Source: a virus. From it: a stretch of 39,215 bases of DNA. Shown one piece after another: positions 1 through 39,215 of the stretch. The notes beneath the pieces are model-generated. The model saw only the letters and a list, made by a program, of their open reading frames with translations. It ran no database searches and was not told the origin of the DNA. Both the position numbers and the translations under genes were made by a program. The stretch lies in IMG/VR virus record IMGVR_UViG_3300046331_000080, positions 1 through 39,215 of that record; one strand, 5' to 3'. The first letter of the stretch is position 1. The number at the start of each line of letters is the position of its first letter.

Positions 1-2
1 CA

Positions 3-353
3 GAAGAAACTAAAGAATCAGCTAAGGGAGCATTTATTGAGAAGATGCTATTTGCACTTCTTCCATTACTCATTGGATGTACAGGGTATCTTGTATCAGC
101 ATTAAGTGCTATTCAACATGATGTAACTATTCTTAACAGTAAAGTATCATTGGTAGTTACAAGTGATAACAAACAAGCATCTAATACAGGTGCTGAGTTA
201 GCTCGTGAGAAACTAAGGCAAGATATGGGTGTTGAGATTCAGAAGAATAGGGATGCTATTGGAGAGAACAGATTACACATTGCTATCTTAGAAGAGAAGC
301 TAGGTGTAGCTAAGAAGATTAAACCTTTAAGAGCAGGAAGAGTTGACGAATGA
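3..353 (+). CDS. Membrane/coiled-coil lysis protein, spanin-like, 5'-partial
   Basis: The reading frame is open to the left edge; the first internal ATG is at 45. The residues before that ATG (EETKESAKGAFIEK) look like real coding sequence, so the true start probably lies beyond the edge, just after the holin gene at the right end of the window. A hydrophobic segment (FALLPLLIGCTGYLVSAL) is followed by a charged, helix-prone, probably coiled-coil tail rich in E, K and R. An N-terminal membrane segment with a coiled-coil ectodomain fits an Rz-like inner-membrane spanin. The gene lies between holin and endolysin and shares ATGA with the endolysin. LIGC resembles a lipobox, so an outer-membrane lipoprotein is an alternative. 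The role is inferred from position and architecture. Confidence 0.6.
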   Translation, partial: EETKESAKGAFIEKMLFALLPLLIGCTGYLVSALSAIQHDVTILNSKVSLVVTSDNKQASNTGAELAREKLRQDMGVEIQKNRDAIGENRLHIAILEEKLGVAKKIKPLRAGRVDE

Positions 354-793
354 AATCTACTCCGCTATCAGTGCACTTCACACTAGAAGAACTTATTAAC
401 TCAGAGATTGCTGAGCGTAAGGGATTAGACAATACTCCTAATGAACAAGAGATTCATAACCTAAGTAGACTTGCTGCATTACTTGAGATTGTTAGAGCAG
501 TAGTAGGTCAACCTATTATGATTAACTCTGCATTCAGAAGCAAAGCTGTTAATGACGCTGTAGGATCTAAGGATACTAGTCAACATAGGGTAGGATGTGC
601 TGCTGATATTAGAGTGCCGGGGATGACACCTAGAGAAGTTGTCTTAGCTTGTATGACAAAGAGTGTTCCGTTCGATCAAATCATTGAAGAGTTTGGATCT
701 TGGACTCACATCAGTATCACTAACGATCCTAAAGCAAGCCCAAGAAAACAATCACTAATTATTGATAAAACAGGTACACGTCCTTTTAGTTAA
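350..793 (+). CDS. Endolysin, M15-family zinc peptidase
   Basis: This 147-residue protein resembles the Peptidase_M15_3 family of zinc D-Ala-D-Ala/L-Ala-D-Glu peptidases used as endolysins. Visible motifs are INSAFRS at 58-64, SQHRVGCAADIRVPG with zinc ligands H79 and D86, and WTHIS with the third ligand H120. An acidic residue in the IIEEFG segment before the last histidine would be the catalytic base. There is no signal peptide or cell-wall-binding domain, so export would depend on the holin. The start overlaps the preceding stop (ATGA at 350). It is the last gene of the rightward arm and overlaps the final leftward gene tail to tail by 4 bp. Confidence 0.9.
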   Translation: MKSTPLSVHFTLEELINSEIAERKGLDNTPNEQEIHNLSRLAALLEIVRAVVGQPIMINSAFRSKAVNDAVGSKDTSQHRVGCAADIRVPGMTPREVVLACMTKSVPFDQIIEEFGSWTHISITNDPKASPRKQSLIIDKTGTRPFS

Positions 794-942
794 ACTACTG
801 CTTTGTAAGTTGTAAACAAGAGACGGATGAAGCCTAAGTCAACTACAACATAGACTGATACATCATCCTCTCCAATATCATCACCGTTGACGTACTCTAC
901 ACCAACTCCAAACCCTTTAATTACACTTAGTTCTACGTTCAT
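790..942 (-). CDS. Small hypothetical protein, 50 aa
   Basis: A 50-codon frame begins MNVELSVIKG and ends LFTTYKAVV. It is supported by a good ribosome-binding site (AAGGAG, 5 nt before the ATG) and by filling an otherwise empty stretch downstream of a co-directional gene. It has an acidic middle (DDIGEDD) and beta-rich flanks, with no motif I recognise. Its stop overlaps the stop of the endolysin gene on the other strand by 4 bp, so the two arms converge here without a spacer. It is probably the last gene of the leftward arm. Function unknown. Confidence 0.6.
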   Translation of the reverse strand: MNVELSVIKGFGVGVEYVNGDDIGEDDVSVYVVVDLGFIRLLFTTYKAVV

Positions 943-943
943 A

Positions 944-1126
944 TTACTCCTTAATTATTTGAGTGTCTGTGTGTTTAATAGAGGTTGTAAAATCAACACC
1001 CATTTCTTCATACTCTTCAAACAACCTGTTAAAATGTTCTAAGAAGTTTGTTGAAGTAACAATATACACATCATGTCTTATGTTTTGAGGGATGTGAAAA
1101 ACAACTTCATAGTTAACTATAGTCAT
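944..1126 (-). CDS. Small hypothetical protein, 60 aa
   Basis: The 60-residue protein MTIVNYEVVF... ends HTDTQIIKE. A strong AAGGAG box sits 6 nt before the ATG. The sequence alternates short beta-like stretches with an amphipathic, acidic helix around NRLFEEYEEM. I recognise no family. It follows the structured spacer downstream of the ribonucleotide reductase gene and precedes another tiny gene with the same kind of ribosome-binding site. The pair are probably the distal part of the leftward arm. Confidence 0.6.
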   Translation of the reverse strand: MTIVNYEVVFHIPQNIRHDVYIVTSTNFLEHFNRLFEEYEEMGVDFTTSIKHTDTQIIKE

Positions 1127-1234
1127 ACATACTCCTTATAAAAAGAGGGTACTCACTGCGTCTAGTGGGAGTGTATAGTTTAACCCATACAAACTGAGTA
1201 GTGTCCACTAGCATCTGCTTTCCCCTCGTAACTC
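1127..1234 (-). other. Structured intergenic spacer after RNR, possible terminator or RNA element
   Basis: This 108-bp non-coding gap holds a perfect 7-bp inverted repeat, CTAGTGG at 1162-1168 and CCACTAG at 1205-1211. It encloses a second 5-bp repeat, AGTTT at 1177-1181 and AAACT at 1191-1195. Read on the minus strand, the stem is followed about 15 nt later by CTCTTTTT. A weak attenuator or terminator after RNR, or a small structured RNA, is possible. The loop is long for a classical intrinsic terminator. Confidence 0.3.
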
Positions 1235-3142
1235 TTAAATCTCGCAACCACCCGCAGTACAGCTTAACGTCTGAGCACCTTCTACGTTATCATCATACTC
1301 CTTGAAGTTATCCCAGTTAACTGTCTCAGGTACAAGCAACTTCAACTGATTGTATTGCTCTTCAGTACACTCTTCATACGGTGCTTGACGATATGTTCCA
1401 CCATCCATCGGTAAGAATGATACACCGGTTACCTCATCAAAGTGTTCGTACACCCATGCTCCTACTTCCATCCATTCATTCTCTTTAACAGAGATAGTTA
1501 CTGATGGTTTGTGTTCACAGTAGTGACGCTGATACAACAACCATAACTTCAAGTGCTGTAGGGCAGACAAGTCTTCTCGTAACATTGCACCTTCTGCTAC
1601 CTTAACAGGGAAACTAAACACTGTAGTACTATCAGGCTTCATCACACAAGGCTCAGCTACAAACCCTGACTGAATCATAAACTGAGTTAGAGGATCTTTG
1701 TTATCAGCACGTACTCTACGAATATAATACTCACTGTGCTGAGGGTGAATACCACTAGCAGTTGAACAAAGCTGACTGACTGTTCCTTCCGGCTTAACAG
1801 CTGTAACAGCCACAGACTGATTAATCCCGACAGCAGCAGCGTACTCAGCGTTAGTAGCGATAGCAACATCTCTTAACCTTTCTAGTCTAGCTGGTAGTTC
1901 TACATCATCAGGGTTATTCAACAAAGCATTGTCTAGGATACCTGTCATTGATACACCTAACAACGCTTCTTCTTCAGTGTTCTTCTGCCATACTTTACGC
2001 AAGTAAGGAAAGTTAGTTAACGTCGCTTGAAAAGTCCCAAGAATTGTAGCCAACCTAATCTTATTCTCCAGAGTATCCATAGTATCAGTACTACGAATAA
2101 TGCAAGAGGATAGATTACAGAACTGGTAAGGGCGAAGAATGATCTCACTGCAAGGGTTAGTACCAAACTCGTAAGTACTGTCTCTTCTACCATTCTTCGC
2201 TGCTTGTTTCTGCGATGCATCACGATTAAATATTCCTCTCTCACCACTATGTGATTCATAAATACTAGTCCACTCACGCATGAACTGACCGATAGTAGGC
2301 TTCTCTTCATACGTAGCTGAGTTGTTAGCTAACGCACGTTGACCATTACCATCCCACCATGCACCTGCTTTAGCATGAGCCATCTTGTCATCTGATAAGT
2401 CAGACAAACTAATCATTGCTGATCTTCGGACTCCACCCACAACCACAACTTCCCCGATCTTACAGAGAAGATCATGACATTCAAGGGAACTAAGACGACG
2501 ACCAGCTGCTCCTTTGAACTTGGCAATAGCGAACTTAAACAACTCTTCCAATGGCTTTGCTCCACTTGCTCGTCCTCCGAAGGTTTTAAGTCTTGCTCCT
2601 TGAGGACGTACTTTGGATAAGTCAAACTTTGGAATCTCGCCAGAGTACAATAAAGCCAAGAGTTGTCTGAGTGATTTAGCCCAGCCTTCTTTAGAATCCG
2701 AAACAGAAATAGTAGTCTGACTATCAAACAACTGATCAGGCACTTCAGGTAACTGCTTAACATACTGTTGCTCCACTGAGAATCCTACACCTGTACCACA
2801 TAACAAGATGTACATAGCTTCATCGAATGCTTTAACATCATCGATAGGAAGGTATGAACAATTAAATGCAGCTACGTTCTGACGCTCTAATGCAGCTCCT
2901 GCTGTCATCACTGCTCTCATACTAGGTACTACATCCACATGCTTTACTGCGTCTTCTAACTCTGCACGTAACTCAGGAGTTAATGTATAGCCGTTCTTCT
3001 CCTTAAGATTCTTAGTCATAAAATCAAAGTATCGTGCTACTGTCTCACCCCAATGCTCACGTCTACCCTTGTCATCTAAGTATCGAGAGTATCGACTCTT
3101 AGCGATAAAGGTATTGTAAGGTGTTAATTCATATCTACTCAT
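1235..3142 (-). CDS. nrdJ: Adenosylcobalamin-dependent class II ribonucleoside-triphosphate reductase
   Basis: This enzyme reduces ribonucleoside triphosphates to dNTPs with a B12-derived thiyl radical. Counted from MSRYEL (635 aa), the catalytic pattern of monomeric class II reductases such as the Lactobacillus enzyme is intact: C95 (NCSYLP); the loop GTNPCSEI with N329, C331 (radical site) and E333; C342 (active-site disulfide partner); and the C-terminal shuttle pair C628/C633 in the last ten residues (LSCTAGGCEI). The C331-to-C342 and C628-to-C633 spacings equal those I recall for the Lactobacillus enzyme. The start at 3142 is chosen because GGAG precedes it at good spacing and it overlaps the upstream stop; an in-frame ATG at 3172 is also possible. 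It needs host cobalamin. Confidence 0.95.
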   Translation of the reverse strand: MSRYELTPYNTFIAKSRYSRYLDDKGRREHWGETVARYFDFMTKNLKEKNGYTLTPELRAELEDAVKHVDVVPSMRAVMTAGAALERQNVAAFNCSYLPIDDVKAFDEAMYILLCGTGVGFSVEQQYVKQLPEVPDQLFDSQTTISVSDSKEGWAKSLRQLLALLYSGEIPKFDLSKVRPQGARLKTFGGRASGAKPLEELFKFAIAKFKGAAGRRLSSLECHDLLCKIGEVVVVGGVRRSAMISLSDLSDDKMAHAKAGAWWDGNGQRALANNSATYEEKPTIGQFMREWTSIYESHSGERGIFNRDASQKQAAKNGRRDSTYEFGTNPCSEIILRPYQFCNLSSCIIRSTDTMDTLENKIRLATILGTFQATLTNFPYLRKVWQKNTEEEALLGVSMTGILDNALLNNPDDVELPARLERLRDVAIATNAEYAAAVGINQSVAVTAVKPEGTVSQLCSTASGIHPQHSEYYIRRVRADNKDPLTQFMIQSGFVAEPCVMKPDSTTVFSFPVKVAEGAMLREDLSALQHLKLWLLYQRHYCEHKPSVTISVKENEWMEVGAWVYEHFDEVTGVSFLPMDGGTYRQAPYEECTEEQYNQLKLLVPETVNWDNFKEYDDNVEGAQTLSCTAGGCEI

Positions 3143-3317
3143 CTTCTTCTTCTCCATCATAATCAACTTCATCCATCAGTCGATCAAAGTTATCTTCTAT
3201 ACGGTCTACAAACATCTCGACTATCTCCTCCGAAGTTACATCTAGTAACTCAAGAAGAGACAGTTCATCAAGTCGTTTCAGCCTCTCTTGTAATTCTTGT
3301 AGCGTCAACGAATACAT
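3135..3317 (-). CDS. Small acidic hypothetical protein, 60 aa
   Basis: The 60-residue protein is leucine-rich at its N-terminus (MYSLTLQELQERLKRLDELS) and ends in a strongly acidic tail (DYDGEEEDE). It is almost entirely helical by composition, and an acidic C-terminus of this kind often mediates protein contacts. Its end overlaps the RNR start by 8 bp and supplies the RNR ribosome-binding site, so the two are probably translationally coupled. No family recognised; a small accessory of the nucleotide-metabolism end of the arm is a guess from position. Confidence 0.6.
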   Translation of the reverse strand: MYSLTLQELQERLKRLDELSLLELLDVTSEEIVEMFVDRIEDNFDRLMDEVDYDGEEEDE

Positions 3318-3319
3318 AT

Positions 3320-3661
3320 TTACTTACGTGTTTTTAAGACACGCTTTGGTGCAAAGTCAATTGGAACAGACTTCTTAGCTTTCTTAGCAGCTGCAGAGTC
3401 TTCATAAAACTTAATCGCCTTAGCTGTTGCTTCGTTAATAGCTTTCAATTGTTGAAGCGTATTATCCTTGTTGCTTAGCCATGAGTATAAGTTAATGTAT
3501 CGACCTGTTGCTGTCTGAATTGTTAAGTCTAAGTCAAAGTCCTCATGAAACATATCCTTAGTTGCATTCGGATCAAACATACCTGTTAATGTTACAAACC
3601 CTCCATCATCTGGAAAGAACTTACTGAAGTTTACCTTCTGTGTTTTACTTTTAGTTGTCAT
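3320..3661 (-). CDS. Hypothetical protein, 113 aa
   Basis: A 113-residue protein with a lysine-rich N-terminus (MTTKSKTQKVNFSKFFPDDGG) and basic C-terminus (APKRVLKTRK) flanks a central region of mixed beta and helix, including GRYINLYSWLSNKD. The charge pattern would suit nucleic-acid binding, but no diagnostic motif is visible. An AAAGGGA box lies 6 nt before the start, which overlaps the end of the DUF3310 gene by 11 bp. It sits between DNA-metabolism genes. Function unknown. Confidence 0.65.
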   Translation of the reverse strand: MTTKSKTQKVNFSKFFPDDGGFVTLTGMFDPNATKDMFHEDFDLDLTIQTATGRYINLYSWLSNKDNTLQQLKAINEATAKAIKFYEDSAAAKKAKKSVPIDFAPKRVLKTRK

Positions 3662-3989
3662 TTAATTCCCTTTCAATTAGATATTCTAAATAATGTTTAG
3701 CCTTCTTTAAATCTTGTACGCCATCTTTATCTTTCCAACGTAGTATATATTTTACCACGTTTCCTTCCCAGAAGTCAAGCTCCCACTCAGAAATAATATC
3801 CCAAGGTTGAATTGCTTTCTGATAGTGAGTACCTGCTACCTGAGTATCTCTTACACTTTTACCTGTTTCGTCCATAAGTTTATTTAAACCGGTAAAATAT
3901 TCTTCAAGAGTAAACTCTTTAGGTATCTCAACGAACTCACCCGGCATTGCTACCGGGCTTTCATAGTTTCTATATCCTTCGTTTATCAT
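3651..3989 (-). CDS. DUF3310 (SaV-like) protein
   Basis: The C-terminal half (about residues 48-110) matches the DUF3310 pattern common in phages: GTHYQKAIQPWDII, then WELDFWEGNVVKYILRW, then GVQDLKKAKHYLEYLI. The N-terminal 45 residues are variable and proline/glutamate-rich. The family is sometimes labelled a nucleotide kinase, but I see no P-loop, so I would not assign catalysis. It sits in the nucleotide-metabolism part of the arm between the DEDD exonuclease and an unknown gene, and its ATG overlaps the upstream stop as ATGA. Confidence 0.88.
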   Translation of the reverse strand: MINEGYRNYESPVAMPGEFVEIPKEFTLEEYFTGLNKLMDETGKSVRDTQVAGTHYQKAIQPWDIISEWELDFWEGNVVKYILRWKDKDGVQDLKKAKHYLEYLIERELNDN

Positions 3990-4720
3990 AATGCTTTCAC
4001 CTCTACTGACGATTTAACCTGCTTAGTGCCCTGACTCCACGATCCACAATCCTTGCACTGATACCGCTGGTACGACGATGTAGTTGTAATAGCAGTTCCC
4101 CTCTTCTGAAGATGATTGCCTCCACAACTAGGGCAAACAACTGAATCAGAGTGATGGTTGCGATTAGGATGATTCTTAATCCAAGGTAACAATCTATCGT
4201 AAAGCTTTTCAAGCAATACCACATCTTGTATATTGTATTCTTCCATTCGTTTCCAAGCATCTTTATCTCCTGCCATACATTTAACCCACAACTCATGACC
4301 TTCATGTGAAGTCTTACTACCTAGTCCTAATCTCTGAGCAACATAATCTAACTTGTTACTTGGAAATCTGAACTGACTACGTACTTGTCTTAACAAATCT
4401 ATCTGCTTATAAGGAGCAGGAGGATTCATTTCGTGCAACAAGAACTCCTTGTTCAATGTAGGCATATCAAACTTAGTACCGTTGTAGTGGATAACTGCAT
4501 CCGCTTCTGATATCAAGTCATGAATACGCTTAAGCATTGCTTTAGGTTTACTGCGGTGAGTAGAATCAAATAGAACTTCATCTGATCCTAGCCACTTAGC
4601 TGCCCAACATAGTACATAAGACGACTCCATCAACTGATTAATACCGACGTTCTGCTGCCAGATTCCCCAAACGTGTGCTACGTTCGGACTAGATTCGATG
4701 TCAAGTAATAGTATTTTCAA
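3986..4720 (-). CDS. DEDD 3'-5' exonuclease with C-terminal zinc ribbon
   Basis: An RNase H-fold, DnaQ-like exonuclease of 244 aa. The acidic residues are visible: D7 and E9 in LLLDIESSP, D85 in HYNGTKFD (motif II), and Y162/D166 in YNIQD (motif III). A C-terminal zinc ribbon has C196/C199 (CPSCGG) and C222/C225 (CKDCGS), probably for DNA binding. There is no ATG; the TTG at 4720 is the likely start, since GGAG lies 9 nt upstream and it overlaps the preceding stop as TTGA. This is separate from the polymerase's own proofreading domain, so it could act in host DNA breakdown, repair or recombination. Confidence 0.82.
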   Translation of the reverse strand: MKILLLDIESSPNVAHVWGIWQQNVGINQLMESSYVLCWAAKWLGSDEVLFDSTHRSKPKAMLKRIHDLISEADAVIHYNGTKFDMPTLNKEFLLHEMNPPAPYKQIDLLRQVRSQFRFPSNKLDYVAQRLGLGSKTSHEGHELWVKCMAGDKDAWKRMEEYNIQDVVLLEKLYDRLLPWIKNHPNRNHHSDSVVCPSCGGNHLQKRGTAITTTSSYQRYQCKDCGSWSQGTKQVKSSVEVKAL

Positions 4721-4881
4721 TCTGTATACTCCGCATGTAAGTCGTATCCGTATACTGCACTTAAGAAAGTAACTAACTCACGATGTACATCATAGTAAGT
4801 AGATCCTTCTGGTACTGTAAAGACGTGACTTAAGTTTCTATTCTCGTCCGTAAAGTTTAATATATACTTATCTTGTTTCAT
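4717..4881 (-). CDS. Small hypothetical protein, 54 aa
   Basis: Starting at MKQDKYILNF, this 54-residue protein has beta-strand-like stretches followed by a helix (YDVHRELVTFLSAVYGY). The start at 4881 is preferred over the in-frame ATG at 4905 because it overlaps the upstream stop as ATGA and has GGAGAG just before it. Its own stop overlaps the TTG start of the exonuclease. Function unknown; tight coupling on both sides indicates co-translation with the nuclease genes. Confidence 0.6.
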   Translation of the reverse strand: MKQDKYILNFTDENRNLSHVFTVPEGSTYYDVHRELVTFLSAVYGYDLHAEYTD

Positions 4882-5072
4882 GATCTCTCCATAGTATGTT
4901 TCCAAACTTCCTCCATTACTTCTAATCGTTTCTTTTCTTTTACTTCTGCTACTAACAACAACGCATCGACTTGCTTCTGAAGCTGAAGATTCTCTTCTTC
5001 TAGTCTATTCATCCTTGCTCTCATCTGCATATTCTCTTGGTCTAGAGTTGCGATGTCTACGATGTATGTCAT
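4878..5072 (-). CDS. Small coiled-coil protein, 64 aa
   Basis: Residues 10-60 form a continuous charged, leucine-rich helix (DQENMQMRARMNRLEEENLQ and onward) with heptad-like spacing of L/M/V, so a coiled coil is likely. There is no membrane segment or metal site. It overlaps the upstream nuclease stop and the downstream start, each by 4 bp (ATGA). It may be an oligomerising accessory of the neighbouring nucleases, but that is only inferred from position. Confidence 0.6.
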   Translation of the reverse strand: MTYIVDIATLDQENMQMRARMNRLEEENLQLQKQVDALLLVAEVKEKKRLEVMEEVWKHTMERS

Positions 5073-5401
5073 TTAACTAACTCCTTAAAAAAATAATCAG
5101 CATCTACAATAGCTAAAGGTTTAGATCCATTCTGTTTTACAATTACTAATGGTTCTCCTTTACCATGTTGCTTAGCTTGTTCATAGTAGTTAAACACTGC
5201 CACCTTAGCTAGGTTCTTACATTCAATCGTATATCCGAACAGCTCCCTAGCTGCCGGACTAAGTTGAACATCTTCCCCGCCAGCTCCCATTGAAGTACTT
5301 CTTACATCATCAGGTTCAAGACTCGGAAACTTTGCTAGTATCTTGTCCCTCACCCACTTTTGTAGGTTTCTTCCTTTTGCTTTTGCTGACTGTGGTTTCA
5401 A
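5069..5401 (-). CDS. Putative PD-(D/E)XK-type endonuclease
   Basis: The 110-residue protein is a conserved phage type. It has a basic N-terminus (KPQSAKAKGRNLQKWVRDKI), then DDVRSTSMGAGGEDV, then LSPAARELFGYTIECKN. The D in GED plus the ECK element fit a PD-(D/E)XK nuclease core (D, then E-x-K). Only TTG at 5401 can include the conserved basic N-terminus: a stop lies immediately upstream, and AGAAAGG precedes the TTG at usable spacing. A start at the internal ATG before GAGGEDV would remove a third of the family pattern. Resolvase-like or host-DNA-degrading roles are both possible. Confidence 0.72.
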   Translation of the reverse strand: MKPQSAKAKGRNLQKWVRDKILAKFPSLEPDDVRSTSMGAGGEDVQLSPAARELFGYTIECKNLAKVAVFNYYEQAKQHGKGEPLVIVKQNGSKPLAIVDADYFFKELVK

Positions 5402-5624
5402 GTTTAATTACCTTTCTCTTTGTTATCCATGCTTTGGGTATATGCATTCGTGCGTTAGTCATCTCAGCAGATACTGTAGAAGCAAGACAAATACCATCCT
5501 TAGTTTCTGATACTAAGTAACCTACTGTTCTAACTGGATGTATATCTACCTTTATGTTATCTTCCCATCCTGCGTCTGCGACTGCGTCAACCCATTCTAT
5601 GTAGACAATCGAGGCGGTTGCCAA
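5316..5624 (-). CDS. Conserved phage hypothetical protein with unusual C-terminal overlap
   Basis: The recognisable part runs from SIVYIEWVDAVADAGW through TVGYLVSETKDGICLAST to MHIPKAWI, a pattern I know from small phage proteins of unknown function. The frame is open up to 5738, but the part before about 5650 lies inside the exonuclease gene and looks like noise. TTG at 5624 (AAGGGA about 10 nt upstream) is my preferred start; GTG at 5651 is an alternative. The C-terminal 28 residues, Lys/Ser-rich, overlap the nuclease gene by 86 bp, which is long for this genome. Either the tail is dispensable or a base change has extended the frame. Confidence 0.55.
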   Translation of the reverse strand: MATASIVYIEWVDAVADAGWEDNIKVDIHPVRTVGYLVSETKDGICLASTVSAEMTNARMHIPKAWITKRKVIKLETTVSKSKRKKPTKVGEGQDTSKVSES

Positions 5625-6295
5625 ACTTGGTTTACTTCCCTTTGTAGCCACAGTAGTCTGCCGTTCTCCAATATTCGCTCCGAGTTTCCGCTGTACGCTT
5701 CGAGCACAGCAAGATACATTTCGTTTTCGTCTTTGCATTCTTTAAGAATCCTTTCTGCTTTAACTGCACCAATGCCTTTGAGACCAATGATATTGTCAAT
5801 TCTATCTCCTGTCAGTATTTGAGTATAAAAACTTTTCAATCCTTCAAACTCTGTAACATGATAGGTTTCTTTGTTCCTATAGTTATAGTGCCATCCTCTG
5901 AATTGATTTAAGTCTTTATCAATATGTACCATGATTACATCTTCTTCAGGTACAGCATAAGCTGCTATGCCTACTGCATCGTCTGCCTCAATACCTTCTG
6001 TCACATGGAACTTCCATTTCTTTATCATGTGTTCCCTTAGTGCAGTATAGTGTTGAGGCTTCTCTGCTTTACGCTGACCTTTATAAGGTGCTGTAACTGC
6101 GACGTCGTTCCGGTAGTTTCCTTTTCCGGTAATCCAACCTTCGTGTTCTGTAGCACCTATATCAGTAAGAATATTATTGATAGCTTCATCTAATCTCCAT
6201 TTAGCTAAAGGTTCTTCAATGTCTTTGCTTGAAAAACCGATAGCATAAACTAGAGAGTCAGCATCTATCAAAGCTTTCTTAGAGGATATCGTCAT
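5597..6295 (-). CDS. 5'-3' exonuclease, FEN / T7 gp6-like
   Basis: Flap-endonuclease-family exonuclease of 232 aa, in T7-like phages used for primer removal and for degrading DNA to supply nucleotides. Counted from ATG 6295: D11 and D13 (LIDADSLVYAI), the arch residues YKGQRK at 71-76, the metal cluster in EGIEADDAVG (E103, D105, D106) and HIDKDLNQFRG (D126, D128), then LTGDRIDN (D164, D167), leading into a helix-hairpin-helix (GLKGIGAVKAERIL, 171-184). The first 17 bp overlap the acidic tail codons of the SSB gene. A TTG at 6301 is an alternative start. Confidence 0.9.
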   Translation of the reverse strand: MTISSKKALIDADSLVYAIGFSSKDIEEPLAKWRLDEAINNILTDIGATEHEGWITGKGNYRNDVAVTAPYKGQRKAEKPQHYTALREHMIKKWKFHVTEGIEADDAVGIAAYAVPEEDVIMVHIDKDLNQFRGWHYNYRNKETYHVTEFEGLKSFYTQILTGDRIDNIIGLKGIGAVKAERILKECKDENEMYLAVLEAYSGNSERILENGRLLWLQREVNQVWQPPRLST

Positions 6296-6701
6296 CGTCA
6301 ATGTCTGTTACAGCCACTGCTTCACGATCATACTTCTCTAACTGAGTTACAGTAATCTTCTTGATAGACGGTGCGTTACCATACATAGCACTCATTCTGT
6401 GAGTATATGAAGACAATTCAACTTCTACCTTAGTACCGTTACCAATCTCATCAATGCTAACCTTGTCACCTGTTGGTGTCACTGGAGTAAACTCATACTT
6501 ACTCTTAGCTAGAATAAAGTTACCTTGATTCTCTTTGTTATTCTTCATCTTAATACCTAAGCCTTCAAGCTTCTTGACATCACTATCAGAGATGTTAGCA
6601 ATAACAGCCTCGAAGCGATCATAGTCAGGATTAAAAGCAGTGTTAATCTCCTTCATCCATCTAGCCCAGAATATTTCACCTTTAATTTTTACTACGCTCA
6701 T
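6279..6701 (-). CDS. Single-stranded DNA-binding protein, T7 gp2.5-like
   Basis: The 140-residue protein has the layout of phage SSBs: a beta-rich OB-fold-like body, including GEIFWARWMKEINTAFNP near the start and YGNAPSIKKITVTQLEKYD near the end, then a short acidic tail (TDIDDDDIL) ending in a hydrophobic residue. In T7 gp2.5 such a tail contacts polymerase and primase-helicase. It is placed between polymerase and exonuclease, with an AAAGGGA box before the start and its own promoter just upstream. The family call rests on length, context and tail, as the body is divergent. Confidence 0.8.
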   Translation of the reverse strand: MSVVKIKGEIFWARWMKEINTAFNPDYDRFEAVIANISDSDVKKLEGLGIKMKNNKENQGNFILAKSKYEFTPVTPTGDKVSIDEIGNGTKVEVELSSYTHRMSAMYGNAPSIKKITVTQLEKYDREAVAVTDIDDDDIL

Positions 6702-6737
6702 TTGAATTCCCTTTCAAGTAATTTATACTACACATAT

Positions 6738-6765
6738 ATTATACCACATTTTACTGCAATGTAAA
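6738..6765 (-). promoter_or_regulatory. Sigma70-type promoter ahead of SSB/exonuclease genes
   Basis: On the minus strand the -35 box is TTTACA (6765-6760), the spacer is 16 nt, and the -10 is TATAAT (6743-6738) with an extended TGG immediately before it. The box overlaps the 3' end of the preceding 55-codon gene. Transcription would start about 25-30 nt before the SSB ATG. The string GTGGTATAATA is shared with the candidate promoter before DNA polymerase. Confidence 0.65.
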
Positions 6766-6918
6766 GCTTTCTGACAATTGTTTTTCTCTTACTATATCTA
6801 AACAGTCTTCAAGAAACTCTTCAAGTTCTTCCATGTTTAGATAAGTAGCAAGTACTAACTTGTCATCCTTATCAATACCTAGTCCCACTACAAGTTCTAC
6901 GTCTTCAGGAATGTTCAT
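6751..6918 (-). CDS. Small acidic hypothetical protein, 55 aa
   Basis: A 55-codon frame starts MNIPEDVELV and ends SESFTLQ. Its ATG overlaps the upstream stop as ATGA at 6915-6918, and it would otherwise leave a 210-bp hole in a densely packed arm. The sequence is strongly acidic, with a helix around MEELEEFLEDCLD. No family recognised. Its last codons contain the -35 box of the SSB promoter. Confidence 0.6.
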   Translation of the reverse strand: MNIPEDVELVVGLGIDKDDKLVLATYLNMEELEEFLEDCLDIVREKQLSESFTLQ

Positions 6919-7094
6919 GGTCTGAAGTCCGCATCTTTGTAAGCACGATAGAAGTCTGCCATGTCATGATTAGGAATATACTCTTTTATTCCATTGAGAC
7001 TGGTATGGACGTGCTCTAAACACAGTTGAATATCTTCAGGGTCTTCACCCATTCTCAGCATCTCCATTACGCACTGCTTTAACTTATCATTCAT
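6915..7094 (-). CDS. Small hypothetical protein, 59 aa
   Basis: The protein MNDKLKQCVMEMLRMGEDPE... is helical, with two cysteines and several histidines but no clear metal motif. It starts at the ATG whose A is the last base of the polymerase stop codon (TGATG), with AAGGA about 9 nt upstream. A TTG one codon earlier is possible. Its stop overlaps the next ATG. Coupling to the polymerase gene implies co-expression; function unknown. Confidence 0.6.
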   Translation of the reverse strand: MNDKLKQCVMEMLRMGEDPEDIQLCLEHVHTSLNGIKEYIPNHDMADFYRAYKDADFRP

Positions 7095-8776
7095 CAATGT
7101 GTTTCCTTCCAGTTATTACCTACCTTGTATTCACCGGTAAGAGGGCAGTTCATTCCGAGAGGTTTCTTAGTAATCTTATCTAGTTTACCTAAGTAACTAC
7201 CTGCTTCTTCAATCGCTTTAACACCCATCTTACCAACCTCATCTGCTCTACCTTCTTCTACTTCTATCTGCCACTCGTCATGCACATTAGCTACGAACTT
7301 GTAATCAATCTTCGCTGACTTAAGTTTCTTATCTAACAACACTAATGCTTGCTTCATGACAACTGCACCTGCACCTTGAAGGAGCGTGTTGAGTGCGGAA
7401 TGTTCCGACCTAACTTGTAACCTACGTCCATCAAGACTTGGTAGTGATCCTTTCTTAGAAAATGCCTCAGATACGGTCTTACGTAACGCTTGTAACTTAG
7501 GCGTGTTGCTAAGAAAACTAGTGATGAGTTTTTCTCCTTCCTTCGCTGAACCACCAACAATCTTCCCGATCTTGGAACTTCCTGCACCATAGAGGAATGC
7601 ATATATAAACGTCTTAGCTTGATTCCTCGTTTCCAACCCTGCTGCTTTTTGATTAGCTGTGTGGATGTCACCTGATACGACCTCAGTTGTATACGCATCA
7701 TCATTCATATAGTGAGCAAGCATTCGAAGTTCTAAACCTGAAGCATCGATACCTACTAACTTATATCCTTTCTCTACTGTCCATAAAGCCCTACATTCTT
7801 CACCGTATGCACTACCTGAGTTAGGTACTTGTGCCATGTTAGGACTCATGTGAGTCATACGACCTGTCACTGCACCGTTAGTAATGATACGACCATGTAC
7901 TCGTCCGTCTTTACCTACAACCTTTAACCAAGAATCTATCTGACTAATTCGTTTCTGTAGTAAAAGGTATTCACCAATCAGCTTTGCTTCGGGGATTGTG
8001 CTTTCGTTGAGCGTTGTTTCGTCGACGATTGCTTGTCCTTTATCGGTAAATCTTTTTGGCTTCCAACCTTTTTCTTGGAGGCGACTGGCAATTTGCTGTC
8101 TACTTCCGGGGTTGAATACTTCGACATCATCCTTGAGTTTCTTGCCTGTCTTTTCTGAATATCTTTCAGTTGTTTTCGTTGGAAATACACTCTGTAATGC
8201 ATCTTCAAGATTGCTAAGCTTACCCTTAAGTTCTGCAAGAAGGATGATAGCATTCTGCTGATCAAGTTTGAATCCGTTTTGTTCTTGCTTGCAGATGATT
8301 GCTTGTACTTTGTGTTCAAGATCTATACTCCTATCGTCAAATTTATCATTCTTAAATTCAGTTAATAAATATTCATACAACTTCTGTGTTACTAAAGTAT
8401 CTTGTATACAGTAAGTTATCATATCTTCAGACAACCCACTATCCCAGTCACTGAAGTCACCTTTAGGAAAACCTAATCGTTGACCCCACGCCTCTAGACT
8501 ATGACCGCCTTCCTTGCTTGGGCTTAGTAGTCGACTTGCTACGAGCGTATCGTACACTTGGCTCAACTTCATCGTAACTTTCCAGTTCTTCCTTAGTACT
8601 GGAGCATCGAAGCTTATGCCGTTGTGCATGATAATCAAATCGCATTGATCCAAATACTTTTGTAACCCACTTGCTTCCGTCCATTGCTTTACTTCTCCTG
8701 TTTCAATGTTTCTAGTTACTACTAACCAGATCTTATCGTGTGTGCTATTAGTTTCAATATCAAGTATAATTTTCAT
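7094..8776 (-). CDS. Family A DNA polymerase, T7-like, with 3'-5' exonuclease
   Basis: The replicative polymerase (560 aa). The exonuclease domain (1-140) has D6/E8 (ILDIETN), D57 (HNGISFD) and Y122/D126 (YCIQD). The polymerase domain has motif A GIDASGLELR (D344), motif B RNQAKTFIYAFLYGAG (R384, K388, Y392, Y396) and motif C NVHDEWQ (H499, D500). Y392 occupies the position of E. coli Phe762 and T7 Tyr526. It is about 140 residues shorter than T7 polymerase; the thumb region is short, so the T7 thioredoxin-binding insertion is probably absent. There is no Shine-Dalgarno before the ATG, which lies only 6 nt after a TATAAT box. Confidence 0.95.
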   Translation of the reverse strand: MKIILDIETNSTHDKIWLVVTRNIETGEVKQWTEASGLQKYLDQCDLIIMHNGISFDAPVLRKNWKVTMKLSQVYDTLVASRLLSPSKEGGHSLEAWGQRLGFPKGDFSDWDSGLSEDMITYCIQDTLVTQKLYEYLLTEFKNDKFDDRSIDLEHKVQAIICKQEQNGFKLDQQNAIILLAELKGKLSNLEDALQSVFPTKTTERYSEKTGKKLKDDVEVFNPGSRQQIASRLQEKGWKPKRFTDKGQAIVDETTLNESTIPEAKLIGEYLLLQKRISQIDSWLKVVGKDGRVHGRIITNGAVTGRMTHMSPNMAQVPNSGSAYGEECRALWTVEKGYKLVGIDASGLELRMLAHYMNDDAYTTEVVSGDIHTANQKAAGLETRNQAKTFIYAFLYGAGSSKIGKIVGGSAKEGEKLITSFLSNTPKLQALRKTVSEAFSKKGSLPSLDGRRLQVRSEHSALNTLLQGAGAVVMKQALVLLDKKLKSAKIDYKFVANVHDEWQIEVEEGRADEVGKMGVKAIEEAGSYLGKLDKITKKPLGMNCPLTGEYKVGNNWKETH

Positions 8777-8782
8777 TCTATT

Positions 8783-8811
8783 ATTATACCACGAATAATT
8801 TAATTAGTCCA
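8783..8811 (-). promoter_or_regulatory. Candidate promoter immediately before DNA polymerase
   Basis: Minus strand: -35 TGGACT (8811-8806), 17-nt spacer, -10 TATAAT (8788-8783) preceded by TGG. The -10 carries the stop codon of the upstream gene. The polymerase ATG begins 6 nt after the -10, so a transcript starting at the usual distance would be leaderless or nearly so. The -10 is strong and the -35 only fair. Confidence 0.45.
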
Positions 8812-8993
8812 CCTAAGTACATAAGAACTGCAACTATTTCTACAACGAACAATGCTAAGTCTTTAGTTCTTAGTCCTGCGTATGCCCACATTCCTGATCC
8901 TATAAACCCAAACCATAGGTTCAATGGAAAGATATTAAGACTTGTCAGTGCTATCCCTATCAGGCAGAATATTGTTCCCGTCCATCTCAGCAT
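8784..8993 (-). CDS. Small membrane protein, 69 aa, two to three TM segments
   Basis: Starting at MLRWTGTIFCLIGIALTSLN, the protein has hydrophobic segments at about 5-20, 25-40 and 45-65, with few charges (RTKD) between the second and third. The asparagine/proline pattern INIFPLNLWFGFIGSG is one I associate with small inner-membrane proteins of phages and bacteria. The start at 8993 has AAGGA 7 nt upstream; the longer frame to 9089 would only shadow the neighbouring 56-codon gene. It ends in three consecutive in-frame stops (TAA TAA TAG) just before polymerase. Confidence 0.6.
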   Translation of the reverse strand: MLRWTGTIFCLIGIALTSLNIFPLNLWFGFIGSGMWAYAGLRTKDLALFVVEIVAVLMYLGGLIKLFVV

Positions 8994-9105
8994 CTCGTTT
9001 ATCCTTCTTCTTAAATATACTATCCCAGTTACTATCAAACTTCTGTCTGTCTTGTATCGGTCTAGGTGTGTCACCCTTACCGTTACCACATGGTCTATGC
9101 TTCAT
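8935..9105 (-). CDS. Small conserved phage protein, 56 aa
   Basis: A 56-codon frame beginning MKHRPCGNGKGDTPRP, then KFDSNWDSIFKKKDK. I recognise the GDTPRP plus NWDxIF pattern from small phage proteins of unknown function. AGGAG lies 6 nt before the ATG. The last 59 bp overlap the start of the membrane-protein gene in another frame, so the two are probably coupled. It is highly charged and probably soluble. Confidence 0.68.
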   Translation of the reverse strand: MKHRPCGNGKGDTPRPIQDRQKFDSNWDSIFKKKDKRDAEMDGNNILPDRDSTDKS

Positions 9106-9115
9106 TTAATCTCCT

Positions 9116-9149
9116 ACTTTTTTATACAATCATTAACTTTTTTATACAA
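9116..9149 (-). repeat. 14-bp direct repeat, ACTTTTTTATACAA, two copies
   Basis: Perfect copies lie at 9116-9129 and 9136-9149 with a 20-bp period. Read on the minus strand they are TTGTATAAAAAAGT; the first contains the stop codon of the upstream 44-codon gene and the second lies just before the ribosome-binding site of the next gene. It may be a local duplication or a protein-binding site. Confidence 0.7.
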
Positions 9150-9276
9150 AGATACGAATACCTAAACAAAAGAATCTGTATCCTACATAAGGTTTACCGC
9201 TGTTAAACTTAAACTCATTCCAATATACCGGTGTTCCTTTGAACCAAGGCAACTTAACAAACTCAAGCTTACTCAT
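9142..9276 (-). CDS. Small hypothetical protein, 44 aa
   Basis: A 44-codon frame, MSKLEFVKLPWFKGTPVYWN to CLGIRIFV. A GGAGG box lies just before the ATG, which overlaps the preceding stop (ATGA). It is rich in aromatic residues (W, Y, F) and basic, with the look of a small beta-barrel. It ends inside the 14-bp direct repeat. No family recognised. Confidence 0.6.
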   Translation of the reverse strand: MSKLEFVKLPWFKGTPVYWNEFKFNSGKPYVGYRFFCLGIRIFV

Positions 9277-9641
9277 TCTTCCTCCCACCATCGTATCTTC
9301 GTGTTAGTTATTTCGTACATTTCAACTAACTGTTTAAGTGTTAACATCTTATCTGTCTCTACTGTACTGAGCCACTCACCAAAGGTATACCAATCCTCTG
9401 ATCTCATTGGATCTACTCCGATCTCATCTCCGTATGGCATACCGGTACCTCGAACATCAATGCGACCACAAGAATACTCTTCAGTGATTTCATCGTACTC
9501 AAACGAATCACCTTTCTTTCTACCTGTTAACTCACTGTCTTCTTGTAAGACCTTAGTTACCCTACGAGTAAGCCCTCTATTCTTATACCAGTCCTTGTTA
9601 ACAACCCCCATCCAGTTAGTGCTGTATGTTATCTTAGTCAT
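9273..9641 (-). CDS. Conserved phage hypothetical protein, 122 aa
   Basis: The protein from MTKITYSTNWMG has the sequence landmarks of a widespread phage protein of unknown function: YSTNWMG near the start, a CGRIDVRG segment, YGDEIGVDPMRSEDW, then LKQLVEMYE and a terminal IRWWEEE. An in-frame ATG at 9686 is rejected because it lies deep inside the upstream gene. ATG 9641 has GGGAAG upstream and overlaps the preceding stop by 8 bp. No catalytic motif; cytoplasmic by composition. Confidence 0.72.
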   Translation of the reverse strand: MTKITYSTNWMGVVNKDWYKNRGLTRRVTKVLQEDSELTGRKKGDSFEYDEITEEYSCGRIDVRGTGMPYGDEIGVDPMRSEDWYTFGEWLSTVETDKMLTLKQLVEMYEITNTKIRWWEEE

Positions 9642-9825
9642 TGAGTTCTTCCCAGTGTCTTCTAACCTGTTGTAAAGGTGTTTCAATAACAGGGTTTAAC
9701 TCAAGCCACTTCTTACACCATCTTAAATGGTCATCTCGCTGTAACTTAATCTTATCATGAGATAACTCATAGTACTCATTAGCTATCATCTCAATCACTT
9801 GTCTAGCTGTTAGTCCTTCAATCAT
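9634..9825 (-). CDS. Small helical hypothetical protein, 63 aa
   Basis: The protein MIEGLTARQVIEMIANEYYE... is almost wholly helical, with Trp-containing, basic C-terminal helices (HLRWCKKWLEL, LQQVRRHWEEL). The opening could form a small helix-turn-helix-like fold, but I cannot confirm a recognition helix. It overlaps both neighbours by 8 bp. Function unknown. Confidence 0.6.
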   Translation of the reverse strand: MIEGLTARQVIEMIANEYYELSHDKIKLQRDDHLRWCKKWLELNPVIETPLQQVRRHWEELND

Positions 9826-10018
9826 TAACGACCTCTACCTCCGTCCATGCTGCAAAGTGAACAATCTCGTCACCATCTTTACAGTATGAATACATACCAT
9901 CAATGCTACCAAACCAATATACCTTATCAGCGTCTGCTTCAGGTGAACACACTGGTACTTTAGTTTCTGTGTCGGTAATAATAAACTTATCACCTTTTTT
10001 TAAATCATATAGTTTCAT
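9818..10018 (-). CDS. Small beta-rich hypothetical protein, 66 aa
   Basis: This 66-residue protein opens MKLYDLKKGDKFIITDTETK and ends HFAAWTEVEVVND. The start resembles a small SH3-like or beta-barrel fold, with KKGDKFI as a turn. Its ATG overlaps the stop of the upstream gene as ATGA, inside a repeated junction sequence (see 10013-10619). Phage proteins of this shape are common, but I cannot name a function. Confidence 0.6.
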   Translation of the reverse strand: MKLYDLKKGDKFIITDTETKVPVCSPEADADKVYWFGSIDGMYSYCKDGDEIVHFAAWTEVEVVND

Positions 10019-10356
10019 TTCTCACTCGCTTTCTTTAATATTGCTCTAGCAAATCTAATTAAATCGCCATCTAATGAATATTTACCATCGCTTTGCATAT
10101 AAGGGTCATTGATACAATCATAAATACCATCTTTAATAAAAGCATCAATTATTTCCTCATCACTTAACTGTAATGATTCCATTGCACATTTATATCCTTT
10201 TTCAAAATATTTCTGTAAAACAGGACTTGGCAACTCATCACTTAACTTTCTTGGTGCGGTGTAGAGTGGAGTATTCCAACCATCTTCTTTTGTTTCTAAA
10301 ACTGCATCTAGCCAATTTATTCTTCGCTTTTCGTTCCACCATCCAACAGGTTTCAT
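10015..10356 (-). CDS. Hypothetical protein with FARAILKKASEK C-terminus, 113 aa
   Basis: The protein contains NTPLYTAPRKLSDE, then LSDEEIIDAF, then LIRFARAILKKASEK. The PLYTxP plus FARAI pattern is one I associate with phage proteins of unknown role from proteobacterial hosts. The C-terminal 12 residues and the overlapping stop/start are duplicated in the next upstream gene, suggesting partial gene duplication. The start overlaps that neighbour's stop as ATGA. Confidence 0.68.
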   Translation of the reverse strand: MKPVGWWNEKRRINWLDAVLETKEDGWNTPLYTAPRKLSDELPSPVLQKYFEKGYKCAMESLQLSDEEIIDAFIKDGIYDCINDPYMQSDGKYSLDGDLIRFARAILKKASEK

Positions 10357-10601
10357 TTCTCACTCGCTTTCTTTAGTATTGCTCTAGCAAACTTATAAAT
10401 ATCTAACTCATGCGTATTGGAAAACCACCCACTAATACATGGCAAGTAAGACATACATTCCTTAGACAAGGCTTCAATCTCTTCTTTGCTTAACTCTTTA
10501 AGTCTAACTACCTCAACGACTTCGGTGTCTTCCCCTGCGACTCTACTGCTTGAGGCACAGGCACACCCTCGCTCGTAACAATCAATGTCAATGTATTTCA
10601 T
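10353..10601 (-). CDS. Hypothetical protein with FARAILKKASEK C-terminus, 82 aa
   Basis: A shorter relative of the next gene downstream: it shares ELSKEEIEAL (compare LSDEEIIDAF) and YKFARAILKKASEK. The N-terminus differs and is cysteine-rich (CYERGCACASSS), possibly metal binding but without a canonical spacing. Both ends sit in copies of the repeated junction. It probably arose by duplication and divergence, or by swapping the N-terminal part. Function unknown. Confidence 0.65.
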   Translation of the reverse strand: MKYIDIDCYERGCACASSSRVAGEDTEVVEVVRLKELSKEEIEALSKECMSYLPCISGWFSNTHELDIYKFARAILKKASEK

Positions 10602-10777
10602 TTCTCACTCGCTTTCTTTCCAGTAATAACTTCTAAACGATTAACAAGTAAAGCATTCTTGTATTCAAGTTCTTTAATGTAGTCTTGCATCTCCTTTAAC
10701 TTATCACAAGGTACTAGCACTGAATTGTTAGGTCTTGAATTAATACGTCTTGATCTTTCTAATTCTGTTTCACTCAT
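10598..10777 (-). CDS. Small coiled-coil hypothetical protein, 59 aa
   Basis: A 59-codon frame, MSETELERSRRINSRPNNSV to ITGKKASEK. A GGAGG box precedes the ATG and the stop overlaps the next ATG (ATGA). Residues 25-50 (KLKEMQDYIKELEYKNALLV) are a leucine-rich helix likely to form a short coiled coil. The last six residues and the junction DNA match the two downstream genes, although the rest of the protein is unrelated. Confidence 0.65.
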   Translation of the reverse strand: MSETELERSRRINSRPNNSVLVPCDKLKEMQDYIKELEYKNALLVNRLEVITGKKASEK

Positions 10778-11004
10778 CTGTTTACCTCCACTCCTTGTTT
10801 AACTCTATGTGGGAATCTACCCTCCAACCAAAAGCATCTACGATCATAGTCATCGCTGATTGCCCTGTAACCTACCCATTCAACACCGCTTTGTTTATAG
10901 CTAGTGCAATGCGTCATGTTATCTACATAACTATTCAATGACCCATAAGCAAAGCCACCAATAAATATAACTATAGCACCAACTGTTAGCAGAAACTCTT
11001 TCAT
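10774..11004 (-). CDS. Small membrane-anchored hypothetical protein, 76 aa
   Basis: An N-terminal hydrophobic segment (LLTVGAIVIFIGGFAYG, residues 5-21) is followed by a polar domain with two cysteines (THCTSY, RRCFWLEG). With few N-terminal charges it could be a signal anchor placing the C-terminal part in the periplasm, where the cysteines could pair. The start overlaps the primase-helicase stop (ATGA). Role unknown; membrane proteins in early phage regions sometimes modify the host envelope. Confidence 0.62.
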   Translation of the reverse strand: MKEFLLTVGAIVIFIGGFAYGSLNSYVDNMTHCTSYKQSGVEWVGYRAISDDYDRRCFWLEGRFPHRVKQGVEVNR

Positions 11005-12641
11005 AGTGTTGATTCCGCATCAGGCATCTCATCCATGCGACCTGTGTGTCTACTGTATAGCAATCGACACGCCTTACCTGTTAGTCCACTGAATCGATTC
11101 TTAAGTACACGAACATGGGTAGTGTTGCGTTCTGTCATATCCTCATGCTGTCCGTTACGCTCAAGTCCAATAACTATATCACTTAGCTGTGCAATACTAC
11201 CTGATCCACGTAGCTGTGCCAATGTAGTTGACGCACCTTCCTCGTGACCCTTATCACTAGGTCGTTTCAAGTGTGATACTACAAACAAACTGATACCTGT
11301 TTCCTGTACTATCATGCGAAGCTTAGTCATGATCTCGTCAATAGCTTTACGTTCATCACCGGATTCCTGAGCAGATACAATGATACTTACGTGGTCTACG
11401 AATACATACTTGCAATCAAGCCCACGAGCCATAAACCGAACCCGATTAAGGATATTATCGATAGAAGTACTACCGAAATGATCAAACAAGAACAGTCTAT
11501 CTGTTCCAAGAGTGGACTCAAACGCATATTTTCTTTCTTCATCTGTTGCATCGTTATCAGGTAAGTGCAAAGGTTTATTAACTGCTAAGCTCATCAATGA
11601 CTGAGCTGTTTTCTTAACTGATTCTTCTAAGAACATCAAGCCAATGTTATCAGTAGAGTTCTTAAGAATATGCCACACAATCTCACGTAAGAACTGTGAC
11701 TTACCTAGTCCTGAACCGGCAGTAACAGTTACTAATTCACCCTTACGAATACCATAAGTTAAATCATTGATGCCGTTGTAAGGGTAGAGTACATCAGCTT
11801 TCTCTACCGGTGCAGATACGATATTCCATAGCGTAGAACCGGCAACGATACCATCAGGTACATACTTGTCAGCGTTCCACCACTTCTCTACGAACAACTT
11901 ATTATCGCTGTTGAATGAGTAGTCACATGCATCCTTGTACGTAGTGCCTGTGTGCTTGAACACGTGTGCTTTACTACCGAACAACTCAGCTACTTCATTG
12001 CTTGCTTTAACGCCTTGCTCATCAGCATCGAAACATATAACAATCTTATCGAATGAATCTAGGTACTCGTACTGAGCACGACAATCCTTGAGTGCATTAC
12101 CTGCACCGTTACGGATAGACACTACTGGGTAACGTGAACCAGTCATCTGATAGCAAGCCATTGCATCAAACTCACCTTCAGTAATCGTGATAGCTTTACC
12201 GCCCTTGGTGAACAAGTTCTGCCCGAACAAGGTAGCATCAGCCCATGCACCGTCACTGTTGAATGTCTTCTCTTTCTTACCACGCATCTTGGTAGCTACA
12301 AGTGAACCGTTGATATCGTAGTATGGGAAATAGATCTTAGTAGCATCTACTCGAACACCATAAACCTCTGAGGTATTCTGTACTATTCCACGCTTAGTAA
12401 ACGGTATTACTGTAGCATCGTCAGGAATGCCCTTAAAACGCTCTGTATTCAATTTAATTTTATTCCTATAGTTAGGTACTACTGTGTCATCGATCGCCTC
12501 TCTGAGAGCCTTTGTGTTCGTTTGACAGCTAAAACAATATGTATGACCATCACTGTAGATACTTAACGCATCACTAGAACCACAATCTTGACATGGTCTA
12601 TGTGCTTTAACTATCGTTGATGACTGCTTGATCTCGTACAT
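11001..12641 (-). CDS. Primase-helicase, T7 gp4-like
   Basis: This bifunctional replisome protein (546 aa) makes primers and unwinds DNA. The N-terminal zinc-binding domain has C17, C20, C36 and C39, the spacing I recall for T7 gp4. The Toprim primase core has TEGEFD (E155, E157, D159) and FDADEQG (D205, D207). The RecA-like DnaB-type helicase domain has Walker A AGSGLGKS (K314), Walker B-type FVDHVSII, a VVSHLKRP motif, and the GSGSIAQLSD segment typical of DnaB helicases. Start: AAGGAAA lies 5 nt before the ATG, whose A is the last base of the preceding stop. Confidence 0.95.
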   Translation of the reverse strand: MYEIKQSSTIVKAHRPCQDCGSSDALSIYSDGHTYCFSCQTNTKALREAIDDTVVPNYRNKIKLNTERFKGIPDDATVIPFTKRGIVQNTSEVYGVRVDATKIYFPYYDINGSLVATKMRGKKEKTFNSDGAWADATLFGQNLFTKGGKAITITEGEFDAMACYQMTGSRYPVVSIRNGAGNALKDCRAQYEYLDSFDKIVICFDADEQGVKASNEVAELFGSKAHVFKHTGTTYKDACDYSFNSDNKLFVEKWWNADKYVPDGIVAGSTLWNIVSAPVEKADVLYPYNGINDLTYGIRKGELVTVTAGSGLGKSQFLREIVWHILKNSTDNIGLMFLEESVKKTAQSLMSLAVNKPLHLPDNDATDEERKYAFESTLGTDRLFLFDHFGSTSIDNILNRVRFMARGLDCKYVFVDHVSIIVSAQESGDERKAIDEIMTKLRMIVQETGISLFVVSHLKRPSDKGHEEGASTTLAQLRGSGSIAQLSDIVIGLERNGQHEDMTERNTTHVRVLKNRFSGLTGKACRLLYSRHTGRMDEMPDAESTL

Positions 12642-12817
12642 TACTTTCCTTTAATCTTAAATAAGATTCTCTTATAGTCTTCCCAGTCTTCCTCGAACCC
12701 TATCAACGCACTATCAGGATCGTTATAAATATCGGGGAAGCTTCCATGTAAAGTATCTAAAAAGTTTAACCAATTATCGATATCGACAACGACTTCAGTA
12801 TTAGAACTCTGCTTCAT
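12641..12817 (-). CDS. Small acidic hypothetical protein, 58 aa
   Basis: I start this protein at MKQSSNTEVVVDIDNWLNFL (12817), not at the in-frame ATG at 12904, whose first 29 codons only shadow the upstream 55-codon gene. It is acidic and helical (PDSALIGFEEDWEDYKRIL). Only a weak ribosome-binding site is visible, so translation may depend on the 17-bp overlap with the preceding gene. It directly abuts the primase-helicase. Function unknown. Confidence 0.55.
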   Translation of the reverse strand: MKQSSNTEVVVDIDNWLNFLDTLHGSFPDIYNDPDSALIGFEEDWEDYKRILFKIKGK

Positions 12818-12968
12818 ACATTCTATCGAATTGTCGTTTATGGTAATAGTCTTTAATGTCTTGCATGACGATGTCATAACCGTAAAGATCAATCTTATCG
12901 ACAATATCAGACAAAGTAAAGTGATACTCGTATTGTTCTGCTTCTATTGTGTCTTCAAATAACAACAT
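12801..12968 (-). CDS. Small hypothetical protein, 55 aa
   Basis: A 55-codon frame beginning MLLFEDTIEAEQYEYHFTLS and ending RQFDRMYEAEF. AAGGA lies upstream of the ATG, and the gene fills the space between the promoter at 13038-13066 and the primase operon. The C-terminal half is helical and tyrosine-rich (MQDIKDYYHKRQFDRM). It would be the first gene on the transcript from that promoter. No family recognised. Confidence 0.62.
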   Translation of the reverse strand: MLLFEDTIEAEQYEYHFTLSDIVDKIDLYGYDIVMQDIKDYYHKRQFDRMYEAEF

Positions 12969-13037
12969 ATAAGTCCTTATATAGTTAGTTTTTACTTATA
13001 TAGTATGTTTTTAAACTACATAGTACTATATAGTAAT

Positions 13038-13066
13038 AGTATATCATAAAATTATCTAGGTGTCTA
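13038..13066 (-). promoter_or_regulatory. Sigma70-type promoter for the primase-helicase operon
   Basis: Minus strand: -35 TAGACA (13066-13061), 17-nt spacer, -10 TATACT (13043-13038), with TGA just before the -10 as an extended element. It lies in a 150-bp AT-rich gap (12969-13118) that holds no gene and carries repeated ACTATATAAG strings downstream of the -10. It would drive the gene at 12968 and then primase-helicase. Confidence 0.7.
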
Positions 13067-13118
13067 GCCCTTTAACAGTCTAAACAATAAATAAATTGGG
13101 TAGCATACTTCCTTAATT

Positions 13119-13307
13119 TTATTCGTAGTTTTCTTCACTGTCTTCTTTTTCTTCGTTAGTTAGTAAGTCCTCACGTTCCAATGTAGGTACGTCACGCACG
13201 ATAGTGCTATAGCATTGTTGGCACATATCAAGGTACTCGTTAGTGTTCACTGACTTACGTGTTGATTCGAAATCGTTTAAGTTTTTATCACAGCATCTGC
13301 ATCTCAT
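13119..13307 (-). CDS. Small zinc-ribbon protein, 62 aa
   Basis: Two CxxC pairs, C3/C6 (MRCRCCDKNL) and C29/C32 (DMCQQCYS), are spaced as in a zinc ribbon, with a charged acidic tail (NEEKEDSEENYE). Proteins of this size and layout in phages are generally nucleic-acid or protein adaptors. The ATG overlaps the upstream stop as ATGA. It is the last gene before the gap containing the internal promoter. Confidence 0.68.
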   Translation of the reverse strand: MRCRCCDKNLNDFESTRKSVNTNEYLDMCQQCYSTIVRDVPTLEREDLLTNEEKEDSEENYE

Positions 13308-13483
13308 GATTTAACCTCTTCTAATAGATCAGCATAACATACTTGATACTTACCGTTTACAAGTAAAGTAATTAACTTCTGTGCAGAGCATACTACCTCA
13401 CCTTCTCTAGCGTTGTTCACCATTACTTCCGGTGCGTCATCTCTTAACTTAACTTTTGTACCTACTTTAAATATCTCATTCAT
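13304..13483 (-). CDS. Small beta-rich hypothetical protein, 59 aa
   Basis: Start MNEIFKVGTKVKLRDDAPEV is chosen over the in-frame ATG three codons upstream because it overlaps the preceding stop as ATGA and has GGGAG about 10 nt ahead. The strand-turn-strand pattern (VGTKVKLRDD, GEVVCSAQKLITLLVNGKYQ) looks like a small SH3-like barrel. Function unknown; it is coupled on both sides to other tiny early genes. Confidence 0.6.
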   Translation of the reverse strand: MNEIFKVGTKVKLRDDAPEVMVNNAREGEVVCSAQKLITLLVNGKYQVCYADLLEEVKS

Positions 13484-13671
13484 AGTAAACATTCTCCCAC
13501 CTTGTTATAAGCCCGTGTAAAAGCATCATCTTTTTTATTAAAAACTTTATGCATAACTATTGTATCACATTTAAAGCGAGAGTCAATAGCAAGCAGTCTG
13601 TCTCTTTCGTACTCACATTTCACAATGCGATATAAGTTGTTATCTTCGTCTAAGATCTTGTAAATTTTCAT
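13480..13671 (-). CDS. Small hypothetical protein, 63 aa
   Basis: The real start is probably MKIYKILDEDNNLYRIVKCE at 13671: GGAG precedes it, and the ATG overlaps the stop of a 50-codon upstream gene. The longer frame to 13740 would run through that gene. The protein is basic and mixed alpha/beta, with a KVFNKKDDAFTRAYNK helix near the end. No family recognised. Confidence 0.62.
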   Translation of the reverse strand: MKIYKILDEDNNLYRIVKCEYERDRLLAIDSRFKCDTIVMHKVFNKKDDAFTRAYNKVGECLL

Positions 13672-13820
13672 AAGTAAGTTCTCCATAAATATAAACCAAT
13701 GTGAATAGTAACATACATTACCGTTATAAGCAACAACCAATACGCATGTCGCTGGTGACGTTTATTAATCTTTTCCTCATTTAAGAATTGCTCCCTATAG
13801 TGCTTCCCATAATCTTGCAT
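13668..13820 (-). CDS. Small membrane protein, 50 aa
   Basis: A 50-codon frame: a basic, histidine-rich cytoplasmic N-terminus (MQDYGKHYREQFLNEEKINK, then RHQRH) and one membrane segment (AYWLLLITVMYVTIHIGLYL) near the C-terminus. AGGAG lies 7 nt before the ATG and the stop overlaps the next ATG as ATGA. Positive charges before the segment predict an N-in topology. It starts 2 bp after the end of the Cys-protein gene. Function unknown. Confidence 0.65.
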   Translation of the reverse strand: MQDYGKHYREQFLNEEKINKRHQRHAYWLLLITVMYVTIHIGLYLWRTYL

Positions 13821-13821
13821 T

Positions 13822-14226
13822 TTAATCTCCTATTTTAAATGCGAACTTAACTATTGATCGTGACGTGCAAGCACTTGGATGTGCATCATATGCGACACCG
13901 TCTATTACGGTAAACGCATGACGTGATTTAATAATTAAGTATCTACCTCTAGGGTTTTCCCTTACAAATGTCGACAATGTTTTCTTACGTATCACGCTAC
14001 TAGCTACTATCTTAAGATCTCCCCCTGTAAGGTCTCTTAAAGTAGCCATAAGCGTCGTAACAGTGACACCCTTACCCCACCTGCGCCCATGCTTTTTAAA
14101 CGCCTCATGGATCGATCTATAGGGTTTATCAAGTGCAATTGCCGTAGCACGTACTGAACAATCATTAGACTCATTGGCAAAACTAAACTCTTCGGATACT
14201 CTAGGGTTATTCATTATAAATTGCAT
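13822..14226 (-). CDS. Papain-like cysteine peptidase-type protein, 134 aa
   Basis: The pattern NESNDCSVRATAIAL (C23 at the start of a helix), then SRHAFTVIDG (H103, D109) and AYDAHPS fits the Cys-His-Asp order of the papain/C39-like fold. The segment GVTVTTLMATLRDL between them suits the same fold. Phage relatives are usually unannotated. GAGG lies 7 nt before the ATG. Among tiny early genes, cleavage of a host protein is conceivable, but substrate and activity are unknown, and transglutaminase- or acetyltransferase-like chemistry with the same triad cannot be excluded. Confidence 0.7.
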   Translation of the reverse strand: MQFIMNNPRVSEEFSFANESNDCSVRATAIALDKPYRSIHEAFKKHGRRWGKGVTVTTLMATLRDLTGGDLKIVASSVIRKKTLSTFVRENPRGRYLIIKSRHAFTVIDGVAYDAHPSACTSRSIVKFAFKIGD

Positions 14227-14438
14227 TATAGACCTCGTTTAATATAAATTAATTGTATTATAATCAAAGTTATTATAGATATTGTAGCTAGAATACTTAA
14301 TATTATCACTAAAGCTAGTAACATAAAGCCGTATACTGTCGAAACTGCTCCCATAATACCAAGTTTATAGCTAGATATTATAACAAGTATAAGCCATAAC
14401 AAGAATACATAAGACGTTTTTTCCTTCAAATATAGCAT
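14226..14438 (-). CDS. Small integral membrane protein, 70 aa
   Basis: Two long hydrophobic segments (about 10-28, VFLLWLILVIISSYKLGIM; and 33-63, FMLLALVIILSILATISI onward) join at a short glycine-containing turn, with basic residues at both ends (YLKEK; YIKRGL). This predicts a helical hairpin in the inner membrane with both termini in the cytoplasm. AGAAG is upstream. It overlaps the start of the Cys-protein gene by one base. Role unknown. Confidence 0.65.
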   Translation of the reverse strand: MLYLKEKTSYVFLLWLILVIISSYKLGIMGAVSTVYGFMLLALVIILSILATISIITLIIIQLIYIKRGL

Positions 14439-14439
14439 T

Positions 14440-14643
14440 TTAAAATCTTCTCTGTTTAATTTTAAGCTCTTCTATAGCTCGGTTTAAATCACTAGTGCCA
14501 AGCTCCCCAAAAAGGTATTCTAATGCCTCTTGAATAGTACCATGCTCTTGATCCATATTATCCATGTAATACTTAACAAGCTTATCAACCTTTTTAAAGT
14601 GTTCTTTTAGTTTTTCGTTATCATTACCAAATATATCATTCAT
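14440..14643 (-). CDS. Small hypothetical protein, 67 aa
   Basis: A helical, charged 67-residue protein (MNDIFGNDNEKLKEHFKKVD ...) with a basic tail (ELKIKQRRF). The DLNRAIEELKIKQ stretch may be a short coiled coil. GAGG lies 8 nt before the ATG, which shares one base with the upstream stop. No motif recognised. Confidence 0.6.
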   Translation of the reverse strand: MNDIFGNDNEKLKEHFKKVDKLVKYYMDNMDQEHGTIQEALEYLFGELGTSDLNRAIEELKIKQRRF

Positions 14644-14813
14644 TATAAAACCCTCGATTGTAAGTTTAAAACCTCTGCTAATTCTAACTCTAATTTATCT
14701 AGATGATCAAGCCCGTGCCGTTTAGCGTCTGTAATGCTTATATTTATATCTCTCTCCCTAGCGAAGAGTGACAATAGCAACACTACTCTGTCACGTGCTG
14801 TTAAGTTTTCCAT
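14643..14813 (-). CDS. Small hypothetical protein, 56 aa
   Basis: I start this at MENLTARDRVVLLLSLFARE (14813), just after the upstream stop; an in-frame ATG at 14828 would add five residues with no better ribosome-binding site. The protein is a run of amphipathic helices (RDRVVLLLSLFARERD; KLELELAEVLNLQ) and could be a small helical-bundle regulator. No DNA-binding motif is clear. Confidence 0.58.
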   Translation of the reverse strand: MENLTARDRVVLLLSLFARERDINISITDAKRHGLDHLDKLELELAEVLNLQSRVL

Positions 14814-14815
14814 GT

Positions 14816-15073
14816 TTAAGTATTCCATAAGCTTAAATTGTTATAATGTATTTTTGAGTTTATCTCTTTAGCGATATCGTCCCCGCTAATATCTTTTATC
14901 CATCCAAAGCCGTGCCATATACCCCTATTAAGATCTAATGTAATGCCATTTTCGCCCCAATATATTTCAATTAATGTATGACCGGTTAAAACCCTCGCAA
15001 AAGCTTTTGCGTATACTTGTTTTTTACTTGGTTTATTACCTGTAAAAACTATCTCGCTTGCTATGTGATCCAT
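14816..15073 (-). CDS. Hypothetical protein, 85 aa
   Basis: An 85-residue mixed alpha/beta protein (MDHIASEIVFTGNKPSKKQV ... LSLWNT). A strong AGGAGGT box precedes the ATG. Tryptophan-glycine elements (IYWGENGITLDLNRGIWHGF, GWIKD) dominate the centre. No family recognised. It lies directly downstream of the Gp88-like gene with a 14-bp gap. Confidence 0.62.
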   Translation of the reverse strand: MDHIASEIVFTGNKPSKKQVYAKAFARVLTGHTLIEIYWGENGITLDLNRGIWHGFGWIKDISGDDIAKEINSKIHYNNLSLWNT

Positions 15074-15087
15074 AATATTACCTCCTA

Positions 15088-15825
15088 TTAAATTGTATCG
15101 ATTATGAAACCTGATTGATCCTTAATTGCCTTGCCTTTGGCGTATAGTGCGACAATTGTTCCTTGGTCTTCTATGTGGCGTACGTCGCTCTTATCGCCTG
15201 ATATAACCGGCAAACCTAAAAAAGTCTTCGGGATACCCGCCTCGGTACGGAATACAGTAGCGATACGCATCTTTTTAGCTATAGCAATTTTATTAAACTT
15301 TTGGAATGTAACAACGCCTGAATAGCTAAAAGTTAGATCGTAATTAGCCGGCAAGTTATCACGGTTAATGATTTTAGTATAGTCATAAAATTGTACATTG
15401 GGAAAACGTTCCATAATGTTAGCGTATTCAATGCCGTTTAGATCAACGAATGATACATTCTCAAACTTGATATCGGACGTACCATTCAAGCGGATAAGTA
15501 ACTGTTGATTAAGCTTAGAAGCTTTACGTATACCGGCTTCGATATCTTTCACAATGTTTTGCATAAACCAGTCACGATCATTGAAAAATTGCTTAGTCTT
15601 ATTTATACGTGCAATTTGAGTACTATTAAACGCCCCACGTCCGGACGTATATAGGCAAGCCGTTTCGCATCCGGCAAGCTTAGCCATAGGGCAAACTTGA
15701 AAGCCGGATATATCGCTCGGTGCAAGGTATAAGATACCGGTATAGTATCCTATTTTATTACCCTTAACGGTTTTTGCATTGCTATTAAAGCCTAGCATTG
15801 TCTTACGTTTAAATTTGATTCTCAT
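15088..15825 (-). CDS. Gp88-like phage protein with C-x7-C-x3-C cluster
   Basis: The 245-residue protein resembles a phage family I know as Gp88-like: SNAKTVKGNKIGYYTGILYLAP, with the first residues of the next strand leading into a cysteine cluster C45, C53, C57 (CPMAKLAGCETACLYTSGRG). The three cysteines followed by LYTSGRG look like a metal or Fe-S ligand set. Later segments (LIRLNGTSDI, FPNVQFYDYTKI) alternate strand and helix as in a barrel. Function unknown. AGGGG lies 8 nt before the ATG, which overlaps the stop of a 33-codon membrane gene. Confidence 0.72.
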   Translation of the reverse strand: MRIKFKRKTMLGFNSNAKTVKGNKIGYYTGILYLAPSDISGFQVCPMAKLAGCETACLYTSGRGAFNSTQIARINKTKQFFNDRDWFMQNIVKDIEAGIRKASKLNQQLLIRLNGTSDIKFENVSFVDLNGIEYANIMERFPNVQFYDYTKIINRDNLPANYDLTFSYSGVVTFQKFNKIAIAKKMRIATVFRTEAGIPKTFLGLPVISGDKSDVRHIEDQGTIVALYAKGKAIKDQSGFIIDTI

Positions 15826-15923
15826 TTTAGTACCCCTAAAGTAAACATGATATAAAAAGGTATCGCACCGGCTAGGAATGCTCCGAAGAGCACCCCCAAA
15901 TATTGTATTGTATTTTTAAGCAT
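15822..15923 (-). CDS. Tiny membrane protein, 33 aa
   Basis: A 33-codon frame, MLKNTIQYLGVLFGAFLAGA then IPFYIMFTLGVLK, with one long hydrophobic segment bounded by lysines. Both ends overlap neighbouring genes: 8 bp with the gene upstream and ATGA with the Gp88-like gene. Only a weak GGGA lies upstream. Filling a gap between coupled genes supports it, but its size keeps confidence moderate. Confidence 0.5.
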   Translation of the reverse strand: MLKNTIQYLGVLFGAFLAGAIPFYIMFTLGVLK

Positions 15924-16194
15924 ATGATTTATCCCATTCATTCATAAAAGCATTATCTGTATAATCTGATACTGTTTCGTCATCTTCTAAGCCGAATGGT
16001 ATCACTTGAACCCATGCGACAATATCTCCCTTAGAATCTCTTATTCTTAACTCTGCTATTTCTACTGATTCTATGGCTTCAATAATATCATTATGCCTTG
16101 CAGAGCGCTTAACTTGCCATTCCTCGCCGTCCCATACTGATACTGTCATATCCTTAGATAATGCATATTTTACTAATGATCTATAAGCTTTCAT
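15916..16194 (-). CDS. Conserved phage hypothetical protein, 92 aa
   Basis: The protein reads MKAYRSLVKYALSKDMTVSV, then DGEEWQVKRS, then IVAWVQVIPFGLEDDETVSD and ends NEWDKSYA. The VIPFG-x-EDDETV segment followed by a terminal aromatic stretch is one I recall from phage proteins of unknown role. AAAGGGG lies 8 nt before the ATG. A palindrome overlapping a -10-like box lies 41 nt or more upstream. Acidic, soluble. Confidence 0.68.
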   Translation of the reverse strand: MKAYRSLVKYALSKDMTVSVWDGEEWQVKRSARHNDIIEAIESVEIAELRIRDSKGDIVAWVQVIPFGLEDDETVSDYTDNAFMNEWDKSYA

Positions 16195-16234
16195 ATTAAA
16201 ACCCCTTTGTAGTTAACGATAAATTAAAACCTAT

Positions 16235-16252
16235 ATTATAGAGCACTCTATA
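16235..16252 (-). promoter_or_regulatory. Operator-like palindrome overlapping a TATAAT box
   Basis: The inverted repeat TATAGAG-CA-CTCTATA occupies 16237-16252 (7-bp arms, 2-bp centre). On the minus strand its end overlaps TATAAT (16240-16235). There is no good -35 at 16-18 nt, so this is either a weak promoter with an operator or an activator-dependent one. It sits in the 78-bp gap before the gene starting at 16194. Confidence 0.4.
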
Positions 16253-16272
16253 GAATGCCCTATGTATAAGCT

Positions 16273-16506
16273 TTAGCGAGTACCGGTAGCCTCTCTCAAT
16301 GCTTCTAAAATGTTGCTATAGTTATCATAAGAATTGTTGGCTTGATCTTGCTTATAAGCCCAGTACTGCTTCTCGTCACTTGTCATATTGTCATTAGCCT
16401 TAAATCTGTCATTGATTGTATAAGCTTCAGTACTGGCTTCAGCTTTAGCATTCTTAACTAGATCCTTTAATAGCATGGCTTGAAAGTAGTTTAGTTCGAT
16501 ATTCAT
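16273..16506 (-). CDS. First gene of the leftward arm, hypothetical, 77 aa
   Basis: A helical 77-residue protein (MNIELNYFQAMLLKDLVKNA, ending EALREATGTR), rich in N, D, K and Y, with no recognisable motif. AAGGATC lies upstream of the ATG. It is the gene nearest the divergent region on the leftward side, a position often held by the earliest-expressed phage genes. Function unknown; a host-takeover role is only a positional guess. Confidence 0.65.
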   Translation of the reverse strand: MNIELNYFQAMLLKDLVKNAKAEASTEAYTINDRFKANDNMTSDEKQYWAYKQDQANNSYDNYSNILEALREATGTR

Positions 16507-16970
16507 TTTAGATCCTTTAATTAGTTGTTAAGTTAGTTACTTGCTACAGTTATAACTCTACTCTGATCATTAAATAATTCTAATTGTATTTATCTATTAA
16601 AACTATAATCTCAATAGTTTTTCTTAAACAGACCGGAAAGCCTTTGTTTATATAGAAAACTGCGATCATGACCTAGTCTATAGTAACCCCTATTAAATCA
16701 TTTAAATTGATCCTAGAGCGTTTAAATGGCTTTTAGAGGCATGGATATAAATACAGTATAAAAGGCATGGAATACTTACTAATAAATATATAGTATTACT
16801 TTATAGATCATATAGTTATATTATATATAATTGTATACTGTTATTTGCTAATTGGTGGCAGAGTCAAGAGCTATAGAGTATCTTATAGGGATCTTCAATG
16901 CTTCACCCTTTCGTGACCTTGTCAAGAACTATTTGAGTACTTGAGTAGATTAGTCGACTATTAGTCTTCT

Positions 16971-17014
16971 ATCTTATGTCTTATATGATCTATCTTATAT
17001 CTTATGTCTTATAT
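16971..17014. repeat. 16-bp direct repeat ATCTTATGTCTTATAT, two copies
   Basis: Perfect copies lie at 16971-16986 and 16999-17014, 28 bp apart, with a partial copy (ATCTTATA) between them at 16992-16999. The second runs into a palindromic GTCTTATATAAGAC. It is the clearest iteron-like element of the divergent region. Confidence 0.75.
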
Positions 17015-17252
17015 AAGACCTAGACAATCTACAAAGTTATATAATGTTAATCTATAAAGTGACGGGGGAGGGGGTAGACTTTCTTCGAAAACTCCAGCAA
17101 CCCTCTAACGCACCTAAAAAGTAAAAACAAGCAATACCTCTAAAAGCTCTTTAAACGCTCTCTATTGAGTTATTTAGAGTTACCCTAGTCTAGGTATTAC
17201 TTTATATTGTTTATTGCTCTAAGAGGCTCTAAAGAGGTCTACGGAGGATGGA

Positions 17253-17283
17253 CACCGAAGGCTAAGATGTTCACCGTAGGCTA
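17253..17283. repeat. 12-bp direct repeat CACCGWAGGCTA, two copies
   Basis: Copies at 17253-17264 and 17272-17283 differ at one position and are 19 bp apart, about two helical turns. They lie about 155 bp upstream of the rightward -35 box. A dimeric regulator or replication-initiation site is possible. Confidence 0.65.
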
Positions 17284-17438
17284 CATTAGAGTACATCTAC
17301 TATGTTAGTAGTCACTAACGTCTGTTACAGCTTCCCTATACCCAGAACAGGTACACATAATGTACTACCTTGTAGCTATATGTATCATATACTATACATT
17401 GTATACAATAAGAAACATAAATATAGTTCATAAAGTAC

Positions 17439-17467
17439 TTGACAAATCAATAAAAGTATGATATAAT
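17439..17467 (+). promoter_or_regulatory. Consensus sigma70 promoter, rightward arm
   Basis: Perfect TTGACA (17439-17444), exactly 17 nt, perfect TATAAT (17462-17467), with TGA giving an extended -10. The spacer end AAAAGTATGA is almost identical to that of the promoters at 21817 and 30000. It leads into a leader of about 140 nt before terS. Confidence 0.9.
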
Positions 17468-17497
17468 AGATCTATAGAGAACATAGATGTAACTTAG

Positions 17498-17579
17498 ATA
17501 GTTATAACTATATTAATAATATAACTATATAAGTAACTTTAAAGCAAACATCTAAGTAAACATAGCAGTTACTTTAAAG
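17498..17579 (+). repeat. Repeats in the terS leader
   Basis: Downstream of the promoter, ATAGTTATA (17498-17506) is inverted as TATAACTAT (17520-17528), and TATAACTATAT is directly repeated (17503-17513, 17520-17530). ACTTTAAAG occurs at 17536-17544 and 17571-17579. The leader RNA may fold, and terminase expression could be controlled post-transcriptionally. Confidence 0.5.
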
Positions 17580-17613
17580 ATACATTAAAGTAGATCTCCT
17601 TAAAGGAAAAAGA

Positions 17614-18042
17614 TTGAAAGAAGATAATAATATTGTGTCTATTAACATAGATGATCCTGTCTCAGTATCGTCTAAGCCACGACGAGGAAGACCTCCAAAG
17701 GCTCTCGTCGAGTCTAAGAAGCTAGGCAATAGAGGCAAAGTAGGTAGACCTTCAGGAGACGCTGCTAGGATTCAAGAGATGAAAGCTAGACTCTTGAGTA
17801 CTACAGGTAGTAAAGTTATTAATAAGATTGTATCTATTGCTATGGATGACAATCATGCAGGACAGATGGCTGCTTTGAAGATGTGTATGGATCGTGTCTT
17901 ACCAACTTCATTGTTTGAGAAGGATGCTAAAGGTCAACGCAATGCTGTAACAATTAACATTACTGGCATTGGTGAAGCTAAGGTAGAACAAGCTGAGATT
18001 ATAGATAATGACTACGAGGACGTAGACTATAATGAATCTTAA
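17614..18042 (+). CDS. terS: Terminase small subunit (putative)
   Basis: The DNA-recognition part of the packaging motor, inferred mainly from direct coupling (11-bp overlap) to the large subunit. The 142-residue protein has two AT-hook-like motifs near the N-terminus (PRRGRPPK, KVGRPSGD), a helical core (STTGSKVINKIVSIAMDDNH) that would oligomerise, and an acidic C-terminus (NDYEDVDYNES). The start is TTG at 17614: there is no upstream ATG in frame, and AAAGGA lies 7 nt before it. It is the first gene of the rightward arm. Confidence 0.78.
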   Translation: MKEDNNIVSINIDDPVSVSSKPRRGRPPKALVESKKLGNRGKVGRPSGDAARIQEMKARLLSTTGSKVINKIVSIAMDDNHAGQMAALKMCMDRVLPTSLFEKDAKGQRNAVTINITGIGEAKVEQAEIIDNDYEDVDYNES

Positions 18043-19285
18043 CTTTGAACTCCTACCTTGGCAAAAAGAAGTATATACAAGCGACACAAGATTTAAAGTA
18101 ATTGTAGCTGGACGACGTTGTGGAAAGTCAAGACTCTCTGCAGTATCTCTACTCGTAGAAGGTCTACGCTGTCCACAAGGTAGTGCAGTAATGTACGTAG
18201 CACCCACTCAAGGGCAAGCCCGACAGATTATCTGGGATCTCTTGATGGAACTAGGAAGAGAGGTGATCTCATCTAGCCACGTTAACAATATGGACATTAC
18301 TCTGATCAATGGAGCTAAGATCTATGTTCGTGGTTCTGACCGTCCTGATACGCTACGTGGAGTTTCATTAACGTATCTGGTGCTGGACGAAGTAGCTGAC
18401 ATTAAGCAAGAGACTTGGGAGAAGGTATTACGTGCTGCCTTGTCTGATAAAAAAGGTAAAGCTTTATTTATTGGTACACCCAAAGGACGTAACTGGTTCT
18501 ATGATATTTATAATCTAGGACTAAAAGAAGAAGATGTAGAGTGGAAGAGTTGGCACTTCACTACTAAGGACAATCCTTTGATTGATCCTACAGAGATTGA
18601 AGGTGCTAAGAAGACATTAAGTAGTTTTGCTTTTAAACAAGAATACGAAGCTTCATTTGATAATGCTGGTACAGATACCTTCAAGGAAGCTTGGCTAAAG
18701 TTTGGTGAAGAGCCGGACAACGGTAACTACTACATTGCTATTGACTTAGCTGGTTTTGAGAACATAGGTATGAGTCAAGCTTCTAAGAAGCGACTAGACC
18801 AAACAGCTATATCAGTAGTTAAAGTAACTGAAGATGGTAAGTGGTGGGTCAATAAGATTGAACATGGTAGGTGGGATATCAAAGAGACCTGCCAACGCAT
18901 TATAAAGAACATTAAAGCGTTCCAACCTTCTGGTGTCGGTATAGAACGAGGATCTCTTAAAAACGCAGTGTTGCCCTATTTAAGCGATCTGATGAGGTCT
19001 AATAATACTTACTGCCATATTGAAGACTTGACGCACGGTAACAAGAAGAAAACAGAACGTGTTGTCTGGGCATTACAAGGTCGCTTTGAACACGGTAAAG
19101 TAACACTGAATGAAGATGAAGATTGGGATGAGTTCAGAGATGAATTTGTAATGTTCCCAACACCGCAGGTGCATGATGACTTACTGGACTCTCTAAGCTA
19201 CATAGACCAGTTAGCTGTAACAAGTTATTTTGCTGATGATGATAGTGAAGACCTTGAACCGCTCGACTGGATTTCTGGTTACTAA
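18032..19285 (+). CDS. terL: Terminase large subunit
   Basis: The packaging ATPase/nuclease (417 aa). Walker A AGRRCGKS (26-33, K32), Walker B LVLDE (D119/E120), a coupling-motif candidate FIGTPKG (146-152), then the RNase H-like nuclease domain beginning at IAIDLAG (D238) and ending with HDDLLDSLSY near residue 385. The length is compact for the family but all key elements are present. The start overlaps terS by 11 bp, with GAGG upstream. Confidence 0.95.
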   Translation: MNLNFELLPWQKEVYTSDTRFKVIVAGRRCGKSRLSAVSLLVEGLRCPQGSAVMYVAPTQGQARQIIWDLLMELGREVISSSHVNNMDITLINGAKIYVRGSDRPDTLRGVSLTYLVLDEVADIKQETWEKVLRAALSDKKGKALFIGTPKGRNWFYDIYNLGLKEEDVEWKSWHFTTKDNPLIDPTEIEGAKKTLSSFAFKQEYEASFDNAGTDTFKEAWLKFGEEPDNGNYYIAIDLAGFENIGMSQASKKRLDQTAISVVKVTEDGKWWVNKIEHGRWDIKETCQRIIKNIKAFQPSGVGIERGSLKNAVLPYLSDLMRSNNTYCHIEDLTHGNKKKTERVVWALQGRFEHGKVTLNEDEDWDEFRDEFVMFPTPQVHDDLLDSLSYIDQLAVTSYFADDDSEDLEPLDWISGY

Positions 19286-19295
19286 AGAGGAAAAC

Positions 19296-19817
19296 ATGGA
19301 AGAAGATCTATTTAATAGAGGATTACTACAATCTGTTACAAACGAACAAGATCCTAATTTTGTATCTCAAATTGCTAAAGAGTTTGCAGAAAAAGATTCC
19401 TATTTTAGACAGGTTTTAGGCGATGATATTATTAATCAAGGTATGCAACAATACGGCTTTGATTTCTTTAAGCTATTAGATCAACAGTTAATACAGAATC
19501 CAAATATTAATTTACAAGTTCAAGGAAACTCTGGTCAACTAGCACCTTCTCAGTTGGGCTTAAATCAAATGAGTTCACCTGCTATGGTAAACGCAAGGCT
19601 TGGCATAGAGCAAGATGGACTTAGAGCCGGTGTTAATAACGTGTTAGTGCAAATGCCTGACGGTAGTATTAAATCAATGCCTAAAATGTATGACGCTGGT
19701 TACAATACAAATCTTTTAGGGGGTGTTTTAGATATAGGTGCAGGTTATGTTCCTAAAGATGAAAAGATCCCTAAATCAATGTATAACATTAATGCTCGAT
19801 ACACTAAAAAGTTTTAA
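19296..19817 (+). CDS. Hypothetical protein between terminase and portal, 173 aa
   Basis: The start MEEDLFNRGLLQSVTNEQDP (19296) follows AAGAGG; an in-frame ATG at 19230 is rejected because it lies inside terL. The first half is helical with QDPNFVSQIAKEFAEKDSYF; the second is beta/turn-rich (QMPDGSIKSMPKMYDAGYN, LGGVLDIGAGYVPKDEKIP). It carries no membrane segment. Position between packaging ATPase and portal suggests a minor head or packaging role. Confidence 0.72.
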   Translation: MEEDLFNRGLLQSVTNEQDPNFVSQIAKEFAEKDSYFRQVLGDDIINQGMQQYGFDFFKLLDQQLIQNPNINLQVQGNSGQLAPSQLGLNQMSSPAMVNARLGIEQDGLRAGVNNVLVQMPDGSIKSMPKMYDAGYNTNLLGGVLDIGAGYVPKDEKIPKSMYNINARYTKKF

Positions 19818-19834
19818 TAAAGGAAACAGACATA

Positions 19835-21811
19835 ATGGCTGAAAATTACGAAGATAATAAAGAATATGAAGTAACAGAATCTGATAAAGAAATTGTTAGC
19901 TTTGTTGTTGGTCACTGTGACAAGTGGCGTGATCATCGTGATGTAAACTATCTAAGTAACTGGGATGAATACGAAAGATTATTCCGTGGTATCTGGGCTA
20001 GTGAAGACAAGATGCGTGAGTCAGAGAGATCGCGTATTGTAACACCAGCACTACAGCAAGCTATTGAAGGTAAGCAAGCTGAGATTAGTGAAGCAGTGTT
20101 CGGACGTGGTGAGTTCTTTGATGTTGTTGATGATCGTGTTGATCAAAACCCAGCAGACGTAGAACTTACTAAGCAACAAATGCATGAAGACTTCAAACGA
20201 AGCAAGATTAAGAAGTCATTAGACAATGTAATCCTACTTGGTGAGTTATTTGGTACAGGTATCGGTGAGATTACTATTAAAGATACGACTGTATTAGCCC
20301 CAGCTACCCAACCTATTCCCGGTGCTCAGGTAGCAGCTATTGGTGTACAAGAAACTAAACAGTTCTTAGTAGAACTAAACCCTATTCACCCACGTAACTT
20401 TCTTATCGAACCTAATGCACGTACAGTAGAAGATGCTTTAGGTGTAGCTATTGAAGAATATATGTCATTTCATACGATTGTTAAGGGTATGGAAGATGGT
20501 ATTTATCGTAAATGTGATATTACTCCTAGCTATGCTACGACAGATATTGAAAGAACACAAGAAGATGTAAACTATCAAGACGGTAAACTACGTGTTATTC
20601 GTTACTATGGTTTAGTTCCTCGTGAGTATCTAGAGCAATTAGAGAATGAAGAAGGTGAAGTAGTTGATTTATTCCCTGAAGACTCAGCAATGGATGACTA
20701 TGCTGACTTAGTTGAAGCTATCGTAGTGATTGCTGATGACGCACACCTTCTAAAAGCTGAAGCTAATCCTTATATGATGAAGGATCGCCCAGTAGTAGCA
20801 TACCAAGCTGACTCAATGCCCGGTAGATTCTGGGGTCGTGGTACAGCTGAGAAGGGCTACAATATGCAGAAAGCTATTGATGCTCAGATCCGTGCTCACT
20901 TAGACAGTTTAGCCCTAACTACTGCACCTATGATGGCTATGGACGCTACTCGTCTACCACGTGGTGCTAAGTATGAAGTTAAAGCAGGTAAGAATATGCT
21001 TGTTAATGGTAATCCTAATGAGATTATGATGCCGTTTAAGTTTGGTAACACTGATCCAGCTAATATGCAGACAGCTCAGACATTCCAGTCTATGCTTTTA
21101 CAAGCTACAGGCACTATGGACACAGCATCTATGCCTTCACAGGTAGCCGGTGGTGAAGCTTCTGGTGCAGGTTTGTCGATGGCTTTGTCTGGTTTGATGA
21201 AGAAGAACAAGCGTACTTTGATTAACTTCCAAGAAGACTTCTTGATTCCGTTTATTCAGAAATCAGCTTGGAGATTCATGCAGTTTGACCCTGAAAGATA
21301 TCCAGTTCAAGACTTCTTGTTCCTACCAGTATCTTCTATGGGTATGGTTGCACGTGAATACGAACAACAACAGATGGTTGGCTTGATGCAGACTTTAGGA
21401 AGTAGCCCTATTACTCCAGTATTGCTACAAGGTATCATTAAATCATCTAGCTTATCAAATCGTGAAGAAATTATTACTCAACTTCAGCAGATGTCTCAGC
21501 CAGATCCACAAGCACAGCAAGCTCAGATGCTTGATATGGCTCTTAAAGAGGCTTTGGTACAGAAAGCTCAGGCAGAAGCTGCTAAAGCTATGGCAGAGGC
21601 TCAAAAAGCCGGTGCTGAGGCTCAGGTAATTCCCGCTGAAGCCCAAGCTAAGTTAATCGCTGCAGCTTCTAAAAACACAGCTGATCCAATGGCTGATGAG
21701 TTTGAAAAGCGTATGGCTTTAGCAGATCGTTTGATTAAAGCAGAAGATATTAAATCAAATGAACGTATTGCTACTATGCAAATGCAAAATAAATCTATGA
21801 ATATGCAATAA
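19835..21811 (+). CDS. Portal protein
   Basis: A 658-residue head-tail connector ring subunit, sitting at the capsid vertex for DNA entry and tail attachment. The podovirus portal layout is visible: an acidic N-terminus, the FRGIWASEDKMRESERSRIV region, a wing with VVAYQADSMPGRFWGRGTAE and MQKAIDAQIRAHLDSLALTT, and a C-terminal Ala/Gln-rich coiled coil (KAQAEAAKAMAEAQKAGAEA) that would form the barrel inside the head. AAAGGAAA lies about 10 nt before the ATG. A promoter follows immediately. Confidence 0.92.
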   Translation: MAENYEDNKEYEVTESDKEIVSFVVGHCDKWRDHRDVNYLSNWDEYERLFRGIWASEDKMRESERSRIVTPALQQAIEGKQAEISEAVFGRGEFFDVVDDRVDQNPADVELTKQQMHEDFKRSKIKKSLDNVILLGELFGTGIGEITIKDTTVLAPATQPIPGAQVAAIGVQETKQFLVELNPIHPRNFLIEPNARTVEDALGVAIEEYMSFHTIVKGMEDGIYRKCDITPSYATTDIERTQEDVNYQDGKLRVIRYYGLVPREYLEQLENEEGEVVDLFPEDSAMDDYADLVEAIVVIADDAHLLKAEANPYMMKDRPVVAYQADSMPGRFWGRGTAEKGYNMQKAIDAQIRAHLDSLALTTAPMMAMDATRLPRGAKYEVKAGKNMLVNGNPNEIMMPFKFGNTDPANMQTAQTFQSMLLQATGTMDTASMPSQVAGGEASGAGLSMALSGLMKKNKRTLINFQEDFLIPFIQKSAWRFMQFDPERYPVQDFLFLPVSSMGMVAREYEQQQMVGLMQTLGSSPITPVLLQGIIKSSSLSNREEIITQLQQMSQPDPQAQQAQMLDMALKEALVQKAQAEAAKAMAEAQKAGAEAQVIPAEAQAKLIAAASKNTADPMADEFEKRMALADRLIKAEDIKSNERIATMQMQNKSMNMQ

Positions 21812-21816
21812 AGTAC

Positions 21817-21845
21817 TTGACTTTTGAGTAAAAGTATGTTATAAT
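21817..21845 (+). promoter_or_regulatory. Sigma70-type promoter ahead of scaffold/capsid genes
   Basis: TTGACT (21817-21822), 17-nt spacer, TATAAT (21840-21845) with an extended TGT. The spacer ends TAAAAGTATGT as in the 17.4-kb promoter, and both have AAAGTAC before the -35. It starts 6 bp after the portal stop. Confidence 0.88.
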
Positions 21846-21891
21846 AGTTTCACCATATCACATATTAACTCCAAAGTCAAGGAAAAAGTTA

Positions 21892-22137
21892 ATGAATAGA
21901 GAACTACAAGATTACTACGAAGAACGATTTTCAATGTGTTCTTCTACAGGCTGGAAACAACTCATTGAGGATGTTCAGCTAATGAAGCCTGAAGTAGAAA
22001 GCATCAAAGGTGCTAATACTTTGGAGCAGTTACATTTTAAGAAGGGTGAGTTATCAATTATTAATTGGTTACTTAACCTAGAAGGTGCAAGCAGAGAAGT
22101 CTACGACCAACTCCAAGAGGAGAAGGACAATGAGTAG
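21892..22137 (+). CDS. Hypothetical protein, 81 aa
   Basis: A helical 81-residue protein (MNRELQDYYEERFSMCSSTG ... YDQLQEEKDNE) with the element LEQLHFKKGELSIINWLLNL in the middle. An AAGGAAAA box precedes the ATG. It is the first gene after the second plus-strand promoter and overlaps the zinc-ribbon gene by 8 bp. Similar small helical proteins occur next to portal/scaffold genes in other podoviruses, but no function is known to me. Confidence 0.68.
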   Translation: MNRELQDYYEERFSMCSSTGWKQLIEDVQLMKPEVESIKGANTLEQLHFKKGELSIINWLLNLEGASREVYDQLQEEKDNE

Positions 22138-22363
22138 AAGAATGTTTGACTTTCGTTGTGAGAACAAACATAACACTGAACGATTCGTGGATGAAACGGT
22201 AACCGTTGTTGAGTGTTGTGAATGTGGTGACACAGCTAGTAAGGTAATTACTGGATGTGGCATATACCTTGAACCTTTCTCAGGGGATCACCCATCGAGT
22301 TATGACCGGTGGAATCGTGTTCGTGCAGAGAAGCTGGTTCAGGAGCAAAAGCGTAACTCATAA
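22130..22363 (+). CDS. Small zinc-ribbon (FmdB-like) protein, 77 aa
   Basis: The protein from MSRRMFDFRCENKHNTERFV has metal ligands C10, H14, C29 or C30, and C32 (ECCECGD), followed by ASKVIT, as in FmdB-type putative regulatory zinc ribbons. The ATG at 22130 has GGAG upstream; an in-frame ATG at 22085 lies inside the preceding gene. Its C-terminus is basic (RWNRVRAEKLVQEQKRNS). Such proteins are frequent just upstream of scaffold genes; their role is not established. Confidence 0.75.
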   Translation: MSRRMFDFRCENKHNTERFVDETVTVVECCECGDTASKVITGCGIYLEPFSGDHPSSYDRWNRVRAEKLVQEQKRNS

Positions 22364-22426
22364 GTGTGCTCTTGACACCGAGTTATTTTTAAGAATCCTA
22401 GAATCGCATAGCGACAGGAGATACAA

Positions 22427-23245
22427 ATGGCTGAATTTATCGAACTGCAAGACGAAGAATCATTTAACGAAGACAACACTACTAGTATTAATGAGACCCC
22501 AGAGGGTAACTCTCAAGATACACAAGAAGAGGTTGTAATACCAAGTAAGTATCAAAACAAATCCCTAGAGGAAATTGTTAAGATGCATCAAGAAGCTGAG
22601 AAGCTTATTGGTAGACAAGCCCAAGAAGTAGGTGAAGTCCGTAAGTTAGCTGATGAATTGATTAAGCAACAACTCGAAAAGAAGGTAAAACCTTCAGATG
22701 ATTTTCAGCCAGTGGCTCAAGAGTTTGATTTTTTTGACGACCCTAAAAAAGCTGTCAATCAGGCTGTGGAGAATAATCCAGTTCTCAAACAAATGCAAGA
22801 GCAACTAGTTCGCCAAAAGCAAATAGAAGCTTTAGCAGTTATTGAGAAGAAGCATCCTGATTTTGTAAACGTAGCACAGAGTTCTGAATTCAATGATTGG
22901 ATTGAAGGCTCTAAAGTACGTAAGCAATTGTATCAAGCAGCAAATAACTATGACTCAGATGCAGCACTAGAGTTGTTAGATACCTACAAATCCTTAAAAG
23001 GGATTCGAGAGCAGACTATCCAGTCAGCTGACGAAGGTGTTAAACAAGTCGGTGATCAGCAAAGACGACAAGCTATTAAAGCAGCAGGGGTACAGACCGG
23101 TGGTACAGGTGAATCAACAAAGCCAACTTACAGATATGCAGATATTATGAAGATGATGATGTATGACCGTGAACAGTACAACACAAGAGCCGATGAGTTC
23201 TTGCAAGCGTACCAAGAAGGTCGCATCAAAGGTCGACCAAATTAA
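22427..23245 (+). CDS. Scaffolding protein
   Basis: An acidic, highly helical 272-residue protein directly before the capsid gene. Landmarks: a low-complexity acidic N-terminus (LQDEESFNEDNTTS), KYQNKSLEEIVKMHQEAEKL (a segment typical of podoviral scaffolds), long coiled-coil stretches, and a basic C-terminus (YQEGRIKGRPN) likely to bind capsid protein. It would guide procapsid assembly and leave before maturation. GGAG precedes the ATG. The 63 bp upstream hold a TTGACA without a matching -10. Confidence 0.9.
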   Translation: MAEFIELQDEESFNEDNTTSINETPEGNSQDTQEEVVIPSKYQNKSLEEIVKMHQEAEKLIGRQAQEVGEVRKLADELIKQQLEKKVKPSDDFQPVAQEFDFFDDPKKAVNQAVENNPVLKQMQEQLVRQKQIEALAVIEKKHPDFVNVAQSSEFNDWIEGSKVRKQLYQAANNYDSDAALELLDTYKSLKGIREQTIQSADEGVKQVGDQQRRQAIKAAGVQTGGTGESTKPTYRYADIMKMMMYDREQYNTRADEFLQAYQEGRIKGRPN

Positions 23246-23264
23246 TTAACTAGGAGATTTAAAA

Positions 23265-24170
23265 ATGGCATTAGGATCAGGACATCAAACAATTACAACT
23301 GCAGCTAAGTTTATTCCAGAAGTATGGAGCGACGAAGTTGTAGCCACTTACAAAAAGAGCTTGGTAGCAGCAAACCTTATCAAGAAGATGAACTTCAAAG
23401 GTAAAAAGGGTGACGCAGTACACATCCCTAAACCGGGTCGTGGTTCAGCTAACGCTAAGTCAGCTAACGCACAAGTAACATTAAACACAGATACAGCAAC
23501 TGAAGTTATTGTTAACATCGATCAACACTGGGAATTCTCAGTAATGATTGAAGATATCGTAGCTGCACAATCTTTAGCTTCTATGCGTCAGTTCTACACT
23601 GATGACGCTGGTTACGCTTTAGGTCGTAAAGTAGATTCATTGATCCTTGAGTTGGGTCGTGGCGTTAACGGTGGTGATGGTACAGCTGCTTACACAGGTG
23701 CTTACTCAGGTGCTGACGGTACAACTGCTTACACAGGTACAGCTGGTGCATTAACTGATGCAGCTATTCGTCGTTCAATTCAACGTTTAGATGACAACGA
23801 TGTACCAATGGACGGTCGCTTCTTGATCGTTCCACCATCAACACGTAACACATTGATGGGTATCCAGCGTTTCACTGAGCAAGCTTTCGTTGGTGAAGCT
23901 GGTTCAAGCAACACAATCCGTTCTGGTGAAGTAGGTAACGTGTACGGTATTCCAGTATTCGTAACTTCTAACGCTGACGCAGCAACTGACGGTGATCGTA
24001 TTTGCTTGTTAGGTCACAAAGACTTCGCAGTTCTAGTTGAGCAAATGGGTGTTCGTACACAGACTCAATACAAACAAGAATATCTAGGTGACTTGTTCAC
24101 TGCAGATACATTGTTTGGTGTTAAAGAGTTGCGTGACGGTTCAGCAATCGCTTTAGCAGTACCAGCTTAA
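23265..24170 (+). CDS. Major capsid protein
   Basis: The 301-residue shell protein, identified by position after the scaffold, codon-optimised appearance, and HK97-fold-like sequence: FIPEVWSDEVVATYKKSLVA near the start, IDQHWEFSVMIEDIVAAQSL in the middle, RFLIVPPSTRNTLMG, and VYGIPVFVTSNADA toward the end. A glycine/threonine-rich segment at about 138-160 repeats the unit DGT-x-AYTG and may be a surface loop. A strong terminator follows 10 bp after the stop, as expected for the most abundant late product. AGGAG precedes the ATG. Confidence 0.93.
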   Translation: MALGSGHQTITTAAKFIPEVWSDEVVATYKKSLVAANLIKKMNFKGKKGDAVHIPKPGRGSANAKSANAQVTLNTDTATEVIVNIDQHWEFSVMIEDIVAAQSLASMRQFYTDDAGYALGRKVDSLILELGRGVNGGDGTAAYTGAYSGADGTTAYTGTAGALTDAAIRRSIQRLDDNDVPMDGRFLIVPPSTRNTLMGIQRFTEQAFVGEAGSSNTIRSGEVGNVYGIPVFVTSNADAATDGDRICLLGHKDFAVLVEQMGVRTQTQYKQEYLGDLFTADTLFGVKELRDGSAIALAVPA

Positions 24171-24180
24171 TAGCATGATT

Positions 24181-24206
24181 GATCCCTCTTCGGAGGGGTC
24201 TTTCTT
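24181..24206 (+). terminator. Intrinsic terminator after the capsid gene
   Basis: Stem GATCCCTC (24181-24188), UUCG tetraloop (24189-24192), stem GAGGGGTC (24193-24200), then TTTCTT. Eight pairs including one G-T, and an exceptionally stable loop. The T-tract is interrupted by a C, so partial readthrough to the tail genes is plausible. Confidence 0.85.
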
Positions 24207-24220
24207 AAGGGCTCTACGGA

Positions 24221-24235
24221 GTCTTTAATAAAGAC
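24221..24235 (+). other. Small hairpin before the 49-codon gene
   Basis: GTCTTT-AAT-AAAGAC forms a 6-bp hairpin with a 3-nt loop. It immediately precedes the AAGGAG ribosome-binding site of the next gene, so it may act as a transcript-end stabiliser or tune initiation. Confidence 0.4.
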
Positions 24236-24247
24236 AAGGAGTTTCAC

Positions 24248-24397
24248 ATGGCTAAGTTCAGAGATACCGCTACAGGTAATACATTTGAGTTCACCTCAGA
24301 TCATGACATTCAATCAATGCGTAAGCACCCAGAGTATACAGAAGTAAAAGAAGAAGTAAAACAACCTAAGAAAACTAAGCAATCAGAGGAAGTTTAA
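24248..24397 (+). CDS. Small hypothetical protein, 49 aa
   Basis: A 49-codon frame starts MAKFRDTATGNTFEFTSDHD and ends in a Lys/Glu-rich tail (KKTKQSEEV). AAGGAG lies 7 nt before the ATG, and the stop abuts the ATG of the fibre gene. Short proteins of this kind, with a beta-hairpin N-terminus (aromatic, F-T-S) and charged tail, sit after capsid genes in many podoviruses. Function unknown; perhaps a minor head protein. Confidence 0.72.
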   Translation: MAKFRDTATGNTFEFTSDHDIQSMRKHPEYTEVKEEVKQPKKTKQSEEV

Positions 24398-26479
24398 ATG
24401 GCTATTTATCGTGGAGCAGGTGGTGCTGGTGATGCAGTAGCTGATTCTTCAAGTGAAGCAATTATAACTGTCCAAGCTAAGAATGAAGCGTTGGCTGCTC
24501 AAGCTGCTGCTGAGGCTGCAAGAGATGCTGCTCAACTAGCAGAGACTAACGCAGAATTAGCTGAAACTAATGCAGAGACTGCAGAGACTAATGCTGAAAC
24601 AGCTGCGACAACTGCAACAGCTGCTAAAGATATTGCTGTTACACAAGCTACTAATGCTGGTTATTTAGCTTATGATGCTAGTGTATCTGCATCTAATGCA
24701 GCTGCCTCGGCTTCTAGTGCTAATACTTCAGCATCAAGTGCTAGTACTTCTGCTTCTGCTTCAGCAACATCAGCAACTAATGCTGCCACTTCGGAAACTG
24801 CTGCAAGTAATTCAGCTAGTGCAGCTGCAACTTCTGCTACAAACGCTGCTTCTTCAGCATCTTCAGCAAGTTCTTCAGCATCTACAGCAACAACTAAAGC
24901 TTCTGAAGCTTCTACCTCTGCAAGTAATGCAGCAGCATCTGAAGCCAGTGCTTCAAGTAGTGCAACAACTGCCAGTACTCAAGCAGGCATAGCTACAACT
25001 AAAGCTTCTGAAGCATTGACTTCTGCTAATAACGCATCAACTTCTGCAAGTACAGCAACTACACAGGCTTCTAATGCAAGCACATCAGCAACTAATGCAG
25101 CATCTTCAGCATCAAGTGCTTCTACATCAGCAAGCAATGCATCAACTTCAGCATCAAACGCAGCAAGTTCTGCAACTGCAGCAGCAGCTAGTTTTGATTC
25201 TTTTGATGATAGATATCTAGGAGCTAAAACTTCAGACCCTACTGTCGATAACGATGGTAATACTTTAATCACAGGTGCTCTGTATTTCAGTACAGGTGAT
25301 CAGATTATGAAAGTATATACAGGCACTTCTTGGTTAGCTGCCTTTGCTTCATTGTCTGGTGCTCTAATTGCAACTAACAATCTATCAGACTTAGCAAGTG
25401 CTTCAGCAGCTAGAACAAACATTGGTTTAGGTAATGTAACAAACGAATCTAAAGCTACGATGTTTACTGATCCAACATTTACAGGGTTAGGTCACTTTAC
25501 TAACGGTGTACAGATAGATGGTAACTTAACAGTATCTGGAACAACTGTAACTATTAATGCTACAGACTTAGCTATTGAAGATAACATGATTTATCTTAAC
25601 AACGGCTCTGCTGTAACAAACCCAGACTTAGGTATCGCAGGTAACTATAACGATGGTACATATCGTCATGCAGGATTCTTCAGAGATGCTACTGATGGTC
25701 GTTGGAAAGTCTATAAGAACTATACACTAGAACCAGACGCAACAGCTTTCATTGACACAAGCCATTCATCTTTTGCTTTGGCTGATATGCAAGCAGATAA
25801 CTTCTACGGTGCTTTAACTGGTAACGTAACAGGTAACGTAACAGGTGATGTGTCAGGTAATGCAGGTACGGTTACTAACGGTGTATATACATCAGGTAGC
25901 TATGCAGATCCTTCATGGTTAACAAGTCTTGCTGAGACTAAAGTATTGCCTGTTCAGACAGGAAACTCAGGTAAGTACTTATCAACTAACGGTACTTCAA
26001 CTTCTTGGCAGAACGTACCAGCAGGTTATACAGATTCTAATGCAAGAGCTGCTATCTCAAGTACTGCTCCAGTTTCATACTCATCATCTACTGGTGTTAT
26101 TAGTATGGCTGCTGCATCTACCTCAGCTGATGGATATCTAACATCTACTGACTGGAATACATTTAACGGTAAGTATTCTACTGGCGGTGCTTTAGGTACT
26201 CCTTCTAGTGGTACATTAACTAACTGTACAGGTTACACATACGCTAACTTATCAGGTACTGTTCCTACGTGGAATCAGAATACTACTGGTTCTTCAGCTT
26301 CTTGTACGGGTAACTCTGCGACAGCTACAACTTCAACTAGATTAGCATCAACTAACTGGGTTGTTGAAGAATCAGGTGGTGTTTTACACTTTAAACATGG
26401 TGGAGTTAGTAAAGCTAAACTAGACTCATCAGGTAACTTTACTTGTATTGGTAACGTAGTAGCTTACGGAACAATATAA
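24398..26479 (+). CDS. Tail fibre protein with Ala/Ser-rich trimeric shaft
   Basis: A 693-residue fibre. A short head domain (MAIYRGAGGAGDAV) is followed from about 28 to 265 by a low-complexity, coiled-coil-like shaft built from short repeats of A, S, T, N and E (for example AETNAETAETNAETA, later SNASTSASNAASSA). Then come DDRYLGAKTSDPTVDNDGNT, a beta-helical or beta-prism region with NLTVSGTTVTINATDLAIED, repeated LTGNVTGNVTGDVSGN, and a C-terminal GGVLHFKHGGVSKAKLDSSG. It would trimerise and reach toward the host receptor. The DNA of the shaft is itself repetitive. Confidence 0.88.
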   Translation: MAIYRGAGGAGDAVADSSSEAIITVQAKNEALAAQAAAEAARDAAQLAETNAELAETNAETAETNAETAATTATAAKDIAVTQATNAGYLAYDASVSASNAAASASSANTSASSASTSASASATSATNAATSETAASNSASAAATSATNAASSASSASSSASTATTKASEASTSASNAAASEASASSSATTASTQAGIATTKASEALTSANNASTSASTATTQASNASTSATNAASSASSASTSASNASTSASNAASSATAAAASFDSFDDRYLGAKTSDPTVDNDGNTLITGALYFSTGDQIMKVYTGTSWLAAFASLSGALIATNNLSDLASASAARTNIGLGNVTNESKATMFTDPTFTGLGHFTNGVQIDGNLTVSGTTVTINATDLAIEDNMIYLNNGSAVTNPDLGIAGNYNDGTYRHAGFFRDATDGRWKVYKNYTLEPDATAFIDTSHSSFALADMQADNFYGALTGNVTGNVTGDVSGNAGTVTNGVYTSGSYADPSWLTSLAETKVLPVQTGNSGKYLSTNGTSTSWQNVPAGYTDSNARAAISSTAPVSYSSSTGVISMAAASTSADGYLTSTDWNTFNGKYSTGGALGTPSSGTLTNCTGYTYANLSGTVPTWNQNTTGSSASCTGNSATATTSTRLASTNWVVEESGGVLHFKHGGVSKAKLDSSGNFTCIGNVVAYGTI
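24480..25190 (+). repeat. Degenerate codon-level repeats in the fibre shaft
   Basis: The stretch is built from near-identical short units rich in GCA, TCT, ACT and AAT triplets, such as GCATCAAGTGCTTCTACATC variants. The reading frame is conserved while the unit length varies. Such DNA can change length by slippage or recombination, altering the reach of the fibre. Confidence 0.6.
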
Positions 26480-27633
26480 TGGCTTTACCAGCATCCGGTA
26501 CAATAGCAATCTCACAAATCTCTACAGAGCTAGGTAGAGCTTCTACAGCTAATACTAGCTTAGGAGAGACAGACTCAAGAAACTTAGCTGGTGTACCTAG
26601 TGGTACTATTGCAATGAGTAACTTCTATGGGAAGTCTGGAGCGTTTTCATTTACTATATCATCTCACCAAGCTAATGCAAACTTAAGAACTCTAGCTGTT
26701 AACGCAGGATGGAATCAATCTTCTGCTGTAATAGCTACTCTTGCTTCCGGTTATTATATTTATTCAACAGACATTAATACACCTGCTTTAACTATTAATG
26801 GTTCGTTCCCCGGTGGTGTGACTTTAGTTAATAACGGTTACATTATGGGTATGGGAGGGCACGGCGGTGGTTCATATTGGCTAACAACTTCTTCAAATAC
26901 TTATGTTCTTACTTCTGCTTATGAACAATCTGGCGGTGGAAATGCAATTTCTTTAGGTGTGTCTTGTACAATACAAAATAATTCGTATATAGCAGGTGGA
27001 GGCGGAGGCGGCGGTGGTGGTGCAGGTAATTCTTCTTCTAATATAAACGCTATAACTGTTTTAGGTGGTGGTGGTGCGGGTGGAGGACAAGGAGGAACAC
27101 ATAAAAACAGAGCTGAAAACGTGTCCCCTGCTATGGAAAGTTATGTTTATGGTGGTGCTGGTGGATCAATAGGTTCTTCTGGATCAAATGGTGTAGCACC
27201 TTCTTATAGTACAGCATCAGGAGGTGGTGGTGGAAGGGTTTTACCCGGAACAAGAGCAGCTACTGTATATACTGCTTGGGGGACATCTAATTCAACATCT
27301 GGATATGGTGGAGAAGGCAATATCGCAGGCGGTAATAGTTCCTTTGTGGCAGGCACAGGAGGGACAACTTATGCAGGTCAAGCTATTGCAGGATTAGGCG
27401 GTCAATCAGGTGGTTCAGGTGGTTCTTCTACAGGTTCTGCTTATGGTTTTTTTAACCATGCAGGCGGAGGAGGTGGTGGTTGGGGTTCTTCTGGAGGTTC
27501 AGGAACTGGTAGAAATTCTTATTTAGGAATTTCAGGTACTTATACTGGTTCAAGTGGAGGAAAATGTGTTCATTTAAACGGTTATTCTATTACATGGGCA
27601 GCAACAGGAACTAGATATGGAGCAATATCTTAA
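26479..27633 (+). CDS. Glycine-rich tail tip/adhesin protein
   Basis: The N-terminus (MALPASGTIAISQISTELGR, then NLAGVPSGTIAMSNFYGKSG) is a common phage tail-protein module that docks to a fibre. After a beta-rich middle, residues 130-384 carry many polyglycine tracts (AGGGGGGGGGAGN, GGGGAGGGQGG, GGAGGSIGSSG), like the glycine-rich adhesin tips of T4-type fibres, which form a sandwich of polyglycine helices with variable receptor-binding loops. The ATG overlaps the fibre stop. Receptor binding is inferred from this resemblance. Confidence 0.82.
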   Translation: MALPASGTIAISQISTELGRASTANTSLGETDSRNLAGVPSGTIAMSNFYGKSGAFSFTISSHQANANLRTLAVNAGWNQSSAVIATLASGYYIYSTDINTPALTINGSFPGGVTLVNNGYIMGMGGHGGGSYWLTTSSNTYVLTSAYEQSGGGNAISLGVSCTIQNNSYIAGGGGGGGGGAGNSSSNINAITVLGGGGAGGGQGGTHKNRAENVSPAMESYVYGGAGGSIGSSGSNGVAPSYSTASGGGGGRVLPGTRAATVYTAWGTSNSTSGYGGEGNIAGGNSSFVAGTGGTTYAGQAIAGLGGQSGGSGGSSTGSAYGFFNHAGGGGGGWGSSGGSGTGRNSYLGISGTYTGSSGGKCVHLNGYSITWAATGTRYGAIS

Positions 27634-27875
27634 TGGAAATTAAATATGCATTATTAAATCCAGCAGATGGGCAATATCAAATGTTTATTACTGAAGATGA
27701 AGTAAAAACTGAACTATTAAAAAGAGCTTTATCATTTTACATTTCTCATGCTCACGGTGTTTTATATTCAAAAGTAACAGTAGATGAAAACGGATGGGAA
27801 GAATGGGCTGCTGTTGATAGTGTTAAAGAAACAGATTGTGATACGGTTTCTAAATATATACAAGAACAATTATGA
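27633..27875 (+). CDS. Hypothetical protein in the fibre module, 80 aa
   Basis: An 80-residue, acidic, mixed alpha/beta protein (MEIKYALLNPADGQYQMFIT ... SKYIQEQL). One-base overlap with the adhesin gene and ATGA with the next. Small proteins directly following adhesins are often fibre-assembly chaperones; that is a positional inference. No motif recognised. Confidence 0.62.
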   Translation: MEIKYALLNPADGQYQMFITEDEVKTELLKRALSFYISHAHGVLYSKVTVDENGWEEWAAVDSVKETDCDTVSKYIQEQL

Positions 27876-28393
27876 TTATTCCTGACACTTGGAACTCTAC
27901 TGAAGAGTTTGCTAAATGGTATGTAGACAATGGATTACCTTTCATGCCTCCAGTAGGTGTTGAAGTGTTTAACTCTGATGATGCTACTGCATTCTGTATG
28001 TTTAGAAAAGGACAGTTTCAGGTTGAGTTATACCTAATATTCCCTCAACCGTATGTACCTATTCATGAACACCCGGGAGTAGAAGTAATAGAAACACCTG
28101 TAATGGAAGGTGTTGTAACATTGATACCTACTTTAAAAAGTGGTCAATCTCACGGTCAAGGTATTAGAGATAATGCACAAGAAAGAGGATACCCTTTAGT
28201 ATCTGTTCAAAGATGGCATCCTAAACTGACACCTACTACAGTAGCTACTCAGTGGAAGGGTAAGACAGTAGGGGTGAAACATGAAGCACTTATTAGAAGA
28301 TTTAATCCAAATGCTTTTATACATGAAGGATATGCAGATACAACAAAGACAATGGATTACTTAGAGGAATTAAAAAATGCCACGAATTCTTGA
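27872..28393 (+). CDS. Cupin-like protein, 173 aa
   Basis: The segment LYLIFPQPYVPIHEHPGVEV (54-72), with H65, H67 and E71, resembles the metal-binding first motif of the cupin barrel (H-x-H followed by E); a later H116 in RWHPKLTPTT could complete the site. Strands flank it on both sides. Phage relatives occur in fibre cassettes, with activity unknown to me. It could be a metal-dependent enzyme modifying a sugar or protein side chain, or a structural barrel. It overlaps its neighbours by 4 and 17 bp. Confidence 0.6.
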   Translation: MIIPDTWNSTEEFAKWYVDNGLPFMPPVGVEVFNSDDATAFCMFRKGQFQVELYLIFPQPYVPIHEHPGVEVIETPVMEGVVTLIPTLKSGQSHGQGIRDNAQERGYPLVSVQRWHPKLTPTTVATQWKGKTVGVKHEALIRRFNPNAFIHEGYADTTKTMDYLEELKNATNS

Positions 28394-29039
28394 AGCTGAA
28401 TTAATGAGTGAACCTATACAGGTTTCTTCTTATTCAGAATATGATAAAACACCTCTAATAGAATTATATGTATCTAAACTAAACCTCAACCCAACTGGTA
28501 AAGTTTTAGATATTGGTTGTGGGTCTGGTGATTACTTTGATAAACTAACTGAAACATATCCTAATGTACAGTTTACAGGTATTGATGGTTCGTTAGAGAT
28601 GCTTGAAAAAGCTAAGGATAAAATACCAGCAACTGTTACTTTAGAACATCGTGTAATACCTGATGCAACACTTACAGATACCTATGACGGTGTTATTAGC
28701 AGTATGATGCTTCATCAGTTAGCTGATCCAATGTGTTTATGGAATACTATAAACCAAGTTAGTCGAGTCTGTACTAAAGTTTTAATCATGGATATGGTAA
28801 GAGTAGAAGACGCAGAAGCTAGAAAAAAGATTATTGATTATTATACACCTGTAGATAAGTATCCTCAATTTAGTATTGACTTTGATAACTCAATGAAAGC
28901 AGCTTTTACAGTAGAAGAAGTACAACAACAGTTAATAGATGCAAAGCTAAAGGGTTTAGAAGTTTCTACTTTAGAACTAGATGCATCATGGCAATTATTA
29001 TTTATTACAGGAACAGTATGGCTACAGATAACGGAGTAG
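28377..29039 (+). CDS. SAM-dependent methyltransferase, class I
   Basis: A 220-residue Rossmann methyltransferase: motif I KVLDIGCGSGDY (42-53), acidic loop FTGIDGS (D70) that binds the ribose hydroxyls, YDGVISSMMLHQLADP (motif IV region), then VLIMDMVRVEDAE. It lacks the (D/N)PPY motif of adenine DNA methylases and a cysteine-nucleophile PC motif, so a small-molecule, sugar or protein O/N-methylase is more likely than DNA modification. GAGG lies 9 nt before the first ATG (28377); MSEPIQV ten codons later is an alternative start. Confidence 0.85.
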   Translation: MPRILEAELMSEPIQVSSYSEYDKTPLIELYVSKLNLNPTGKVLDIGCGSGDYFDKLTETYPNVQFTGIDGSLEMLEKAKDKIPATVTLEHRVIPDATLTDTYDGVISSMMLHQLADPMCLWNTINQVSRVCTKVLIMDMVRVEDAEARKKIIDYYTPVDKYPQFSIDFDNSMKAAFTVEEVQQQLIDAKLKGLEVSTLELDASWQLLFITGTVWLQITE

Positions 29040-29233
29040 ATCTTTATAAATACGGTAAGCTTACTGCTCAGGTAGAAGCTATGGAAAAGAAGATAGACAA
29101 GCTAGAGTCCGGCATGGCAGAACTATTAGAATTAGCTAATAAGTCTAAGGGTGGGTTTTGGATGGGTATGGTCATTGCCTCTGGTATTGGCGGTATTGTT
29201 ACTTACATAACAAGTCATTGGACAATTAAATGA
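29018..29233 (+). CDS. Small coiled-coil protein with C-terminal membrane segment, 71 aa
   Basis: The start MATDNGVDLYKYGKLTAQVE (29018) has AGGAA upstream; the longer frame from 28988 lies in the methyltransferase gene. A coiled coil (AMEKKIDKLESGMAELLELA) is followed by one membrane segment (GFWMGMVIASGIGGIVTYIT). The layout recalls XhlA-type holin-associated or tail-tip membrane proteins. It is far from the lysis cassette, so a virion role is also possible. Confidence 0.65.
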   Translation: MATDNGVDLYKYGKLTAQVEAMEKKIDKLESGMAELLELANKSKGGFWMGMVIASGIGGIVTYITSHWTIK

Positions 29234-29574
29234 GAGAACTCACAGTAGGTAAAAACCTCACGGCAGGTGTAGCTAACACAGTTTATACAGTCCCTAAAGG
29301 TTGTAAAGCTATTGCTACATTGTTAATGTTATCTAACTATGGCGGTAGTTCTAAATCAGTTACAGCTTCTTGGTACGACCATAGCACAACTACTTCAGTA
29401 ACTATCATTGGTGGACACTCTGTTGGTGCAGGTAGCTACTTAATGTTTGCTGATGGTCGCATGGTCATGGATGAGTATGATGAACTAAGGGTAACTCCTG
29501 AAGCATCTAGCTCATTCTCAGTTATCTTTACTGTAGAGATTCTACAGAGTACAGCTTATCAGAACGGGAGTTAA
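29230..29574 (+). CDS. Putative virion structural protein, 114 aa
   Basis: A beta-rich 114-residue protein (MRELTVGKNLTAGVANTVYT ... QSTAYQNGS) with alternating hydrophobic strands, resembling small jelly-roll or Ig-like decoration or tail-attachment proteins. It has no catalytic motif. The ATG overlaps the upstream stop. Its place just before the conserved 48- and 86-residue proteins in the structural arm supports a virion role. Confidence 0.68.
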   Translation: MRELTVGKNLTAGVANTVYTVPKGCKAIATLLMLSNYGGSSKSVTASWYDHSTTTSVTIIGGHSVGAGSYLMFADGRMVMDEYDELRVTPEASSSFSVIFTVEILQSTAYQNGS

Positions 29575-29576
29575 TA

Positions 29577-29723
29577 ATGAAACAAGGTTTATACAGTAAT
29601 ATCGCAGCCAAGAAAGCTCGTATCAAGGCTGGCTCAGGTGAGAAGATGCGTAAGGTAGGTAGCAAAGGTGCTCCGTCAGCTAAAGACTTTAAGGATGCTG
29701 CTAAGACAGCTAAGAAGAAATAA
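29577..29723 (+). CDS. Conserved small basic phage protein, 48 aa
   Basis: A 48-codon frame, MKQGLYSNIAAKKARIKAGS then GEKMRKVGSKGAPSAKDF. I recognise MKQGLY, AGSGEKMRKxGSKGAPxA as a signature of short proteins next to the DUF6321-type gene in many aquatic podoviruses. It is strongly basic, so DNA binding or packaging within the head is possible. It begins 2 bp after the preceding stop and shares one base with the next ATG. Confidence 0.85.
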   Translation: MKQGLYSNIAAKKARIKAGSGEKMRKVGSKGAPSAKDFKDAAKTAKKK

Positions 29724-29983
29724 TGAAGAAAGACTCTAGACTAGCTAAAGCAGGTGTATCAGGTTATAACAAACCTAAAGCTACACCAAGTCACCCTACT
29801 AAGTCTCATGTAGTAGTGGCTAAGACAGGTGATGAAGTTAAGACTATTCGCTTTGGACAACAAGGTGTTAAGGGTAGTCCTGATGGCTCAGCAAGGAATA
29901 AAGCCTTTAAAGATCGCCATGCTAAGAACATATCTAAAGGTAAGATGTCAGCTGCGTACTGGGCTGATAAAGTCAAGTGGTAA
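29723..29983 (+). CDS. DUF6321-like small virion-associated protein, 86 aa
   Basis: The pattern SHVVVAKTGDEVKTIRFGQQ, then KAFKDRHAKNISKGKMSAAY and WADKVKW is the conserved core of a family found widely in phages (DUF6321 as I recall). The protein is basic and short. Co-occurrence with the preceding 48-residue protein is typical. Function not established; the late promoter at 30000 follows directly. Confidence 0.85.
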   Translation: MKKDSRLAKAGVSGYNKPKATPSHPTKSHVVVAKTGDEVKTIRFGQQGVKGSPDGSARNKAFKDRHAKNISKGKMSAAYWADKVKW

Positions 29984-29999
29984 AAATAACAAATAAAGC

Positions 30000-30028
30000 T
30001 TGACATTTTAGATAAAGTATGTTATAAT
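30000..30028 (+). promoter_or_regulatory. Consensus sigma70 promoter ahead of tail-tube/internal genes
   Basis: TTGACA (30000-30005), exactly 17 nt, TATAAT (30023-30028) with extended TGT. The spacer ends ATAAAGTATGT, matching the promoters at 17439 and 21817. It lies in the 65-bp gap after the DUF6321-like gene. Confidence 0.9.
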
Positions 30029-30048
30029 ATACGGAAATAAGGACTATA

Positions 30049-30696
30049 ATGCAATATATTCAATTAGTTAATTCAGTATTAAGACGACTACGAGAGACTG
30101 AAGTTTCTTCCGTAGCTGATAATGCTTATTCTAAAATGATAGGTGAGTTTGTTAACGACGCTAAACGCCAAGTAGAAGATGCTTATGCATGGAATGCTTT
30201 ATCAGATACATTATCTGCAGTAACAACTCCTACTATTTTTAACTATTCATTAGTAGGTTCTGGACAACGATTTAGAATGCTTGATGTTATTAATGATACT
30301 GATGACTTCTTCTTAAAGTATCAGACTACTTCTGAGATGAATAGATTGTTCTTGATGACTAGCTCTGAGAATGGTTCTCCAGCGTACTACAACTTTAACG
30401 GTGTTGATGATAATGGAGATACTCAGGTAGATCTATACCCTATTCCTGATGGTGTTTATAACATACGCTTTAACATTACTAAACCACAGTTACCTTTATC
30501 TACAGATACTGCTAGATTATTAGTACCTAGTGAGCCTGTAATCTTTAACGCCTGTGCAAGAGCCTTTGCTGAACGTGGTGAAGATGGCGGTATTGCATCA
30601 GGTGAGATGTATGCATTATATAACCAATCATTAGCAGATGCTATTGCTATTGAGAGTAGTCGTTATTTAGAAGAATCTGAGTGGATGGCTTATTAA
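30049..30696 (+). CDS. Tail tubular protein A / gp11-like adaptor
   Basis: A 215-residue protein positioned as the adaptor between portal and tail nozzle. Typical features: an N-terminal helix region MQYIQLVNSVLRRLRETEV followed by FVNDAKRQVEDAYAWNALSD (the V-x2-AK-x2-V-x4-W pattern of these adaptors), beta-rich middle, then VPSEPVIFNACARAFAERGE and a terminal helix. AAGGA precedes the ATG. It is first on the transcript from the 30.0-kb promoter and abuts the nozzle gene. Confidence 0.82.
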   Translation: MQYIQLVNSVLRRLRETEVSSVADNAYSKMIGEFVNDAKRQVEDAYAWNALSDTLSAVTTPTIFNYSLVGSGQRFRMLDVINDTDDFFLKYQTTSEMNRLFLMTSSENGSPAYYNFNGVDDNGDTQVDLYPIPDGVYNIRFNITKPQLPLSTDTARLLVPSEPVIFNACARAFAERGEDGGIASGEMYALYNQSLADAIAIESSRYLEESEWMAY

Positions 30697-32300
30697 TGGC
30701 GGAACAACTCTTAACAGGATCAATCGCAGCTCCGGGCTTCTACGGATTAAACGTACAAGACTCGTCTGTTCAGTTATCTAGTGGCTTTGCCTTAGAAGCT
30801 AACAACTGCGTGATTGATAAGTATGGACGTATTGGTGCTAGACAAGGATGGACTCCTGTTAATACAACACGTTTAGCTTCTCAAGGTAACTTTAAAGCTA
30901 TCTATGAAGTATTTAAAGACGACGGCAATGCAGTATTGTCTGCTGCTAATAATAAGATTTATGTTGGAACTTCAACACTAAGCGAGTTATTAGTTCGTAA
31001 TGGTACTAACACAGCTAACTTAAGCTATACTATTAGTGATGATAACTGGCAGATTAGTGGTATGCCTTACGATACTGGAGCAACTCCTTCAGGTCATGCT
31101 ATCTTAGCTCAGTCTGGTCAACCTACGTTAGTATACCATAAGTTAGGCTCTGTAGCTCATGCTCATACAGGTTCTTATGGACTACAGAGATTAGGTGATA
31201 TTGCTTCTAACTTACCGGGTAACTATACAGTTAATGACTTTACTCCTAACATAGTTATGACTGCTTATGGTCGTGTATGGGTTGCTGACATTGCTAATGA
31301 TAGACAAACAGTATACTTCAGTGACTTGTTAGATCCTACGGAGTGGAAGACAGGTACTTCAGGTTATCTTAACATTAGTGAAGTTGTACCTAACAATGAT
31401 CCTATTGTAGCTCTAGCTTCTCATAACGGATTCTTAATCATCTTCTGTGAAAAGCATATTGTTATCTATAGCAACCCTGTAGATCCTTCAGCTTTATCAC
31501 TATCGGATACTATTACTGGTATTGGTTGTATTGCTAGAGACTCTGTAGCTTCTATTGGTACAGATTTAATGTTCTTGTCAGCCACTGGAGTACAGTCTTT
31601 ACAACGTGTAGTACAAGAGAAGTCATTACCTTTCAGAGATGTGTCTAAGAATGTACGAGATGATTTATTAGCTAACGTAAACTCTGAAGTGTTAAAGTAT
31701 ATCAAAGCAGTTTACTTTCCTACAGATGCTTTCTATTTACTATCCTTACCTTCTACTGGCTTTACTTATTGTTTTGATACAAGAGGTTCTTTAGAGAACG
31801 GTGCAGCAAGAACAACTATCTGGAAACAGATCAGACCTACAGCATTCTGTGTCACTCAAGATAGACAGTTATACATCGGTAAAGATGGATACATTGGTAA
31901 GTATAACGGCTATGAAGACAACGGTGCTAAATATCGTATGTCTTATTATACTAACTATTTTAACTTTGATTCTGATGCACAGATTAAGATTCTAAAAAAG
32001 ATTAACGTAACAGCTATTGGCGGTTCTTCTCAGCCTATCGCTGTTAAGTGGGGTTATGATTACACTCGTAACTACTTCTCTCGTGGTATTACATTAGACA
32101 GGGTTGAAGTATTTGAGTATGGTGTAGCAGAGTACGGATTAGCTACATATACAAACGGTATTGCTCTTGACATTGCACGTATACCAGCATCAGGGTCTGG
32201 AACAGTTCTACAGTTAGGTTTTGAATCTGACATTGATGGAACACCTTTATCTATTCAAAAGATTGACTTCGCACTTAAGCAAGGAAAAACACTACTATGA
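30696..32300 (+). CDS. Tail nozzle / tail tubular protein B (gp12-like)
   Basis: This 534-residue, beta-propeller-like protein starts MAEQLLTGSIAAPGFYGLNV. SGFALEANNCVIDKYGRIGA-type openings and repeated W/Y-containing beta blades (YGRVWVADIANDRQTVYFSD, HNGFLIIFCEKHIVIYSNP) are the hallmark of podoviral nozzle/stabilisation proteins that form the tail tube end. An in-frame ATG at 30681 lies inside the previous gene; ATG 30696 overlaps its stop by one base and is preferred. Confidence 0.85.
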   Translation: MAEQLLTGSIAAPGFYGLNVQDSSVQLSSGFALEANNCVIDKYGRIGARQGWTPVNTTRLASQGNFKAIYEVFKDDGNAVLSAANNKIYVGTSTLSELLVRNGTNTANLSYTISDDNWQISGMPYDTGATPSGHAILAQSGQPTLVYHKLGSVAHAHTGSYGLQRLGDIASNLPGNYTVNDFTPNIVMTAYGRVWVADIANDRQTVYFSDLLDPTEWKTGTSGYLNISEVVPNNDPIVALASHNGFLIIFCEKHIVIYSNPVDPSALSLSDTITGIGCIARDSVASIGTDLMFLSATGVQSLQRVVQEKSLPFRDVSKNVRDDLLANVNSEVLKYIKAVYFPTDAFYLLSLPSTGFTYCFDTRGSLENGAARTTIWKQIRPTAFCVTQDRQLYIGKDGYIGKYNGYEDNGAKYRMSYYTNYFNFDSDAQIKILKKINVTAIGGSSQPIAVKWGYDYTRNYFSRGITLDRVEVFEYGVAEYGLATYTNGIALDIARIPASGSGTVLQLGFESDIDGTPLSIQKIDFALKQGKTLL

Positions 32301-32731
32301 GTTCATACGTTAAAGCCACCAACTTTGCAACTAAGGATACACTTCCTCAAGGTGATTCTAATAAGATTGTAAAAGGTACAGAGTTAGATAACGAGTTCAA
32401 TGCTATCGCAGGTGCTGTCAGTTCTAAAGCTGACATTGCATCACCTTCCTTTACAGGAACTCCTGCAGCTCCTACAGCTACAGCTGGTTCTAATACAACA
32501 CAGATTGCTACTACAGCTTATGTTAAAGCAGAGATTACAGCAGCTACAGGTACTTTAGGTACTATGTCTAGTCAGAATGCTAATGCTGTAGCCATAACAG
32601 GTGGAACAGTATCTGGTATTACAGGCTCAATCAATAGTGTAACACCCGGAACTAACTCTGTAGGTGCTAGAACGATTTCTACTTCAGCTCCTTCTGGTGG
32701 ATCTAACGGTGATATTTGGTATAAGGTTTAA
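32297..32731 (+). CDS. Short tail fibre / adaptor protein, 144 aa
   Basis: The N-terminal stretch (MSSYVKATNFATKDTLPQGD, then KGTELDNEFNAIAGAVSSKA) is a common podoviral fibre-attachment module. It is followed by the fibre repeat SPSFTGTPAAPTATAGSNTT QIATTAYVKAEI (split here) seen in many tail fibres, and by a short glycine/serine-rich end with DIWYKV. It probably connects the second glycine-rich adhesin to the tail. ATGA overlap with the nozzle gene. Confidence 0.8.
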   Translation: MSSYVKATNFATKDTLPQGDSNKIVKGTELDNEFNAIAGAVSSKADIASPSFTGTPAAPTATAGSNTTQIATTAYVKAEITAATGTLGTMSSQNANAVAITGGTVSGITGSINSVTPGTNSVGARTISTSAPSGGSNGDIWYKV

Positions 32732-32733
32732 TA

Positions 32734-33447
32734 ATGCCTACTATATCTGTTAATGATAATGGTGTATTTAAAGCACCTAAAGAAATATTAGTTAACGACT
32801 CAGGTACATGGAAAGCTGCTAAAGAGATTTATATTAAGGATGCTGATGCATGGAAGAAAGCGTTTCCTGAATCAGGTACACAGACTTACGCAACTGCCGG
32901 TACATATTTTTTTGTAGTGCCTAACGGGATTTATAGTTTATCAATGCCATTGCTAGTTGGAGCAGGTGGTGGCGGTGGTGGATCAGTATTCTCAGGTGAC
33001 GGACACGGAGCAGCTAACGGCGGTTCAGGCGGTTTTCATTCTAATAAAACAATTGCTGTAACACCTAATGAAACATTAACAGTTATTATTGGTGCGGGTG
33101 GGTCAGGTGGTACGAGTACAAGTGCAGGTAGTACAGGTGGTATTACAAGCCTACAAAGAGGTACAGTACCTTTGTTCTCAGCTACAGGTGGTACAGGTGG
33201 TGCTGGTGTATTTGGAGATAATGGACCTGCATTTGCTGGTGCTGGTGGTTCGCCTAGCGGTGTTGCTGGATCTAACTCAGCAGGGTGGATGGTGAACCGT
33301 AATACACCGGGTCAAGGATATGATGGTAAAGGACAGAACGGAACAGGATACGGTGCTGGTGGTCTAGGTGGTAACAGTGTTGGTGGTGCTGCTCAAGGCG
33401 GTACAGGTTTAGTTGGTGGTACAGGTTACATATCGTTGTCATGGTAA
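32734..33447 (+). CDS. Second glycine-rich adhesin, 237 aa
   Basis: Two N-terminal repeats (VFKAPKEILVNDSGTWKAAK, KEIYIKDADAWKKAF) are a known phage tail motif that pairs with fibre proteins. From about 50 on, a beta-rich domain of the form TAGTYFFVVPNGIYSLSMPL LVGAGGGGGG (split here) leads into polyglycine tracts (GAGGSGGTSTSAGSTGG, GGTGGAGVFGDNGPA). Proteins of this layout act as receptor-binding tips in other phages. It is unlike the 26.5-kb adhesin in length and N-terminus but shares the polyglycine design. Confidence 0.8.
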   Translation: MPTISVNDNGVFKAPKEILVNDSGTWKAAKEIYIKDADAWKKAFPESGTQTYATAGTYFFVVPNGIYSLSMPLLVGAGGGGGGSVFSGDGHGAANGGSGGFHSNKTIAVTPNETLTVIIGAGGSGGTSTSAGSTGGITSLQRGTVPLFSATGGTGGAGVFGDNGPAFAGAGGSPSGVAGSNSAGWMVNRNTPGQGYDGKGQNGTGYGAGGLGGNSVGGAAQGGTGLVGGTGYISLSW

Positions 33448-33731
33448 AAGTACCTGTAGTCAACAGACAAGACTACACAATGTATTTAGAGAACTTTGCA
33501 GGTATGTTATGGTTTCATACAGATGTACATAAGTGGTCTAGTGAAGTTAAAACAAAGTACTTAGAAGATTTAAACTTATTACAATACTTAGTTAATGTGC
33601 CCTTAGTAGCATTAGTTGAAGAGGATAACAAGAAGCTTGCTAAGTTTGCAACATTAATAGGATTCAATAACATGAATACAATAAATTTAAACAATGGAAA
33701 AGTAGGCTACGTCTACGCAAGGAGTTTATAA
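33441..33731 (+). CDS. Small protein, possibly gp13-like (GNAT fragment), 96 aa
   Basis: The C-terminal half (VALVEEDNKKLAKFATLIGF) resembles the N-x2-xxKF-x3-IGF end of GNAT acetyltransferases and of the T7 gp13-type internal protein, which is also about this size and precedes gp14. The N-terminus ENFAGMLWFHTDVHKWSSEV lacks an obvious acetyl-CoA loop, so activity is doubtful. Its ATG overlaps the adhesin stop and its stop shares one base with the next ATG. Role inferred from order and weak resemblance. Confidence 0.55.
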   Translation: MVKVPVVNRQDYTMYLENFAGMLWFHTDVHKWSSEVKTKYLEDLNLLQYLVNVPLVALVEEDNKKLAKFATLIGFNNMNTINLNNGKVGYVYARSL

Positions 33732-34918
33732 TGGGTAAGTTAGTTAGTAGTGTAGCTAATATATTTACAGGTGCTGATGACACAAAAGCAGCAGGTGCAG
33801 CAGCATCAGCTCAGCAAGCGGAAGCAGCTAAAGCAGCGGCTGCGGCGGCAGCTTTTAGACCAGTAGGAATGACAAGTAGGTTTGGTTCATCTCAGTTTAC
33901 TCGTGAGATTGATCCTAAGACTGGGATGCCTTATGTCTCTAGTGCTGGTTATACAGCTGCTCCTGAGTTAGCTGGACTACAAGAAAGATTATTTAGTCAG
34001 TTTGGTCAAGGACTAACACAAGCAGAACAAATGCAACAGCAATCTGGAATGCTTGGGGATCAAGTAAGTCAGCTTTATGGTTTAGGTTCTGGATATTTAT
34101 CTGAATCTCCTGAAGCTGCTAGACAGCGTTACATTAGTCAGCAACAAGGATTAGTAGGTGGTTTAAATGAGCAAGCATTATCTGGAATTCGTAATCGTTT
34201 ATTCCAAACAGGTAGAAGCGGGTTAGCTACTGGCGGTACTTCTACAGGTATGCAAGCAACTAACCCTGAACTAGCTGCTTACTATAACGCATTAGCTCAA
34301 CAGAATGCACAGATCGCTGCAGGGGCTGATCAAGCTTCACAGCAACAGCAGACATTCGGTGCGGGTTTGTTAGGAACTGGTACACAATTACAGCAAGCAC
34401 AACAATCTGCATTATCAGGTGCATATTCTCCATTACAGTCTTTGTTAGGATTATCAGGAAACGTAGAGACCTTATCACAGATGCCTTATCAAATGGGTTT
34501 ACAACTAGGTACAGCATCTGTGCCGGGTCAAACAGCTGGTTCTCAGATATATAACCAAGGTATGTCACAAGCAGCACAGACTCAGTATGGTGCTGTTCAA
34601 GCTGCTAATGCTGCAAACGCTGGTTTGTGGGGTGGTTTATTACAAGCCGGTGCGACACTAGGTGCTGCAAAACTAGCTCCTGCAGCTATTGTTGCTTCAG
34701 ATGTTAGATTAAAAGAAAACATTAAACTAGAAGGTGTATTACCAAGTGGTTTAAATATTTATTCATACGAATATAAAGATGAATTTAAAGATAAATCAAC
34801 AGCAGGACATGGCAGATTTATTGGTGTCATGGCTCAAGAAGCTGAACAACTTATTCCAGAAGCAGTATCATTTGACAAAGATGGTTTCCGTCAAGTTGAC
34901 TATAGCTTAATTTACTAA
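33731..34918 (+). CDS. Internal virion protein with S74-like C-terminal chaperone motif
   Basis: A 395-residue protein with Ala/Gln-rich helical regions (AQQAEAAKAAAAAAAFRPVG; QQQSGMLGDQVSQLYGLGSG) and a C-terminal block ASDVRLKENIKLEG, YSYEYKDE, FIGVMAQEAEQL, VDYSLIY. That C-terminal block is the Peptidase_S74 intramolecular-chaperone signature, usually found on tail fibres and released by autocleavage. The catalytic Ser-Lys pair would be S and K in SDVRLKENI. It occupies the gp14-like position in the internal-protein run. Confidence 0.78.
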   Translation: MGKLVSSVANIFTGADDTKAAGAAASAQQAEAAKAAAAAAAFRPVGMTSRFGSSQFTREIDPKTGMPYVSSAGYTAAPELAGLQERLFSQFGQGLTQAEQMQQQSGMLGDQVSQLYGLGSGYLSESPEAARQRYISQQQGLVGGLNEQALSGIRNRLFQTGRSGLATGGTSTGMQATNPELAAYYNALAQQNAQIAAGADQASQQQQTFGAGLLGTGTQLQQAQQSALSGAYSPLQSLLGLSGNVETLSQMPYQMGLQLGTASVPGQTAGSQIYNQGMSQAAQTQYGAVQAANAANAGLWGGLLQAGATLGAAKLAPAAIVASDVRLKENIKLEGVLPSGLNIYSYEYKDEFKDKSTAGHGRFIGVMAQEAEQLIPEAVSFDKDGFRQVDYSLIY

Positions 34919-34927
34919 GGATAAATA

Positions 34928-36142
34928 ATGGCTGCTAAAAATATATACTCAACTCTTTTAGGGTATGACCCTTACGAGCAACAGTTACAACAACAGAAAC
35001 TATGGTCTGGCATGTACCAAGGTGCTTCTTCTCCATATGAAAAAATAGGACTTGCTTTGGGTCAACTAGGTGGGGTTGTTGGTGGTAAGTTATTTGGAAA
35101 CGAAGAAGCTAATCCTGTTAATCAGATAAATAAATTAACTACAGAAGCTTCTGCACAGTTTACACCTAACTCTGCCGAATATTTTAAATACATTGCTGAT
35201 AACACCCAAGATCCAAATGTAAAGCGTTTAGCAACTGAAGAGGCTGTTAAAGCTGAAGTAGCTCAAACAAAGGTAATGCGTGAAAACACAACTTTCTATA
35301 CTGCTAATCCTCAGCAAGCTACACAAGCGTTACAGGTTCTAGCTGCTCGTATTGAAGCTAATCCTAATGATGTAAATGCCTTACGTCAGTATGAATCTAT
35401 TGCTCAAGCTATGCAAGTAGGTACACTGGAAGATTACAACAAAGCAGAGAAGAGTGATTTAGAGATTACATCTAAGAAACAGAATATTCAAAAGACAGGC
35501 TTAGAGATTAAGAAGTTAAGAGATGAGCTAACTCCCGGTGAGCGAACAAAAATATCTAATGCTGATTTATATAAATTTAACAGTGATGTCAGAGCTGAGG
35601 TAAGTGCTCCTAAAGATAAGCTTTCTACAATTAGTGAACTTCAAACACTGCTAAAAGACGTTGAGAAGAATAATAACGTACAGTCTTATAACTTATTTAC
35701 AAGTTCTTTAGCTAAAGCTGCTGGTGATAATCGAGTAAGTGAAAAAGAAGTAGCTCGTTTAACAGGTGGTGGAAGTTTAATTACTAGAGGTATTGGTGGT
35801 TTAAGTATTGCTTTCACAGGTTTACCAACTGATGCTAAACTAGCTGAGATAAAATCATCATTAGATTTATTAGAAAAAGAAACAGCTGATAAATATAATA
35901 GTAAAGCATCTTCTTTAAGAGACATTTATAAAGAAAACGTACCTGATAGAATCATTAATAAGCAATTAGGTCAATGGGAAACTAGAGCTGAGAAAGTAGC
36001 AAGAGTAGCTAACGAAAAGAATGTAATGGGTACTAAAGCTTTTGATGCTGAACAAGCTAAACTACCTCCACGACCTTCAGGTATTGATCCTATGACTTGG
36101 AGATTTATGAGTGAAGAACAACGTAAACTATTTACTAGGTAA
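34928..36142 (+). CDS. Internal virion protein (gp15-like position), 404 aa
   Basis: A 404-residue, helical protein with an N-terminal glycine-containing segment (KIGLALGQLGGVVGGKLFGN), TPR-like helical stretches rich in A and Q (QVLAARIEANPNDVNALRQY), and a charged C-terminus ending MTWRFMSEEQRKLFTR. It may form part of the ejectosome that crosses the envelope during DNA entry, as T7 gp15 does. This is inferred from position and composition. AAGGATA lies before the ATG. Confidence 0.72.
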   Translation: MAAKNIYSTLLGYDPYEQQLQQQKLWSGMYQGASSPYEKIGLALGQLGGVVGGKLFGNEEANPVNQINKLTTEASAQFTPNSAEYFKYIADNTQDPNVKRLATEEAVKAEVAQTKVMRENTTFYTANPQQATQALQVLAARIEANPNDVNALRQYESIAQAMQVGTLEDYNKAEKSDLEITSKKQNIQKTGLEIKKLRDELTPGERTKISNADLYKFNSDVRAEVSAPKDKLSTISELQTLLKDVEKNNNVQSYNLFTSSLAKAAGDNRVSEKEVARLTGGGSLITRGIGGLSIAFTGLPTDAKLAEIKSSLDLLEKETADKYNSKASSLRDIYKENVPDRIINKQLGQWETRAEKVARVANEKNVMGTKAFDAEQAKLPPRPSGIDPMTWRFMSEEQRKLFTR

Positions 36143-36151
36143 GGATAGACA

Positions 36152-38814
36152 ATGGCTGAATTTACACTAGAACAGCAACAAGCAATAGCAATAGCAGAGG
36201 CAAAAGCTAGGGCAGCTGCTTTTGCACAACCTAAAGAAGAAGAAGAAAAGCCAGTAAGTCGATTAGAGTTTTTAGAGAATGCTCTTAGAGAGGGGCACCA
36301 AAAGGAATTGGTGGTGCAGCTGGTGCTATAGAAACAGTAACTCAAAAAGCCTTTATAGATCCTATGGCACAATTGTTTGAGGTTCTAGGATTACGTGATA
36401 GAACAAAAGAAGATATTGCATTAGCTAATAAAGGTCTTGTAGATACACTACAACAAAGATCATCATCATATACTGATCCGTTAGCTAAGATAACAGGTGG
36501 TAATGTTAACATGAAAGCACCTGACATTCTTACAAGATTCTTAGGATCAGGTATTGAACTTGCTACAGACCCTACTGCTTTATTTATGCCGGGTACTACT
36601 CTAGCTCGTAAACTTCCTACGCTTACTTCACTAGGTATTGTATCAGACGCAGGTGGTGAAGTTGGTGGTCAAGTAGAGAAAGCTATTACCGGTAAGGAAA
36701 CAGGTGCAGGAAGATTGCTTGGTTCAACCGCTGCAGGTCTTAAATCAGCTCCAGTAGCTACAGCAGTATCTAAAGGCATTGATTATACTACTAACGTAGC
36801 TGGTCAAGTCTACAATAAGTATAAAGCAGTTAAAGCAGATCCTTTAAAAGCTGAAGAATCAGTAGCAACGGGTTCTACTCAACGTCTATTAGAGAAAGCA
36901 GCTAATGGATATAAAGCAGGTGAACTTGATAAGATAGTAACTGACTTTAACAATATTAAACAATCTTTTGATAAAGAAAACCTACCTATATTGTTTTCTC
37001 TAGCTGATGATCCTCTATTAAGACAGCAAGCTGAACGCTTAGCAAAAGATCCTAAATATAGAGCAGGATTAGATAATGAGATTAAACAACTTAGTACCTT
37101 AATTGATTCTAAAGCAGAACAGTTATTTGGCTCTCGTTATTCTACAACAACTCCTGACTTTGTTAATGCTCTTCAGTTTCCAAAGGCTGCTAAGTCAATC
37201 ATGGCAGCACAAGACAAAGTTGCTAAGGTTGATCAGAAACTAATAGACTTAACAACTAAATTTATACCATCTCAGACAGAAGAGAAGATTGGTCGTGTAG
37301 CTGCTAACTTAGTAGAGATTAAGTCTCGTGCTATTAAAGATGAATTGTCTCCTGTATATGATGTTATTCTTCAAGATGCTAAGAAAGCTGGTGCTAAGTT
37401 ACCAGCAGAGTCAACACGCAACCTATATAACTTTGTAGTTGATAACAGACTACGGGATATCTTTGGTAAGGGTACTCCTTTAGATAATGATTTAGTAACT
37501 AACTTTTCTCCTAAACAGGGTGAGTTCTTTCCTGTAAACTTTGACACAGTAGATTCACTAAAAAGACGTGTCAATGAACTACAGCGTAAAAACTTAACAC
37601 CAACAGAAGAGCGTTTACTTACATCTTTTGAAGCACAGTTAAATACTGAACGTGCTAAGATTCCGGGTAACTTCAATGACCGATTAATGGCTGTTGATAA
37701 AGCTTACTATGAGCGTCTAGGTGTTCCTTTTAACGAACAAGCTATTAAGAACATTGACTCACGTAAGTATGCAGAACAGATTGCTCCTAAGATCATTGAG
37801 AACGGTTCAGCTACTCGTCAATTCTTAAACGTAGCTGGTGCAGACGGCATTCCTGTCGTACAGAACTCAATCATTGCTGATGTGTATAAGAGAGCTATTA
37901 AAGATGGTGCAATCAATCGTCCAGTACTAGCTAAGTATATCAAAGACAATGCTGAAGTGATTCGTCAAGTTCCCGGACTAGAGAAAGAACTAAACGCATC
38001 TTTAATTGATGATTCTAAACTACGTCTTAAGAAGGCAGAGTTAGATGAGAACGTAAAGGTACAAGAGAAACGACTAGCTGATAACTTTATTAGAGATGGT
38101 TTAACTGATTACAAAACTATTGTTAATAACTCACTAAGCAACCCACGATACCTATTAAAGGTTCAAAAGGATATCGGAGACTTGGACGCAGCTTCACAAA
38201 GAGGTGTTAGACAAGCTATTCGTGCAGAGGTAGTAGATATAGCTCGTAACTCACCTGATGGTGCTGTAGCATTCTTAACAAACCCTAGAAACAAACTTGC
38301 TGTTGATCAGTTGTTTGGTAAAACATATCAGAAAGATCTTTTAGATCTAGCTAAGATATCAGATCAACTATCAAAAGCAGACTTAAGTAAAATCAGTACA
38401 AGCATCACACAAAAGGATTTAGATCCACTAGCTAAGATTCAACCCGGTCTTGATATTCCTTATGTAACTTCTACTCTACGTGATAAAATATCAAGTGCAG
38501 TTCAAAAAGGTGTTCGTATAATAAGTCGTATTAACACTGCAAGAGCTGCTGAGAAAACAGATGATGCTATCTTCCAGCTTCTTGTTGATCCTAATGGTAT
38601 TAATAAAGTTAGAAATGCAGCTAAAGGTATGAGTTTTAAGATAGAGAATCCTGCTGACATGAGGAAGGTTCTAGACTCTTTAGGAGAGGCTATCCCTCGT
38701 GTTATCTATGGAGGAACTACTGTAGGTATTGAAGGCGGTCTAAACGCCCAACAGAACCTCCAGAACCCTCCTGTAGAAGATGATGACAACATCACTGGTG
38801 GTTTTGTACAATGA
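36152..38814 (+). CDS. Large internal virion protein (gp16-like position) with apparent -1 frameshift
   Basis: The best reading is a single protein of about 887 aa split by one missing base. The N-terminal frame starts MAEFTLEQQQAIAIAEAKAR at 36152 (AAGGAT upstream) and runs to a stop at 36329-36331. The downstream frame opens at 36289 with RGAPKGIGGAAGAIETVTQK and continues to 38814; without a shift it could start only at ATG 36364 (816 aa). Adding one G to the GGGG run at 36292-36295 joins them exactly. The rest is helical, Lys/Asp/Leu-rich and without a transglycosylase motif I can see. Ejectosome role inferred from position. Confidence 0.72.
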
Positions 38815-39212
38815 TACTACCGTTAGACGCAATACTAAGCATTGGATCTAAAGTACTTGATAAAGTATTCCCTGATCCTGCACAAGCAGAGCAAGCTAAG
38901 TTAAAACTAATTGAGCTACAACAATCAGGCGAACTAGCTTCTATTCAAGCTGATACTGCTGAGCAAGTAGAGTTAACTAAGAGACACGAAGCTGATATGT
39001 CTAGTGATTCATGGTTAAGTAAGAATGTAAGACCAATGACACTTGTTGGTTTGTTAGTATCTTATTTTATATTTGCTTCTGTTTCTGCTTTTGGTATTAA
39101 TGTGAATCAGGTTTATGTAGAGTTGCTAGGTCAGATGATTATGCTCATCGTCTCTTTTTACTTCGGAGGCAGGACACTAGAAAAGATTATTGATATAAAG
39201 AAAGGTAAGTAA
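38811..39212 (+). CDS. Holin, 3TM-like family
   Basis: A 133-residue protein with a charged helical N-terminus (FPDPAQAEQAKLKLIELQQS) and two clear hydrophobic segments (SKNVRPMTLVGLLVSYFIFA and YVELLGQMIMLIVSFYFGGR). I recognise the NVRPMTL plus FGGRTLEK pattern of the GTA-type 3TM holin family (PF11351 as I recall). It would permeabilise the inner membrane so the M15 endolysin can reach the wall. ATGA overlap with the preceding gene. GAAAGG followed by ACAT at the window's right edge looks like the ribosome-binding site and first two bases of the start of the next lysis gene. Confidence 0.85.
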   Translation: MILPLDAILSIGSKVLDKVFPDPAQAEQAKLKLIELQQSGELASIQADTAEQVELTKRHEADMSSDSWLSKNVRPMTLVGLLVSYFIFASVSAFGINVNQVYVELLGQMIMLIVSFYFGGRTLEKIIDIKKGK

Positions 39213-39215
39213 CAT

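Follow-up and report, generated by a model that had tools for sequence, protein, structure and literature searches.

The DNA analysed here, referred to below as the window, is the entire 39,215-base record of an uncultured phage of podovirus type. Its leftward-reading genes encode a primase/helicase, DNA polymerase A, exonucleases, a ribonucleotide reductase and a GP88 homologue, and its rightward-reading genes encode terminase, portal, a scaffold-like protein, capsid and tail proteins. Many small early open reading frames (ORFs) have no known function. On the plus strand we assigned the terminase large subunit to 18032–19285 (phrog_2, 1.9e-49), the major capsid protein to 23265–24170 (phrog_267, 3.4e-52) and a tail-tube-like tail protein to 30049–30696 (phrog_10775, 2.9e-13). 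A terminator-like hairpin with a TTCG loop (24181–24200, plus strand) directly follows the major capsid gene, which ends at 24170.

PHROGs scans of the ORFs detected neither a phage RNA polymerase nor a phage sigma factor. A search of the whole window for sigma70 region 4 (Sigma70_r4) gave no match while its controls were positive; the search with PF00940 matched nowhere in the window, its controls being likewise silent. When 13.5 kb of the window was compared as DNA with phage records, nothing matched, and relatives were therefore taken from IMG/VR. Terminase and portal tblastn searches returned remote matches only, with no close named relative, and among cultured phages the closest DNA polymerase, at 49.7%, belongs to pelagiphages HTVC104P/103P. 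Our literature search on late podovirus promoters found nothing for this clade.

Promoters ahead of the structural units

Three plus-strand sites in the window closely resemble consensus promoters. The first, PT (17439–17467), stands ahead of terS/terL, 175 nt upstream of terS, and reads aaagtac TTGACA aatcaataaaagtatga TATAAT. The second, PS (21817–21845), lies 75 nt upstream of the gene at 21892, the first of the scaffold/capsid unit, and reads aaagtac TTGACT tttgagtaaaagtatgt TATAAT. The third, PTT (30000–30028), lies 49 nt upstream of the tail-tube gene and reads aaagc TTGACA ttttagataaagtatgt TATAAT. A -35 hexamer at or near TTGACA is separated from the -10 by 17 nt in every case, and a TGn directly adjoins the -10 at all three (TGA, TGT and TGT, respectively), as in extended -10 promoters. 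Within the spacers, AAAGTATG is identical at 17453–17460, 21831–21838 and 30014–30021; at PT this comprises AAA at 17453–17455 and leads into an extended -10 element, TATGA, at 17457–17461, with an A-tract ending in C (ataaagtac) just upstream of the -35. The letters thus bear out what the first-pass annotation had described: TTGACA/T and TATAAT exactly 17 nt apart at 17439, 21817 and 30000, a common AAAG(TA)C ahead of the -35, and positions preceding the terminase, scaffold/capsid and tail-tube units. A palindromic operator across the -35, either AAGTACTT or AAGCTT, was considered and rejected, as relatives retain the A-run and C and lose the palindrome.

Four matches to TTGACN-N14..18-TATAAT lie in the window, where 0.22 would be expected; PT, PS and PTT are three of them, and the remaining one, on the minus strand, has a 14-nt spacer. 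A profile search of the kind that the annotation had proposed, performed with a 41-column profile that drew on relatives only, ranked PT, PTT and PS at the top of the window with 40.7, 38.3 and 37.6 bits, far above both the next sites, at 19.5 and 12.8 bits, and the 12.3-bit maximum from ten Markov random genomes. Roughly 60% of positions in the window are A or T, and all of the evidence is sequence, both of which would favour chance matches over promoters. We nevertheless consider the probability of chance vanishingly small, given that three near-consensus sites stand at three unit starts against the 0.22 expected and recur at those landmarks in relatives whose terS identity is 36–51%. Judged by this conservation, PT, PS and PTT are genuine promoters.

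The minus strand has weaker sites with the same architecture. The site at 13038–13066 (TAGACA-17-TATACT, with TATGA ahead of the -10; 19.5 bits against the random maximum of 12.3) lies ahead of a gene with its start at 12904 and of the primase/helicase. In two near relatives (G001 and G002) its counterparts still have TAGACA together with a non-consensus -10; a third relative (G004) has a 24.6-bit site ahead of its primase. A possible weak promoter at 8783–8811 (TGGACT-17-TATAAT, with TGG ahead of the -10; 12.8 bits, barely above random) lies 35 nt upstream of the DNA polymerase gene, and the same 29-mer is present in G001. Because these weaker sites precede replication genes, the style is not purely late; a single kind of promoter, graded in strength, seems to be in use across the genome. 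The label 'late' that the three strong sites had been given is based on gene content. No strong minus-strand early promoter was found in the window's 16.5–17.4 kb gap. In relatives, TTGACA-16-TATAAT-like sites occur around 480–750 nt from PT, a set too mixed to form a class.

Conservation in relatives

Loci collected by terminase (80) and by tail tube (80) yielded counterparts of each promoter, and we scored the records of eight relatives, whole except for one that is about 1 kb short at its end, with the profile. Sites of 28–40 bits were present 27–217 nt upstream of terS in 8/8 relatives, 75–82 nt upstream of the gene that follows PS in 8/8, and 40–53 nt upstream of the tube gene in 7/8, and they persist at the three landmarks down to 36% terS identity. 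This conservation indicates that the promoters are old, fixed in place and inherited one by one.

To describe the spacer we counted columns in 47 dereplicated sites chosen on the hexamers and 17-nt spacing only. Conservation is concentrated on T-R-T-G ahead of the -10 (T-17 in 38 sites, R-16 in 41, T-15 in 37 and G-14 in 36), in agreement with the earlier claim that the spacer is constrained. A-22 to A-19 are also constrained, with a peak at A-21 (40/47), as is A-6. Upstream of the -35, C-36 (40), A-42 (40) and A-40 (42) stand out, with A conserved at -44 and from -42 to -40. In contrast, G-18 (16/47) and A-16 (19/47) are weakly kept.

The exact block AAAGTATG, which does not vary among the sites of the window or of G001, is found in 5/8 near-clade sites but in only 3/39 sites outside the window clade. 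Among those 39 sites, TG at -15/-14 is present in 29, against 2.0 expected from composition, and T-R-T-G in 26, whereas AAAGTA is present in 3. At the same promoters, relatives replace AAAGTA with AAATTG, AATTTG, AAACTG or AAGTTG; the tail-tube counterparts, for example, read aaagtatg, aaattgtg, aatttgtg, aaactgtg and aaaatgtg; TG persists in these, and the hexamers remain close to consensus. According to the first-pass annotation, its proposal of a special spacer would fall if relatives retained nothing but the -35 and -10 boxes, and half of that outcome is observed: AAAGTA is lost, but the extended -10 and the A-run are kept along with the boxes. We take the exact form of AAAGTATG to be clade-level, with a modest general preference behind it, rather than the mark of a special factor.

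Recognition and origin of the shared spacer

These features match elements through which bacterial RNA polymerase is known to contact duplex DNA. Sigma70 binds tgTGnT, spanning -17 to -12, as a double-stranded element (PMC2613000), an AT-tract upstream of the -10 works through sigma70 R451 (PMC7229825), and positions -22 to -18 are able to contact the beta' subunit (PMC10911233). PT, PS and PTT very probably are full-strength promoters of host sigma70 type carrying every such double-stranded contact element. They would combine a proximal-UP A-tract, cTTGAC(A/T), a spacer of 17 nt whose A-run at -21 to -19 the host polymerase tolerates or prefers, TRTGn and TATAAT, and within the clade each would have descended at its own gene. 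With all of these contact elements present, the shared half of the spacer would be mainly extended -10 plus A-run, and the likeness among the three sites would come from each being kept close to one optimum. We infer that host RNA polymerase reads the sites and that they are strong.

The annotation's statement that sigma70 does not require AAAGTA is thereby narrowed. The AAA(G) part does lie outside the consensus elements, but TATG adjoining the -10 is an extended -10 element, leaving only AAA(G) unexplained by sigma70 consensus elements. At -22 to -18 the sites read AAAAG (PT and PS) or TAAAG (PTT), unlike the AACCT of the Z element, and of the A/T-rich -60 to -40 region of an UP element the conserved A columns at -44 and -42 to -40 mark the proximal edge only. 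In the -35/-10 frame, the AAAGTATG block occurs in at least 117 bacterial genome stretches from several phyla, including Clostridia, Saccharibacteria and Alphaproteobacteria, and in at least 120 viral-contig stretches, unrelated viruses included. In unrelated viral promoters AAAG accounts for at least 60 flank-independent clusters, compared with 28 for GAAA and 43 for AAAT. This excess points to a mild preference that is not clade-specific and goes beyond what the sigma70 consensus alone explains.

The promoters appear to be of a known kind, namely multi-element, host sigma70-type and well conserved. T4 early promoters similarly combine host-polymerase contact elements near consensus with additional consensus regions (PMC2988021, PMC2613000), and have been described as 'uber' UP/-35/TGn/-10 promoters (PMC2988021). 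In the window, however, the copies predicted to be strongest precede structural genes, in a podovirus-type phage of about 39 kb without recognisable T4 regulators. Sigma70/sigmaA extended -10 promoters (TGn/TRTGn) share TRTG at -17 to -14 adjoining TATAAT; the classical ones lack a good -35, whereas here a near-perfect -35 is set at 17 nt. The A-run at -21 to -19 occupies the place of both the AT-tract (sigma70 R451) and the Z element (-22 to -18, beta'), although the AT-tract is known to matter at promoters with a poor -35 while these have a good one and a G at -18, and the Z consensus AACCT is unmatched. Finally, the late promoters of phiEco32/7-11, T4 and Mu also drive structural genes but need a phage factor; here the boxes are host-consensus and no such factor was found.

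Two other origins for the shared spacer had been put forward in the first-pass annotation: a factor, phage-encoded or from the host, that reads it, and copying of one promoter cassette. A dedicated factor that reads AAAGTA and marks the promoters as late would account for the invariance of AAAGTATG in the window and G001 and for the mild enrichment of AAAG in unrelated viral promoters, and the small early ORFs without known function could encode one. We consider it very improbable, as relatives alter AAAGTA at the same promoters, the block also occurs in bacterial chromosomes of many phyla, the weaker early-strand promoters have TATG and the A/T part too, an activator would hardly be needed with a -35 and -10 so close to perfect, and the window has no detectable Sigma70_r4 domain. 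The idea of a host factor survives only if that factor is the RNA polymerase holoenzyme itself, the constrained T-R-T-G being the extended -10 that sigma70 reads. Against the preferred host-sigma70 reading stand the AAAG excess, a slightly higher spacer identity within genomes (see below) and the matter of timing, which perfect host promoters on structural genes leave unexplained.

Duplication of one promoter to three places, or gene conversion keeping the copies alike, is quite improbable in our view. Eight spacer bases are identical at PT, PS and PTT, ataaagtacTTGAC is exactly common to two of the three sites, and two of the promoters are followed by related leader motifs. Outside the functional core, where a copied cassette would still show similarity, the flanking blocks (-300 to -8 and +29 to +300, counted from the start of the -35) are at shuffled level, and in the 5' half of the spacer the mean identity of 0.46 is not significant, being reached by 12% of shuffles. 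Over nine genomes, spacer identity was 0.59 within genomes versus 0.54 between non-orthologues of different genomes; the within-genome value was reached by 49 of 5,000 label shuffles, so weak homogenisation is possible. Yet orthologous spacers are at least as alike (0.60) as paralogous ones (0.59), the AAAG block has no within-genome excess (814 of 5,000 shuffles), and each of the three promoters has a separate counterpart at the corresponding gene of relatives. The cassette proposal is therefore set aside: the comparisons do not support recent copying or ongoing conversion, and an ancient duplication, since eroded, is possible.

A leader hairpin downstream of PS

The leader of the PS transcript contains a predicted hairpin (21864–21893, plus strand; ATTAACTCC...GG-aaaa-AGTTAAT). 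A CTCC-loop-AAGGAAAAAG unit sits between its two stem arms, the Shine-Dalgarno sequence AAGGA lies in the loop and inner stem, and the 3' arm reaches the ATG at 21892. Across 13 distinct leaders, 90.6% of pair cells hold standard pairs and 19 cells are changed on both sides, a result that none of 500 shuffles reached; pairing was 46% or less when the partners were slid. In a scan of the collection, stem positions 1–4 paired at 1.00, 0.85, 0.85 and 0.65 in the 20 listed arm combinations with an extended -10 upstream; among the matches listed, shuffled pairing was around 0.5 with 0/2000 shuffles reaching the total, and the 30 without an extended -10 paired at shuffled level. The predicted folding energy of the window's copy is unremarkable, so the support for the hairpin is its covariation. 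Rfam gave no match at gathering scores.

A related motif, GAT-CTCCTTAAAGGAAAAAG-ATT, stands ahead of terS (17593–17615, plus strand), whose start codon is TTG at 17614; its putative hairpin is not the predicted minimum-energy fold. The pattern CTCC-N3..12-AAGGAAAAAG occurs twice in the window, with 0 expected. An apparent antisense promoter at 21880–21852 was rejected: it scores no more than 5.2 bits, and its TTGACTTTGGAG simply complements CTCC...GTCAA, which is conserved in the leader.

Enclosing the ribosome-binding site, this newly found element may gate translation, and the hairpin, rather than the promoter spacer, would be the better candidate for regulated timing. A fuller reading, which we rate as rather unlikely, is that the strong host-type promoters stand open as soon as infection begins and that capsid timing is post-transcriptional, with PS and the hairpin forming a linked unit that delays or gates translation through a phage protein or RNA refolding; separately, AAAG before TRTG would reflect a mild, unrecognised preference of bacterial RNA polymerase.

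Together, these results indicate that in an uncultured podovirus-type clade the structural genes run from host-consensus promoters with all contact elements. A shared spacer sequence alone is not a sign of a phage factor, and the linked leader hairpin offers a testable candidate for how capsid synthesis may be timed without the phage having a polymerase or sigma factor of its own.

Leaders downstream of the structural-gene promoters

In the leader following the second promoter (PS), which precedes the scaffold/capsid unit, we found a covarying hairpin, CTCC-loop-AAGGAAAAAG (21864-21893), that encloses the next gene's Shine-Dalgarno sequence together with its start codon. The same hairpin lies 3′ of an extended -10 promoter in at least 20 distinct leader types, and a related motif is present at 17593-17615. 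The 140-nt terS leader (17473-17615) folds better than shuffled sequences (z = -2.16); TTTAAAG/TTAAAGTA words recur within it, and its ACATTAAAGTAGATCTCC is conserved among near relatives. Directly 3′ of the capsid gene, a terminator-like hairpin with a TTCG loop (24181-24200) probably marks the end of the scaffold/capsid unit. A methyltransferase-like gene (28377-29039; phrog_4752, 6.1e-9) sits amid the tail genes.

Candidate promoters on the opposite strand

Upstream of the first promoter (PT), around 900 bp (16507-17430) carry TCTTATGTCTTATAT repeats and genes on neither strand. No strong leftward promoter was found in this stretch of the window; in relatives, leftward TTGACA-16-TATAAT-like sites lie about 480-750 nt from PT. 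Two weaker minus-strand candidates of the same build as the three strong promoters precede primase/helicase (13066-13038) and DNA polymerase (8811-8783), and the TAGACA -35 of the former is retained by two relatives.

A sigma-like frame in one relative

One relative (G007, the contig of L065) has, at 10517-10621 on the minus strand, a 66-amino-acid open frame matching sigma70 region 4 (E = 1.5e-10). The -10 boxes of its PS and tail-tube promoters read TAAAAT.

Follow-up and report, generated by a model that had tools for sequence, protein, structure and literature searches.

Positions 36152-38814 of the window, the 39,215-base IMG/VR virus record analysed here over its full length, very probably represent a single gene whose frame has been broken by a one-base length change, an isolated event in or close to a run of four G residues, rather than a programmed frameshift. 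Comparison with homologues demonstrates, at the sequence level, one gene with a single ancestral frame, and the relatives carry this gene intact.

The gene appears in the window as two reading frames, all features given here being on the plus strand. The upstream ORF (ORF A, 36152-36328) runs from ATG 36152 to TAG 36326-36328, encodes 58 aa and has its own ribosome-binding site, AAGGA at 36141-36145, 6 nt ahead of the start codon. The downstream frame (frame B, 36289-38814) is open after TAG 36286-36288 and comprises 841 residues counted from 36289. Its first ATG lies at 36364-36366; upstream of this position no ATG, GTG or TTG start codon was found in frame B, nor was a ribosome-binding site motif found ahead of ATG 36364. 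Frame B is -1 relative to ORF A and the two share exactly 36289-36328, and nowhere else, so that the change of frame by -1 falls between the frame B stop at 36286-36288 and the ORF A stop at 36326-36328. GGGG is found inside this overlap at 36292-36295, followed by CCAAAAGG at 36298-36305. Re-reading of the frames thus bore out the initial annotation as regards the -1 relation and its limited overlap, the start and ribosome-binding site of the upstream part and the lack of such a site near ATG 36364.

Codon-usage scores trained on the window's other genes were used to follow the coding signal. From 36152 to 36289, the frame of ORF A scored +24 bits and the other frames -38 and -43, while within the overlap frame B scored +11.8 bits versus -4.1 for the frame of ORF A. 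The best switch point was 36292/36295, at the G-run, with 44.5 bits, in agreement with the earlier proposal that had singled out this region. All switch points from 36289 to 36310 scored 41.9-44.5 bits, with a drop at later points, and the G-run and CCAAAAGG were indistinguishable as switch points by codon usage or by the homologue profile described below. Among the sense-strand genes of the window, only the 36152-38814 gene showed a strong coding signal ahead of its first start. The relation between the two frames exceeds chance.

Relatives of the interrupted gene were reached only by an indirect route. Used as direct queries against IMG/VR, neither the downstream protein nor its C-terminal half retrieved any, and the joined N-terminus and the preceding gene likewise retrieved none. 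No match was obtained among isolate phages, at the protein or DNA level, or among GTDB contigs. Searching from the S74-domain gene nearby gave 72 related loci. Where the flanks were intact, the slot after the second gene of the trio to which the interrupted gene belongs mostly held one long ORF of about 500-1115 aa; most of these ORFs were not homologous to the window protein, and two loci (L008, L012) held different multi-gene content. The slot ORF of L035 was homologous (25%). A two-sequence profile built from the window and L035 found 15 IMG/VR matching stretches, and a ten-sequence profile (tblastn) found 236, of which 80 were kept. The complete homologues numbered 69 distinct sequences (90 loci), with about 20-27% identity, each a single ORF of 818-918 aa, compared with about 887 aa for the joined window read. 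The alignment check proposed in the initial annotation was therefore negative for conservation of the split, which was present in 0 of the 69. One relative, L142 (2383-5033), carries a different frameshift, about 100 codons further on, whereas L130, 88% identical to it, is intact, which is the pattern of sporadic events.

We asked whether the two frames read as one protein by scoring them against an N-terminal profile of 67 homologue N-termini from which the window had been left out. The joined reads scored 32.6-34.1 bits for any switch point between 36289 and 36310, in a single match stretch without gaps at the junction, where FLENALREG followed directly by APKGIGGAAGAIE was aligned with ylaEaarkGlagtvgavsgl of the profile. 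Taken separately, frame B scored 21.9 bits, the part from ATG 36364 17.2 bits and ORF A 5.6 bits. When the leader was shuffled (500 replicates), the mean was 23.9 bits (sd 2.3), and one replicate of the 500 equalled the real score. The end of the E[AG]xRKG motif falls at residue 48 in the joined read, the median position in homologues also being 48 (range 39-68, n=53). These data substantiate the earlier suggestion that the two frames are one protein: ORF A is the N-terminal leader of the interrupted gene, read through to a wrong-frame stop, and frame B, whose body was aligned with 52 homologues (alignment A3), is the body of the same gene.

The same comparisons bear on the possibility that the region holds two genes, the 58-aa ORF and an 816-aa protein translated from ATG 36364 by reinitiation. 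The ATG is present, the product would be close in length to the 818 aa of L035, and the N-terminal region varies across the family. Against this, the -1 frame is already coding upstream of 36364, given its score in the overlap, and other genes of the slot carry leaders of the ORF A kind as in-frame fusions. In four homologues (L074-L077) the alignment with open frame B begins at its second residue, upstream of ATG 36364 and, as in others, inside a continuous ORF; ATG 36364 is therefore not the ancestral start. Homologues cleanly divided into two genes with a conserved start at 36364, the outcome that would have spoken against a single gene, were looked for and not found. An independent start at 36364 was rejected on the missing ribosome-binding site together with the coding signal and homologue alignment upstream, and we consider the two-gene arrangement very improbable.

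Could the frames instead be joined by a programmed or compensatory -1 slippage in this lineage, either at C-CAA-AAG / A-AAG-GAA (36298-36307) or by GGG on GGGG, perhaps assisted by the SD-like GAGGGG just upstream? Two sequences in the overlap, CCAAAAG (36298) and AAAGGAA (36301), fit two non-classical PRFect patterns as these can be deduced from the pattern names in PMC10885494, and such patterns are uncommon in the genes of the window, where 8.6% of 13-codon stretches have at least one. Switch points at these sites also score nearly equal to the G-run, and frameshifting that corrects an indel is an accepted category (PMC5009743). On the other hand, none of the 69 distinct complete homologues is split, of 50 relatives only 4 have GGGG at the motif, and the zero frame of the overlap contains no classical X-XXY-YYZ heptamer; on GGGG, GGG re-pairing is possible for one tRNA only. 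The downstream 100 nt (36296-36395) fold no better than shuffled sequences (z -0.09), and the sole local hairpin (36296-36313) encloses the putative slip site instead of lying downstream of it. Scans for Rfam families and tRNAs gave no hits. Shifting 48 codons into a virion gene would also lose most ribosomes to a 58-aa product without evident use.

Tail assembly chaperones and T7 gene 10 are the recurring phage frameshift cases described in PMC10885494 and PMC5009743. The window resembles such programmed -1 shifts (tail assembly chaperone G/GT, T7 gene 10A/10B) in its -1 relation and short overlap, but its split is unconserved and lacks a classical heptamer, and the shift lies near the start of the gene, whereas in G/GT and 10A/10B a functional first product is almost complete when the frame changes. 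We therefore regard slippage at either site as highly unlikely; compensatory slippage keeps this small share of probability because the searches, whose results may omit records very near the window, found no relative more than about 30% identical. Slightly less probable still is a more elaborate scheme in which a lineage-specific -1 shift at the non-classical C-CAA-AAG / A-AAG-GAA, with the upstream SD-like element, would yield a leader-bearing ejection protein and reinitiation at 36364 a leaderless form.

The isolated one-base length change thus remains the preferred reading. It would break the gene about 46-48 codons in and, instead of being a functional frameshift signal, would be an error in the contig (from sequencing or assembly) or a recent natural null mutation; it is the existence of about seventy distinct unbroken relatives that makes an error or chance mutation most likely. 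The initial annotation had left sequencing error, mutation and programmed shift side by side: the first two stand, with the relatives intact, while the programmed branch falls, with split and G-run unconserved, no classical heptamer and no stimulatory structure beyond chance. Should the change be real, with nothing to compensate for it, translation from 36152 would end after 58 aa and the virion protein would not be made in full. One mock-community benchmark (PMC6487183) counted fewer than 2 indels per 100 kb in viral assemblies built from short reads and scaffolded with long ones, about 23 in polished long-read assemblies and 474 in unpolished ones. The window, with a single such break in its 39 kb, agrees with a rare assembly error or natural mutation, and agrees less well with a long-read contig left unpolished. 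As in isolated frameshift indels of metagenome contigs, from which we noted no difference, this is a single event beside a homopolymer with intact relatives, and L142 shows another break elsewhere within the same gene family.

Three consecutive genes, of 395, 404 and about 887 aa, precede a holin gene, and the interrupted gene is the last and largest of them; this arrangement suggested a probable ejection-protein trio. The first gene (33731-34918, 395 aa) has a C-terminal S74 chaperone domain (Pfam PF13884, PHROG 6121/4287); some of its Vibrio phage matches carry an annotation as DNA injection or transfer proteins, the match in Vibrio phage PVA1 being called a DNA injection protein. The second (34928-36142, 404 aa) has homologues at the same position in L002-L007, L016, L017, L019 and L048. 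The 3TM-type holin (38811-39212; PF11351, phrog_3427) lies directly downstream of the large gene. It is 80-86% identical to the holins of L002 and L010, where the adjoining large gene has no detectable sequence similarity to that of the window; mosaicism at the large gene/holin boundary is sharp.

No sequence match for the large protein was found in the PDB. Its AlphaFold model is mostly helical and of low confidence (pLDDT 59; 53 sequences), only slightly better than an earlier, poor model from 10 sequences, and a PDB fold search with this low-confidence model gave no match at E <= 0.001. The best BFVD fold matches, each one protein of 910-916 aa from an uncultured member of the Caudovirales, are uncharacterised phage proteins, and one further BFVD match bears a lytic transglycosylase (LT_GEWL) domain. 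Podovirus ejection proteins have been described in terms of gene order and of a size range of 609-1337 aa for the gp16-like member (PMC8954989). Like T7 gp16 and P22 gp16 (PMC8954989), the window protein is the third and largest of its trio, falls within this size range, is mostly helical in its model, and shows rapid divergence and a mosaic N-terminus; no sequence or solved-fold match to any known gp16 was found for it, and it has no transglycosylase domain. This large helical virion protein would probably be the third, gp16-like member of a podovirus ejection-protein set, a role that we infer from position, size and composition.

Window positions 36289-38814 and L074-L170 define a large family of probable virion proteins, with 236 IMG/VR matching stretches and only marginal PHROG/Pfam matches. 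Three family members searched against the isolate-phage collection gave no match, and no relative of the family was found in the PDB. The leaders of homologous cores (L035, L074-L170) are 30-45 aa long and of six or more unrelated kinds, which start with MPTYTIDGKxY, MALDLTKLSDAELEAI, MDVTLPNGxVITDVP, MTEQEEFEFRLRFE, MADFDWESAQE or MALPAGFVLD. Reciprocally, the window leader (36152-36295), recognisable by TLEQQQAIAIA, opens single ORFs that occupy the corresponding slot in L028, L043, L045, L047 and L058 and whose cores are unrelated.

These results settle the apparent split gene: the appropriate annotation for the region is a single large virion gene that is interrupted, and this contig gives no ground for claiming a frameshift signal. 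As a by-product, the analysis uncovered a family of probable ejection proteins without a solved structure, whose N-terminal leaders are exchangeable and may be packaging or docking signals.
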